NCBI GenBank assembly: GCA_949130485.1
Contig: OX422200.1
Coordinates: 6,480,620 to 6,544,619 of the forward strand
Source of the DNA: Agelas oroides
Lineage: Eukaryota > Porifera > Demospongiae > Agelasida > Agelasidae
DNA: 64,000 nt
Reading direction: 5' to 3'
The position numbers and the translations under genes were made by a program. This document shows, one piece after another, positions 1-64,000 of this stretch; positions within the stretch are counted from its first letter, which is position 1, and every line of letters begins with the position of its first letter. The notes beneath the pieces are model-generated. The model was not told where the DNA came from. It worked only from the letters and a program-made list of their open reading frames with translations, and ran no database searches.

Positions 1-60
1 GAGCTCTACACTGCTGTGTGTGTCCCGAGATCAGATTGGATGTCCATAGCTTCCTCTGGC

Positions 61-345
61 TGGTGTATTCATTCATTCATTCATTCATCCATTCATTCGT
101 TTGTTCATTCGTTCATTCATTCATTCATTTGTTCGTTCGTTAGTTTGTCCATTCATTTATTCATCCATTGTCCATCTATCCATCCATTCATTCATTCCCT
201 TCATTCATTGATTCGTTCATTCATTCATTCATTCATTAATTCATTTGTTCCTTCATTCATCCATTCATTCATTCAGCCATCTGTTCGTTCATTCGTCCAT
301 CTATCCATTCATTCACCCATTCATTCATTCATTCATTGGTTCAAT
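61..345. repeat. Degenerate CATT/ATTC tetranucleotide repeat
   Basis: About 285 bp of tandem CATT units with frequent point changes (GTTC, CATC). The open frame across it, rich in Ser, His, Phe and Ile, is a by-product of the repeat and not a gene. The next 400 bp hold only repeat-like sequence. Confidence 0.9.
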
Positions 346-767
346 GTATCATAATAAACTCAGAACCATAGTGTGATAATACACCAAATAATGAGACATC
401 TGCTTGACTGTGTGGGCTGCCTGTGTCATTCTTGGTACACATTATGTAGGTAACATTACAACACAAGAGTTTAGTCTCACATAGCCAGACTCTCGCTGAA
501 AAGGTAGAGTCTGGTACACTGCCCACAAAAGACTTATTCTGAAACCCACCCAAACTGGGGTGGGCATAGTCTCATTCCCAGAAACTCAGCAATACCCCAG
601 TGTGTACCATACTGAGGGTCTGGGGACCAGACTAGGGTGGGCAGACTAACCAGAGTTTTCCTTGTATACCCATACTTGCTACACTTTGTGTGAGATTTCA
701 GAACCAATAAGGTTTCAGCACCAAAGTTTTCCTGAGTATACCTGCTACACATTCCCTGCAGGTAGGG

Positions 768-1300
768 TCATTATTCTAATAGAATGGTATAGATCCAATC
801 TAGCGTAAGAAATTCATTTCTTGGAATTTTGCTAATCCAATTATGCAGAAGGCTGCTGCACTATTTTCAGTGAATCCAATTTAGCGGAAGAGTAGGTACT
901 ACAAAGCGTTCTCAACAAAACAAAGGGCAGAGAGAAGCTATTTAGTGCAACAGGAAGCATTCTTATCAAAACAACACTTTTGAAGTCACTGGCGGAGGCG
1001 TTGCAGTGCACCCAAATGAGTATGGAGAAAAGTGGCTGAAAGACCACAGACTGTCGAAGTTCTCTGGCAACTCTGTACTCGCACACTTCTGGGAAGCGTC
1101 TTAGTACTGCAAGCAGTTGAAACAACAAACGTTGAGGTAAGAAGGAGGCCTCCATGCGTGGCGAGTGCTATTCTTGGAAAACGTGCTTACATTACAACGA
1201 CGGAACTAATCCAGCGGAAGAAATTCGTTTCCAGGATTTTTCGTGATTGTAATCTAGCATAAGCCAGATTGGATTTTCTACCATTCTATTAGAATAATGA
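768..1300. mobile_element. Inverted-repeat element, 533 bp
   Basis: The ends are perfect inverted repeats beginning TCATTATTCTAATAGAA, and homology continues inward (GATCCAATCTAGC on one side, its complement on the other). There is no transposase-sized reading frame, so it is non-autonomous. Both flanks hold copies of a diverged sequence containing TACCTGCTACA and GCAGGTAGG (about 640-767 and 1310-1440), which suggests insertion into an older tandem repeat. Confidence 0.75.
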
Positions 1301-1793
1301 TGGCATTTCAAACCTTAGTTTTCATGGCATACCTGCTACATGTGGCATGCAGGTAGGATTTCAATTCCAGGATTTTCCTGGTACACCTGCTACATGTAGG
1401 ATGCAGGTAAGATTTCAATTCCAGGGTTATACCTGTTATCTTATGAAGTAGCAACATACTTTATAAAGTAACATCATAGTTTATAAAGAAGCCTGAAAAC
1501 ACAGTTTAGTCACAGACAGCGCCCCATACTTAGATGGCAAAAATGCCCATGACAGGAACTAGGAGTTGCTCATCCCTATGGTTTCTCAGACCCAACTGGG
1601 GAAGCTAACACAGCCATGGGGATTTTCCAAGACCAGGATGTGGCCACTGCATGCATGTTCTGTGTGGTCAACTACATCAAACTTTGCATGTACCAAGCTA
1701 CCTATACCTGGTTTGCTAGTTGCCATATTTCTGGTAGCCATTGTAAGTTGTAAAAATCAACTAAGAGTTCTCTGCTACCAACATATCATTAAA

Positions 1794-1796
<3 letters not shown>

Positions 1797-1833
<37 letters not shown>
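1797..1833. repeat. (GT)n microsatellite
   Basis: Uninterrupted GT dinucleotides. A second GT tract lies at 2183-2221, immediately beside a NUP107 acceptor. Between 1300 and 2087 I see no gene. Confidence 0.9.
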
Positions 1834-1835
<2 letters not shown>

Positions 1836-2087
1836 ATGCCCATGAGGGAGTACATCACGAGCTAGTCAATAAATTTTCATACAGGATGAAAGGTAAAAAC
1901 TGAACCACTGCAGAACCACTGCAGAACCACTGCACTTAACTGGTGATCATCCACAACATTGTGCACATGCTTCCCATTAACTACCGGTGCCACCTTGCCA
2001 GAGCATAGAGGTAACTTGTGCCTAATATCATACTTGTACAACCTCCCACAGCAAATTAAATGATTGTGACATTCCCAACTGATTTAC

Positions 2088-5000
2088 CTTCTTCTGCCAA
2101 GCTGTTGTGACCACCTGCACAGAGTTTGAAGGAATCTTTTTGAATACTTCTCTGGCAGCTGAATGCTTTCGCTGAGCTATAGGTGTGTGTGTGTATGTGC
2201 GTGTGTGTGTGTGTGTGTGTGGGAGGGAGGGGGGAAGGAGGAGGGAATTTTTGGTTTTTGAGTAGTTGATACTGTATAGCACAAAACTTTCGCAGGCCTT
2301 CCATTCTTGTGAATTTCGCGAATTTTGAACCATTTGAAAAATTATTTCAATGAAAACTTTTTTAAATGATAACACATTAACCACAGCTTTCGCACTCTGA
2401 CTGAGAGATGACCCTCCTACACTTATTTAAGAACGCTGATGGACAACATCTCAGGTCTAAGCTGCAAAATCCACAGGAATGCTCACAAAAGAGATAGCTA
2501 CATTTGCATGCAATATCTGCTGTGAAAAACGAAGTGGCTGCTGCATTGCAGCAATCCGGAGCAAAGGTACGAACATACCAACAAAAGTAGGCATAACTTT
2601 GCTGACAGCTACGAGCTCAAGCAGGCAACTGTGCAACAGTGCTGCCGTGCCCATAGTTCATTATGTAGTCACATGCGGCATGGTTTAGACAGCAAAAATT
2701 TAGATAGTAAGTTTTACAAGTATATTTCATCACCATGCACTAGTTGTGTAGTACTACTACTACATGGGTAGAGAATGGACAGTGACAGCACATTCTGATG
2801 TGTTGAATTTATAGCAGCTTTTCCCGCTATATGCTTTGTTACATCCCATGATGCAAACTAAAGGATTCATGTAATATATATACAAGACATTATGGGGATG
2901 AGCCTCTAGAGAACAATACTAAGTAGCATAACTATAGGCTATAGGAATGGCTTTACCATTGTGTTACCACACACAGCTAAGTCATGATATATCTGTAGCT
3001 AGAAGGAAACATCAGTCTACTGTTGGTGAGCAGCCAATGCACAAGTTCTTACATGAGATAGCTTAAAGAAGTTGTCATGAATGCAGAGAACAGCTTGCTA
3101 AATGCTTGTTGATGCGAAATAAATTAATGTAAATATTATAATGGCCTGAGGAAGCCGTGGACATCGGATCTGAATGTGTTGGTTAGTGCAATGGTACACC
3201 TTCCTAGCGTCTTGTTTGCTAACAAGCGTGAACAAATGGAGCAAATATCTTATTAGCATACTTCCAGTATAGTCTAGACCTAATTGTTTAATAAGGTTTC
3301 CTTAAAGAAAGCTATTAAAGTGTTACTATAGGATAGAGCCCTTACATGAGGACTTACACATACAGGAACTGAAGGAAGTGCTCAAGGATATAGGCAACTA
3401 CTGTTGCTAACTTTAGACCTATGCTGAATCACTACATATAAGGAAAACATATGGCTCCCCTCCACACACAAACCGACTGATATCCTGTATCCCTGTGTGC
3501 ACATACACATCCTCTATTACCATATAAGTTTCCATTGTAGAAATACTTGGCTTACTACAGACCACAAACCACAAATGTATACGTGTAAGTGACTAATCAA
3601 CTCTTTATAAAAGCGCAGAACACCAAGCCATCACAGGATTCACAGTTTAGTGCAGGTTTTTTGCTCGGGCAATCTATAGTATACGTACCTGCGACTTTAG
3701 CTTTCTGTGAAATGATTACTGCAAGTAGGCAAGAAGTAACTTCTGTAAGAACACCATGGACGGGACTATGTGAGTCTACCAGATCACTGTTGCCTGCAAA
3801 TTTTGCCTACCGACAGCAGCTTCTTCAGATTTCTGAAGAGTTAAGTGAACAAGATGTCAGGAAACTGTGTTACCTTTGCAAAGATGTCTTACCCAAGATG
3901 CAGTGTGAGCAGATAAAAGAAGGTTTTCAGTTGTTTGATTTGCTTGAAGATCAATGTCTGCTGGCTTCTGGTAACCTAACTTTTCTCTCAGAATGTCTCT
4001 CTATAATTGGGAAGATGAAACTGGCTGCTAGCCTGCCATACACACCTCAGAGTTTTGTCACACAGCAGCTTGTGTCAGTTTTTCACAGCAAAGCAAACCA
4101 TTATGCATCAACAATGGAGAATCTTGGTAAAGCTAACCTATTTCCCAGAAGCTATCTTACACAACTGCTTGCTGAGGTTTACTTTGTCCTTAAGATGGAT
4201 TTACCCACAAATTTAGGAATACCTTCTGAACTCAGCATGGCAGATCTGGATAGAATTGTTGCAACTACGTTAAGAGAAATATTTTTGTGCTCAGCTGCAC
4301 AGAGAAAACTTGCATGCACTGTGGTCTCTAATGACTTTCAGGCAAGGCAAGTGTACAGTGCTGAGTGCCACACCTACTATACTCACTTTGACAATGCAGT
4401 CACTGAGATCAAGTGGAACTCTGTTGTGTGTGCAAAGGTACGCAATTTGATCTCTGAACGAATAGAACCACAAGGGTCAGGTGCTCGCAAAGCATGTGAA
4501 TATATCCGTCAGGTATGTGTAGATATTCTCGGAAGCGATCAAATTCAGCAACATCTAGATGAAGCTAGTAAACACTTGTTTGCTCTGGAATCAATTTACT
4601 ACAGTGTGTGGCAGAGGTTGCCAATGTACCATTGGCTGGTTAACCTACTCTATTTAGCCAAATCCTCCATCCTGGATCTGAGTAAACATCGTGAACTACT
4701 GTTGATGCTTCTTGAAGAACACAGGGAAGGGATCATTGAGAACTACAGTGAGCTTTCACAAATCCTTGGCCAAGAAGTTCTAGACAATCTAGCTCCATTG
4801 CTGCGCTTTTCAAAGAATGACTTTATTCCGAAGTGCAATCCAAATATAGTATACACAATGACCTGGCACGTGTTTCTTCTTCAGCTTGTATACCTTGCAA
4901 TGGGGTATTCAATAGAGCCAAAGGAAGTAGGTGAAAGGTACACCAAGCTCTTCTTCTATGGTGACAGCCATAAGAAACTATTTGAGAACGGAATGTTACT

Positions 5001-8000
5001 TCTAGCAGCAGCAGTAGGGTACAACATGCATGTACTAATGGTCAGACTCAAACAAAAAGCACTTGAGTTAGCGAACAGTACTCCCTACAATGCACCAATA
5101 GTTGAACTGTTTCCAGATGGATCACATGGCCTGGGTATGAGGCTAGATGGATACCAACCCACCACTCTGTGAAGAGAGACCTAAGATACGTATACCCTCA
5201 CATCGGCCGTTGCCATGCATGTGTACTACAGGGATACATCCATAGTCAAACTGGTCCCCAGCAACAGATTGACAACTCTGAGATCTGTCTTGAGAGCATC
5301 TCACACTGTATACCAATGTCAGTTGTTGTATTGCCTTGTGTATTATTTTATTTATACTACATTACATCATTTTTTAAGTAATTCATTGGATGAACCAAGC
5401 AGTAGAGTAAGTCAGCAAACATCGGACGACATGTATAATCGGACACTCTAACGCGGAGAGAAAACTGAGTAAACACTCGGCGATACCGCAAGACTGTAGC
5501 GGAGGTACGCGGTACCTGGTATACCAAAAATGACGCCCGCACATTGTTTCCTGTTGACGCTAGAAGCGATAAAATGACCGTCCGAAAAACATCAATAATC
5601 GGATTAGTCTATCTATTTTCGGACATCAATGTCTGTGCCTTCTCGGAAGCTGCTTTTGGAGAGATTTTAGCATGGATACGATGCCCCAAGACCCCTCCAA
5701 TTCGCAATCAGTTTTCGTCGTGGTAGCTGCTTTGAGCACTCGGGAGCGCAGCTGAACTTGGACCAGTCCGATTCGATCAATAATCGGACGGTGAAATTTG
5801 TCGTTTCTTGCTGTGTTGTCTCCCAACAAGTTGAAGTCTCCACAATATTGGTATCAGTAGAATCTACAGGCCCTTGGCTACATGCTGGTACTTGTCCGGT
5901 GTTTGTGCGTTATGTGATATTGCACGATATCCTTCGAACTCACCTATTTATACTGCACATATATCAACTAGCGCATTTTACGGAAAGAAACATGGAATAC
6001 AGATATATCTCGAGAACTACATAACGCACAAACACCGGACAAGTACCAGCATGTAGCCAAGGGCCTGTAGATTCTACTGATACCAATATTGTGGAGACTT
6101 CAACTTGTTGGGAGACAACACAGCAAGAAACGACAAATTTCACCGTCCGATTATTGATCGAATCAGACTGGTCCATGTTCAGCCGCGCCCCCGAGTGCTC
6201 AAAGCAGCTACCGCGACGAAAACTGATTGTGAATTGGAGGGGTCTTGGGGCATCGTATCCATGCTAAAATCTCTCCAAAAGCAGCTTCCGAGAAGGAACA
6301 GACATTGATGTCCGAAAATAGATACACTAATCCGATTATTGATGTTTTTCGGACGGTCATTTTATCGCTTCTAGCGTCAACAGGAAACAATGTGCGGGCG
6401 TCATTTTTGGTACACCAGGTACCGTGTACCTCCGCTACAGTCTTGCGGTATCGCCGAGTGTTTACTCAGTTTTCTCTCCGCGTTGGAGTGTCCGATTATA
6501 CATGTCGTCCGATGATTGCTGACTTACTCTATATTTGCTATAAACTGAGCAAGTGATCAAATAGGCTCAAGTTTAAGCAATCTGCTCTCTTAATCGCAAA
6601 TAGCACTACTAAGCAAGTAAGTGTGCTTGGTGTGAACATCCAGCTTGACTTTTATCACTCAAGATCGATCATGCTACTGACCGAGCAAGCTCAGCATGAG
6701 CTCCAGCTCAATCTTCATCACTCAGTAGTTTCAGTTCTACACAAAAGTACATTGTTTAAGAATCCAGTTCCCCTACATGCAAAGAGACTGAATGCTGTAC
6801 CTCTCCTCCCCCCCCAAAAAAGGATCTTCTGTCTCTTCTATACAAGGGACTGAATAGTGCACCCCACACTCTTCTGTCCTTCTTCTATAGAAGGGAATAA
6901 AGGGAATGAATAGTGTACCCCATATTCCTCTGTTCCTTCTATCAGAGAAGAGAACAAACAGTGTACCCCACACTCTTCTGTCCCATTGTCACACTTTCTC
7001 AATGACTTTGACCAGGTTAAGGTCTGACTGTCAGGTCTGGAGCATGTTAACAATTGAGCCTGTGCCTCACGCTTTGTGCTTGTCGCACTCCCCCATCGAA
7101 CATGCCAGCTTGGTATCCACTTCAGTTGGATCCCTGGCAGCTCAGCCTTAAGTACTCGAACTCGGCCACTGAGTTGCCGAGTGACTCAGTAGCTCAGTTG
7201 GTTAGAGCATGGCAGGCCATTTGCCAGGTCGCGGGTTCGATTCCCTCCCTGAGTCACTGTCTTTTTTTCCCCTCTTTTATTTTCTCGTCTTTATTCCTCA
7301 CCTTTCTCTCTGACTTTGACTTAGGTTAAAGTCTGACTGTCAGGTCTGGAGCATGTTAATATCTGAGCCTCATGCGTCTCGCGCTTCGTGCTCGCCACAC
7401 CCTCCCCATCAAACATGCCAGCTTGGTATCCACTTCAGTTGGATCCCTGGCAGCTCAGCCTTATATATATATATAAGTACTCGAACTCAGCCACTGAGTT
7501 GCCGAGTGACATTTGCCGGGTCGCGGGTTCGAGTCCCTCCCTGAGTCACTGTCTTTTTTGCTCCTCTTTCTTTCTCATCTTTATTTCTTGCCTTTCTCTC
7601 TCAATGACTTTGATCAGGTTAAGGTCTGACTGTCAGGTCTGGAGCATGTTAACAATTGAGACTGCGCCTTGCACTTTGCGCTCGTCGCACCCCCCCCAAA
7701 AAGAAATAAAAAATTATTTTGTCTCTTCTATACAAGGGAATGAATAGTGTACCCCACACTCTTCTGTCCTTCTTCTATAGAAGGGAATGAATAGTGTACC
7801 CCATACTCTTCTGTCCCTTCTATCAGAGAAGAGAATGACTTTCTAAGAAGAATGACTTTCTAAGAACTTTGCATTCCTACACTTTCCAGAGGGTGAATGT
7901 ATTCCTTTCTTCGCTATTCTCGATGAATCTCCGACCAACGCGTTTGACTCCCAATTAGTGCTCACCTTGCCAGTCCTCTAAAGGGGTGCATGAGGACTCT

Positions 8001-11000
8001 GACAGGAATACTCCTGGTGTGGCTTTCACCAAGGATGGTAGGAGAGACTGGATACCAATTAAAGTGATCAGAGACGATCCAGACAGCAATGAAGATGAAT
8101 ATGACATAAACTAAATATGAAAATGTATCGTACTTGAGGTCTGAAATGGGTCCTTCAGAGGAAAAAGCAAGTTTCCAACCCCAATAGCTTTAAGAACACG
8201 TTCTAAAACTTAGTTACATGTGTACTGTCTCTTGGGCTGGCTGCTTTGCTGGTGACATTAAATTTTGATTGATATATGTGGCAGTCCCGTGTAGAAACTT
8301 CCATTGTGTATCTCAATCGCATCGCTGCATTCAAAGCGCCGTATCGCTGAACTTCTGTTAAGGGAGGGGCTCATACACGCTTCATAGACTCGTTAGCTAT
8401 TCATGCATCTACGAAGCGCGTATGAGCCCCGCCCTTAACAGAAGTTCAGCGATGCAGTGCTTCAAGCACAGCGATGCAATCGAAATACGCGACGGAATAA
8501 TCTTCAATTTCTACATGGGACTGTCAAATATACATAAAGGTATGTACTGATGTCTTTGAACAAGCATACACTCACCTAGGAACTGCCTGATTAGAGCATT
8601 CCCCTGTCGAATGGCCTCTGCTCGCTGAGAATCTTCAAATACCAGCCAGTTGATCACATTGATCTTACTGTGGTCCACCTGATGCAGAAACAAACACCAC
8701 TTGATCACATGAAATAGAAACTAACATCAGTGCTCTTATACTGTGATCCAACTGACACAGAAACAAATGCCAATTGATCATACTGATCTTATTGACCTTA
8801 CTGTGATCCAACTGACAAACAATTAATGCTACGCTGTCAAGCACAAGAGTATACCTTGGTGATTTCCACCTCCCTTCCAAGCTGGAGGCCAGTTGTGTCT
8901 AGTGATTCCTCCTATGTGCAGATAAGCAAACACACACTGGTACATGCTAGCCTCGTTCCCAGGCCTCCCCCGTTTTGTGTTCTTTGGTTTGAGTTCAGTA
9001 TAATACACGAAAGCGGAAGAGCGACGAAAAATGGGGAAGGCCTGGGAACACCTATCATGTGAATGACATCTGGTGGACAAGAGGTGGACGTAGGGGGGGA
9101 GGGGCCCACATTCAAATAACGTACTAGACTTCATCATCGAGCGCTCCAATGATAGCCAGGACCCCAGACGTTCAATGAGATCGACAGTACTCGACTCCAC
9201 CAGTAAGAAACTAGCTCTATGGTTTATTGCACATGAGTTTGTAGATGAGCAACGCCCCCCAACATCCACTTCACATCCACCAGATGTCATTCACGTGATA
9301 GGTATTCCCAGGCCTTCCCCGTTTTTCACCGCTCTTTCACTTCCGTGTATTATACTAAACACAAACCGAAGAACAAAAAACAGGGGAGGCCTGGGAACGA
9401 GGCTAGGTACATGCATGGTAGGTGACACTTTAGCTGTTCTATGAGAATGTGAAATATTGCATGTCACATGAGGTGATTTTACAGGCTAATAATGCGCCAT
9501 TGTAAAGCATGTCCACTATAGAAACTGATATCTGGCTCCTCCCTTGAGGTTGAAGCTTGTTTTGAAGAAGCCTTGTGCTAAAAAGCTTTTCAGCTAAGTA
9601 GCTTGATAAAACCAACTGATATTTGTAGCAAAGTAGCACTGAACTGTAACGAGTTTCTAGCTAAGCAGGTTCTGCGAGCATCTTGGGGTGTGGCTTAGAC
9701 TTAGTGTAGCAGAGCCCAAGCACTCACCATCCCTGTGTTTCTTATATTCTCCACCACTTCCTTGGTAATAGCAGCAACATCTAGTCCTGCCTCCTTCCCC
9801 AGCTCCAGACACATCCGCTGGTCTTCAGGGTCTTGCACACCTGGATATGTATGATACATCATTAGCCTCGTTCCCAGGCCCCGCCCAGCTTTCCGTCGCT
9901 TTCAGTGGGAGAGGGCCTGGTATCTTTTCTCACGTGAGTGACGTCAGGATAGATGGTAGAAAGGGTTTAATTGTGCGTGGGCGCACTGGGCCCAGAACTG
10001 CAAAAACAGCCAATGTAGCAGGTAACGTACCGCACGTATCTAGCGAGCGGAGCGCAATTGTCGTATACACCAAGCGTTGAGTGTATAGTCGGTTGAACAA
10101 TACGCGAAACACAGCCTGTTCATTCTGAAAATTTTCGCCATTTTCCGACTACGTCATGCTCACATGAGAAAAGATGCCAGGCTCTCCCTGCTTTTCCGTA
10201 CTGCAAGCGACGGAAAGCTGGGCGGGGCCTGGGAACAAGGCTAGTACATCATACTACACAATTTTCAAACTAATGCATGAAAGATCATCCTGTAGTACAC
10301 TACTTGGAAAGGGGGTTTCTGTCCTCCATTACCAATGGACATTTTGCAAATATTTCACTTAAATGAATGTCGCAAAAAGTAAGTTGATAACAAAATGCAT
10401 CCCATCTTCTTTGATTTGCTAAGCTATAGAGTCAGCTGCTGCATAAACAGTGGCATAGGTGTGTAAAAACCCAGCTAGCTAATACACTACATACCAACCA
10501 ACCTTCCAACAGCTCTGCATAGCATGTAACTTGGAGGAGAGGGGGCAGCCTGGCAGAGTAGAGTGCTACCAGAGAGCTATACTGATGGTGAGTCAAACCC
10601 TAAAAACAGAGATGCCAAATTCAAGCTTTTAGTGATTCAGTATCCTCTTTCTCTTTTCTGTTCTTCTCTTCCCTTCCCTCTCCTCACTACATTCCCTCCA
10701 TTTCTTCCTCCACTCCCTTCTCCCTCTTCCTCCTCCCCTTCCCCTCCCCTCCCTGTCCCCCATTCCCTCTTCTTTCTCTCCTCTCCCCTCCCCTTCACTC
10801 TTCCTCTTCCCTTCCCTTCCCTTCCCTTCCCTTCCCTTCCCTTCCCTTCCCTTCCCTTCCCTCCTAGATTTGTCTTGCATGGGAGTAGTCTTGCCTGATA
10901 GTGCTACAGTTCCATTCCATTTTCCATTCCACCGTTCCATTCCATATTCCAGTCCAGCAATTAGAGCGTCCCTCCCTTCCCCTCTCCTCTCCTCCCCTCT

Positions 11001-12754
11001 CCTCTCCTCCCCTCCCCTCCCCTCTCTCTCTCCTTCCACATACAATCCTGTAACAAACCTTCACATAGGACTGTAAGATCTCTGTACACTTGGTCTCCTG
11101 CAAGGTTGGTACACAGCATGATACAGTATAAAATGCAGGACTGGTGTAGTTTCCTTTCTCATGAAGCTTACCTCTACCACAACTCCAAGTCCTCGAATGA
11201 ACAGGACCAAGTGTGCCTGAAAAGGAGATGTGGCAGTTCGACTTTATACATACAAACATACAGCTACCAGTATATAGTAGGTTAGTTCCACATGTGGCAG
11301 TCTCGGATATTAATTAACTGAATATTATTCCAACACGTATTTCAAGCACATCATTGAATTCAAAGCACTGTATCACTGAACTTCAGTTAAAGGCGGGACT
11401 AAAACAGGCTTGTAGATGAACGCATCCACAAGCACGTATGATTCCCATCCTTAACGGAAGTCCAGCAATACAGTGCTTCAAACATGGTGGTGTGCTTGAA
11501 AACAAGATGGTTTCTATGTGGGACTGCAATAAGTTTTCATAACTTATAGAAATTGTGGGCAATCTTGCTGGACGTATTGAGATTGAGCAACAAGGTTTAT
11601 CGACTATGGTGGTTTATGAAGTTCCAATTTACTATGTACTGTCAGAGTATGTAACCAACTCACAGTGATATTGAAGTTGTGCACTTTTGATAACACCAAA
11701 ACATAGAACACTCCTATGATGACACTACTACCTGGTCTTACTCCCATATCACAGCACATCTTACCATGAATCTCAACTGGTGGACACTTGGGTTCTCTGC
11801 CAGCCACTCATACATTGCAGACACAAGTCCTAATCAAACAGACGAAACACTCACTTGCACAGTCCACGTATGTATATACATATGTACAACTCTGAACTAT
11901 GCTTCATTACAGAGAAGCAGAGATAGCCTAGTATCCAAGCCTGCAACCCAGCGTTTGTCACTTGCAATACTAAAGGAAAGGCATGGTGGATATCTGGAGG
12001 TGTAGCAAAATCCTGGAAGATCAAAGCAGTCCTTTACCTAGATGTTGTCAAGATATAATTTCCTTGGAGCTCAGCCACATGCATGGGATGAAAACAACGC
12101 TTCAGGTGTGTCTGGTCTCTCAGTGTCCACCTCATGTCCAGGAACGTCACTGCCAAGAGTGGATACGACAATTTCTACCGGATCTTAATTCCCTCCTTTT
12201 AGTACTACAAGTAACACAAACTGGAGTGCAGACCTGGGTAGCACAGGTATCATCTGTCCACTGTCTTCTTAAAGGTGACGAATATGAACGTGAGAACATG
12301 GCTGGTCACTTCAGTACCTTCAAAGTCATCAAGAATAGCATACTTCTGCACCAGGTGGAAGTGGTCCTGACACTGCCTCCTGATCAGCTACATGTGTAAG
12401 GGGCACACAGGTCAAAAGGTCAAAGGTCGAAAGGTCAAAAGGTCAAAAGAATGAAGGATACAGTCTGAGAGTCAACCTTATGAAGTAAATGGACAACCTT
12501 CCCACTACTCACACGAATGTATGGGAGTCAATAGGGAAGCCTTGCAGCTGCACACAGTTCATATATGATAAATGTTCCCAGGCCTTCCCCCTTTGTTTTC
12601 ACATACTGTAAGTGTTCAAAGTGGTTGGTGGAACACGACTAAGCAAAACCTACCTTTGGTGAATCAGGCTGGTACTGAACCTTTCAGTTGTGGTACTGTA
12701 CATACCTGTGATGGACTTGATTCAATTTCTTGAAAGATCTCTTCTGGTATTATT
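2088..12754 (-). CDS. NUP107: NUP107 C-terminal exons
   Basis: Exons: 12706-12754, 12318-12387, 11765-11829, 11172-11216, 11059-11097, 10503-10581, 9728-9840, 8576-8678, 2088-2176. Landmarks are [83 protein letters not shown] and [10 protein letters not shown]. The acceptor of the last exon was placed at 2176, not 2171, because this restores the phase and the conserved FLA-QRKH junction. Compared with human, about a dozen residues between ENIR and the INWLVF helix are absent. The intron 2177-8575 is 6.4 kb and carries another gene. Confidence 0.92.
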
Positions 12755-15700
12755 CTGCAAGTGTACAACAAGGGAAAGATACCAGTTGTGTAACTAGACT
12801 TTCCACTATAGTTACCGCAGTTACAATACTATATACTGTATTTCTTCGAATAGACGCCGCCCTCGAATAGTCACCGCCTGTAGCCGCACAATCTGAAGCT
12901 CTTGAAAGAATAAACGCCGCCCTCGAACAGTAGCCGCGGCTAGTAAACGCGGCACGCACACACGGCTGACAGCAGGACTGAGAGGCTGCGCATACTACTG
13001 ACAGCATCTAGCAACTGTCACAGGCTCACTCGTACGTACCTTATCCAGCCGTCGTCGATGTCTCTGGGCTTCCCAAAGAAATAAACGCCGCCCTCGAATA
13101 GTAGCCGCACAAAACGAGCAGCAAAATAAATAGTAGCCGCGGCGTCTGATCGAAGAAATACAGTAATACACAGGCCGATTTTTAAAATGATAAAGCAATA
13201 ATATCCATGTGCAGTGTGCGGTGAAGTGTTTAAAGATTATTTTCATACATTCTAACTCAAGTATTAACTCTGTAAAGACTTGTTACTGTACTGTTGTTGC
13301 CCGTCATCTTTTCACAGCCATCGGAACAACACTAATACCAATGTCACTTGCCAGGAATGCATGAGCAGGACAAGAGTATGTCATTACACGGTAAACATGA
13401 GGGGCTGTTGCCTCCTGTGCCTTAATGCTAGTGACTCCTACGATGCCCTCATGCATCTACATACATAGCACCCCAGTAGTCTGTTGGTAGTTCTTCCAGT
13501 TGTTGGCCACTGTTGCGTGGACACCCACGGAGTTTCTGCCGAGGAAGACAACATTAGTAGGTAACTGGCAGATCCGTTCACAACAAAGAAAGAGAAGGAG
13601 GAAGGGAGGGAGGGAGGGAGGGAGGGAGGGAGGGAGGGAGGGAGGGAGGGAGGGAGGGAGGGAGTTACCTGTTCTGTGAGGATGTCCACCATGACTCTGA
13701 AGAATGCCCAGACATAGTCAAACCAGGACTGACAAGCTGGCAGCAGCTATGTCCACAAAAAAGAACAGGATAAATGTACCAAGAGGAAGTAGGGGGAGGG
13801 GGGAGGGAAGGAGCTTGTGATGATCAAGCCACGCACTCACATGCTTGATGTCGCCGCTGAGAGCAGCATAGATGGCCTTCTCATACACACTGTAGCTTGG
13901 CTAGAGAACACATGCAATAGTAGCTATAATGGCTTCCTTAAAAGGCAACATTTGCATACAAAGTTCAAAATAATACTTCCTAACAGCAGCTCCCAGGTCC
14001 CTGCCCAGTTTACTACTGTAAGTGACAAAGTTTTTTTTTTTTTTTATTTATTTATTTTTTTTATTTATGAAAATTTTAATGCAAAGGATGCATAAGGGTT
14101 GGTGAGATAGCTCAATGGCTAGTAAAGGTGACCTTCCCCAAAGTTAGGAGACACTACGGAAACAAGGCTAACTTACTGTTTACGCTGAAACGTTTTAAGG
14201 TGGATAAATTTTGCAAGCTAGCCTGCATTAATTCCCAAAATTTTTTTTCAAAATGCAAAAACAGTGTATGTTTATGTGCATCATGCGCAATTAACATGCA
14301 TTACACACAATAAATGACAAAAAATTTGTGTGGTGAGCATTTTCTCACTTTCACAAAATATTATCCCTGCACAAGTTTTACTTTAAACTGTAGGTACTGG
14401 TAATTAGCAAGTATAGTGTCAGACCAGATGGTGTCTACACACTCACATCCTTAGCCATCTCCCAGCAGGAGGCCTTCCAAAGGTCACGGCTCAAGTTCCC
14501 CTCAACAATGTCCAGCTCATCCATCATACCTACACCCAAATTATCATACATGTATGATCAGGAGCTTATGAACCGCTACGCGAGAAGGAGCGTCAGACTA
14601 GCGTACCCATCCTGTATTGAATCACACCTCAAAACGCGCCTTATATGGGTTTAACCTACTCGTGCTAATGAGCTTTGAGGTTACTACCGCGACTACTAAG
14701 GATTCTCCAGAGCCCGCCTGCTGTGACAATAGCCACCTGCTTGGCTTCTTAACGAAGTAGGTGCAAACATACAGCTACCTTATAAGGCGCGTTTTGGAGG
14801 CGCCAAATTCGGGAGAGGATGGAACCAACCAATGTATGGTAGTTTGGCGCTCATAAGCTCCTGGTATGATAAACAGCAGCAAAAACGCAAGCAAAAGTGG
14901 TATAGGCACATTGAGCTCATGAAGGGGCCTGCAAAACTGCCTTTAGCTATTACAAGATCTTTTTAACACATTAAATGTTGCAAACGTTTAATCCTGTAAT
15001 CACCAAATTTTTCATAAAAACAGACATAAGAGAGGCAGGACTGGGTACGAGGCTAACTTTTGCCCACGTTGGGGTCATGATGGAGCTTCCAACCCTCCAA
15101 AGCCGCAGCTCTCCAGGGCTGACCACATTGTAGACACAGCTCCTGCGCCTGGAAGTAACAAGGAAGGGTCACAGGTGCAGGACAACCAACTAACGGCCTA
15201 GCCTCGTTCCCAGGCCCCGCCCAGCTTTCCGTCGCTTATTAGTACGGTAAAGCGGGAGAGGGCCTGGTATCTTTTCTCACGTGAGTGACATCAGGATAGA
15301 AAGGATGGTAGAAAGGGTTTAATTGTGCGTGGGCGCACCAGGCCCAGAACAGCGAAAAGAGCCAAGGTACCATGCAGGTAACTTACCAGACGTATCTAGC
15401 TAGCGGGAGGCAACTGTCTTACACACCAAGCGTTGAGCGTGTAGTCGGTTTAAAATACGCGAAACGCAGCCTGTTAGTTCTGCAAAATTTCGCCATTTTC
15501 CGATTACGTCATGCTCACGTGAGAAAAGATACAAGGCTCTCCATGGCTTTTCCGTACTGCAAGCGACAGAAAGCTGGGCGGGGCCTGGGAACGAGGCTAA
15601 AAACAGCCAACCTTTTCAGAATAACATTCTTCAACCAACTACACTTCCATGTGTATGATAGTCGAACCCCACTAACTAGATGTGTGTGGGATGTTACCTA

Positions 15701-18700
15701 GTATTTTCATTCATCATGCTGTTCTGGGCCCCAGTGTGCCCACATGCTTTACATGCTTTCTGCCATCTTTTCTATCACTCACTTCACGTCACTCAAGAGA
15801 TTATATACCGTATTTCTTTGAATAGACGCCGCCCTCGAATAGTCACCGCCCTCGAATAGTAGCCGCCCTCGAATAGTAGCCGCACAATCGGAAGCTCTGA
15901 ATGAAATAAACGCCGCCCTCAGATAGTAGCCGCGGCTAGTATATGTGGCATGCGAACATGTGTGCGAATAATTTCTGACGACGGTCACCACGCTAGCGCC
16001 AGGGCTATTCGTGTTGTACGACTTGTTTCCACGGCTGACAGCAGGACTGAGAGGCTGTGCGTACTACTGACAGCGTCTAGCAATCGTCACCGTCTCACTC
16101 GTACGTACCTTATCAAGCCGTCATTGATGTCTGCGGGCTTTCCAAAGAAACAAACGCCGCCCTCGAATAGTAGCCGCACAAAACGAACAGCAAAAAAATA
16201 GTAGTCGCAGCGTCTGATCAAAGAAGTATGTGTATCAGGCTCTCCCTAAGGGGCTACTATGAAAGTGAGCTAATGAGGTGATACCCTAGAGAGTTGTCCA
16301 GCCCTGATGCACACAAACAGGTGCTTCATGAGGGATTGTTCGTCCTTGGCATCCAGCTCCGAGAGATGTTTATTCTGTCGAGTAGGAGCGTCTGGATCCT
16401 GTGTGTGTGCGTGTGTGTACGTACACATACAAATATGAGAGTGTAAATATGAGAGTGTATACAAGAAAGTGTACATGTGTGTGTACGCGTGTGCATGCAT
16501 GAGTGACCATAAACTAATGATCAAACTGTTCCCAGAAGACTATATTTCCTCTCGTAGCTGTGGAGAAAATTTCTCTACGATGAAAATCAGGAGTGGAATG
16601 AAAACAAGACTAGAACCAAACTGCAGGCTCAACTAAAGTGCTGAGTGTGCATAGCTAATCATCCCTAAGTTGTTCAAATTGTGTTTGTCTCCCTCACATG
16701 AACAAAGCTGAGGTGGGAACAAGGCAGAGTTGCATAGCCTCAGCTCTCCACCGCATGTTGGGTTGTGAGTTATTATACCCTAACCCCTATCAATCACTCT
16801 TCCCAGCAGTAAGTAGCTCAAGTCTCACTCCCAGGCTCTCCCCCACACAGGGTGGCGGTCAGGCAACAAGGCAAAGTCAGCTCACCCTTTCAGCTCACGT
16901 AGCCTAACTTTTATGTTCCCCCCTCCCTCATGAAGCTGAGTGGTGGCAAGACAATTGGAGAGCTTTAGCTCTCTAACTTTTATGTTCCCCCCTCCCTCAT
17001 GAAGCTGAGTGGTGGCAAAAGACAATTGCAGAGCTTCAGCTCTCTAACTTCCCCCCTCCCACATGAAGCTGAGTGGTGGCAAGACAATTGGAGAGCTTCA
17101 GCTCTCGAACTTTTATGTTCCCCCCTCCCTCATGAAGCTGAGTGGTGGCAAGACAATTGGAGAGCTTCAGCTCTCGAACTTTTATGTTCCCCCCTCCCAC
17201 ATGAAGCTGAGTGGTGGCAAGACAATTGCAGAGCTTCAGCTCTCTAACTTTTATGTTCCCCCCTCCCACATGAAGCTGAGTGGTGGCAAGACAATTGGAG
17301 AGCTTCAGCTCTCTAACTTTTATGTTCCCCCTCCCTCGTGAAGCTGAGTGGTGGCAAGACAATTGCAGAGCTTCAGCTCTCTAACTTCCCCCCTCCCTCA
17401 TGAAGCTGAGTGGTGGCAAGACAATTGCAGAGCTTCAGCTCTCTAACTTTTATGTTCCCCCCTCCCACATGAAGCTGAGTGGTGGCAAGACAATTGGAGA
17501 GCTTCAGCTCTCTAACTTTTATGTTCCCCCCTCCCTCGTGAAGCTGAGTGGTGGCAAGACAATTGCAGAGCTTCAGCTCTCTAACTTCCCCCCTCCCTCA
17601 TGAAGCTGAGTGGTGGCAAGACAATTGCAGAGCTTCAGCTCTCTAACTTCCCCCCTCCCTCATGAAGCTGAGTGGTGGCAAGACAATTGCAGAGCTTCAG
17701 CTCTCCATCTGCAGGAACAAGGAAATGCGGCTAGCACTCACCACTTCTGTGACAAGGTGTCCCTGGTTGAGGCCACTCTGAATGTCCAGCAGCGTGTTCT
17801 CCCAGGTCACAGAGTCAGCAAAGTAGTTGACCTTGGCCGGGAAACTCTCCAAGTTTGACAGTGCGTTCCTCTCCAGCCAGTCCACCACAAGCTGAAAGGA
17901 AAGTATCCAGACGCTAACCTAAAGAGACTGACATACAATGTACATGTAGTTACTACTATTCGTCGTACCTGAGCTTGTCGAACGCTGCTGTCTTTGATGA
18001 AGAACTCATCCACAATCTCCTTGTCACTCTGGCCAGCAGGCTGGTGGGGAGAACACAGAATAACATTATATAACGGGTCATGTGATAGTCGTATGACCGT
18101 CACATGATTTATCCAATACCTACATGATTACAGGTATAAAGTTCTTATCTCTACAATCTCTCTATCTCTCTATCTTGATCGCTACACAGTTCCAACACAA
18201 CGTGGAGTACATGTAGCCTTGTTCCCAGGCCCAATTTTTCAGACAGGGCCTGGGAACGAGGCTAGGGTACATGTACATATCGTAGATTAGCAAAACCGTA
18301 GATTAGCATTTTTGCTAATCTCCAGAGTGAAAGCAAGGTTACATTAAGGGGGTTGGTATTCCTGAAGTAAAAATGCCAGAATGTTTAGAAATATCACATT
18401 GCATACAAACTTGTGTATAAAGACAATTTAGTGCCGCTCTCAACACACCAGTAGGTCAGTAATCATCTCATCCTCCTGACCCTCAGTCTCCACCCGGTCC
18501 GAGTACAGAGCGTATAGCAGCTGCCATGTGCTGCGCTCCAGGTTTAGCTCCATCAACATCCGGGGGGAGAATGTGGACCTGCAGGGAGCAACACACACAC
18601 TCAGTGTCAATGGCAGAGGAACCACACACCATACAAGTAGCTTATAGGGTTTCATAGTAGAAACGTTTTGTCATGAGGGCTGCCAGGAAGCCTGAGTGCA

Positions 18701-21700
18701 ATTCCTGGCAACCGCCAGTTTCTCATTCTTGCTTCGAATATCGTTTCCAGCTGAAGCTAAGCACTTTTATCGTCAAATTTTAGATTAGGCCTTTTGTCTT
18801 GACCGTTTACAAGCAACTTTCTGATACAACAACCGAGTAATCCTCTTTCCTAACATTCCATCATTTGTACACTGTACAATGGAAATGATGGGGGGAGGGT
18901 GCGGCCAGCGCAAAGCGTGAGGCGCATGAAGGCTCAGATTTTAACATGCTCCAGACCTGACAATCAGACCTTAGCCTAAGTCAAAGTCAGAGAGAAAGAA
19001 AGGTGAGAAAATAAAGACGAGAAAATAAAGAGGGGAAAAAAAAGACAGTGACTCAGGGAGGGACTCGAACCCGCGACCTGGCAAATGGCCTGCCATGCTC
19101 TAACCAACTGAGCTACCAAGTCACTCGGCAACTCAGTGGCTGAGTTCGAGGACTTTAGGCTCTTTCCCAGCATTCCATCACTTGTACACTGTACAATAGA
19201 AATGATGGGGGGAGGGGGGAGGGGGAGGCTGGGTATGAGTCTATAGACACATAAGGTGCTTAACAATTCACTTGTGTGCAAATCTGTAGTGCAAGAAGAC
19301 TTAACAAATGTGTGTTTCTTACTTGGTTTGTTCCCCTGTTTCCTTTAGGTGAGTAAGTTGGGTCTCACAGCACTGGGAGAGGGAGGGAGGGAGGGAGGGA
19401 GGGAGGGAGGGAGGGAGGGAGGGAGGGAGGGAGGGAGGGAGGGAGGGAGGGAGGGAGGGAGGGAGGGAGGGAGGGAAGCTCAAAGGGAGGGATATGGTGA
19501 GAGGGGACAGAGAGAGAGTTAATGTGAAGAAAAGTTCTTTCCCTCACCTTCTCCAGAGCATGTGCCAGTTCCAACACGTCAGCAGGGTTGGGATGGGAGG
19601 AGAAACACTGGTGGAAGGCCTTCATGAGCTCACGACCAGCTGCAAGTTTCGAATCAACATGTTCCAAGGTATATAGTTAGACCATGACTAGTCTCATTCC
19701 CAGTTTCAAATGGGCTTGGGAATGAGTATGTGTTTTGTTCAGCCAATACTGCTACAGTTATGTTGAAATGGGAAAGCAGTAGAGCACTAGGTGGGGAGGG
19801 CACGGGCAGTAGAGCACTAGGTGGGGAGGGCACGGGCAATGGAGCGCTAGGTGGGGAGGGCACGGGCAGTAGAGCGCTAGGTGGGGAGGGCACGGGCAAT
19901 GGAGCGCTAGGTGGGGAGGGCACGGGCAGTAGAGCGCTAGGTGGGGAGGGCACGGGCAGTAGAGCGCTAGGTGGGGAGGGCACGGGCAGTAGAGCGCTAG
20001 GTGGGGAGGGCACGGGCAATGGAGCGCTAGGTGGGGAGGGCACGGGCAGTAGAGCGCTAGGTGGGGAGGGCACAGTCAATGGAGCGCTAGGTGGGGAGGG
20101 CACAGTCAATGGAGCGCTAGGTGGGGAGGGCACGGGCAGTGGAGCGCTAGGTGGGGAGGGCACGGGCAATGGAGCGCTAGGTGGGGAGGGTACGGGCAGT
20201 GGAGCGCTAGGTGGGGAGGGCACGGGCAATGGAGCGCTAGGTGGGGAGGGCACAGGCAGTGGAGCGCTAGGTGGGGAGGGCACGGGCAATGGAGCGCTAG
20301 GTGGGGAGGGCACGGGCAGTGGAGCACTAGGCGGGGAGGGCACGGGCAGTGGAGCACTAGGCGGGGAGGGCACGGGCAGTAGAGCGCTAGGTGGGGAGGG
20401 CACAGGCAGTGGAGCGCTATGTGGGGAGGGCACAGGCAGTGGAGCACTAGGTGGGGAGGGCGCAGGCAATGGAGCGCTAGGTGGGGAGGGCACAGGCAAT
20501 GGAGCACTAGGTGGGGAGGGCACAGGCAGTGGAGCGCTAGGCACAGGCAACGGAGCACTAGGTGGGGAGGGCACAGGCAATGGAGCGCTAGGTGGGGAGG
20601 GCACAGGCAATGGAGCACTAGGTGGGGAGGGCACAGGCAGTGGAGCGCTAGGCACAGGCAACGGAGCACTAGGTGGGGAGGGCAGGGCAACGGCTAGGTG
20701 GGGAGGGCACAGGCAATGGAGCACTAGGTGGAGAGGGCACAAGGAAAGTTGGATGGGAGACTAGGAACGAGACTGGATAATTATCTCATACAAAACAAGC
20801 AGTCGAATGATACTACTTGCGCACTGTTGCAAGTCAAGTTCTCAGGCTACTTGTGTATAGCATTGTGTAATTAGGGCCATGTTGTACAGAAGATGCAGCC
20901 AGCTGCCTATTGTACCCACAACAAACGGATTGTACTAAGAAAGAAAAGGGGCATGTACCAGTTCAAGACCAAGGGAGATCTACAGCTGCAGTAAGTGAAG
21001 ATGTTCACATGGGCAGCTGCTGATAGAACATAACAACGTCAACATGTTCCCTTTCTCCCTCCTTCCCCTCTCCTCACTTTTCTCGGCTGGGTCTTCCAAA
21101 GTGGTGATGTCTGCTGGGCCTAAGATGGTCTCCTCCAGGTAGGTCATGTGTCCCACCCTTGACATGTCAGGGGGAGAACCCTGTAATCAAGGAGGACAGT
21201 CAAGTGAGAGCTAAGATAAGAAACTACAGGAGTGAACTGTTAAAAGAAACGACTGTACATTTGCCATGCACATGTGTAGCCTCATTCCCAGACCTCCCCC
21301 CAGTGTCCATGTAGCTGCAAATATGTACACACTGAGCCTGAGAGCGAGTTTCTTTACCGATCAAGCAGAGTACCCTCAACAAAGGTCTGGGCAAACCTCC
21401 TAGTGGTGGAGTTGTTGACAAAGAAGTCTATTGTTCATTTGAATGTTAATTCTTCCCCCCACATCCACCTTGTGTCCACCTGACATCATTCATGTGATAA
21501 GTGTCCCCAAGCCTCCCCCATTTTGCATACTTTCGCTTATGTACATGCACATACTTATTGTGAATGCAAGTGCAAATCCAACTTACAGTAGAGACCTGGG
21601 AAATAGCTATGGTGGCAGTCCCGGGTAGAAATCAAACGTTATTCTGTTGCGTAATTCGACCGTGTTACCACGTTCGAAGCGCTGTAGCGCAGAACTTCCG

Positions 21701-23057
21701 TTAAGGGTGGGGCTCATAAGCGCAGCGAATATGCATGAATACCTGATAGGTCTACATAGCGCGTATGAGCCCCGCCCTTAACGGAAGTTCTGCGCTACAA
21801 CGCCTTGAATGCAGTAACACGGTCGAAATATGCAACGGAATAATGTTCAATTTCTCCCCGGGACTGCCACATATGTATTCATTATAATTGCAGGTAAACA
21901 TGGTTCAAATGAGCCTATGATACTAACGTCTGCAATAAGCTAGCCTTGTTAACATGCTTCCCAATCATCCGGTTTTTGACAGCTTACAGTAAGCAAACTG
22001 AAGGGGGAAAGCCTGGGGATAAGACCCAAAACAAGCTATGTTTGGTATGGAACAGAAAGGTTCTCACCATGTATGTAGTATCATGAACTGGAGTTGGTGC
22101 CAAGAGCAGCTCTCGAGTAAGACCTGTCTCATCCATGATACTCAGGGAGGCCTGGAAGAGGAGGGGAGGAAGGAAGGGAGGAGGGAGGGAGGGAGGGAGG
22201 GAGGGAGGGAGGGAGGGAGGGAGGGAGGGAGGGAGGGAGGGAGGGAGGGAGGGAGGGAGGGAAAAGGGTGAGAGAGACAGGAGGAGGCAAGATTGTGTAG
22301 GGAGGCCAAATGTTCTGAAAAAAAAAAAAAGAGGAAGAAATTGCATGACGTACCTTTGGACTCTCTAAATTGGCTAGTGCCACATCAGGTGTGCCCTTGT
22401 CAGTGGGTGTGGCCTCAGATAAGCGAGAAGGGTGGAGTACGCTCTCCTGTGTAGTGTCCAATAAAGTTCAGTACTTTGAATGCAGTAAGACTGTGGCCAA
22501 AAAACAGTCAATCCAGGACTGCCACTGCTATGTATATACCTTGAAGAGAGATCCAGGAGCGAAGGATCTTCTAAAGGTGGGCGTGGCTTGAGGACGGCCA
22601 GCTGATACCACCTCATTCAGGGTTGCAAGGGCTATAGAAGGGATGCAGAGGGTGTGTGCGGGAGTGAAGCGGGGGATGCGTGAGAGGGGATAAGGATGCT
22701 TGATAACATAACCAGCAGAGTCTCACTTGCCACATACAGAATAGAGGAAGGCAGAGGAAAGTTTTAGCGTTTTTTTCACCGTCCAGTTTTTGATCACTTA
22801 CAGTGTGCAAAACCGAAAGGGTAAGGCCTGGAGCAATTATCACATGAATGACATCAATAGTTACCTTGTCAGACAGTTTAAGATAGAGAAGGGGAGGAGG
22901 GCTGAGCAAGCATAAGTTTTTTTTTGTAGTGTCTGTCCAAGTGCTGGAGTTCAACAAAGTGGAATGCTTATTGCTCGTTATTTAGGACAAGGAATGTGTG
23001 CGTGAAATGTGCTCTTCGTTTGATCCCCTTCCACACACACGCACACACACACACACA

Positions 23058-23096
<39 letters not shown>

Positions 23097-24977
23097 CCTC
23101 CTTACACTTGTGTATCTTATCGTGTGCTCCGCTCCTCCTCCTGAGAGCCTGAGACTCCAGTGACGTCCTTGTCACCGAGGGACTTGGCTGAGGGCCAAGG
23201 AGCAGGCCTTTGGACCAGCTGTGTAAACTGTGTGTGGTGTGTGTGGATGTGTGTGGTGTGCGTGTGGATGTGGATGCACATGTGTGTGTGAGTATTGTGT
23301 GTATGTGCATGTGCATGCATGGGAGATATATGTGTGTATACATGTATGTGTGTGTGTGTGAGGTGTGTGGCATGTATGCATGTGTATGACTGATGAACAT
23401 ATGATGCAGCAGGTGTGCGTGGGCAAAATTCAAGCAAAGTCCAAAGGCTAGGGGCAACAGGGACAGAAACAGAGAGCCACCGACAACTGCAACCATATTC
23501 TGTCCTCATACGTACCTTCCTCTTTGAGCACCGGACTGTCTCACCGATCCCTTTGAAGATCCAGCACTTTCATCTGGTGGCAACTGTAGCAGACAATATA
23601 CAGAGCTATGCCATCAATCAGTTCCAATAGCCTCGTTTCCAGACCTCGACTGCTTCACTCTATGGTTTGCATTTGCATTAAAAATGGAAACGGATCCAGA
23701 GCCTTTCCCACTTCGTTGATGGGGCAAGCCCGAGCGAGCCCCGCACTAGTGAGTTGAATGGTGAATATTTCATATATGTCTCTATAGACTGTAGTGAGCC
23801 GCGTGCCGACAATAAGTTGCTCTGCAAACCACTTTCCAGCACTATCAGTGTGAGCGAAACCGGACGGCAAAGGAGAGACGCTTGGGAGAAATAGCTGGAG
23901 CGTGAAATGTTACTGTATGAGGGCTGGAAGTTATGAAGATAAACCTGGCTACTTACAGAATGCAGGTGGCAGAGATTCATTGATGGTCCAAGTTGAATAG
24001 CTGACGGTGTATTTATCATGCATAGTGACTTTTCGAAGCCTCTCCTATTTGTGTAAGAAGTATGCATGACAAGCCAGACAGTGTGTTCAGAGTCAATAGA
24101 GGTCAGCAGGAGGCCAGACTTAATCTCTGATAGCTGCAGATGCATGACCTATATGCTGCAACCTGGTAATAAACTGGTTAAGTATTAGAGTGAATGCAAA
24201 TCAAACAGTACAAAATGGGGGAGGCCCAGGAACGAGGTTACAGTGGTAACATGATTGCTGTATAATGCAAACAAAAATGTTGATAGATGCAGACGTCTGC
24301 CAAACCAATCATGACACATACCAACTCCACATGATAATGGCCACACAGTAAGCTCTTTGGCTCATGGACAATTCCAACAATCGGGCTAACATATCTGCCA
24401 TATTGTAGAGTTGGCTAGTGAAAAGCAGGTCCATGAAAGTAAGCATGCCTGGCCACCTTGTTCCCAGACCCAAAGAGGAGGAGGAGGGGTGTGGTTTCAT
24501 CCATTTTTGCATGTGCTTAATTGCAGTTGATCCACTACCTCTGGCATACTATTAATATACTTCCACACACAATTGTGAGGCCACATATTGATACTAAGCA
24601 TTACACTGTCTATAGATTATCATAGCAGCGTATGGAAGTCACTTGGTCGTGTGTATCCTTAATGGGAACGAGGCTAAGTCAGCTTACCTTACAGCCTGAC
24701 ATAGTCCTTTATACTCAGGCCACTCTGAGGTACGAAGCTAAAGGCTGGCAAAGCAACGAACCCAGCTACACTACCCCTCCCACTGCAGTACGACTCCCTT
24801 GAGTCCCACATGATGCGGTAAACACGTGGGCGGATCCCAAATAAAGCGCATCGCTGCAAGACGCTTAGGTCTACATTTCCATACCTCCCAAAGTGCTTGC
24901 ATGGCTTTATGTGCAGCCTCTTTGCCAGTAGGAGCCGAGAACAGACCCTTTGCACCATCTTCCCCGTCGTCGTCCAT
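2088..24977 (-). CDS. NUP107: Nucleoporin NUP107 (3'-incomplete, at least 27 exons)
   Basis: NUP107 is a structural subunit of the outer-ring Y (NUP107-160) complex of the nuclear pore; its C-terminal part contacts NUP133. Exons joined in phase give 2283 nt (761 codons) colinear with vertebrate NUP107. Clear matching stretches are [85 protein letters not shown] and [10 protein letters not shown]. All junction phases agree. The start ATG is at 24977 and opens [16 protein letters not shown]. After the exon ending at 2088 the human protein continues for about 180 residues; no further exon was recognised between 1 and 2087, so the 3' end is probably outside the window. Exon coordinates are in the three following entries. 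Confidence 0.93.
2177..3574. other. NUP107 intron segment without recognised gene
   Basis: It contains a GT microsatellite at the acceptor end (2183-2221). Two short overlapping open frames at 2457-2688 on opposite strands have no recognisable family. Nothing else could be identified before the nested gene. Confidence 0.5.
3575..5172 (+). CDS. Death effector domain protein nested in a NUP107 intron
   Basis: A long uninterrupted frame runs to TGA at 5172. An in-frame stop lies at 3586-3588. My model uses ATG at 3575, a 71 bp intron (3585-3655, GTAAGT donor, TGCAG acceptor, CTAAT branch-like site) and then 3656-5172, giving 508 residues; otherwise the first ATG in the large exon is at 3712. 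Residues about 54-130 look like a death effector domain: helices around [35 protein letters not shown] and [14 protein letters not shown], as in FADD and caspase-8. The remaining 370 residues are predicted mostly helical and match no family I know; no caspase or other catalytic motif is visible. A role in apoptosis or innate signalling is inferred from the DED only. It is antisense to NUP107 and almost intronless, so retroposition is possible. Confidence 0.7.
5404..6530. mobile_element. Foldback element, 1.13 kb, with 0.5 kb arms
   Basis: Bases 5404-5917 and 6020-6530 are near-perfect inverted copies, separated by a loop of about 102 bp. The termini read AGAGTAAGTCAGCAA. No protein-coding capacity is seen; open frames in one arm reappear mirrored in the other. 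It sits 232 bp downstream of the DED gene inside the NUP107 intron. Confidence 0.9.
7181..7257 (+). ncRNA. tRNA-derived SINE head (pol III promoter)
   Basis: A 77 nt tRNA-like fold: acceptor arms GTGACTC/GAGTCAC pair over 7 bp, the D arm contains the A box TAGCTCAGTTGG, and the T arm contains the B box GGTTCGATTCC. The anticodon loop lacks the usual T33 and the T stem is mispaired, so it is not a functional tRNA. A T-rich tail and a shared body follow. Confidence 0.75.
7490..7660 (+). mobile_element. SINE copy with deleted A box
   Basis: Same family as the copy at 7181. It keeps GAGTTGCCGAGTGAC and the B box GGTTCGAGTCC but lacks the D-arm segment, then continues into the shared T-rich tail and body. 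An internal promoter lacking its A box should be inactive. Confidence 0.7.
8275..8530. mobile_element. MITE family 1, copy 1
   Basis: About 255 bp hairpin with ends ATATGTGGCAGTCCCGTGTA and its complement. The inner arms contain AACTTCTGTTAAGG and GAGCCCCGCCCTTAACAGAA. It lies in the 6.4 kb NUP107 intron, 46 bp from exon 8576-8678. Confidence 0.85.
8949..9053. mobile_element. MITE family 2 (GCCTCGTTCCCAGGCC) copy
   Basis: Ends are CTAGCCTCGTTCCCAGGCC and GGCCTGGGAAC in inverted orientation, about 105 bp. A related second copy follows at 9297-9404. Confidence 0.75.
9297..9404. mobile_element. MITE family 2 copy
   Basis: Inverted ends TTCCCAGGCCTTCCCCG and GGGGAGGCCTGGGAACGAGG around a roughly 70 bp centre, inside a NUP107 intron. 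Confidence 0.75.
9863..10243. mobile_element. MITE family 2, long form
   Basis: About 380 bp with inverted ends TAGCCTCGTTCCCAGGCCCC and GGGGCCTGGGAACAAGGCTA, extended inward by CGCCCAGCTTTCCGTCGCT. A close relative lies at 15198-15599. Confidence 0.85.
10622..11045. repeat. Polypyrimidine tract with (TTCCC)n core
   Basis: About 420 bp almost entirely C and T on the plus strand, including (CCCTT)n at 10808-10862 and CTCCC blocks at 10975-11035, interrupted by TTCCATTCCAT-type pentamers. Long open frames on both strands come from its composition. Confidence 0.9.
11290..11531. mobile_element. MITE family 1, copy 2 (diverged)
   Basis: Ends ATGTGGCAGTCTCGG and TATGTGGGACTGC, with inner arms around GAACTTCAGTTAAAGG and CTTAACGGAAGTCC. 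It lies in a NUP107 intron. Confidence 0.7.
12835..13167. mobile_element. MITE family 3 (ACTGTATTTCTTCGAATAG) copy
   Basis: Inverted ends TACTGTATTTCTTCGAA and TCGAAGAAATACAGTA enclose repeated CGCCGCCCTCGAATAGTAG units. A second copy lies at 15806-16232. Both are in NUP107 introns. Confidence 0.85.
13465..19639 (-). CDS. NUP107: NUP107 central helical-domain exons
   Basis: Exons: 19548-19639, 19323-19372, 18449-18578, 17969-18040, 17742-17891, 16285-16398, 15064-15148, 14447-14529, 13841-13900, 13669-13746, 13465-13535. They cover the conserved coatomer-like alpha-helical core from LMKAFHQCF to LPTDYWGA. Landmarks are [69 protein letters not shown] and AIYAALSG. The intron after 15064-15148 appears to start with GC rather than GT, because only that donor keeps the frame. 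Introns here hold most of the window's minisatellites. Confidence 0.93.
13598..13664. repeat. (GGGA)n microsatellite
   Basis: About 17 units. On the NUP107 transcript strand it reads (TCCC)n and lies in the 133 bp intron between exons 13669-13746 and 13465-13535. Confidence 0.95.
14559..14863. mobile_element. MITE-like inverted-repeat element
   Basis: About 305 bp with inverted ends TCAGGAGCTTATGA / TCATAAGCTCCTGG and inner arms AAACGCGCCTTATA / TATAAGGCGCGTTTT. Intronic in NUP107. Confidence 0.75.
15198..15599. mobile_element. MITE family 2, long form, second copy
   Basis: Same ends and interior as the copy at 9863-10243, including TTTAATTGTGCGTGGGCGCA. Confidence 0.85.
15806..16232. mobile_element. 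MITE family 3, second copy
   Basis: Ends CCGTATTTCTTTGAATAG and CTGATCAAAGAAGTATG, with the same internal CGCCCTCGAATAGTAGCCG units as the copy at 12835. Confidence 0.8.
16905..17710. repeat. Minisatellite, 60-69 bp unit, about 12 copies
   Basis: Units begin TGAAGCTGAGTGGTGGCA and contain the internal inverted pair GAGAGCTTCAGCTCTC. Two length classes differ by presence or absence of TTTATGTTC. It fills the NUP107 intron upstream of exon 16285-16398. Apparent open frames on both strands are repeat artefacts. Confidence 0.95.
18212..18266. mobile_element. MITE family 2, minimal hairpin
   Basis: Only the two inverted ends remain (TAGCCTTGTTCCCAGGCCC and GGGCCTGGGAACGAGGCTA) with a loop of about 15 bp. 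Confidence 0.8.
18890..19160 (-). mobile_element. tRNA-derived SINE, full copy, minus strand
   Basis: The tRNA-like head occupies 19048-19124 on the minus strand (A box TAGCTCAGTTGG, B box GGTTCGAGTCC) and the T-rich tail and body follow to about 18890. Direct repeats of about 50 bp, containing TTGTACACTGTACAAT and AATGATGGGGGGAGGG, flank it at about 18850-18900 and 19165-19215. It lies in a NUP107 intron. Confidence 0.8.
19379..19486. repeat. (GGGA)n microsatellite at a NUP107 acceptor
   Basis: About 27 units starting 7 bp from the acceptor of exon 19323-19372. Read on the transcript strand it is a (CCCT)n polypyrimidine tract directly before the AG. Confidence 0.95.
19771..20745. repeat. 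30 bp minisatellite, about 32 copies
   Basis: A unit of exactly 30 bp, core AGCGCTAGGTGGGGAGGGCA, varies at a few positions (AGTAGA, AATGGA, AGTGGA; CACGGG, CACAGG). Near the right end several units are shortened to GCGCTAGGCACAGGCA. Because 30 is a multiple of three, both strands carry open frames of over 340 codons; these are artefacts. It lies in the NUP107 intron between exons 21078-21180 and 19548-19639. Confidence 0.97.
21078..24977 (-). CDS. NUP107: NUP107 N-terminal exons
   Basis: Exons in transcript order: 24885-24977, 23516-23583, 23106-23218, 22540-22631, 22354-22446, 22068-22151, 21078-21180. They encode the low-complexity N-terminal tail, rich in Ser, Pro and Thr, which is disordered and poorly conserved in the family; the best landmark is [14 protein letters not shown], matching the vertebrate PSSFRQPFTPTSRSL region. 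Phases join without a break, for example T from 23106 with CC at 22631-22630. The acceptor of exon 22068-22151 is preceded on the transcript strand by a long (CCCT)n tract. Assignment of the first exon rests on position, phase and a good start, not on conservation. Confidence 0.75.
21609..21875. mobile_element. MITE family 1, copy 3
   Basis: Ends GTGGCAGTCCCGGGTAGAAA and its complement. Inner arms around GAACTTCCGTTAAGGGTGGG pair with CCCGCCCTTAACGGAAGTTC. In a NUP107 intron. Confidence 0.85.
22160..22262. repeat. (GGGA)n microsatellite at a NUP107 acceptor
   Basis: About 25 units immediately 5' (transcript sense) of exon 22068-22151, again giving a (CCCT)n pyrimidine tract before the AG. 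Confidence 0.95.
23030..23385. repeat. CA and GT microsatellites flanking a NUP107 exon
   Basis: (CA)n at 23034-23095 and interrupted GT/TGTG runs at 23220-23365 lie on either side of exon 23106-23218. Confidence 0.9.
23957..24133 (-). CDS. Possible extra exon in NUP107 intron 1 (a)
   Basis: A 59-codon phase-0 open segment lies between a CTGCAG acceptor and a perfect GTAAGT donor, opening [17 protein letters not shown]. It could splice in frame with its neighbours, but adding it and the next candidate would make the protein about 90 residues longer than the human counterpart at the same point. It may be an alternative exon, part of another transcript, or chance. No family recognised. Confidence 0.3.
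24322..24414 (-). CDS. Possible extra exon in NUP107 intron 1 (b)
   Basis: A 31-codon phase-0 segment lies between a TTTCACTAG acceptor and a GTATGT donor, containing [17 protein letters not shown] second frame is also open, so coding status is uncertain. Confidence 0.25.
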
Positions 24978-25108
24978 CCTGGCGTTCGGAACTCTGTCTC
25001 GAAACGGTACCAAATTGTGGGAGAACCGGCTGCTGTAGTCTCGTTCCCATTCTAATTAGAGCCCTGTACCATCTGGCGCCAAACTTGTTTAAGATAAAAA
25101 CGTTCCAG
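24978..25108. promoter_or_regulatory. Divergent NUP107 / TRF promoter with E2F-like site
   Basis: Only 131 bp separate the two start codons, which face away from each other. GCGCCAAA at 25076-25083 matches the reverse complement of the E2F consensus TTTGGCGC. No TATA box is evident. A fragment resembling the end of MITE family 2 (GTAGTCTCGTTCCCA) lies at 25035-25050. Confidence 0.65.
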
Positions 25109-28100
25109 ATGGCTGAGGGCGAGTGCTCTCGCTGTGTTTTTCGGCAGGAGGATGTCGACTTCAAGAATGAGCTGATTCAGCTCTTATCCTGGCACCTCAT
25201 GCGGCAGTGCTTCATGACAGGCGCCCTCTCCAGGGTCGGCTGGATCAGAACACTTCAAAGTGAGTGGCACTGCTGTGCTAGCATGTGTCTAGAACCGTGG
25301 ATGATACTCCCTTGGTTGTATCTTGGGGAGAGAGGGGATTGTCACATCATTACAAACCTCTGTCTCATTTTTCAACTCACTAAGCGTCAAGTCCGAGAGG
25401 CTGCTCACTCCTTTAATTGCATGAGTCATAATTGCAGAAATTCCATTTTTCAAGCAGTTTCAAGATGTCGTTTCCCTGCACATTGTTTACTAAATCTCGT
25501 GTGCTTGTGGTTGAAATTTTACTGAAGCGTTCATTGAAACCTGACATATGAAATTTCAAATGCTCCATTTCTTCATGTTTTATCCAAAGTCAAATGCTAC
25601 ATGTACCATACCCACTTTTCACTACAAGATTGAATCAAGTCACTTATGTCGCCTGATGAAGCGTTTGCGACTGTGATCAAAATGTTTGATTGGCAAAAAG
25701 TGTGCTTGATCACTTGATTGTTCCCTTCTGAGGCTCTTGATTGCATGATTTTCAAGGGTCAAAGGTCAAATTGCAGCTGGGCATTCTGTTGATTTTAGCA
25801 GCTTGGAGGCCACCTTGATCCCTTGATCGGCCCCCAAAAAAGGCTTTGATCGCTTGATTCAATTTAGATCCCAGTCACAAACGCTTCTACACGAGACATA
25901 TAAGTGACTACCCCTTGTTGAATGGAGATGGTAGCGTTGTACAATATCATTTAACAATTAAGTACACACATACACCACCAGTTTATATTTTGGGGGAGAT
26001 CTGTATCATTTGGACTTGCTAGTGTTAAACTTAAAATAGGCAGGCCTAAACAAAAATGACCTACTGCACTACAGGATGTATGACACTCCTTACCAAGTGA
26101 AGCCATAAGACATTGTTTGGTTGTCTGTTACCTGATCTCCTGCATGTTAAGTGCACACAAACCCAAGAAATAAGACATTGTTTGGTTGTCTGTTACCTGA
26201 TCTCCTGCGTGTAAGTGCACACAAGCCCAAGAAATCAACCAGACCTGTGATGGTTGGGTCTGGACACAAGATTAGTCTACTATCTTGCCGAATATAGCCT
26301 CGTGAAGCGTTCTGAAATCTGATTGGTACTGCTAACTCCAGAGCAGCGGAAGTCAACAGTTTGAACTCAGATAAGTTGCCAGGCCGTTTCTCCTATACGA
26401 ATGGCCTGGGTACGAGGCTAAGCCGAATATGGCACCTTCTGAGTACTCGAAGCATTATGCTAGCATAGCTCCTAGATCGTAGTCTACCACATGCAATAAC
26501 GATAGACCGTTTATTTTCAGATGTGTGTAGTGACATGCCCAAATCAGCTTTGAATACGAAGAGTCGGAAATTTCTGAAGTTCGTGTGGGTTCTGATGATG
26601 CTAAAAGACTGTGAGGGGGAGGGGGAGGGAGTACCGTCCTTGCCTCAGGGAGAAATACTGGCAGAATTAGTTAAAGTACTACAGTGTGTGCAGAGGTTTC
26701 CGGAACTTGAAGACAACCAAGATGAACTCACAGATCTCATCACAGAAACGAGATGTCAAGTATGTTTGTTTGTTTGTGTGTTTGTTTGCGTACCATAGGC
26801 TTGGCATTCTTTTACAAGGATTTAATAATTATTGTGAATTGCAATTTTATTGTGAACACGCAAAATTTGAGCACAAAATTATGCAATGAGGTGATTACGT
26901 AAATCTAAAAACAGATCTTGCTAGGGCAGTTTTGAGCATCTGCAACCAGTGAACAGGCTTCCACTCTTGGCATACACGCAGGGAGTAGATTTGCCTTGAT
27001 TGTGGAAAAATGTACAAAGGAGGGTCAGAAAGATCCAGTTGGTTTGGTGTTAAGGGATCAAGTACCTAATTGTCAGAAGGAATCTGATTTCCCCCTTGAT
27101 CTTTGTTACATGTACATCACAAGGGGTGTATCTGATTGCATCCCTTAAGCACAGTGAGAATGTGAAGACATACCAGAAGGAGTTAGAATGGATTGCTCCA
27201 AATACGGAGGCTGTAGTGTACAGGTATCAAAACAATTATAAAGGAGCATCAAAATATGTTAGGTGTTAGATTAGCCTTGGGATTGTCAAAGGCTGCAGTG
27301 TACAAAAGGACCCAGCTTCTTTGCCGTTTATCAAGAGATCAATTGTTAGAAGAAGTGTGTTCCTATACCATTTGGCATGTGATATCACTGTGTTGTGCAT
27401 TACTATAGGAGATACTGAGTTATTGCTACTCAGGCAACAGCACACGAGCCAAACAACTTTGGAAGAGGTACTTTGAAATGACCCTCAGGAGCGATAAGGA
27501 GTGGGTAAGCATGGGAATACATTATGGTACAAAGGACATTGATGTTGTCATATAGCCTCTAGAGCTTTAATGGGTTCAACTGACGAATAGGATTATACTA
27601 GTCAGTCAGGATCACCTTCCAGAAAAGTGAGAAATGGATCTTCTTGGAAAGATCTTTCACTTTCCTTGAGGTGGGGGAGGGATGGGCTAGCTTGATAGAT
27701 TACCAAATGAGCTAACTCAAACTGCGTTTTCTTTCCACATATAACCTCTTTCCCAGTCCTTCGCCCCTGTCTAGTTTTTGTTCAGTGGACGATAGATCTT
27801 ATGGCTATTATGCTAGCTGACAATATTTCGTTTTCAACATTTAAATCACATACTCTAGTAATCTTCATCAGGCAATGTTGCAAATAGAAATTTTGCCAGC
27901 TATGATAATACAAGATCTATCATTCATTGAATATTGTAGCACATGGTAACATGGAGGAGTGTGTGAAGGATGAAATTAATGTCTACTTGGTAGACAGTGC
28001 TGTGTGACCAACCATCTTCAGCTGCAATGCGCACATTTGGCCAAACAGTACCTAGTGTGTAAATAGCATCCCACCTTTGTACCTTACAAGCACCTCACTC

Positions 28101-31100
28101 TCACAATTCCCCTCCCCTTCTCACCCACACACAAACACACAGCCCATTGCAAATGGACTGAAGGTGGTAATCCTGAACATATCACTACTCTCTGCCAAAG
28201 GAAAGCAGACATCAGACACAGCTGGCATCATCAAGACCTTCCTCCAAAACCATTCCTTTGCCACTGTTCATTCTAGTCTTGGAGCGTTCCTGGTGGCCAA
28301 TGTTCATAAACTGGGAGAGCCTACACTGTACAAGGTGAGCTCAAACCTCAGTATTTTGTCACAAATAATCTTTTGTTCAAACCAATATTGAAATCCAGAA
28401 GAGGGAAGACATGACACAGTGAATTTTATATGTACCTGTACTTGTATAGTTTTGTGTGGCTAGGCAAGCTACATGTAACTAGGAGTTTGCTAGCCATGCT
28501 ACCGCTACAGTACTGTGTTACATGATCAAAACTGTGGAGTACTCTGCATGCTTTTGCAATGCTGTCTAATCTGTTGTGCTAGAACATTAATTGCTCATAT
28601 GATCACTGTTTTGCTGCAGTTGTGTCTAAACAGACTGCAACTGACACAAGGTGATGTAGAAAGTGGTGGTTTTTCACCAGAACAGAAGCAGCAGCAAGAC
28701 AAGGAGAAGGAACAAGAGTGCATGGGTGAGGGCAGGGTCATTGAGACCTTGTGAGAGGCAGCCTTGTTCCCAGGCCACATTATGCAGCTGGTTTTTCTCC
28801 ATGGCTGTGAAATAGAATCTAGGAGTGGCCTGGGAACAAGGACTAGCAAGAGGCACTTCAGATGATGCAACAACTAAATGTGTATTGATAAGCAACTTCA
28901 ATTGTTACTGTATATTTTCACGGAGATATTTCTGTTATGGTGGCTCTCCAACAACCGGGTCTCTCGTCTGAAGTTTCGCTGAATTAGTCACAGTATTATA
29001 ACAAAGTATATTGATATACTCCAAAAAACTTCATATATTACACAGCAACGATACAACTTGGGACGAATAGGCCCGATTTGGACCTTCGTCAGGCTAGACT
29101 TGGACTATCTATACAACACAGGAGATATTTGCCACACAATTTAAATTTTTGTGATTATCATAGTATATGCGTATGCTGTATACTGACGTGTGTAGCAAAG
29201 GAAAAACAGCCAGCTTTTCATGGTGTTTAATTCAAAAGTGCAAGCTAACTTGTGAAATATGCAAAAAAAAGTATCCACCACAAACATTTTAACGTATGCA
29301 GTATTTTTTTCCAACAGAGCAAAGTGCTATTGAAATGGACCTTGAAGGTCACTCCTCTGTTGATGTGGAAGGCATTGATGTTTCATCAGGACAGCAAGGG
29401 ACAGGAAAGGTGGACAATGAGCATGAGGAGGAGGAGAGTACGGTAGAAGAGAGTAAGGGAGACCCCATGGAGGATGAGGATGCTAGTGACCAGCTGGAGG
29501 GAGGAGGAGAAGGGGAGCCAGAAGAGCCTATCAGTGAAGAGGTTAAACGAGGGAGAGTGGAGGTTGACAGCTCTAAAAATGAGCATGAGGAGGGAGATGG
29601 GGCTGTAGAGAAGAGTGAGGGAGATGCCATGGACGAAGATGATGCTGCTACTCAGTCTGAAAGTGATGCTACCAATCAGCCAGAGGGTGAAGGAGAAAGG
29701 GAGGAGGAGGACCCCATCATTATCAGCAGTGAAGATAATACACCACAAAGAAAGTAAGTGGGAGTTCACTGTACATATAGACATATCATTGTGTGTGGTA
29801 TCAGCAGATTATACACCACAGTGTACCTCTGTTTGCAAGCTGCATGCCAAAAAGTATAGAAACAAGATAGGGATGATATAAAAGTGAAGGCAAATATACA
29901 AAGCCCCATCCCTACATCTTTCTGTGCTACAGTTTCTTAGTGTAGCAAAGATGTAGGGATAGATGGGGCTTTGTATATGTGCCTTCACTTTTATATCATC
30001 CCTATCTTGTTTCTGTACTTTTTGGCATGCCATCGCTATATCCTTTTCCCTTTTTAATGCTTTTTAACTCTTGTACATGATATGTGACGGATCCATGTAG
30101 AAATTGAAGATTGTTTTGTTGCCTATTTCTGTCGCATTGCAAGGCTCACAGCACTGTACTGAACTGTCATTTAGGGCAGGGCTCACACACATTACATAGA
30201 TGCATGAGTATCTGATGCATCTCTGCGACGCATAAAACCTAACTCTTAATAGAAGTTCAGCGATACAGTATTTCAAATGCAGTGATGCATTTGAAATACA
30301 CAATGGTAATAATCTTTGATTTCTACACAAGAACTACCACATATGGTCTGTGTAGCTGGACATTGCAAGTGAGATACACTTGTGCCTAGGCTATCCCACT
30401 TCCATTGACAGCTCCTTTAGTCTGTGATGAAGGAAGACAATGCTAGGATGAATGTATATGTGTGTGTGTGTGTGCATTGGCTACAGGCGTACCTTGCATC
30501 GTGGTAAAGTGCCACAGTTTTTTACGTTTGCTGATGAGGACGGAGATGGAGACATTATAGACTGGAGTGAGGACTCAGACCCAATATCTACACCACCTAG
30601 CCACCTCCCAAGTATGTGACAGTAAGACTGTGAAAATGGTGTTGTAGATAAATTTACAGTTGTGGGGAGAAGAGGGGAATGCAATCAAGATATGTAATTA
30701 CATAATAGCACTAGAAACTCTTATTGGGGCGAGCCTGAGTGAGCCCCACACTAGTGGGACTGCATTGCGGAAGTCGTATGTGCTTGCTTGTGGCCGTATA
30801 TTGTAAATTTTAAATGCACATTTAAATATTTCCCGAAAATTGAACGTCCTTGTGCACTTAGTCAGTAGCCTCTACTGCCAGAGTGCAGCGTTAGCAACCG
30901 TAGCGGAGACAGCTCAAGTTTAAGCGCACACGACACCTTACTTCTTGTTTGTCACAGCAACTATGGACCGACCATCAATGGCAGGCTGCTCGCAGACCAT
31001 ACACGCCAGGTTGAGATCGCTTCAGGTAAGGGTCATGCATAAACGGCACTCATAAATGCTTGCGATTCAGCTCATCATTTCAACGTGAAGCTTATAGTCT

Positions 31101-31978
31101 ATTCATGTGCATGTAGCCATAGTAGCTGCTTGCTCAGGCTTGTCCCCACAATGTTCTAGTATAAAGCTTACATATATGTTATATCTAGTATAAGTACTGT
31201 ATTTGTGTGGGTCTTGTAAAGAGTTCATCAGTATAGACAGGCAGCTTCTAGCTTTGTCTCCTTGCTGTCCTCACTCGTGCACAAATTATGTAACTGTGAC
31301 AGTGCTCATGTGATAAAAAGTGCTCCCTGTCTTCCAAGAGAGCCTGGCAGATACAGCTAAGTGAAGTGGTGGCTTGCATCACATTGTAGTTTCCCTTTTT
31401 TTCTTCATTGTGGAAAAAGAAAACAAAGGAGCCTATTTGTAATATGTGGCAGTCCCGTGTAGAAATCGAAGATTATTCCGTTGCGTATTTCGATCGCATC
31501 GCTGCGTTCAAAGCGCCATATCGTTGAACTTCTGTTAAGGGTGGGGCTCATACGTGCTTTGTAGACTCGTTAGCTATTCATGCATCTACGAAGCGCGTAT
31601 GAGCCCCATCCTTAACGGAAGTTCAGCGATACGGCACTTCAAACACAGCGATGCGATCAAAATACGCAACGGAATAATCTTCGATTTCTACATGGGACTG
31701 TCACATATGTTTTTACTTCTCTGTCAACAGCTTTTCGACCAACCATAAGAGTACGTAACCGTCAGTCTCTAATTGGGAAACCTTCTCTAACCAAGACCAC
31801 CCGGAAGACGCGTGTACCATTCACGGAGGTGGAGGTGGAGAATCTAGAGAAAGGGATAGAAAAGTTTGGTATTGGCAACTGGAAGAAGATACTCATTCAT
31901 TACAATTTTAACCCCCGAAGAACCAACAAAGATCTCAAGGATAAATGGAGAAATCTGTTGAAGTATTCAAAGAAGTAG
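25109..31978 (+). CDS. TRF1/TRF2-like telomere repeat-binding protein
   Basis: TRF proteins dimerise through an N-terminal TRFH domain and bind duplex TTAGGG telomeric DNA with a C-terminal Myb/telobox. Exons: 25109-25259, 26521-26759, 27124-27223, 27409-27504, 28143-28334, 28620-28725, 29318-29753, 30487-30611, 30958-31025, 31731-31978; about 585 residues. Exons 1-5 give a helical region of TRFH type (LIQLLSWHLMRQCF, GNSTRAKQLWKRYFE, FLQNHSFATVHSSL). Exon 7 is a strongly acidic linker. Exon 10 ends in a Myb repeat with GIEKFGIGNWKKILIHYNF and the telobox-like DLKDKWRNLLK, then stops. Phases match at most junctions but not at exons 2/3, 3/4 and 9/10, so those borders are provisional. Exon 9 reads equally well in another frame if exon 8 ends at a GTGACA donor at 30616. 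The Myb and exon order are secure; the TRFH call is by resemblance. Confidence 0.85.
25655..25910. mobile_element. Dispersed inverted-repeat element (GATCAAAATG type)
   Basis: It shares GCGTTTGCGACTGTGATCAA, TTGTTCCCTTCTGA and a terminal AAACGCTTCTACA with a copy at 43230-43490. The ends are imperfect inverted repeats. It is in TRF intron 1. Confidence 0.65.
26100..26231. repeat. Direct tandem duplication of about 63 bp
   Basis: ATAAGACATTGTTTGGTTG and the following 45 bp occur twice in succession in TRF intron 1, with few differences. Confidence 0.85.
28761..28847. mobile_element. MITE family 2, short copy
   Basis: Inverted ends AGCCTTGTTCCCAGGCCAC and GTGGCCTGGGAACAAGG in TRF intron 6, 36 bp after exon 6. 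Confidence 0.75.
29842..30030. mobile_element. Near-perfect hairpin element, 189 bp
   Basis: Both arms, about 85 bp each, match from TGCATGCCAAAAAGTA inward through GATAGGGATGATATAAAAG and ACAAAGCCCCATC. It is in TRF intron 7. Confidence 0.9.
30081..30344. mobile_element. MITE family 1, copy 4 (diverged)
   Basis: Ends ATATGTGACGGATCCATG and ACTACCACATAT; the inner arms are diverged from the other copies. In TRF intron 7. Confidence 0.75.
31443..31709. mobile_element. MITE family 1, copy 5, beside a TRF acceptor
   Basis: Ends TATGTGGCAGTCCCGTGTAG and its complement, with well-preserved inner arms. The right end lies only 21 bp upstream of TRF exon 10. Confidence 0.88.
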
Positions 31979-32731
31979 ACTGGACCTATGAAAGCTTTTG
32001 CTATTTTTCCTCCTATGTTATTCGAGATCTTTTCCTTACTCTCCACTGGCTATATTTACCACTCACCTATGTACCAACTGGGGTACCTTTGTTTTTCACT
32101 TGAAAATCAAATGATTTCATGTATCGATATCTTTATTTCTTTGCAACATTGTCAACCACACACTAGCTTCATCATGTCCATGTCATAACTGCAGAAGTGG
32201 TACAAAGATGATTTTTGTTGGTATAATACACACAGAGATTATGATTGATTTCACAGGCTTGGTAAACCACATTCATTCACGAATGCTGCTCGATCAGCAG
32301 CCACATGTAAGACTTAGTAAAAGCCTTGAAACTTGACTGTAAATATGTTGTAAGTTTATAAGTACCCGGCCTTTCTTCTTTGAGTGGATTGCCACAAAGC
32401 ACTGTGGAGAACAGTAGTGAAGGTGTCGTTCACATCTGTTCCATACCCTCAGAAAAGATGTCACGGCAGTTTAAGAGTGTGTTGATTTTGCTATTCACAT
32501 TAGAGCTATAAGACTGCATACATGGATGTCTTCTTCACTTTTAATTGTCAACTGAAGCATTCATGATCTGTATGAAACCCTGTTCATAATCAAATTGTCA
32601 GTAATAGTTTTTCTGATTTCAAGTTGTCAACAGAACACATTCTTGTGGGAGAACCCAACTGAAAAATAACCATAGTGTTATAAAAATTGTCAAACAATGA
32701 TACAGAGAAAATGTACACATGACCATGGAGA
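31979..32731. other. Convergent 3' region between TRF and RING genes
   Basis: About 750 bp of AT-rich sequence between the stop codons of two convergent genes, presumably their 3' UTRs. No further coding sequence recognised. Confidence 0.5.
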
Positions 32732-35700
32732 CTATGGTAGGAGGGGAGTTCTCTCTGTGTCTCTATTCCACCCTGCAACTGAAGATTTACAAACTGGACA
32801 GGAAGGCGTAGTTTGTAACCATTCCAGTAGACAGCTGCAGTGAAGAACAAGTTTTAGCTTATTAGTAAAGTCACTCATCAATTGAAGGGCTGAGAAGCAT
32901 AGTGGTCTAACCCAAAATGAAGTACTGGAAATTGCATGAATTGTGCAAATATGCAATAAAAAACATACATACCATATGAACATGTGGTCAGAAATTTCAA
33001 ATTCCTAAATGTTCAGCATCTTCTGAAATGCATTTTAAGAGTATTCCCATGTTAGGGGGGGGCTAACTCAACATTTGTGGGTTAGACCACTATGCTTCTC
33101 AGCCCTTCAATTAATCTGTAAGCCCAAAGTAGTGAGTGATTCATGCTTTGAATCAATTCTTGATTATAGAAATTGCCCTGATTGCATGATCACAGCACCA
33201 TATCGTTAATTGAACTTTCATGCTCATCTGCACTTTGTGGATGCACAAATATAAATATACATGTATAACCAAAGTTCATTTGAGCCCTGGCTACCCTTAT
33301 AACTAGTCTTGTCCCCAGAGAAGTTAAAGCTGTGTGTCTTGGATAATGATGTACATGAATGTGGTACCAGACCAAACTTCATACCTCTGAAGGCAGTGAG
33401 CAACAACATGTACTAACAGGCCCATCAAGCTTCCTAGTGTCCTAGCCTGAGCTCAGGTTCACTTCTTCAAGACAGAGTCTGTGTATGAGCCTACTAGTGT
33501 GAGTGGACTTCGTTTGTATAGCCATTCCTTTTTCCTTCTCAAACATACATTGCACTACAGTGTGCAAGGTCACAGACACCTGAAAAAATAACATCTGAAA
33601 ACATTTTGCAAAATTTTGCAGTGTAATTTTGACAGTTGTATAATTTGCCCAACATTCAAAATCCAGTTTGACCACACAGAAAGTGCATGGTCTCTTGTGG
33701 CCACTCTATCCCCAACATTGCAGCTACTGTGGTGTTAAAAACTGTCCCCAACATTGCAGCTACTGTGGTGTTAACAACTGTCCCCAACAACATTGCAGCT
33801 ACTGTGGTGTTAACAACTGTCCCCAACATTGCAGCTACTGTGGTGTTAACAACTGTCCCCAACATTGCAGCTACTGTGGTGTTAACAACTGTCCCCAACA
33901 TTGCAGCTACTGTGGTGTTAACAACTGTCCCCAACATTGCAGCTACTATGGTGTTAACAACTGTCCCCAACATTACAGCTACTGTGGTGTTAACAACTGT
34001 CCTCAACAACATCGCAGCTACTGTGGTGTTAACAACTATCAGTGTCTTGTCTTCATGCCAAATGTGAAAACAGATTCTCATGGCTGGGGTTGCAACTCAC
34101 TGTCTATGGTAGCCATGTCTGCATGGACAGACAGTCACATACTCCCTTTCTCTAAAATCCTCCAGACAAATAGGACACGTCTGAGAGTAGAAAGAGAACA
34201 CAATGCCATTACTTGGAAGCAAGGTAAAATGTTATGCAACAATAGCCTTGTTCCCTATAGGTTCTACTCTCTGGAAACGTGGCTAATGCAACAAAGGAAT
34301 CTCTCCAGATGCCCTATTCACAAACGTCCTACACAGACAGACATTCACTGAAAAATGAATTTGTCCCAGAAAGAAATGGTCGAAAATTCTCACAGTGCAG
34401 TGTACAATTTTTTGTTTGGTGCAAATGAGTGGAGTCCACATAATTTGCATATGAAACTATTCTGCTTTGAACATTTATTTAGTTACTTTGATGATCTTAA
34501 GCAGCAAAGATTCAAGCAGCAAGACATCCCAACCAAGACATGAAGTGGAGCTACATACCCCTGTTCCAGATACAGATATGTAGCATGTACAACTTACCTC
34601 ATTCTGGCAGGGTTGCAACTTTGCTCTCTCGGTGAAACGAACCTAGGTATAGAGACGGTTATTTTGTGGTGATTGATGAAAGCAAAAGGAGGACCATAGG
34701 GTGCAATCAGATCATCATAGATACATTAAACCTCATTGGAATCTAGGGTCCACATAAGGTTACATTATGATATTCATCTTTTGTACTACGAGTGAACATC
34801 AGAGGAGGCCTGACATGGTGTCAAAAACTATGACAAGAAACTGTGAATATGGCAGGGTTGCAACTTTGCTCTCTCAGTGAAACGAACCTAGGTATAGAGA
34901 CGGTTATTTTGCGGTGATGAAAGCGAAAGGAGGACTATAGGATGCAATCAGATCATCATTGGAATCTAGGGTCCACATAAGGTTATTGTGATACTCACTC
35001 ATCTTGTGTACTACGAGTAAACATCAGAGGAGGCCCAGCATGGTCGTGTGTGCTATGACAAGAAACTGTAATATGAGAGTCAGAAACACTCTACAGCCAA
35101 CATCATGATGGGTTTGGGAGGGGGGGGGGGGGGGATTGTACAGTGCTGAATGCATCTCACTAGTAAAAAGAAGCATTCCACGACTTGATGACTTCCAAAC
35201 AGCGTTTATGTGGGTGTTGAAAGCTATGGTCAAAAACCACACTCGAACCTAGCAGGCTAGAAGCTTCTGATGCCCAGAAATCACTGTGATGCAGGAGGTT
35301 AGCAACTAACTTGGTAATCCGGATCACATGTCAATGTCACTGTGTTGGGCCTTCTCTGAGTAAGCACTACCAACACAACTAAATATCATGAAAACTTTGT
35401 ACTTTTGAACTCTGATACATAATGCTAGTAAGCTGATCTAGTCTCGCTGGCCAGACTCTCACCCGGGGAGTAGAGAGAGTCTGGCCGGCGAGACTAAAGC
35501 TGATCAGCTGATCATTATCAGCAGGGTCACACTGAATAGTACAAGACTGCACATGCAGGAAGGTAAGGGAGTGACAATAACTCTCCTACTTCTGTAGCCT
35601 CCTGTCTTATTACAGTAAAGTTTATACGGGCCCTTTTTGTGTTACCTGACTTACCTATAGCTTAGTGGCGTACTTTCTTCATTCCTAAGCCTTGGCAGCC

Positions 35701-36266
35701 TACAGTGTTTGGATCAGTTGTGATACACAGCACCAGAAATCCAGATTAGCATCAGGCCATAGTTAGAGTAGGGTTAGGGCTGGGCAGGTGAACAGGATTT
35801 CTGATGCTGTATATTCCAACTGATCCCAGTCTTTGATCACTTACATACTGCAAGCAATCAAACACTGGAGACAGCAAAGGCCAGGAAAATTCTTGTTCTA
35901 CATATCTCCGTAGCATACCTTGTTACAAGAGCGAAGTACAGCCTCTTCCTCTCTCCGTTCTCTCCAATGCTCACAGCAGTGGCTGGAGGAGTAAAATCAG
36001 TCGTGGATAATTGGTAACTACTAGCAGTAAATCTGGGACACCTGCAATCCACCAATCAACCACATGCTGCCAGACCCGCCCTAAAAAGGGCTAGCTGTAA
36101 GCTCGTCCTGCTGCATAATTTGCTGGCTACGCGATACCACTAGAAATATGCAGCGTGGAGTGACTCACCATATCCCATAACACATGTAGGCAGCACAGCC
36201 TATGGCGATACAGACTACCATCGCACCCAAGCCCAGAGGTACAAAGATTTCAAGCTGTTCAACCAT
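32732..36266 (-). CDS. Membrane RING-H2 ubiquitin ligase, RNF24/RNF122-like
   Basis: Such proteins are E3 ubiquitin ligases held in a membrane by one N-terminal helix. Exons: 36169-36266, 35919-36041, 34598-34642, 34101-34180, 32732-32834. Exon 1 starts MVEQLEIFVPLGLGAMVV and holds the membrane segment through MVVCIAIGCAAYM. The RING-H2 is split by an intron: exon 4 has CPICLEDF and CPCRHGYHR, exon 5 has CLLEWLQTTPSCPVCK, together giving the Cys-His ligands in the usual order. The protein ends TERTPLLP. Phases agree at exons 1/2, 3/4 and 4/5, but not at 2/3, so a small exon may be missing or exon 2 may use an earlier donor. About 125 residues in total, similar to RNF122. Confidence 0.8.
32880..33113. 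mobile_element. MITE with 34 bp inverted ends
   Basis: AATTGAAGGGCTGAGAAGC opens the left end and its complement closes the right, perfect over about 34 bp. In the last intron of the RING gene. Confidence 0.9.
33703..34045. repeat. 36-39 bp minisatellite, about 9 copies
   Basis: The unit contains CATTGCAGCTACTGTGGTGT and TAACAACTGTCCCC; two units carry an extra CAA. In the last intron of the RING gene. Open frames on both strands (Cys-rich on plus, Val/Thr/Ala-rich on minus) are artefacts. Confidence 0.95.
34608..35035. repeat. Tandem duplication including a RING-gene exon
   Basis: About 180 bp from 34608 (GGCAGGGTTGCAACTTTGCT) is repeated from about 34853. The first copy contains RING exon 34598-34642 with its GTAAGT donor; the second copy keeps most of the exon but its donor side is replaced. 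Confidence 0.85.
35441..35497. mobile_element. Minimal hairpin related to MITE family 2
   Basis: Inverted ends TAGTCTCGCTGGCCAGACTC and GAGTCTGGCCGGCGAGACTA around a short loop. In a RING-gene intron. Confidence 0.75.
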
Positions 36267-36479
36267 TGTAGCTTTTATTTACGGATTATGTCATGTGACT
36301 GAAGCAGTCCGACTCCAAGGTCAATCTGGGAACCGGACAACACTGGGTAAAGTCTCGTTCCCAGACTCGTTTGGGCACGAGACTGCGAGGCGGGTGAAGA
36401 CGATTTGGGGGAGGGGTGAGCAGTTGCAACTGGGTTGAGGACTCAAAAGAGCCGAAGAAGAAACCATGGCTGGAGACGA

Positions 36480-36805
36480 GCAGGGAGGTGTATGAACAGC
36501 AACTGCAGCAGTTAGAGAATGCCATGTTTGAGAAAATGGCAAAGCCGTTAACGACAGTACAAACAGCAGCTGCAGAGCATGTAGGAGCATTTAGAGAATA
36601 CCATGTTTGAGAAAATGGCACTTGAAGGATAAGCCGTTAACAACAGTACGAACGGAAGAGAATACCATGTTTGAGAAAATGGCACTGGAAGGTGGGTATT
36701 CTCTAAATGCTCCTACATGCTCTGCAGCTGCTGTTCGTACTGTCATTAATGGCTTATCCTTCAAGTGCCATTTTCTCAAACATGGTATTCTCTAAACTGT
36801 TAGTC
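36480..36805. repeat. Inverted repeat block upstream of RING gene
   Basis: GAATACCATGTTTGAGAAAA occurs as plus copies at about 36530, 36596 and 36660 and inverted near 36766-36792; GCTCTGCAGCTGCTGTT is also inverted. Short open frames here are repeat-derived. Confidence 0.75.
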
Positions 36806-36879
36806 TACCGGACTGTTTTGGGCCCTGCACCTCTGCAGGGTGATTTGTCTTGTCTGGCCAGGCTGAGTTAATTTAAAAG

Positions 36880-37250
36880 TAGTCTTGCAAGCCGGCCCAA
36901 CCAACTCCAGCGCGGATTGCTTTCAGTATCACGGATGGGGAAGAAAGGGTCTGGTGACTCTCAGTAGGTTTCTGGGTGCTACGACGCAATTGCTGCGTAG
37001 ACAATCTGATTGGCTATGGTCACATGACCTTGAGCTAATCTCGACGCGTGAAACCGCTGGATCGGAAGACTGTCGTGGCGAAGTCTGTTACCCACGCTAG
37101 CACTTATAGCACCTACTTAATTAATGGCTTTATCGAACATTTTCCTCGTGACTTCCAGCATTTAATGCATTCCACATGCACACAGAAACCTACTGAGCGT
37201 CACCCTTCCCCGTGTGTGATTGGGTTGGTTGTGTCCGGCTTGCAAGACTA
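36880..37250. mobile_element. MITE family 4 (TAGTCTYGCAAGCC) copy
   Basis: Inverted ends TAGTCTTGCAAGCCGG and CCGGCTTGCAAGACTA, about 370 bp. Related elements lie at 43658-44059 and 47141-47495. Confidence 0.8.
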
Positions 37251-37516
37251 ATTTAAAGAATAGTTAGGAACTAGAGGATAACCTAATTTTTACATTTTTC
37301 ACGGTCGAGTAGGATCCACAAAAATTTAGCCCACAAAAAATATGCATATGTACAATTGTCTAGGTGTGAGGTCCACGTGTATTCTTGTAGTTCTACATGT
37401 CGGTGCTGCAGTATTCCATGAAGACAACTACCAAATCCAGAGGGCCCACTGTCCTCTTCGGTCAAGTCAGCTGCTGTCATTTGTAAGTGTCACAATGCAC
37501 CTTACAATTAGCTCGA

Positions 37517-37685
37517 CAAGGGGGACAGGGGCAGAGACAGGGACAGGGGCAGGGACAGGGGGACAGGGACAGGGACAGGGACAGGGGCAGGGGGAAAGGG
37601 ACATAAACAGGGATTGGGGGACATGGACAGGGGGAAGGAGACAGGGACAGGAAGAGGGACAGAAGGACAGGGACAGATAGACAGC
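37517..37685. repeat. (GGACAG)n-type purine repeat
   Basis: Irregular GGGACAGGGGCAGGG units over about 170 bp. The rest of 37251-38166 shows no gene apart from a weak MITE family 2 relative at 37792-37864. Confidence 0.9.
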
Positions 37686-38166
37686 AACAGAATGGAAACT
37701 TTTGTTTGAGGCTATGTAATAAGCTGGAAATATTAGTGTATGCTAGTAACCCTAATCAAAGTATACGTTAGAGTGTTGTGTGTTGTATTCGCCTCGTTTT
37801 CAAGTCTCTGCTTCATCTTGTAGCTGTGAAATAAAATTTAGGCAGAGACCTGAGAACAAGGCCATATAGCTATGTATAATAAGGTGATTCTTTCTCTCTT
37901 CTAGTCCCTGAACGGTCATGGTAACTGTTAAGAAACACAGGCAGTCATCATCTAAATACAAGCTGCAATTAAAATAGCTATGCTAACTAGGGAATCACAG
38001 TAAAGCCTTAGTCACATCAACCAAGCTGCCTCAATGGAATGTTAGTCACATAGCTTGTTCTCTCCTGTCAAGAGCTACCACACTATAAAGTGCTCAATGT
38101 ACTGAAGATGTGCTGAAGGTGAAGGTGTGTGTGAAGGTAGCTGCATTTTCTGGAGAAGATGTGATT

Positions 38167-40210
38167 ATGGCGGTGAGTACCAACTACAGTGGGATTACTA
38201 CATACAGTAGCTAACTTAATTGTTATACCTCAGAGTTTGTTGCATGTGTTGACCATATCAACCATGCTGCCTTAATGGAATGTCACTCACATAGCTTTTT
38301 CTCTCTTGTCAAAGAGCTATTGCAATTGTTATGAAGTTGTATTGAAGCTGTGACAAAGCTACACTTATGCATAAGTAGCTAACTTTTTATATATATCCGT
38401 CAGAGTTTTTTGTCATGCATATAACTACTAGGGTCAACTCATCAGCAATGTCCTTGACTTGTTAAAGGACTAGCTGTTTGTCCAAGCTGCCAGTTTTGTG
38501 CACTGGACACACAGAAACCCATAAAGAGACATGTCTTTGTTCATTTTGTTCTAGGGATTTCGATTGAGGAAGATTATACTGGCTCTAGCTGTGGTACTTG
38601 GATTACTAGTGCTGGTAATGCACCAACATGCAAGTCAGGCTACAATGAACAGAACACCTGCTAGAAAGATAGTGGTATCTGACAGCAGTAATACTCCAGC
38701 TGCACGCAACAGCGTACCATCATCACTCAAACCATCAAAAACTCACACTAGAAAGATAGTGGTATCTGACAGCAGTAATACTCCAGCTGCACGCAACAGC
38801 GTATCATCATCACTCAAACCATCAAAAACTCACACTAGAAAGATAGTGGTATCTGACAGCAGTAATACTCCAGCTGCACGCAACAGCGTACCATCATCAC
38901 TCAAACCATCAAGGCAATTGGGCTATGTCTTGCCACTTAGCTATGGTGGATATCAAGGCAGAGGGTGTGATGGTGTACTGTCTGTCCAGTGCTGGCTAAA
39001 GTCATTTAACCTTCCCATGATGGTTGTGGAACCGTTGATACAGGATTCTCAGTTTGTTGCTACCGGTAGACATAAATCTGGTGTGTTAAGCTTCAGTGAC
39101 TTATTTGACATTGACTATTTTAACAAACTTACTACAAAGAGAAGTGGATATGCTCAACTTAGTAAGTGGGATGATTTTATACAAAAGTCACCAAAAGATG
39201 TGATCTATGTTATTGTTCGCGGCTCATCTAATGCTCATCAGCCAGGTATTCATATTGAATGGGAAATGGGACAAACTGGTGAATGCAACAAAGAGTATTC
39301 AGAGCTGAAATTCTTGGAACAACTGGGATATTGCGTTGTGAAGGTCGTTACATCATTTATAGTCAAACCAACTCCGTTTACAGCGAATGAAATGAATGAC
39401 ATTGTCTTTGATACATGGAAGCCGGATAAAGTAACCATCGTCTTCAGCGGATGGTCTCCAAAGTATACCGTACCTAACCCGAATAACCCCAAAATGTGTC
39501 AAGAAATTGTCTTTGGTGAAGGCCAATCACCATTCACACCAAGTCAGCAGCTCATGAAAGCAGTGGTAAAGTATGAGCAACTGTATCTTAAACCAAAGAC
39601 ATCAGTGGCAGTGATGATTCGCTCTGAACACTTTATACGCTCATTAGGAGAACAGGTCAAGAAGGGTCACGTCAAACAGTCCAATCTTAACCAGACTGTG
39701 GATGGACATATAAAACGCCTAGTTACTACAGCAAAGGAATTACGCAAGAAGTTTCCAGGTGGTAAGATTTTCGTTACTGCAGACGTTGGAGTGTATGGCA
39801 GCTTTACATGGGGCAGCGCAGTCAATGCACTTGGAAACAGAGATGCCTCATTCTATGCCCATGTGGACAAAGCATTCAAGGAAGCAGTGGTTTCATTTCA
39901 TAATGAGCAGCAAACGTTTGATAAATGGGAACAAAGTTTCAGCAAGGCTGCTGGAAGTGATGATCAGACCTACATTGCAGCTTTACAGCGTGTGATTGCT
40001 AGTAGGGCAAGCTGCCTGCTCTTGTTTGGAGGTGGAACCTTCGAGCTACTCGCATTTAATGACTATTTACAGAGTCATCCAAAACAGTCTGAGCAATGTT
40101 GGAAGTGGATTGATGTGAGATCTGACTTTAAGGAGAATTTTGTGCATCAGTTTCGAGGAAGGGGTGATTTGGACATCTCCGCAACTGCAGACTTTTATAG
40201 AAAAACCTAG
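38167..40210 (+). CDS. Type II membrane protein, possible glycosyltransferase, copy 1
   Basis: Exon 1 is only ATG GCG (38167-38172, GTGAGT donor); exon 2 is 38555-40210. The join is in phase and gives 553 residues beginning MAGFRLRKIILALAV. A membrane anchor follows a short basic N-terminus. Next comes a Ser/Thr/Pro/Ala stem with three 29-residue repeats (38666-38911, KIVVSDSSNTPAARNS), then a lumenal domain of about 440 residues. That layout is typical of Golgi glycosyltransferases. AVMIRSEHF resembles the HIRRGD-type strand of GT-B fucosyltransferases, and LLFGGGTFELLAF may be the late Gly-rich loop. No family is certain; the enzyme call is an inference. Copy 2 lies at 53550-55118. Confidence 0.7.
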
Positions 40211-41346
40211 GCAGTATATAATCAACACAGTTTATTCATTTTCAGACAGTGGGAGGAGGCTGTTGGGCCAGCCAGTATATTTTTATGTACCAAGTAGACA
40301 ATATGATTTTCAAAATTGATTATCTTTGTAAAACAATAGTACATGCTGTATGTATCAATTTTTTCCAGCCACTCAATCCAATCCAGCATCTCCTCACTCC
40401 ATACACTGACAAACTACAGGTTTTGACTTACTAGGCCATTGAATTGAGCATGAACATAAAATACAATCATGCATGCCTTAGGCTAAGGTTTGTATCAGTA
40501 ATGAAAATTAGGGTGCATGCAGTGGCACTTAATTTGAGGTTAATGTGTACCTAGCAGGCACCCCATTCAGATGTTTCATGCATAGGATCATACCAAGCAC
40601 CTCACTAGGTGAGTGGACAGATTGACAATACTCATTCATCAGGTTAATACTTGCATGGGTAACTCATGCATCTTTGGACTTTGCCACTGGGAATACAATT
40701 GATTCAGGTATACACTCAGGGTACAAATCACAAAAAACATGCTTCTATAATGTACACAAATTATTATAGTTGTGTGGTTTGTATGCTGCAGCCAGCAGGA
40801 ATGTGTACTTGTATCACTGCACAATTCCTTGGCCAGATCCATCCACACGTGGGACTAGCAGATGGGACATAAGTACATGTGAAATATAACCTTTCTCCTT
40901 AGACTAATGTGCTCCCCCCCACCTCACACACACAGACACACAACCTTGAGCAGTAATATGCCATGGACACTTGCTCAAGCCAACATGATAATGTCAAGGT
41001 GGACATACGTATAATACATCAGCATTCAACACAAAGGGAACAGTCTTCTCAGCAGATCACGATGACAACATAATAAAGTGCAGAGTAGTCAGTATAGATA
41101 TAGCGTATATATATTAGTTATTAAAGCTACAAACAGATTGTGCAGGATAAACACACAATACAAGTCAATTCTGGGATGCAGATGTGTGGCTTCCTAATAA
41201 AATATGATGGTGTTCCCTAATTTGCCATATACAATAACCTCTTAAAAGCTAAAACTAATCAAGCAGTATAGCTTCATAATCTGAGGTATAGCACATGGTT
41301 ATGTGCACCACACACTGCAGAATAGACCATGCAATTGTATTCTTAC
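40211..41346. other. Downstream spacer, paralogous to 55119-56119
   Basis: Alignable with the sequence after the second enzyme copy (shared GCAGTATATAATCAACACAG and ACCAAGTAGACAATA), with indels. No coding sequence recognised, although a last exon of dispanin gene A could hide here. Confidence 0.6.
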
Positions 41347-44300
41347 CATAGTAAGTATTGCAGTGACATTGAGTACTAGTACTGAGCCCAGCTGCAAGCC
41401 CAATTACAACACAGATTACTGCAAAATTGTAGAAGATGTTCATGGAGGTCAACACAAGGGCCATGTTCCCCTTGGTCTTGGCACTGGAGTACTGCAGCTG
41501 TCGCTTACAGTCTTCACTCTGAGAGAATGCATAAATAAACAGCAGCATATTCAGTCATTTGATGACTTTGTTATTCAGTCACAAAAGTGTTGGGTAGAAG
41601 TTCATGCACTCCAGCATGCAAACACCAACCAGCCAACCAACCAAACAAAAACAAACGAGCAAACAACGAAGGAGAAAGTGCCCAAAACAGTTAACAAGTC
41701 TGAGGAAAGTTTGCCCCCTGAAATCATAATACGAAGCATTGCCTGCATGGTTTCATTTCTAATAGAGGGCAAACTCTCTTCAGATTTACTGATTGCCACC
41801 AAGCATTGCGTACATATATATATCTAGTTAGAAATTCAAATGTGCTATCAGACAAGCTCATCAAGTGAATGTACCTGACTAGTCATTAGCCTATAGCTAC
41901 ACCTGAGTAACTGCTGAAATTGCAGAATAATTTGTCTATCAGGTAGAATAATCATAACTACGTTGTTCAGTTGTTGTTGTTGTATATACATACATGTATA
42001 TGTAAATTGTATGTGCTATATACTCCTGAAGGATGAAAAGTTTATTAACCCTCGGCGCGCATGCGCCGTAGGGTTACAGTAGTCGTTTTGTGTGTGTGTG
42101 TCTGTCTGTCTGTTACCACGCTAGCAGCTACATACCTCGTTTATACGTCTCAAGTGAGGTATCATAGGGTTGTTTATGGCGTTTTCAAGATTTTAGTCGT
42201 GTGGCTTTCGCTGAAAACGCTTCGTTCAAAAGTTCTGGCGTGATTTTCTGACCGCCACTGCGTTCTTGACTAGTCTCGTTCCCAGACCGCATTTTTCGCG
42301 CGCGCCCGCCGGAAAAAAGGGTCTGGTGAACTGCCTATTCCGTTTTCGTTCAAGTGCGCCGGAATGCTGGCGCATTGTTCTTTTCTAATTTAACGCTTGA
42401 CGTCATCGAAGATCGCATTCCACATTGCGTGCCAACGATCTACTAGCGAAATGGACATTGATCGGGCAACCCTAGCTGCCGTGAGTAGACTAGGCTATTG
42501 TATCTATCGAAAGGAGCACGAGTAGGCTGTCTAGGAGTTTGCTGTTTACTAGAGCGCTTTTGAATTTACAATCCAGTTGACGTGACGTCACGGTAGTTTC
42601 AAATATTGGAACCAAAACGGTATAGGCAGTTCACCAGACTTCTGGGCACGAGACTAGTTCAGTAGTTCCGCAAGCGGCCGAATTTACGTACATTTTATTT
42701 ACACAGGAAATAAGTACAAGGGACACATCCGGTCAGCACGGATTGAGCGACCTAAATAAGCGCTATTTTCAACTCGAATTTTCTTGAGAACCGTGTGGGC
42801 CACAGCAAAGCGGTTTGTGCTAGACGGTAGCTGAAAGCATTGTCTTTCGAACGAATCTTGTTATAAACATACAGAGTGAAGTGCTGGGTTTTAACAATGG
42901 GAAATATCAGACTCCTCCAAATCGCGAGGCAGCGATGTGGTCACAGAAGCTACTGCAGACACCCAGCTCACAGCAGGTATGGACTGTTTGTGCCCACATA
43001 TGTTTAGTACATGGGTGGAAGGCTTCACAAGTCTGATTTGGCCTGTGTCTCTAGTTTAGTTAGGTAGCTAGAGACGGTGAAATTTTGATAAATTTTCAAT
43101 GTTCACTGTATTACAGCTTGAATGGCTGTTGTATGGGGATAAAATACTTACAAGTCTAGTAATTCATCAATTTCTGGATCATCCACCTCCAGACACTGTC
43201 AAGGAGTAGTCAATCATAAAATTATGTTGCCTGAGAAGCATTGCGACCAGGATCAAGATTTTTGATCGGCGAAAATGCGCTTGAATGCTTTATTGTTCCC
43301 TTCTGAAGCTCTTGATCGCTTCATTCCTGTGGCTCAAAGGCCAAATTGGCAGCCGTGTGTTTTTGGTATCATTGATTCATTGATTTTGCAGTTCGTTTAA
43401 TCCATTAATCAGCTCTTAAAAAGACGATCACTTCATTCCATTTTGATCCCGGTTGCAAACGCTACAACAGGGGAAATACAAGTGACTACCTCTTCACTGT
43501 ATCTCATTCTCCTCACCTTCACGTTCTGAACTCACCTCCTAAGGTGTTGTGTACATTCACAATTTGAGTTTATCTATTTAGCTAGCCTCATAATCAGGCT
43601 CTTCCCACTGAAAAGGGAGAGAGCCTGGTATCTTTTATCACATGCATGATGGTAGACTAGTCTCGCAAGCCCGACCCACATCCGCAAGAGAAGGGAAGGG
43701 TCTGGTGAGCTGCATATACAAACCGTGTCCCGCCGCACTGTACAGTGCAGTACAATCATGTTGCAGTATTTTGTCACATGACACATTACATCACTGTTTG
43801 AGTAGCAATAGCAGTCTTGAAAATGGCTAAAGAGAGCTAGGACATCTTTTCCGCTACTGTAGGAACTGTAAAAACACTTAGACTATACTTCTCAGGGAGC
43901 GTGCTTACTCCGCAACAGGTAATTCAAGAGTGCATTATTTGAAATTTGAAATCTGATTACGTCATCCAACTAATTGCATTCAGGTGGGACACTGCTTGTA
44001 TATGCAGTTCACCAGACCCTTCCCTTCTCTTGCAGAAGTAGGTCGGGCTTGCGAGACTAATGGTAGACATGACTTAATCACACAGGGATTGGCTGACCAG
44101 GATACCTACACACATTCAAGCGTAAGCGCTCTCAAGACTACTATAGTTTCTTTTGAGTGGGTATGGCTTTAGTGTGTTACCTTCTGTTTGTATATAGACA
44201 GCGATATACACCGAAACTAGTTGATTTCTTGGGTCATTGTCAACAACTTGCAGACAATAACTATGCTAGCTTACAATGCTCAACAAACAACATACTGGCC

Positions 44301-47300
44301 ATTCTGCCAGTCAGGTGCCGTATCCTGCATGCTGGGAATCCACTGCACCGTCTACATTGCAGTTTATGGCTGTTGTAGCAAATTGTTTTCGTGCCATTGT
44401 AACGATGCATACACTTGCCATGATCACAAGTTCTGAGATGCATGCAATTAAGGTGTATCTACCTTGTGTGTACCCTTGACATCACACACATTATACTCTT
44501 CACCACAGGCCCGACAGATACAGACTGTTCCAGCTACATCTGGAGCCAGTCGGAGAAAGATACCTTCGCTTGGCCTCCAGTTAACTGAATGTGCATAACA
44601 GTTGTCATTTTTATTGCACAATGTGTACATTCACACCTGGATGGACCTGGCTTGCCCTGAGTGCTCTAGCCTTTCAGATATGGAGTGAGATCGGCCATGC
44701 TGAAGATTAATCAATTCAAGCACTTCGACTTGATAAATATTTTTACGAGTACAGTTGTGCACTTCAAATGCTCTAGATTTAATGAAAGCATTGGTGAGGA
44801 TCTGCTTATGTATTGTAAATTCTGAATTACATAATAGTAACTGTATTTGATGTAGATTACTATGTACATTCTTAATGAAATTTAAGTCATTTTCTATGAG
44901 CTGTGGTAGCTAAACTAATGGATAGACACACTTCTTTAGTTCATGCAAAGAAGTTGTACCAATCCCCTTTCAAATGATCTCACTTCTGATGGAGTTCTGT
45001 TTGTGAGCTGGATTTGTGCAGTAGAAATGTGTACCACATCAGTTGGTGAACATTTTGACAGTAGGAAGCTTTACTACTCCTCATTTACCTGGTTTCCCTT
45101 TGGTGTTTGAGTGGGTTGAAACATGAATAGAGGACTCATCGCTTGTCAAAACTGTGAAAACCGCGTGTTCATAGACCGTATAGTTCCTGAGAAAAATCAG
45201 GTTGAAGTTGCCGCACATTTGGGTAAGTTGACCGTTCATTGACAGGAAGTGCTACTTCCGCTTTACGCGCCAGAAATTAAAATGCTACGCTAGCGGAACT
45301 ACTGTAGTTCTTGGCTTCTTGATGATGACGAGCTCTCGATGGACAAGAGAGACAGACTAGTGTGTATGGATAGCGACAGCTCCTATAACACGACTGACTT
45401 GTCACTGATCTTACTAAAATAGCCACTACCCTCGAAAGCTTCTTGGCTTTCATCGGTGTGTATCTGCTGACCTGGCACTATGTGTAGACCACACCTTTCC
45501 ACTTAGATCACCCAGCAGGGAAGCCGGAAGGGGCGGTGCTAGATCGTGATCGTTCGTGATTGGGATTCACTTTGTTCACCGACTCTGAGGACAGAAGGCA
45601 CATGATTACCACGTGACAGAATATGCTGATGCGCGCATTCGCGCCGAACTGAACTTATGCTGGCACTGGCAGTGTACAGGCTACGCATGCCAATATGCAG
45701 GGTTTGGCTTTGCAGAATGAAGTCTTCACGCAAGCTATAACAAATGGAAATCACAGCCAATGTAGAAGAAAAGTACTAAACTCTTTGATAAAGTAAAATA
45801 TACACAAGATTCACTGAAATGAAATCATGCAAAATTTTAGATGCATATTATCTAGCTGAAGATGAGAACAGTGACACAAGCAAAGTGCTACTGTGTCTGC
45901 AATTTGGTAGAGATCTGTAACAGTCTCGGAAACTTGGATCTTTGTGTTTTGCATCTAAAGAGAACAATGGGAATAGTAAACATCACATTAATGGATTAGT
46001 GAGAATGAAATTCCTAGCATTCAGCAATGACATAATACGCACTGCCACACTGGCTCATAGTGATCATGTGCATGGCATTGACAATGTGCTGTATGATATT
46101 CCAAGAGCAACAACCATGAATACAAGCTACAACTACACTGTAAAAACATTTGGGTTACTTCAACCATATTATGGTCGTCTCAGTTGCATGCCTGTTGTGT
46201 ACGTGACACGTTACAAACTTCAAGGGATGCTTCCAAATTGAATCAAAGCTTATAAGTGTAGTTGAGAAGCTTCTCCCTTTTGTTAAATTATAGGTCTTCA
46301 TGCAGAAAGCCTAGTTACTTGGCTACACTTCTGGCATTTCTGCCATAACCATGCAACCAAGGAACTCCTCCAGGGGCAGATGTGTAAGATCCAACCCTCA
46401 CCAGAAATGTGATTTATAGGCCTTCTGCACGAATATCCTAATTTAACAGATGGAGAAGCTTCTCAACTACACTTTGATTCAATTTGGAAGCATCCCTTGA
46501 AGTTTGTAATGTTTCACATACACAACAGGCATGCAACTGAGATGACCAAAATATGGTTGAAGTAACCCAAATGTTTTTACAGTGTATAGTGCTCTATGGA
46601 CGAAGTCAATGTGGGCACACAGATTTTTCAACAAAACTGAAGCCGCCTGGCTAGTCAAAATAGCTTCTCATGAACAACCGACCATTAAACTACCAATGTA
46701 CAGGTCTAGCCTATCAGAAGGCTTCAGCACAGTTGAAAACTGAATGCACTCATCATGACTTCACTCATAGAACCACTCTTGTTTTTAGCACTAATTCTTC
46801 CCCTTGGAATGTCATCACAGCACATTATAATTGCCACTATGATGTGACATCATGTCTCCCTCCTGTTCACAGATAAGGGTCTGGTGACTTGATGAGCTTT
46901 TGTGCGTTGAGTGCGGCCAATCAGACAGATGGCTGTAAATCACTCAGCTACTTAATTTTGTTGTCTACCAGTCTCGTGCCCAAACCCAACCAACAGAGAA
47001 AGGGTCTTGTGACAAAAGCCAGAATCCTTGTGCTGAAGCTTTGTAATTTTAGATGAAGGATAAATAAATGCTTTGTGTTGAAGAATCACAAGTTTTTTGC
47101 AGCGCAATTGAAGTACTTTTACTTGCTCCTGCATTATATTTAGTCTCACAAGCCAGACCCACTTCCGCAAAAAGGTAAGGGTCTGGTGAAATGTGTATAC
47201 AAGCTGTATTTTGTTACATGATGCATTACATGACTGTTTGAGTAGCAATAGCAGTCTTCAAAATGGTGAAAGAGAGCTAGGGAATCTTTTAGTCCGCTAC

Positions 47301-50300
47301 TGCAGAAGCTGTAAAAACACTTCGACTATACTTCTTGGGGAGCGTGCTTACTCCGCAACAGGTGAATTCAAGAGTGCATTATTTGATATCTGGTTACATC
47401 ATCCAGCTAATTGCATTCCAGTGGGACATGGCTTGTATACGCAGTTCACCAGACCCTTCCCTTTGTTTGTGGAAGTGGGTCGGGCCTGCGAGACTACATT
47501 ATACAGACACTTTTTGGTAAAAGGATGGGTTTAACTAAAGAGTGAGCAGATACCAATTTTTTAACTTGAGTTCTCTGTCAAAAGCTAGCAATCAGCTTTC
47601 CACAAACACACAAACCCTCTGAGAAGCCACTTGACCCTTCCCTGTGCATGACACCGAACACAATCTCTGCTGTGGTTGGTTTTGTCTGGCTTACATGATC
47701 ATCAGCCAAGGCATAAAGTTTACGACACCCACCCTGGAGTTATTCCAGCTCCTTGGGGAGAAATTGGCAATCCCAACAAACTCTGCATAATGCAGAGTTT
47801 GTTGGGATTGCCATTTTCTGTTGATAAACAATTTGGTAGCTTCCATGTAGCTTCTTCTGATCTAAACTAAGGCCATACTTCATTTGAACGTCATCCCAAA
47901 CAGTGATAAATGGTAAAATCACTTCAATTCTGCTGATCTGTTGTTTGCATGGCCAAGATGCTTGAGCACTTCAAGCTGGGGTGTCATCAAGAGTATGTAG
48001 CCTGCCAGTGGCACACATGTAACTTATATAAATCATTGTACATACATGGGTGCCACTGGCAGCTTTACATAAAGTTCGCCCTCACCTTGCTTTTCTGTGT
48101 TTCGGACACGCCAACTTTCCCTCTTACGAGTAATGCATTACGTAATCACAGCGCACGTGCCTGACCTCAGAATCGGTGAACAAAGTGAATCCCAATTTTG
48201 AGAAGGGCCGTCAAAGCGAAGCTTTTTCTTCAACATAGGGAGCAAGCGGCTTCCAGATTTCACATAAGGCTGGAGTACTAGCTTCAAATAACTTGGAAAA
48301 GGGCTTAGTCCGTCGGAGCTGTACGTAACAAATGAGAAAATCGGCACCGTTTCAAATCGCTGGTAAGCTACGATATACACCTACAGATAATGGCTTCAAA
48401 CAGGTACAAATTGCTTACCTAGCGGTGATCAGCAATTTAGATGAACTAGTCCAGCCTTGTTACATGCTACTTATGCAAATTAGGCCGCTGGCAAGGCCTA
48501 GGGCTTGCTAAGCAACTTTGACCTCACACAGATAATTTTAATTTCCGCGTTAATAAACGGTGACGTTTATAATTTCCGCGTGCAAAGTGCTAGTGTCACA
48601 TTAATTTTGTCACATTAATTTTCTCACACTATCCCATTAATTTTATTCCAGCATAAATTTTCCACCTATACAGTATATATATATATATAATCCTCACACC
48701 GTGCTACCGTAAAATCGGATATTAAGCACAGGTGCCTATTTTCGAAATTAGCAGCCGGAATGAGTGCTTATTTTCGAGGGGTGCTTATTTTCATGGGATG
48801 CTAATAAACGCATGTAATTTTATGGTAGCATGCAGTTGTGTGGGAACGGATTAGCTGTGTATATTTTACATAGGCCTATGTTCTTTTTTCTGCTAATTTT
48901 TGTCCAATGTTTATAGCTTTTGTACAAACAGAGATACAGTCAGCAATCAATCATTGCCAACCCCCGCCCACCAACGTAAAGCACTTGCTGGAACCAACGA
49001 ATCTGTGACAGGTTTTTGCTAATTCCCGGATTTGTTTTACCAAGAAGCCTTACCTAAAATTTCGGTTTATCCCATGTCAATAGCTTGCTTACAATCACAC
49101 TGGAAAAAAGTTGCCGCTACGTTCGAAAAAGCTGAATCAGCAAATTCACTTTTGTTTGCATAGTAACAGGTGCCTTTTCATGTGGGGTGCCTATTTTTGT
49201 ATGGGTGCTTATAAACGCGATGTGGTTGTTGTAATCAAAACGGGTGCCTATATTCATGGGGTGCTTATTTTGTGTGTTTTATCCCGATTTTACAGTATAC
49301 ACCTTGGAACGTCATACTTGCATAGCTATGTTTGCCATGTCAGCATAATAACATTACATAAGAGCATAATGACAGGGTTATTGCCAGTTTTAGTACAAAA
49401 TTTTTTAAGTTAAACATTTTCATGACATAATTATCACTCAGTGACCCACATCAAACGCCGAGGGTTCTGCACTATATGTGCTTCATTGCAATAGTAGCTA
49501 TGGGAAGTTAACATGCTGTTATCTCACCAGATTCACTAAAAAGACTGTGAGAGGTATACGTGTGTTAGTTTCCCTACCTGGATAGAGAGGAAAAGGGCTG
49601 GAAGCCCAAATAAGATGGATGTGAAGTTGAAGAGACCACAAACAGCCAAAGTTACAATTGAGAGGATGAGGAAGCTGTTTGGTGGTGGGTACTCATTTGG
49701 GGTAGGGGCCCTCATGGGAGTGACTGGTGGCTGCACTGGAGCCTGGGAGAGGAATGAGTGTCTTCATCTTTATAAAAGCGGATATCTGTCACAAATTTTT
49801 TATAGCTATATAATATTATATCAGTGCCACAACAATGTAAGTAAAGACTTGTAGCTAACGCTATACCAAACAGAGTACACAGTGGATGCGATTAATACCT
49901 AGGCAATGATAAGAACAGCTAGGTACTTTTATCTTTTTCTCCATGTTTAGCTACATGTGAATTTCCTATCTTATCTTATAGCCTCCGTTCATTTGAACCG
50001 CCTGGGTACGAGGCTAATCCTATCTGAGAATAGGTACCAGCTACAGCCTGGAAAGTGGTCAGGCATTCACCAGGTGTTGCATGTTTGTTCACTGCCCGAG
50101 TTGTCAAATCTACAGGGCAAATCCCAAAACAGTAGTTATGAACATACCAAATATGGCTGTGCAAAAGTGGCTGTGGGCTGCTCATGATATAAAACCTGTG
50201 GCTGTACCCCTGGGCCTGAATGGTAGAAAACCTGGGGGGCAGATGAACCTACATCCTGTTGGGGAGTGGGATACAGGAGGGGTGGCTGCTGTACGGCTGG

Positions 50301-50348
50301 GAAGCTAGCACCAGTGGAGAAGGGTTGTCCTTGATTATTCATCACTGA
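41347..50348 (-). CDS. CD225/dispanin membrane protein, gene A
   Basis: Exons: 50148-50348 (ATG at 50342), 49578-49742, 41347-41518, all joining in phase 0. Exon 1 encodes a Pro/Gln/Tyr-rich cytoplasmic tail (PPLLYPTPQQ, HEQPTATFAQPYL). Exon 2 ends the tail and gives the first hydrophobic segment after the typical YPPPNSFLILS. Exon 3 gives CKRQLQYSSAKTKGNMALV and the second membrane helix. This is the layout of CD225-domain (dispanin/IFITM superfamily) proteins, small tail-in membrane proteins; function here is unknown. After STSTQCHCNTYYG either a GTAAGA donor leads to an unseen last exon or the frame reads on to a stop at 41255. The intron 41519-49577 is 8.1 kb, over ten times that of copies B and C. 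Confidence 0.68.
42271..42656. mobile_element. MITE family 4/2-like element containing an exon
   Basis: Inverted ends TAGTCTCGTTCCCAGACC and CTTCTGGGCACGAGACTA; subterminal TCTGGTGAACTGCCTAT pairs with ATAGGCAGTTCACCAGA. The first exon of the small gene (42451-42480) lies in its centre. Confidence 0.75.
42451..44598 (+). CDS. Small three-exon gene of unknown function
   Basis: Exons 42451-42480, 42875-42976 and 44509-44598 are each multiples of three with GTGAGT and GTATGG donors and ACAG acceptors, giving 73 residues from MDIDRATLAA through GKYQTPPNREAAMWSQKLLQ to a TAA stop. Hydrophilic, no signal peptide or membrane segment. I recognise no family. It lies antisense in the long intron of dispanin gene A. 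Coding status is supported only by consistent phases and splice sites. Confidence 0.5.
43230..43490. mobile_element. Dispersed inverted-repeat element, second copy
   Basis: Relative of 25655-25910, sharing TTATTGTTCCCTTCTGAAGC-like sequence and terminal GATCCCGGTTGCAAACGC. In intron 2 of the small gene. Confidence 0.65.
43658..44059. mobile_element. MITE family 4 copy
   Basis: Inverted ends TAGTCTCGCAAGCCCGACCC and GGTCGGGCTTGCGAGACTA, subterminal AAGGGTCTGGTGAGCTGCA. About 400 bp. Confidence 0.85.
44600..46134. other. No gene recognised
   Basis: Unique-looking intronic sequence of dispanin gene A. The segment around 45557-45590 (GATTGGGATTCACTTTG) recurs inverted at about 48165-48200, hinting at the arms of a decayed element. 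Confidence 0.4.
46135..46585. mobile_element. MITE family 5 (ACACTGTAAAAACATTTGG) copy 1
   Basis: 451 bp palindromic element with inverted ends ACACTGTAAAAACATTTGGG; arms match inward over TACTTCAACCATA and CATCCCTTGAAGTTTGTAA. Same length as the copy at 61870-62320. Confidence 0.9.
47141..47495. mobile_element. MITE family 4 copy
   Basis: Inverted ends TAGTCTCACAAGCCAGACCC and GGTCGGGCCTGCGAGACTA, about 355 bp, interior similar to 43658-44059 (GAGCGTGCTTACTCCGCAAC). Confidence 0.85.
47496..48706. other. No gene recognised
   Basis: Intronic sequence of dispanin gene A. A short palindrome with AATGGCAATCCCAACAAAC arms lies at about 47766-47815. Confidence 0.4.
48707..49295. mobile_element. 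MITE-like element with CCGTAAAATCGG ends
   Basis: Left end CCGTAAAATCGGAT, right end ATCCCGATTTTACAG. The interior has repeated GTGCTTATTTTC and GGTGCCTATTTT units. About 590 bp. Confidence 0.7.
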
Positions 50349-50460
50349 CTGTGTGATGGTTTGAGGAAAATAAAATAAAACAGCAAACAACAGTTTTTCT
50401 AGTAAAAAATTGCTGTACCAAGTTAAAGTCAATTATTGTAGTGTACTCACAGCATATAAC

Positions 50461-50590
50461 CAGAAAGCAAGTTTCAAAAGAAATGACGGCGCACTGACAT
50501 CTATCAGTCTTTCTTCACTGTCACGGATGATGATGTCTGGACCGGCGTATTCAGAGTCTTGACTAGTCAACGTGGTTCTGGTATCTAGCT
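50461..50590 (-). CDS. Possible 5' exon of dispanin gene A
   Basis: Ends in a GTGAGT donor and is open in a frame that would join phase 0 to the Pro-rich exon (PSFLLKLAFWLYA). Conserved at 57930-58065 before gene B, but three of four differences noted would change residues, so it may be untranslated. Confidence 0.35.
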
Positions 50591-51660
50591 ACCCAGAGCA
50601 CTACTGGTAAACATACCCTGCCTATATGACCTCTGCAGAGAAGGCCATTAATTCTCTGTTTGTGTAGCACTTAAGTTAACTATCCTAAAATGTGAGCTAA
50701 TGGATGGCTCCATTAGGTGGTTTAGATAAATCACTTCAAATCACTTGCATTAGACAGCTCTGGAAAGGTTGGTGGAGAGACTATTGATACTGTACAGGTA
50801 GCGAATTTTTCTTTCGGCCTCCCAGTGGTCATAGTAGCTAACTGTTTAGAATCCCTGTATTAGACATCCTGGAATATCTATAGCTATCATCGTAGTGAGT
50901 CCAAAGTAATTAATGCCCACAGTACATAATGCCTCAGTGTCATAGCTACCATGCACAGGTAACTACATTACTATAGCACAACTATTCAGTTGAGTGTGGT
51001 GGGGGGGATGGGGGGGGAATTGAAGTACAGTGCACAGGAACGTACATACCTTCCACTTATTTTACTTTAAATAACTTGTGGCACAGTGACGATGGCAGTT
51101 TAGAGATGGAAGCCAAAAACGGTCTGTTTGGACCTCAGTAGCAGAGCCATAGTCTAAGAGTGCATAGGAAAGGTAAGGTAGCAAATCCGGCGGGTTAGCT
51201 AGAATGACCACATTGTGCAGCTCAGGAATGCTGTCAAAATAGAACAGTAAATGTGATGGAGAAGCTTTTGGTTCCTCATATTACTGCAAAAATAACCCTG
51301 ACCTATTAGGACTTTAACCAGCACTTGGATATACTGCATCACATCCTTGCCACTGCACTATATCCTTGGCCCAAGTGGACAGACACTTTTTATTCCAGCT
51401 GCAATCTCAACTGTTATTGATTGATCTGCCAACTTTGTGTGCCTATGAAGAGCATAAAATTGAGATGCCAACTTTGTGTGCTTGCTGCCTGGTGCACAGC
51501 TACTCCCTGACAAGATCACTGAGCTGATCTCACATATTTATATGTTCAGTAGGAGAAGTGTGAACTGGTGAAGAGCCAAACAGTGTGGATGGACATAATT
51601 ATAAAATGCATAGTTACTATATACTGCAAAGGAATGGAAACAGACAAGTTACTTCCAAGT
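50591..51660. other. Spacer with a segment inverted relative to 58640-58960
   Basis: Bases about 51230-51490 match 58660-58915 in reverse orientation (AGCTTTTGGTTCCTCATATT, CCAACTTTGTGTGCCTATGA); flanking parts match in direct orientation. No gene seen. Confidence 0.7.
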
Positions 51661-51664
51661 AGTA

Positions 51665-51805
51665 ATCATTACTGCAGACATTAGAACATATGACAGCTTT
51701 TACATGGGGCATATGGCAGAGCTAAGTAGTCATTCAAAACAATCTGAATGTTGTAATTAACTTGAGGAAGAACATCTCAACTGCAGACTTTTCAGCAGTC
51801 CTCTT
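51665..51805 (+). pseudogene. Decayed fragment of the type II enzyme gene (1)
   Basis: ATTACTGCAGACATTAGAAC to ACAGCTTTTACATGGGGC matches the enzyme segment encoding TADVGVYGSFTWG, then jumps to sequence matching its last codons (CATTCAAAACAATCTGA, CATCTCAACTGCAGACTTTT). The intervening 250 bp and the rest of the gene are missing. Confidence 0.75.
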
Positions 51806-52200
51806 AGCCATGTTCCCAGCTGCTGGCTCATTTCCTCTTTCCACATGCAGGAGAAGAGAGGAAATGATACTGAGTACGAGAGACTGGGTACAACGCTACA
51901 GTCCTCTGGGACTGAAGCAATATAGGGGTCTCTCTCAGATTTTTCCATATCATCACATCTGTTTTGGTGTTGACATGACAAGCTGTGGTTTATGTTGAGG
52001 GGTCGTTAGTAGCTCCACCTGCATGTGGTTGTTGCTCTCCATAGCCCATGCACCCTGGAGGTTGTACCACACCTACCTTTTTTCTAGAGACTAGTGAAAG
52101 ATGCTGAATATTGATACCGTCAAACGAGCACCTACTGTCACATAACACCAAACTAAAACTTTCAATTATGAGTTCAAGGTGAATATACATATTGAGATTG
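51757..52200. repeat. Duplicated block, copy 1
   Basis: Contains CAGTCCTCTTAGCCATGTTC, CATGCAGGAGAAGAG and GGGGTCGTTAGTAGCTCC, repeated nearly identically at 52712-53160 and 59255-59700. Short open frames on both strands recur in all three copies. Confidence 0.9.
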
Positions 52201-52614
52201 AAACGACTATTATTTCACACAGAATTGAAATGATGACAACATACTACAGTACATGCTATGCTATACTAGCAACTGAAGGTTTACTGAGCCCACACACAAA
52301 GTGGTCAGGGGAGGGTACAACATACAGATACACATGTAGGAATGTATGAGTCAATTCTGGGATGTAAATACAGCTCCATGCAATGGTTAACCTGTGAGAG
52401 TGGAATGGCAGAAGGTGGTTGTTACTATACAGTGATGTTTTCAAAAATATGACCACTGGCCAAGTGATTCAAAGTTTTAGGTTTGAGTCCCACCATTGTA
52501 AGTGCTTCCTTTAACCCTCCATTACCAATTAACCACTCAATAGGACACTTTTAGCCTATGAATTTCATCAATGTATCATCACTCTGCCTTTTTGCTCTCA
52601 AAATTTCATAATCG

Positions 52615-52755
52615 TGCAGTATTTTCATTATTGCAGACATTAGAACATATGACAGCTTTTACATGGCAGAGCTAAGTAGTCATTCAAAACAATCTGAGTG
52701 ATGTTGTAATTAATTTGAGGAAGAACATCTCCTCAACTGCAGACTTTTCAGCAGT
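52615..52755 (+). pseudogene. Decayed fragment of the type II enzyme gene (2)
   Basis: Same internally deleted structure as 51665-51805 with extra small indels. Confidence 0.75.
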
Positions 52756-53299
52756 CCTCTTAGCCATGTTCCCAGCTGCTGGCTCGTTTCCTCTTTCCAC
52801 ATGCAGGAGAAGAGGGGAAATGATCCCAAGTACGAGAGACTGGGTACAATGCTACAGTCCTCTGGGACTGAAGCAATATAGGGGTCTCTCTCAGATTTTT
52901 CCATATCATCATATCTGTTTTGGTGTTGACATGACAAGCTGTGGTTTATGTTGAGGGGTCGTTAGTAGCTCCACCTGCATGTGGTTGTTGCTCTCCATAG
53001 CCCATGCACCCTGGAGGTTGTACCCACACCTACCTTTTTTGTAGAGACTAGTGAAAGATGCTGAATATTGATACCATCAAACGAGCACCTACTGTCACAT
53101 AACACCAAACTAAAACTTTCAATTATGAGTACAGTGCATCAATATATTCAACAATTGAGATTGAAACGACAATTATTTCACTAAAAAAAGTATAAAAGAA
53201 TGACAACCTACTACAGTACATGCTATACTAGCAACTGAAGGTTTGATAAGGCCACACACAAAGTGGCGAAGGGAGGTACAACGTACAGATACACACGTA
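52712..53299. repeat. Duplicated block, copy 2
   Basis: Second copy of the block at 51757, ending at the junction with enzyme copy 2 (GGAATGT, 53300-53306). Confidence 0.9.
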
Positions 53300-53549
53300 G
53301 GAATGTCACTCACATAGCTTTTTCATGAAGTTGTATTGAAGCTGTGACAAAGCTACACTTATGACATAAGTAGCTAACTTTTTATATATATCCGTCAGAG
53401 TTTTTTGTCATGCATATAACTACTAGGGTCAACTCATCAGCAATGTCCTTGACTTGTTAAAGGACTAGCTGTTTGTCCAAGCTGCCAGTTTTGTGCACTG
53501 GACACACAGAAACCCATAAAGAGACATGTCTTTGTTCATTTTGTTGTAG

Positions 53550-55118
53550 GGATTTCGATTGAGGAAGATTATACTGGCTCTAGCTGTGGCACTTGGATTA
53601 CTAGTGCTGGTAATGCACCAACATGCAAGTCAGGCTACAATGAACAGAACACCTGCTAGAAAGATAGTGGTATCTGACAGCAGTAATACTCCAGCTGCAC
53701 GCAACAGCGTACCATCATCACTCAAACCATCAAAAACTCACACTAGAAAGATAGTGGTATCTGACAGCAGTAATACTCCAGCTGCACGCAACAGCGTACC
53801 ATCATCACTCAAACCATCAAGGCAATTGGGCTATGTCTTGCCACTTGGCTATGGTGGATATCAAGGCAGAGGGTGTGATGGTGTACTGTCTGTCCAGTGC
53901 TGGCTAAAGTCATTTAACCTTCCCATGATGGTTGTGGAACCGTTGATACAGGATTCTCAGTTTGTTGCTACTGGGAGACATAAATCTGGTGTGTTAAGCT
54001 TCAGTGACTTGTTTGACATTGACCATTTTAACAAACTTACTACAAAGAGAAGTGGATATGCTCAACTTAGTAAGTGGGATGATTTTATACAAAAGTCACC
54101 AAAAGATGTGATCTATGTTATTGTTCGCGGCTCATCTAATGCTCATCAGCCAGGTATTCATATTGAATGGGAAACGGGACAAACTGGTGAATGCAACAAA
54201 GAGTATTCAGAGCTGAAATTCTTGGAACAACTGGGATATTGCGTTGTGAAGGTCGTTACATCATTTATAGTCAAACCAACTCCGTTTACAGCGAATGAAA
54301 TGAATGACATTGTCTTTGATACATGGAAGCCGGATAAAGTAACCATCGTCTTCAGCGGATGGTCTCCAAAGTATACCGTACCAAACCCAAATAACCCCAA
54401 AATGTGTCAAGAAATTGTCTTTGGTGAAGGCCACTCACCATTCACACCAAGTCAGCAGCTCATGAAAGCAGTGGTAAAGTATGAGCAACTGTATCTAAAA
54501 CCAAAGACATCAGTGGCAGTGATGATTCGCTCTGAACACTTTATACGCTCATTAGGAGAACAGGTCAAGAAGGGTCACGTCAAACAGTCCAATCTTAACC
54601 AGACTGTGGATGGACATATAAAACGCCTAGTTACTACAGCAAAGGAATTACGCAAGAAGTTTCCAGGTGGTAAGATTTTCGTTACTGCAGACGTTGGAGC
54701 GTATGGCAGCTTTACATGGGGCAGTGCAGTCAATGCACTTGGAAACAGAGACGCCTCATTCTATGCCCATGTGGACAAAGCATTCAAGGAAGCAGTGGTT
54801 TCATTTCATAATGAGCAGCAAACGTTTGATAAATGGGAACAAAGTTTCAGCAAGGCTGCTGGAAGTGATGATCAGACCTACATTGCAGCTTTACAGCGTG
54901 TGATTGCTAGTAGGGCAAGCTGCCTGCTCTTGTTTGGAGGTGGAACCTTCGAGCTACTCGCATTTAATGACTATTTACAGAGTCATCCAAAACAGTCTGA
55001 GCAATGTTGGAAGTGGATTGATGTGAGATCTGACTTTAAGGAGAATTTTGTGCATCAGTTTCGAGGAAGGGGTGATTTGGACATCTCCTCAACTGCAGAC
55101 TTTTATAAAAAAACCTAG
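53550..55118 (+). CDS. Type II membrane protein, possible glycosyltransferase, copy 2
   Basis: Nearly identical to the protein of 38555-40210, full length to the stop, with two instead of three 29-residue stem repeats (53661-53819) and a handful of substitutions. The acceptor (TTGTTGTAG before 53550) is kept, but the two-codon exon that supplies the start in copy 1 is not found upstream: homology to copy 1 begins at 53300, inside intron 1. An in-frame TAG lies directly before the exon, and the first internal ATG would remove most of the membrane anchor. It therefore needs another 5' exon or is a very young pseudogene. Confidence 0.65.
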   Translation, partial: GFRLRKIILALAVALGLLVLVMHQHASQATMNRTPARKIVVSDSSNTPAARNSVPSSLKPSKTHTRKIVVSDSSNTPAARNSVPSSLKPSRQLGYVLPLGYGGYQGRGCDGVLSVQCWLKSFNLPMMVVEPLIQDSQFVATGRHKSGVLSFSDLFDIDHFNKLTTKRSGYAQLSKWDDFIQKSPKDVIYVIVRGSSNAHQPGIHIEWETGQTGECNKEYSELKFLEQLGYCVVKVVTSFIVKPTPFTANEMNDIVFDTWKPDKVTIVFSGWSPKYTVPNPNNPKMCQEIVFGEGHSPFTPSQQLMKAVVKYEQLYLKPKTSVAVMIRSEHFIRSLGEQVKKGHVKQSNLNQTVDGHIKRLVTTAKELRKKFPGGKIFVTADVGAYGSFTWGSAVNALGNRDASFYAHVDKAFKEAVVSFHNEQQTFDKWEQSFSKAAGSDDQTYIAALQRVIASRASCLLLFGGGTFELLAFNDYLQSHPKQSEQCWKWIDVRSDFKENFVHQFRGRGDLDISSTADFYKKT

Positions 55119-56119
55119 GCAGTATATAATCAACACAGTTTATTCAATGCCAGCCAGCATATGAAATATATTTTTATGTACCAAGTAGACAATACAATTC
55201 TCAAAATTGATTATCTTTGTAAAACAATGCTACATGCATGCTGTGTATATCAATTTCTTCCAGCCTCAATCCAGTCCAGTGTCTCAACTCACTCCACACA
55301 CTGACAAATTACTTTGACTCATTCAGCTCTTGAGTTGAGCATGAACATAAATGTTAACCAGTTCATGCATGAAAATTAGGTTGCAGTGGCACTTTTGAGG
55401 TAATTAATGTTTACCTAGCATGCACTCCATCCAGATTCATACAGTTTCAGCTAGGCATAGGGTCATACCAAGCACCTCACACAGGTGAGTGTACATGCAG
55501 ATTCAATGTACTTTGATACCCATTCATCAGGTTAATAGTTGGGTAATTAACATTGCATCTTTGCACTTTGCCACTAGGAATACAATGGAATATACACTCA
55601 GGGTAAAAATCACAAAACCATGCCTCTATATAATGAACACAGAATTGTGTGGTTTGTAGGTTGCAGCCAGCAGGACTGTGCACTAGTGTCCATACACAAT
55701 TCCTTGGCCAGATCCTTCCATCCATGGTTCCACACACGTGTCTAGCAGATGAGACATAAGTGAGTGAGAGTGCATGCGAAATAACCTTTATCCTCAGAAT
55801 AATGTGTCCCCCCCCCCCCCCCCCCCCACACACACACAACTTTGTTGAGCTGTAATAGGCCATGGACACTCGCTCAAGCCAACATGACAACATCAAGGTG
55901 AACATACGTATAATACATCAACACAAATTGACCTCTAGGGAACAAGTAGAACAGTCTTCTCAAATCACGATGACAACATAATAAAGTTCAGAGTAGTCAG
56001 TAACCTTCAAGTACTAGTTATTAAAGCCTTAATGTACATGACAGTATAATTATTGTGCAGTATACGTAATAAACAGTACAAGTCAATTCTGGGATGCAGA
56101 CATGTGGCTAATAATCAAT
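55119..56119. other. Downstream spacer, paralogous to 40211-41346
   Basis: Includes a poly-C run at 55808-55828. No gene recognised. Confidence 0.6.
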
Positions 56120-57662
56120 CTAAGTGACAACCCCAATTACAACACAGATTACTGCAAAATTGTAGAAGATGTTTATGAAGGTCAACACAAGGGCTATGTT
56201 CCCCTTGGACTTGGCACTGGAGTACTGCAGCTGCCGCTTACAGTCTTCACTCTGAGAGAACGTATAAATACCCAGTGTAAACAGCAGCATACTCATGACC
56301 TTGTTGTTCAGTCACAAAAGTGTTAGGTAGAAGTTCATGCACTCCAACATACTTTCATGGAGCAGAACAAGCTATGTTTACGAACAAACAAACAAACAAA
56401 CAAACAAACACCAACCAGCCAACCAACCAAACAAAAACAAACAAGCAAACAACAAAGGAGAATGTGCCCAAAACAAGTGACAAGTCTGAGGAAATTTGCC
56501 CTCTGTTAGAAATGAAATCATAATACGAAGCATTGCCTGGGTGTCATTTCTAATAGAGGGCAAACTCTCTTCAGATTACTGATTGCATAGTATAATAGTT
56601 AGTAGTTAGAAATTCAATGTGCTATCTTTGTAATGGAAGCTCATCAAGTGAATGTACCTGACTAGACATTAGCCTATAGCTACACCTGAGTAACTGCAGA
56701 ATAATTTGTCTATCAGGTAGAATGCTCATAACTAAGTTGTTCAGTTGTTGTTGTATACATGTATATGTAAATTGTATGTGCTACTGAAGATGAGAAGGAT
56801 GATAAGTTTGTTGCAACAGTAGCTATGGGAAGTGAACATGCTGTCATCTCACTAAAAAGACTGTGAGAGGTACGTGTGTTAATTTACTTTCCCCACCTGG
56901 ATAGAGAGGAGAAGGGCTGGAAACCCAAATAAGATGGATGTGAAGTTGATGAGACCACAAACGGCCAAAGTTACGATTGAGAGGATGAGGAAGCTGTTTG
57001 GTGGTGGGTACTCGTTTGGGGTAGGGGCCCTCATGGGAGTGACTGGTGGCTGCACTGGAGCCTGGGAGAAGAATAAGTGTCTCCATCTTTATAATTGTCA
57101 AAGAGCAGGTTTATGAAGGATATCTGTAAATTTTCATACTATATAATATTATATCAGTGCCATAACAATGTAAGTTAGTATGCGTAAAGACTTGTAGCTA
57201 ACACTATACCAAACAGAGTACACAGTGGACGCAATACCTAGGCAATGATAATAACAGCTAGGTACTTTCATCTTTTTATCTTATTCAAACTTTCTCCATG
57301 TTTAGCTACATGTGAATTTCATATCTTATCTGAGAAGAGGTACCAGCTACAGCATGGAAAGTGGTCAGGCATTCATCATCAGAAGGTGTTGAATGCATGT
57401 GTGTTCACTGCCAGAGTTGTCAAATGCTACAAAGCAAGCAAAACAGTAGTTATGAACATACCAAATATGGCTGTGCAAAAGTGGCTGTGGGCTGCTCATG
57501 ATATAAAAGCTGTGGCTGTACCCCTGGGCCTGAATGGTAGAAAACCTGGGGGGCAGATGAACCTACGTCCTGTTGGGGAGTGGGATACAAGAGGGGTGGC
57601 TGCTGTATGCCTGGGAAACTAGCACCAGCGGAGAAGGGTTGTCCTTGATTATTCATCACTGA
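56120..57662 (-). CDS. CD225/dispanin membrane protein, gene B
   Basis: Exons 57462-57662 (ATG at 57656), 56897-57061, 56120-56251, all in phase. Sequence is close to gene A (tail QPPLLYPTPQQDVGSSAPQV; membrane segment EYPPPNSFLILS; exon 3 CKRQLQYSSAKSKGNIALV). Exon 3 ends in TAG at 56120 just after the second membrane helix (VICVVIGVVT), so B lacks the Cys/Tyr-rich end seen in A and C. Introns are short (400 and 645 bp). It sits downstream of, and opposite to, enzyme copy 2, as A does to copy 1. Confidence 0.72.
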
Positions 57663-57929
57663 CTGTGTGATGGTTTGAGGAAAATTGTTATTGTAATTTA
57701 CGACCAACAGAATGGAATGTTGTCACTGAAATTTCTTCATCATTAAGTTATTATAGTAAATGCTAGCTGATGGTATAAATTTTACTCCTTACCCCCTATA
57801 ATTTTTTGTCACTAACACTCCCCCTCTTGTGATCACTTAGAGTGCAAAACAAAAATAAAACAGCAAACAACAATCTGTATGGTAAAAAGGTGCTGTACCA
57901 AATTATTGTAGTGTACTCACAGCATATAA

Positions 57930-58065
57930 CCAGAAAGCAAGTTTCAAAAGAAATGACGGCGCACTGACATCTACCAGTCTTTCTTCACTGTCACAGATGA
58001 TGATGTCTGGATCGGCGTATTCAGAGTCTTGACTTGTCAACGTGGTTCTGGTATCTAGCTACCCA
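57930..58065 (-). CDS. Possible 5' exon of dispanin gene B
   Basis: Counterpart of 50461-50590: same GTGAGT donor and open frame. Further upstream (58510-58620, minus) lies an open segment starting MALLLRPKQTVLASISKL with a donor-like end, but the phases do not fit and gene A has an in-frame stop there. Confidence 0.3.
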
Positions 58066-58469
58066 GAGGACTACTGGTAAACATACCCTGCCTATATATG
58101 ACCGCTGCAGAGAAGGCCATTAATTCTCTGTTTGTGTAGCACTTAAGTTAACTATCCGAGCTAATGGTGGGTCCATTAGGTGGTTTACATGAAGTACTTC
58201 AAAATCACTTGCATTAGACAGCTCTGGAAAGGTTGGTGGAGAGACTATTGATACTGTAGCGAATTTTTCTTTTAGCCTCCCAGTGGTCATAGTAGCTAAC
58301 TGTTTAGAATCCCTGTATTAGACACCCTGGAATATATCTATAGCTATCATCGTAGTGAGTCCAAAGTAAATGTTACAATACATAATACTTCAGCTGGGAT
58401 GGTATGAGGTGAAAAAACTAACATATATAGCTAATTACATTACTATATAGCACAACTATTCAGTTGAGT

Positions 58470-58490
58470 GGGGGGGGGGGGGGGGGGGGA
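58470..58490. repeat. Poly-G run
   Basis: About 21 G residues; similar runs lie at 51000-51018 in copy A and a poly-C run at 60370-60395. Confidence 0.9.
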
Positions 58491-59154
58491 GAAATTGAAG
58501 CACAGTGCACATGAACGTATATTATACCTTCCACTTTAAATAACTTGTGGGACAGTGACAGTGGCAGTTTAGAGATGGAAGCCAAAACAGTCTGTTTGGG
58601 CCTCAGTAGCAGAGCCATAGAGTGCATAGGAAAGGTTGAGGTAGCAAATCTGGCCAGGCAGCAAGCACACAAAGTTGGTATCTCAATTTTATGCTCTTCA
58701 TAGGCACACAAAGTTGGCAGATCAATCAATAACAGTTGAGATTGCAGCTGGAATAAAAAGTGTCTGTCCACTTGGGCCAAGGATATAGTTATGGTGCAGT
58801 GGCAATGATGTGATGCAGTATATCAAGTGCTGGTTAAAGTCTCGAGTCATAGTAGATCAGGGTTTTTGCAGTAATATGAGGAACCAAAAGCTTCTTCATC
58901 ACAAACTTATATATGCTTACTGTTCAGCATTCCTGAGCTGCACAATGTGGTCATTCTAGCTAACCTGTGCACAGCTACTCTCTGACAAGATCACTGAGCT
59001 GATCTCACATACACAGTCATTTATACGTTCAGTAGGAGAACTGTGAACTGGTGAAGAGCCAAACAGTGTGGATGGACATAATTACAAAATGCATAGTTAC
59101 TGTATACTGCAAAGGAAATGGAAATAGACAAGTTAATTCCAAGTAGTAAAATTT

Positions 59155-59295
59155 TTCATTGCTGCAGACATTAGAACATATGACAGCTTTTACATGGGGC
59201 ATATAGCAGAGCTAAGTAGTCATTCAAAACAATCTAAGTGATGTTGTAATTAATTTGAGGAAGAACATCTCAACTGCAGACTTTTCAGCAGTCCT
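59155..59295 (+). pseudogene. Decayed fragment of the type II enzyme gene (3)
   Basis: Third copy of the internally deleted enzyme relic, followed by the same block as at 51757. Confidence 0.75.
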
Positions 59296-60110
59296 CTCAG
59301 CCATGTTCCCAGCTGCTGGCTCGTTTCCTCTTTCCACATGCAGGAGAAGAGGGGAAATGATCCTGAGTACGAGAGACTGGGTACAATGCTACAGTTCTCT
59401 GGGACTGAAGCAATATAGGCGTCTCTTGGATTTTCCATATCACCATATCTGACATGACAAGCTGTGGTTTATGTTGAGGGGTCGTTAGGAGCTCCACCTG
59501 CATGTGGTTGTTGCTCTCCATACCCCACCCTGGAGGTTGTACCCACACCTACCTTTTTTCTAGAGATTAGTGAAAGATGCTGAATAATGATACCGTCAAA
59601 TGAGCACCTACTGTCACATAACACCAAACTAAAACTTTCAATTATGAGTACAGAGCATCAATATATTCAACAATTGAGATTGAAACGACAATTATTTCAC
59701 TAAAAAAAGTATAAAATGATGACAACGTACTACAGTACACACTATGCTATACTAGCAACTGAAGGTTTGATAAGGCCACACACAAAGTGGCGAGGGGAGG
59801 TACAACGTACAGATACACACATAGGAATGTATGAGTCAAGTCTGGGATGCAAAATACAGCTCCAATGGTTAACGACCTGGTAGGATGGGAGAAGGTAATA
59901 TACAGTGATGTTTTCAAAATAAACAATGGTTGCCAGATATGACCAGTGGCCAAGTGATTCAAAGTTTTAGGTTTGAGTCCCACCATTGTAAGTGCTTCCT
60001 TTAACCCTCCATTACCAATTAACCACTCAATAGGACACTTTTAGCCTATGAATTTCATCAATGTATCATCACTCTGCCTTTTTGCTCTCAAAACTTCATA
60101 ATCATGCAGC
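59255..60110. repeat. Duplicated block, copy 3
   Basis: Extends further than copies 1 and 2, including TTTTAGGTTTGAGTCCCACC, also present at about 52475-52495. Confidence 0.85.
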
Positions 60111-60611
60111 CACCACCCTGTGGAGATTCGTGACACTAACCAAACTCACTCATTAACAAGCACGTATATAATAGCCAAGGTTCTCAGCCAGTGAATAGCT
60201 ATTCAGACCTCAAACTACCATCAGTGCCAGAAATGAAGACCATCTATGGTGAGAGGAGCATAAGCCAATTCATGCTAAGAAGAGAGAAAAGGCCCATGCA
60301 CCCATTGACAACCTGCAGCCTCGGTACAGCCAAGCACAAGAGTAGCCATGTGTTTGTCACACTGTAGATGAACCCCCCCCCCCCCCCCCCCCCCCATCCC
60401 ACTATTTCAGCTGGCACAGAACCTACATGCAATGATCACAGAGGCTAACTTCTGCACAGTGCACAAAACTGATGCCAAGTACATATATTGTGCACTAGTC
60501 ATTAGTGGTTAAAGGGTTTGAAGGAACACTAACTCTGCTATTAGTCTCAAAGAAGAGCTAATCAAGTCATGGCTGTGTTTTGGCTGAAACTGACTGAACT
60601 ATGCAACTTAC

Positions 60612-63099
60612 AGCGAGAGTAGTAGGAGTAGGAGTAGGATCTGCATCCCACACTGAGCCCAATTACAAGGCAGATGGTTACAGCAGTGTAGACGATGTTT
60701 ATAAGGGTCAACACAAGAGCTATGTTCCCCTTGGACTTGGCACTGGAGTACTGCAGCTGACGTTTACAGTTTTCACTCTGAGAGAGTTAATATAATTGTA
60801 TACATAATTATAGCTAGTTGAAATAGCAGCAGAAATACCGCTAATACTAGGGCATATGTGAATGCACAGAGGAGAGCCTCGTGGGAAGCGAGGTATTGAG
60901 CTATTTTGCATATGTAACAGTTATGCATGTCTACGTCGGCCAGTCTCTTTCGTTGCTGCCTCCAGGAATCACGCTCTGCTCAACGGTGTACTTGCACTCG
61001 TATCAACAGTGTCACTGCACTCGTAGATTAACCATGCATGCTACACCGTCTGAGCCAGCAATGAGAAGAGGCTGACTGATGTAGGCATGAATGAGGTTGT
61101 GGCTATATTATCGGCGTCAGTCAGCTTCTCGTCGTTGCTGCCTCCGGGAATCATTCTCTGCTCGATGGTGTCACTGCACTCGTACCCTGGTTAATCTCCT
61201 CCTCCTCTCTGCATCCAACTCCATTTCTACCTCATGATCACGCCTGCACGCCGCATTCCTACAAGTGCTGCTGTAGACTGCATTCCTGAGCATGTTACAA
61301 ACAAAACCGAGATTCTACCCCACGCTGCACGATTATTTGCCTCGCTTCCCTCTCGGCAATAAATAATATACAGAAATGATGCTTTGAAGAAGTAATTACA
61401 CATGAGTAAACTGGGATATAGAGAGGTGTACACGGTTATCTCAACATTAATTGCCAAGGAGACTGCAAGGTGCATGCATTAATTTTCCTACCTGGAGAGA
61501 GAAGAGAAGGGCTGGAATCCCAAATATGATGGACGTCAAGTTGAGGAAGCCACAAATGGCCAGAGTTATGATGGAGAGGATGAGGAAGCTGTTTGGTGGT
61601 GGGTACTGGCTGGGGATTGTGGCTCCCAGGGGAGCTGTGACCAGCGGTTGCACTGGAGCCTGCATGAGAGTGGGATGGAAGCTCTCACCTTTTTTATGCA
61701 ACTATGGTTCTGAGACCTTTTATGAAGTAGAGCTAAGTCAGAGGCTTGATGTTATTTACTGTGAACGACAGTAGGTGCTCATGAAATAAATTTTAAAACA
61801 ACCAAAAAATGGTTGTTAACTTAACTAAAAGTACCCATGCTAACACTTTTTAGTTTTAGTAGTTAAAACTACACTGTAAAAACATTTGGTTTACTTCAAC
61901 CATATTTCGGTCATCTTAGTTGCATTCCTGTTGTGAACGTGACGCGTTACAAACTTCAAGGGATGCTTCCAATTTGAATCAAAGCTTAAGCGTAGTTGAG
62001 ACGCTTCTTCCTTTTGTTAAATTATAGGTCTTCTTGCGGAAAGCCTAGTTACTTGGCTACACTTCTGGCATTTCTGCCATAACCATGCAACCAAGGAACT
62101 CCTCCAGGGGCAGATGTGTAAGGTCCAACCCTCACCAGAAATGTGATTTATAGGCCTTCTGCACGAATATCCTAATTTAACAAAATGGAGAAGCTTCTCA
62201 ATTACACTTTGATTCAAATTGGAAGCATCCCTTGAAGTTTGTAACGTGTCACGTCCACAACAGGCATGCAACTGAGATGACCAAAATATGGTTGAAGTAA
62301 CCCAAATGTTTTTACAGTGTAGTCCTAAATTAACTAACAATCTTAGTTTGCCAGCCTAATTAAACTGAAACTAGTCTGAACGGTATTGGTGGCATATATA
62401 CATATGATCCAATCACACGCAATTCTACATAGGAATTCATTTATTTATGCTAATGTAGTTTTGTGTAAGATAATGACTGAAGCCAACTCTCATGGCCTTC
62501 CTATAAGTCTCACGAACAGGTGTGTTGTCTTTATAATTCAGTGAGGTTTCATATAAATTTGAGGTAAAGCCAGTTGTATACTTATCTAGGAATGCTTAGT
62601 ACTGCTATTATGCACCTATCAATGTTATGTCCCACTATCCCCTGTATATGCTCTAGTGGGGCAAGGTGAGAATTTGACCACTTAAACACATTAGTTGTCC
62701 CAATATACGGGGCATACCCTATGATCAAATCTCACTGCAGAAGGTGGGAGATACTGGGAATTTGACACACATAGTGTAACTTTGCAGTATACGGATAACA
62801 TTACCATATTTGAGACATCCTCAATGGGGCATAACATTGATAGGTACATGTAGAGTTCAATGAGGTATGTACACAATTCCGGGCAAATCAGCTACCGTAG
62901 GATATCACGGCGGGCATACCGGTACGTGAGCACATTGCTAGCATTAGTGCTATGAATGTTAATCTGCCATTATGAGTCTTCGTCGATACTTAAAACCAGT
63001 GAAAAAGCTTCCAACAGTCGACCAAGACTATCCGAGGACGTTCAGTCTTCGTGAAATATTTACATGCGCTCATTTGCAATTTACGGTATATGGCCGGCC

Positions 63100-63136
<37 letters not shown>

Positions 63137-64000
63137 ACGCACGTGCGCAATGCAGTCACGCTAGTGTGGGGCTCGCTCAGGCTCGCCCCAATTAGTAGCC
63201 CATCCCAGTTGGCACTGAACGCAATAATGAAATACAATTGGCTTAAAAAAAAGAATGCTTGATACTGCCTTCATTGGTTACAGAGTCTGTACACAATTCT
63301 AGGAAAAACCAACTATACACTTACCTAGCTTGCTTATTGTGATTCTTAGGCAAGGTAACATCTAATTTTATGTAAGAAATTCAATTTCACTAATTTATGA
63401 TGAATCCAATTTAACATAAAGTTGCAAACATAATTATTTTTAAGTTTACATTACAACAATGATGGTAGCAACACCTTTATAACCGTGAAAATCGTCCTAA
63501 CACCAGTATCTGCAACATAAATGTGTACTCAGTCAATAGTATCTATGCCTCGTACCGGGTTCCTCCCAAGAACTAATAGGTCACTTCAATTGATTACATC
63601 TCCTAGGATTCCTCTAACTATGGCAAAAAGCAGAAGGTAGGTGGTATGTAGCCTCGTCCCCAGGCTCTCTGAGGAGAGAGCCTGGGGACGAGGCTAGGTG
63701 GTATGGGCCTAGGCTCTGCTACTGAAGAGACCCACTTCATTTCTATCCAATCTACATGTGTCAAACACTGATTCAAGTTCCCCACAGTCAAACAAATTAC
63801 AGTAGTTATGAACATACCATATAGGGCTGTGTGACCATGGCTGTGGGCTGTGGAGTGACCATGGCCATGGGCTGCCCAACCATGGCTGTGGGCTGCCCAA
63901 CCATAGCTGTGGGCTGCCCGACCATAGCTGTGGGCTGCCCGACCATAGCTGTGGGCTGCCCGACCATAGCTGTGGGCTGCCCAACCATGGCTGTGGGCTG
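60612..64000 (-). CDS. CD225/dispanin membrane protein, gene C (5'-incomplete)
   Basis: Exons 63818 to beyond 64000, 61492-61659 and 60612-60777, in phase 0. The first visible exon is a tandem of the heptad QPTAMVG (21 bp units) ending VTQPYM. Exon 2 has SQYPPPNSFLILS and the first hydrophobic segment; exon 3 has CKRQLQYSSAKSKGNIALV and a second membrane helix, then SYSYSYYSR before a GTAAGT donor in the same phase as in gene A. The last exon was not identified. Most diverged of the three copies, so the oldest split. Confidence 0.68.
61870..62320. mobile_element. MITE family 5, copy 2
   Basis: 451 bp, inverted ends ACACTGTAAAAACATTTGG, in an intron of dispanin gene C. Interior (TTACTTGGCTACACTTCTGG) matches the copy at 46135 closely. 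Confidence 0.9.
62321..63640. other. Intron of dispanin gene C, no gene recognised
   Basis: Contains (AAGC)n at 63100-63133 and GTGTGGGGCTCGCTCAGGCT at 63164. The latter is the inverted counterpart of sequences at 23721 and 30724, so a further dispersed family. Confidence 0.5.
63649..63699. mobile_element. MITE family 2, minimal hairpin
   Basis: TAGCCTCGTCCCCAGGCTCT pairs with AGAGCCTGGGGACGAGGCTA almost without a loop. Confidence 0.85.
63825..64000. repeat. 21 bp minisatellite inside a coding exon
   Basis: Unit GCCCAACCATGGCTGTGGGCT, running off the window; it encodes the heptad repeat of dispanin gene C on the minus strand. Confidence 0.85.

Follow-up and report, generated by a model that had tools for sequence, protein, structure and literature searches.

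A probable sponge orthologue of the telomere-binding TRF proteins

Results

A predicted TRF-type gene

TRF-type proteins bind TTAGGG repeats at chromosome ends. In the stretch of 64,000 nucleotides analysed here (the window), a predicted eight-exon gene on the forward strand, spanning 25109-31978 and encoding 530 amino acids, is very probably the TRF orthologue of a sponge. Our confidence in this assignment derives mainly from the C-terminal Myb domain, the architecture of the protein and the telomere repeat of the host, rather than from the TRFH domain. The order of the domains, namely a helical N-terminal domain (helix assigned by a crude rule), a hinge and a Myb domain, is that of TRF. Judged from its sequence, the protein is most likely a member of the TRF family, of which the TRFH fold would be the defining proof. 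The exons of the predicted gene are listed in Table 1.

Table 1. Exons of the predicted TRF-type gene, with positions in the window
Feature	Position	Strand	Content
Exon 1	25109..25259	+	Start codon; aa 1-50, opening part of the TRFH-like helix-rich region
Exon 2	26521..26759	+	aa 51-130; site of the most distinct local similarity to the TRFH domain of human TRF2, LVKVLQCVQRFPELE
Exon 3	27409..27504	+	aa 131-162, rich in predicted helix (crude propensity rule)
Exon 4	28143..28334	+	aa 163-226, final large piece of the TRFH-like region
Exon 5	28620..28725	+	aa 227-261; passage from the helix-rich region into the linker
Exon 6	29318..29753	+	aa 262-406, acidic linker
Exon 7	30487..30611	+	aa 407-448, basic-to-acidic switch; tentative position of a candidate iDDR
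Exon 8	31731..31978	+	aa 449-530 with the stop codon; Myb of telobox type (aa 476-525)

The C-terminal Myb domain is closest to human TRF1

The first-pass annotation had picked out the strings GNWKKILIHYNF and DLKDKWRNLLK in the C-terminal Myb repeat; both lie in frame, and DLKDKWRNLLK ends four residues before the stop. In a whole-protein Pfam scan, Myb_DNA-binding matched aa 476-525 with an E-value of 5.7e-10, as one C-terminal Myb with no tandem copy. The domain was then compared with PDB sequences, where 47 matches were listed at E-values up to 1. Human TRF1 is the top match and the best solved relative (E 2.4e-11), and ranks 1-21 of the 47 are all occupied by telomere proteins; TRF1 is followed there by telomere-binding proteins of plants, by Terfa of zebrafish and by human TRF2 (4.9e-6 to 1.1e-4). 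The highest-ranking non-telomeric Myb is c-Myb (E 4.3e-4); the telomeric entries found beneath it are 8f0a, a 27-residue piece, and 2m9h. Entry 1x58, which we take to be the TERB1 Myb, aligned with the sponge domain at E 0.088. The ranking is therefore headed by TRF1 and not by non-telomeric SANT proteins, whose lead the first-pass annotation had named as fatal to its reading. Over the aligned part, the Myb domain is identical to human TRF1 at 24/44 positions and to human TRF2 at 20/53.

The telobox has been described as VDLKDKWRT, with the consensus VxxKDxxR (PMC6175992). The corresponding sponge stretch, KDLKDKWRN, keeps seven of the nine letters of VDLKDKWRT and three of the four fixed positions of the consensus: K, D and R are retained, and the leading V is replaced by K. 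This V-to-K change at the start of the telobox could affect base reading. Relatives of the Myb exon were also sought in prokaryote genome contigs and in viral contigs, where none of the pattern-matching stretches (110 and 26, respectively) encodes one.

The N-terminal region is predicted to be helix-rich and may be a TRFH domain

By a crude propensity rule, 67% of the N-terminal 244 residues is helix-rich, compared with 80% for the TRFH domain of human TRF2 and 83% for that of TRF1, and the helix-rich N-terminus is about the size of a TRFH domain. Alignment with human TRF2 TRFH gave z-scores of 4.8 (semi-global) and 5.6 (local), which were equalled by none of 1000 shuffles and by 1 and 2 of 194 E. 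coli ORF windows. These decoy windows were drawn from 64 raw ATG-to-stop frames of at least 200 aa in two E. coli loci. A clear local pair is formed by sponge LVKVLQCVQRFPELE and LLRVMQCLSRIEEGE of human TRF2 TRFH. Alignment with human TRF1 TRFH was near chance, with z-scores of 0.7 and 1.5 that were equalled by 224 and 86 of 1000 shuffles and by 25 and 6 of the 194 E. coli windows.

Profile methods were applied to the same region. The protein has no match to Pfam TRF, and the sole match within its N-terminal region is to ELYS (E 0.081); phmmer against PDB sequences returned nothing for the N-terminus but a ribosomal protein (E 0.56). With hhalign, the score of the sponge region was reached by 10/194 E. 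coli windows and 18/300 shuffles in local mode, and by 13/194 windows and 34/300 shuffles in global mode. In an hmmsearch with a profile built from TRF1 and TRF2, the sponge N-terminus ranks amid the shuffles. A search of the genome itself with PF08558 gave no match, yet none of the 14 controls was detected either. The comparison with the TRFH family proposed in the first-pass annotation thus gave a divided answer: profiles find no match, but the pairwise alignment with TRF2 stands above shuffles. Of the TRFH-like helical N-terminus claimed in that annotation, the helix-rich character holds, and the sequence resemblance to TRFH is suggestive but unproven.

A second Myb gene is likely to encode TERB1

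A Myb search of the assembly (259 Mb, 141 contigs), in which three candidates were scored, returned two matches at E<=0.1, one being the window gene and the other a stretch elsewhere in the genome, C6:7585513-7585656 (E 6.7e-7, 52% identity). The C6 Myb is identical to the window Myb at 26/51 positions. It closes a gene-like stretch in which the Myb is preceded by a long frame for a linker and by a frame with ARM-like sequence, an arrangement like that of TERB1. This gene is likely TERB1, a label that we give tentatively because the Arm match (E 0.14) lies under the cut-off; TERB1 has been reported in Porifera (PMC7227075). The window gene is the sole TRF found in the genome and is apparently single-copy.

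Since the protein goes unmatched by Pfam TRF and its TRFH profile evidence is weak, and since the genome does hold a second Myb of this kind in the TERB1-like gene, we considered whether the window gene might itself encode a TERB1-type or other telobox-Myb protein, whose Myb tethers a non-TRFH helical domain to telomeres. A C-terminal Myb of telobox type is indeed common to the window protein and TERB1, but TERB1 has ARM repeats (PMC7227075), and no ARM family, N-terminal or otherwise, appeared when the window protein was compared with Pfam at E-values as high as 10. Moreover, the likely TERB1 of this genome, with its long linker and weak ARM-like sequence, is the separate C6 gene, and the window Myb is nearer to human TRF1 than is the C6 Myb, for which 17/44 positions are identical. 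We regard a TERB1-type identity of the window gene as unlikely.

Other shelterin partners were sought in the same genome. The RAP1 Myb profile (PF08914) gave one match, which at 18.6 bits and E 0.72 is under the cut-off and contains a stop, and TPP1 (PF10341) gave none; controls were silent in both searches.

The host carries TTAGGG telomeres and a demosponge-like mitochondrial genome

Arrays of CCCTAA, 38 to 169 units long, were found at 12 of 20 contig starts (first 3 kb, one end each, of 141 contigs), which points to TTAGGG as the telomere repeat of the host. The remaining eight starts are without such an array, one of them being mostly N. Taken together with the Myb match, the domain order and the presence of only one other such Myb in the genome, these telomeres give good support to the telobox-Myb, TRF-type reading of the gene put forward in the first-pass annotation.

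Contig C141 (22,436 bases, 22.4 kb) is a mitochondrial genome, which we attribute to the host because it is part of the same assembly. It encodes atp9 (Pfam ATP-synt_C, E 4.7e-13), and its cox1 is in two pieces that flank a LAGLIDADG endonuclease frame (L056:3853-6730). Among 22 demosponge mitochondrial DNAs, all except that of Amphimedon queenslandica contain atp9 (PMC2444032), and several demosponges carry cox1 introns (PMC10695373). Since both traits have been reported in demosponges, the host is very likely a sponge and probably a demosponge, as judged from these genes, and the 'early-branching animal' of the first-pass annotation is supported.

The linker is acidic and a charge switch precedes the Myb domain

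Residues 229-430 contain 64 D/E and 17 K/R, in agreement with the long acidic linker between the domains noted in the first-pass annotation. Such a strongly acidic linker, together with the K that stands in place of the leading telobox V, might suggest a transcription factor of the general Myb/SANT type that has an activation-like linker and plays no role at telomeres. The Myb ranking argues against this, as TRF1 leads c-Myb by about seven orders of magnitude in E-value, although the lead of human TRF2 is just one to two orders, and Pfam shows a lone C-terminal Myb instead of a tandem. A transcription factor of this kind is, in our judgement, very improbable.

The sharpest basic-to-acidic charge drop of the whole protein, measured as 15 residues before versus 20 after, falls at aa 419-421, in RKRTLHRGKVPQFFTFADEDGDGDIIDWSEDSD, between the linker and the Myb domain. 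In the published description of the iDDR, acidic residues come after a cluster of basic ones, and RAD50 is the predicted binding partner for both vertebrate TRF2 and invertebrate TRF (PMC10497418). The sponge protein shows the same order of charges at this position, ahead of the Myb.

Alignment with the human iDDR was not significant, the scores for three motif lengths being equalled in 671, 184 and 242 of 2000 shuffles of the hinge. The top-scoring placement falls in exon 6, away from the charge switch in exon 7. Identification of an iDDR by alignment was rejected on both counts. The conserved core of the iDDR has been placed at residues 460-472 of human TRF2, with W465, L471 and F472 (PMC11260466). 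The sponge protein contains DWSEDSD, in which acidic residues come after a W, but 8% of shuffled hinges also contain W.[DE][DE], and none of the alignments is significant. A spacing pattern consisting of KVP, 15-18 residues, W, any residue and two acidic residues occurs in none of 20000 shuffled hinges; since it was chosen after the sequence had been seen, it is given no weight. Early-animal TRF1 orthologues have been examined for a tankyrase-binding motif (PMC9688111). In the sponge protein, neither the tankyrase-binding motif R..[PGAC].G nor the motif [FY].L.P is present.

Gene model and intron elements

The gene was predicted from the genomic sequence. All seven introns have GT-AG borders, the phases fit, and a single open frame runs from the ATG at 25109 to the stop at 31976-31978, so that the start and stop coincide with the limits assigned in the first-pass annotation. 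Upstream of this ATG the frame stays open to 24932 with no further ATG, and the model is accordingly without a long N-terminal extension; an extra exon upstream of 25109 could nevertheless exist. A candidate ninth exon at 30958-31025, with GT-AG borders, was left out because, with it included, the Myb exon is no longer read in frame. That this piece has to be skipped, and that the exons were predicted from genomic sequence alone, would suit a model that fuses an upstream gene for a helical protein with a downstream gene for a Myb protein, but seven of seven phase-keeping joins in one open frame and a domain order that agrees with TRF make such a fusion the least credible of the readings considered.

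Two introns contain inverted repeats. The element at 31442-31708 in intron 7 has arms of 124 nt that are 90% complementary and recurs near full length, at 90-94% identity, in at least 39 other places in the genome (40 of 3121 candidates scored); it looks like a MITE. Another inverted repeat, at 29842-30030 in intron 6, has arms of 90 nt that are 89% complementary.

Discussion

The arrangement of the predicted protein suggests how a sponge TRF might work. The helix-rich N-terminal domain, as a putative TRFH, would pair two copies of the protein, and the two C-terminal telobox Mybs of the dimer would read duplex TTAGGG at chromosome ends. The long acidic linker could serve as a flexible hub for the recruitment of partners, and the basic-to-acidic stretch ahead of the Myb may act in the manner of an iDDR, restraining RAD50/MRN.

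In common with vertebrate TRF1 and TRF2 (TERF1/TERF2), the sponge protein has a lone C-terminal Myb of telobox type, a helix-rich N-terminus and a long hinge. It differs from them in that profiles detect no TRFH, its hinge is strongly acidic and, in the model, no distinct N-terminal domain of acidic or basic character precedes the helix-rich region, where an upstream exon is possible. Furthermore, the alignment with human TRF2 has a gap of six residues on the sponge side facing NLDCSF of TRF2, a loop that presumably holds the docking residue F120.

The invertebrate TRF with an iDDR, as described in PMC10497418, is similarly a TRF that predates the vertebrate duplication and has a basic-then-acidic stretch ahead of the Myb, whereas the letters of the sponge stretch match the human iDDR motif non-significantly. 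According to the same source, the TRF subunit already had its iDDR when metazoans emerged, before TRF1 and TRF2 arose by duplication. The first-pass annotation had held that an orthologue in this host would bear on when animal shelterin arose. It does so, although to a smaller extent than claimed, because TRF in early animals has already been published (PMC10497418). Among the matches listed in one open-licence literature collection, a sponge TRF is mentioned neither in a title nor in the opening of an abstract.

The presence in one sponge of a TRF and of a separate TERB1-like gene accords with published work, in which the TRF arm of shelterin dates back to the origin of animals and the split into TRF1 and TRF2 came later. 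The gene provides a concrete early-branching orthologue with which to ask whether the peptide dock of TRFH or the iDDR-like hinge came first. One speculative answer, which we think doubtful, is that the TRFH of this protein has drifted past profile detection and lacks a peptide-docking loop, and that the acidic hinge switch already restrains MRN. If this were true, the hinge, and not TRFH docking, would be the older device of end protection.

Other reading frames in the window

Long frames on both strands at 19657-20761 are produced by a short tandem repeat, as seen by eye; the sequence is of low complexity and the frames are probably not genes. Two long open frames, at 38555-40207 and 53550-55115, have near-identical starts (GFRLRKIILALAV.LGLLVLVMHQHASQATMNRT) and apparently represent a local duplication; neither has a Pfam match at E 0.001. 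In a further long open frame of 527 aa, at 3589-5169, Pfam identifies a death effector domain (DED, E 5.5e-21).
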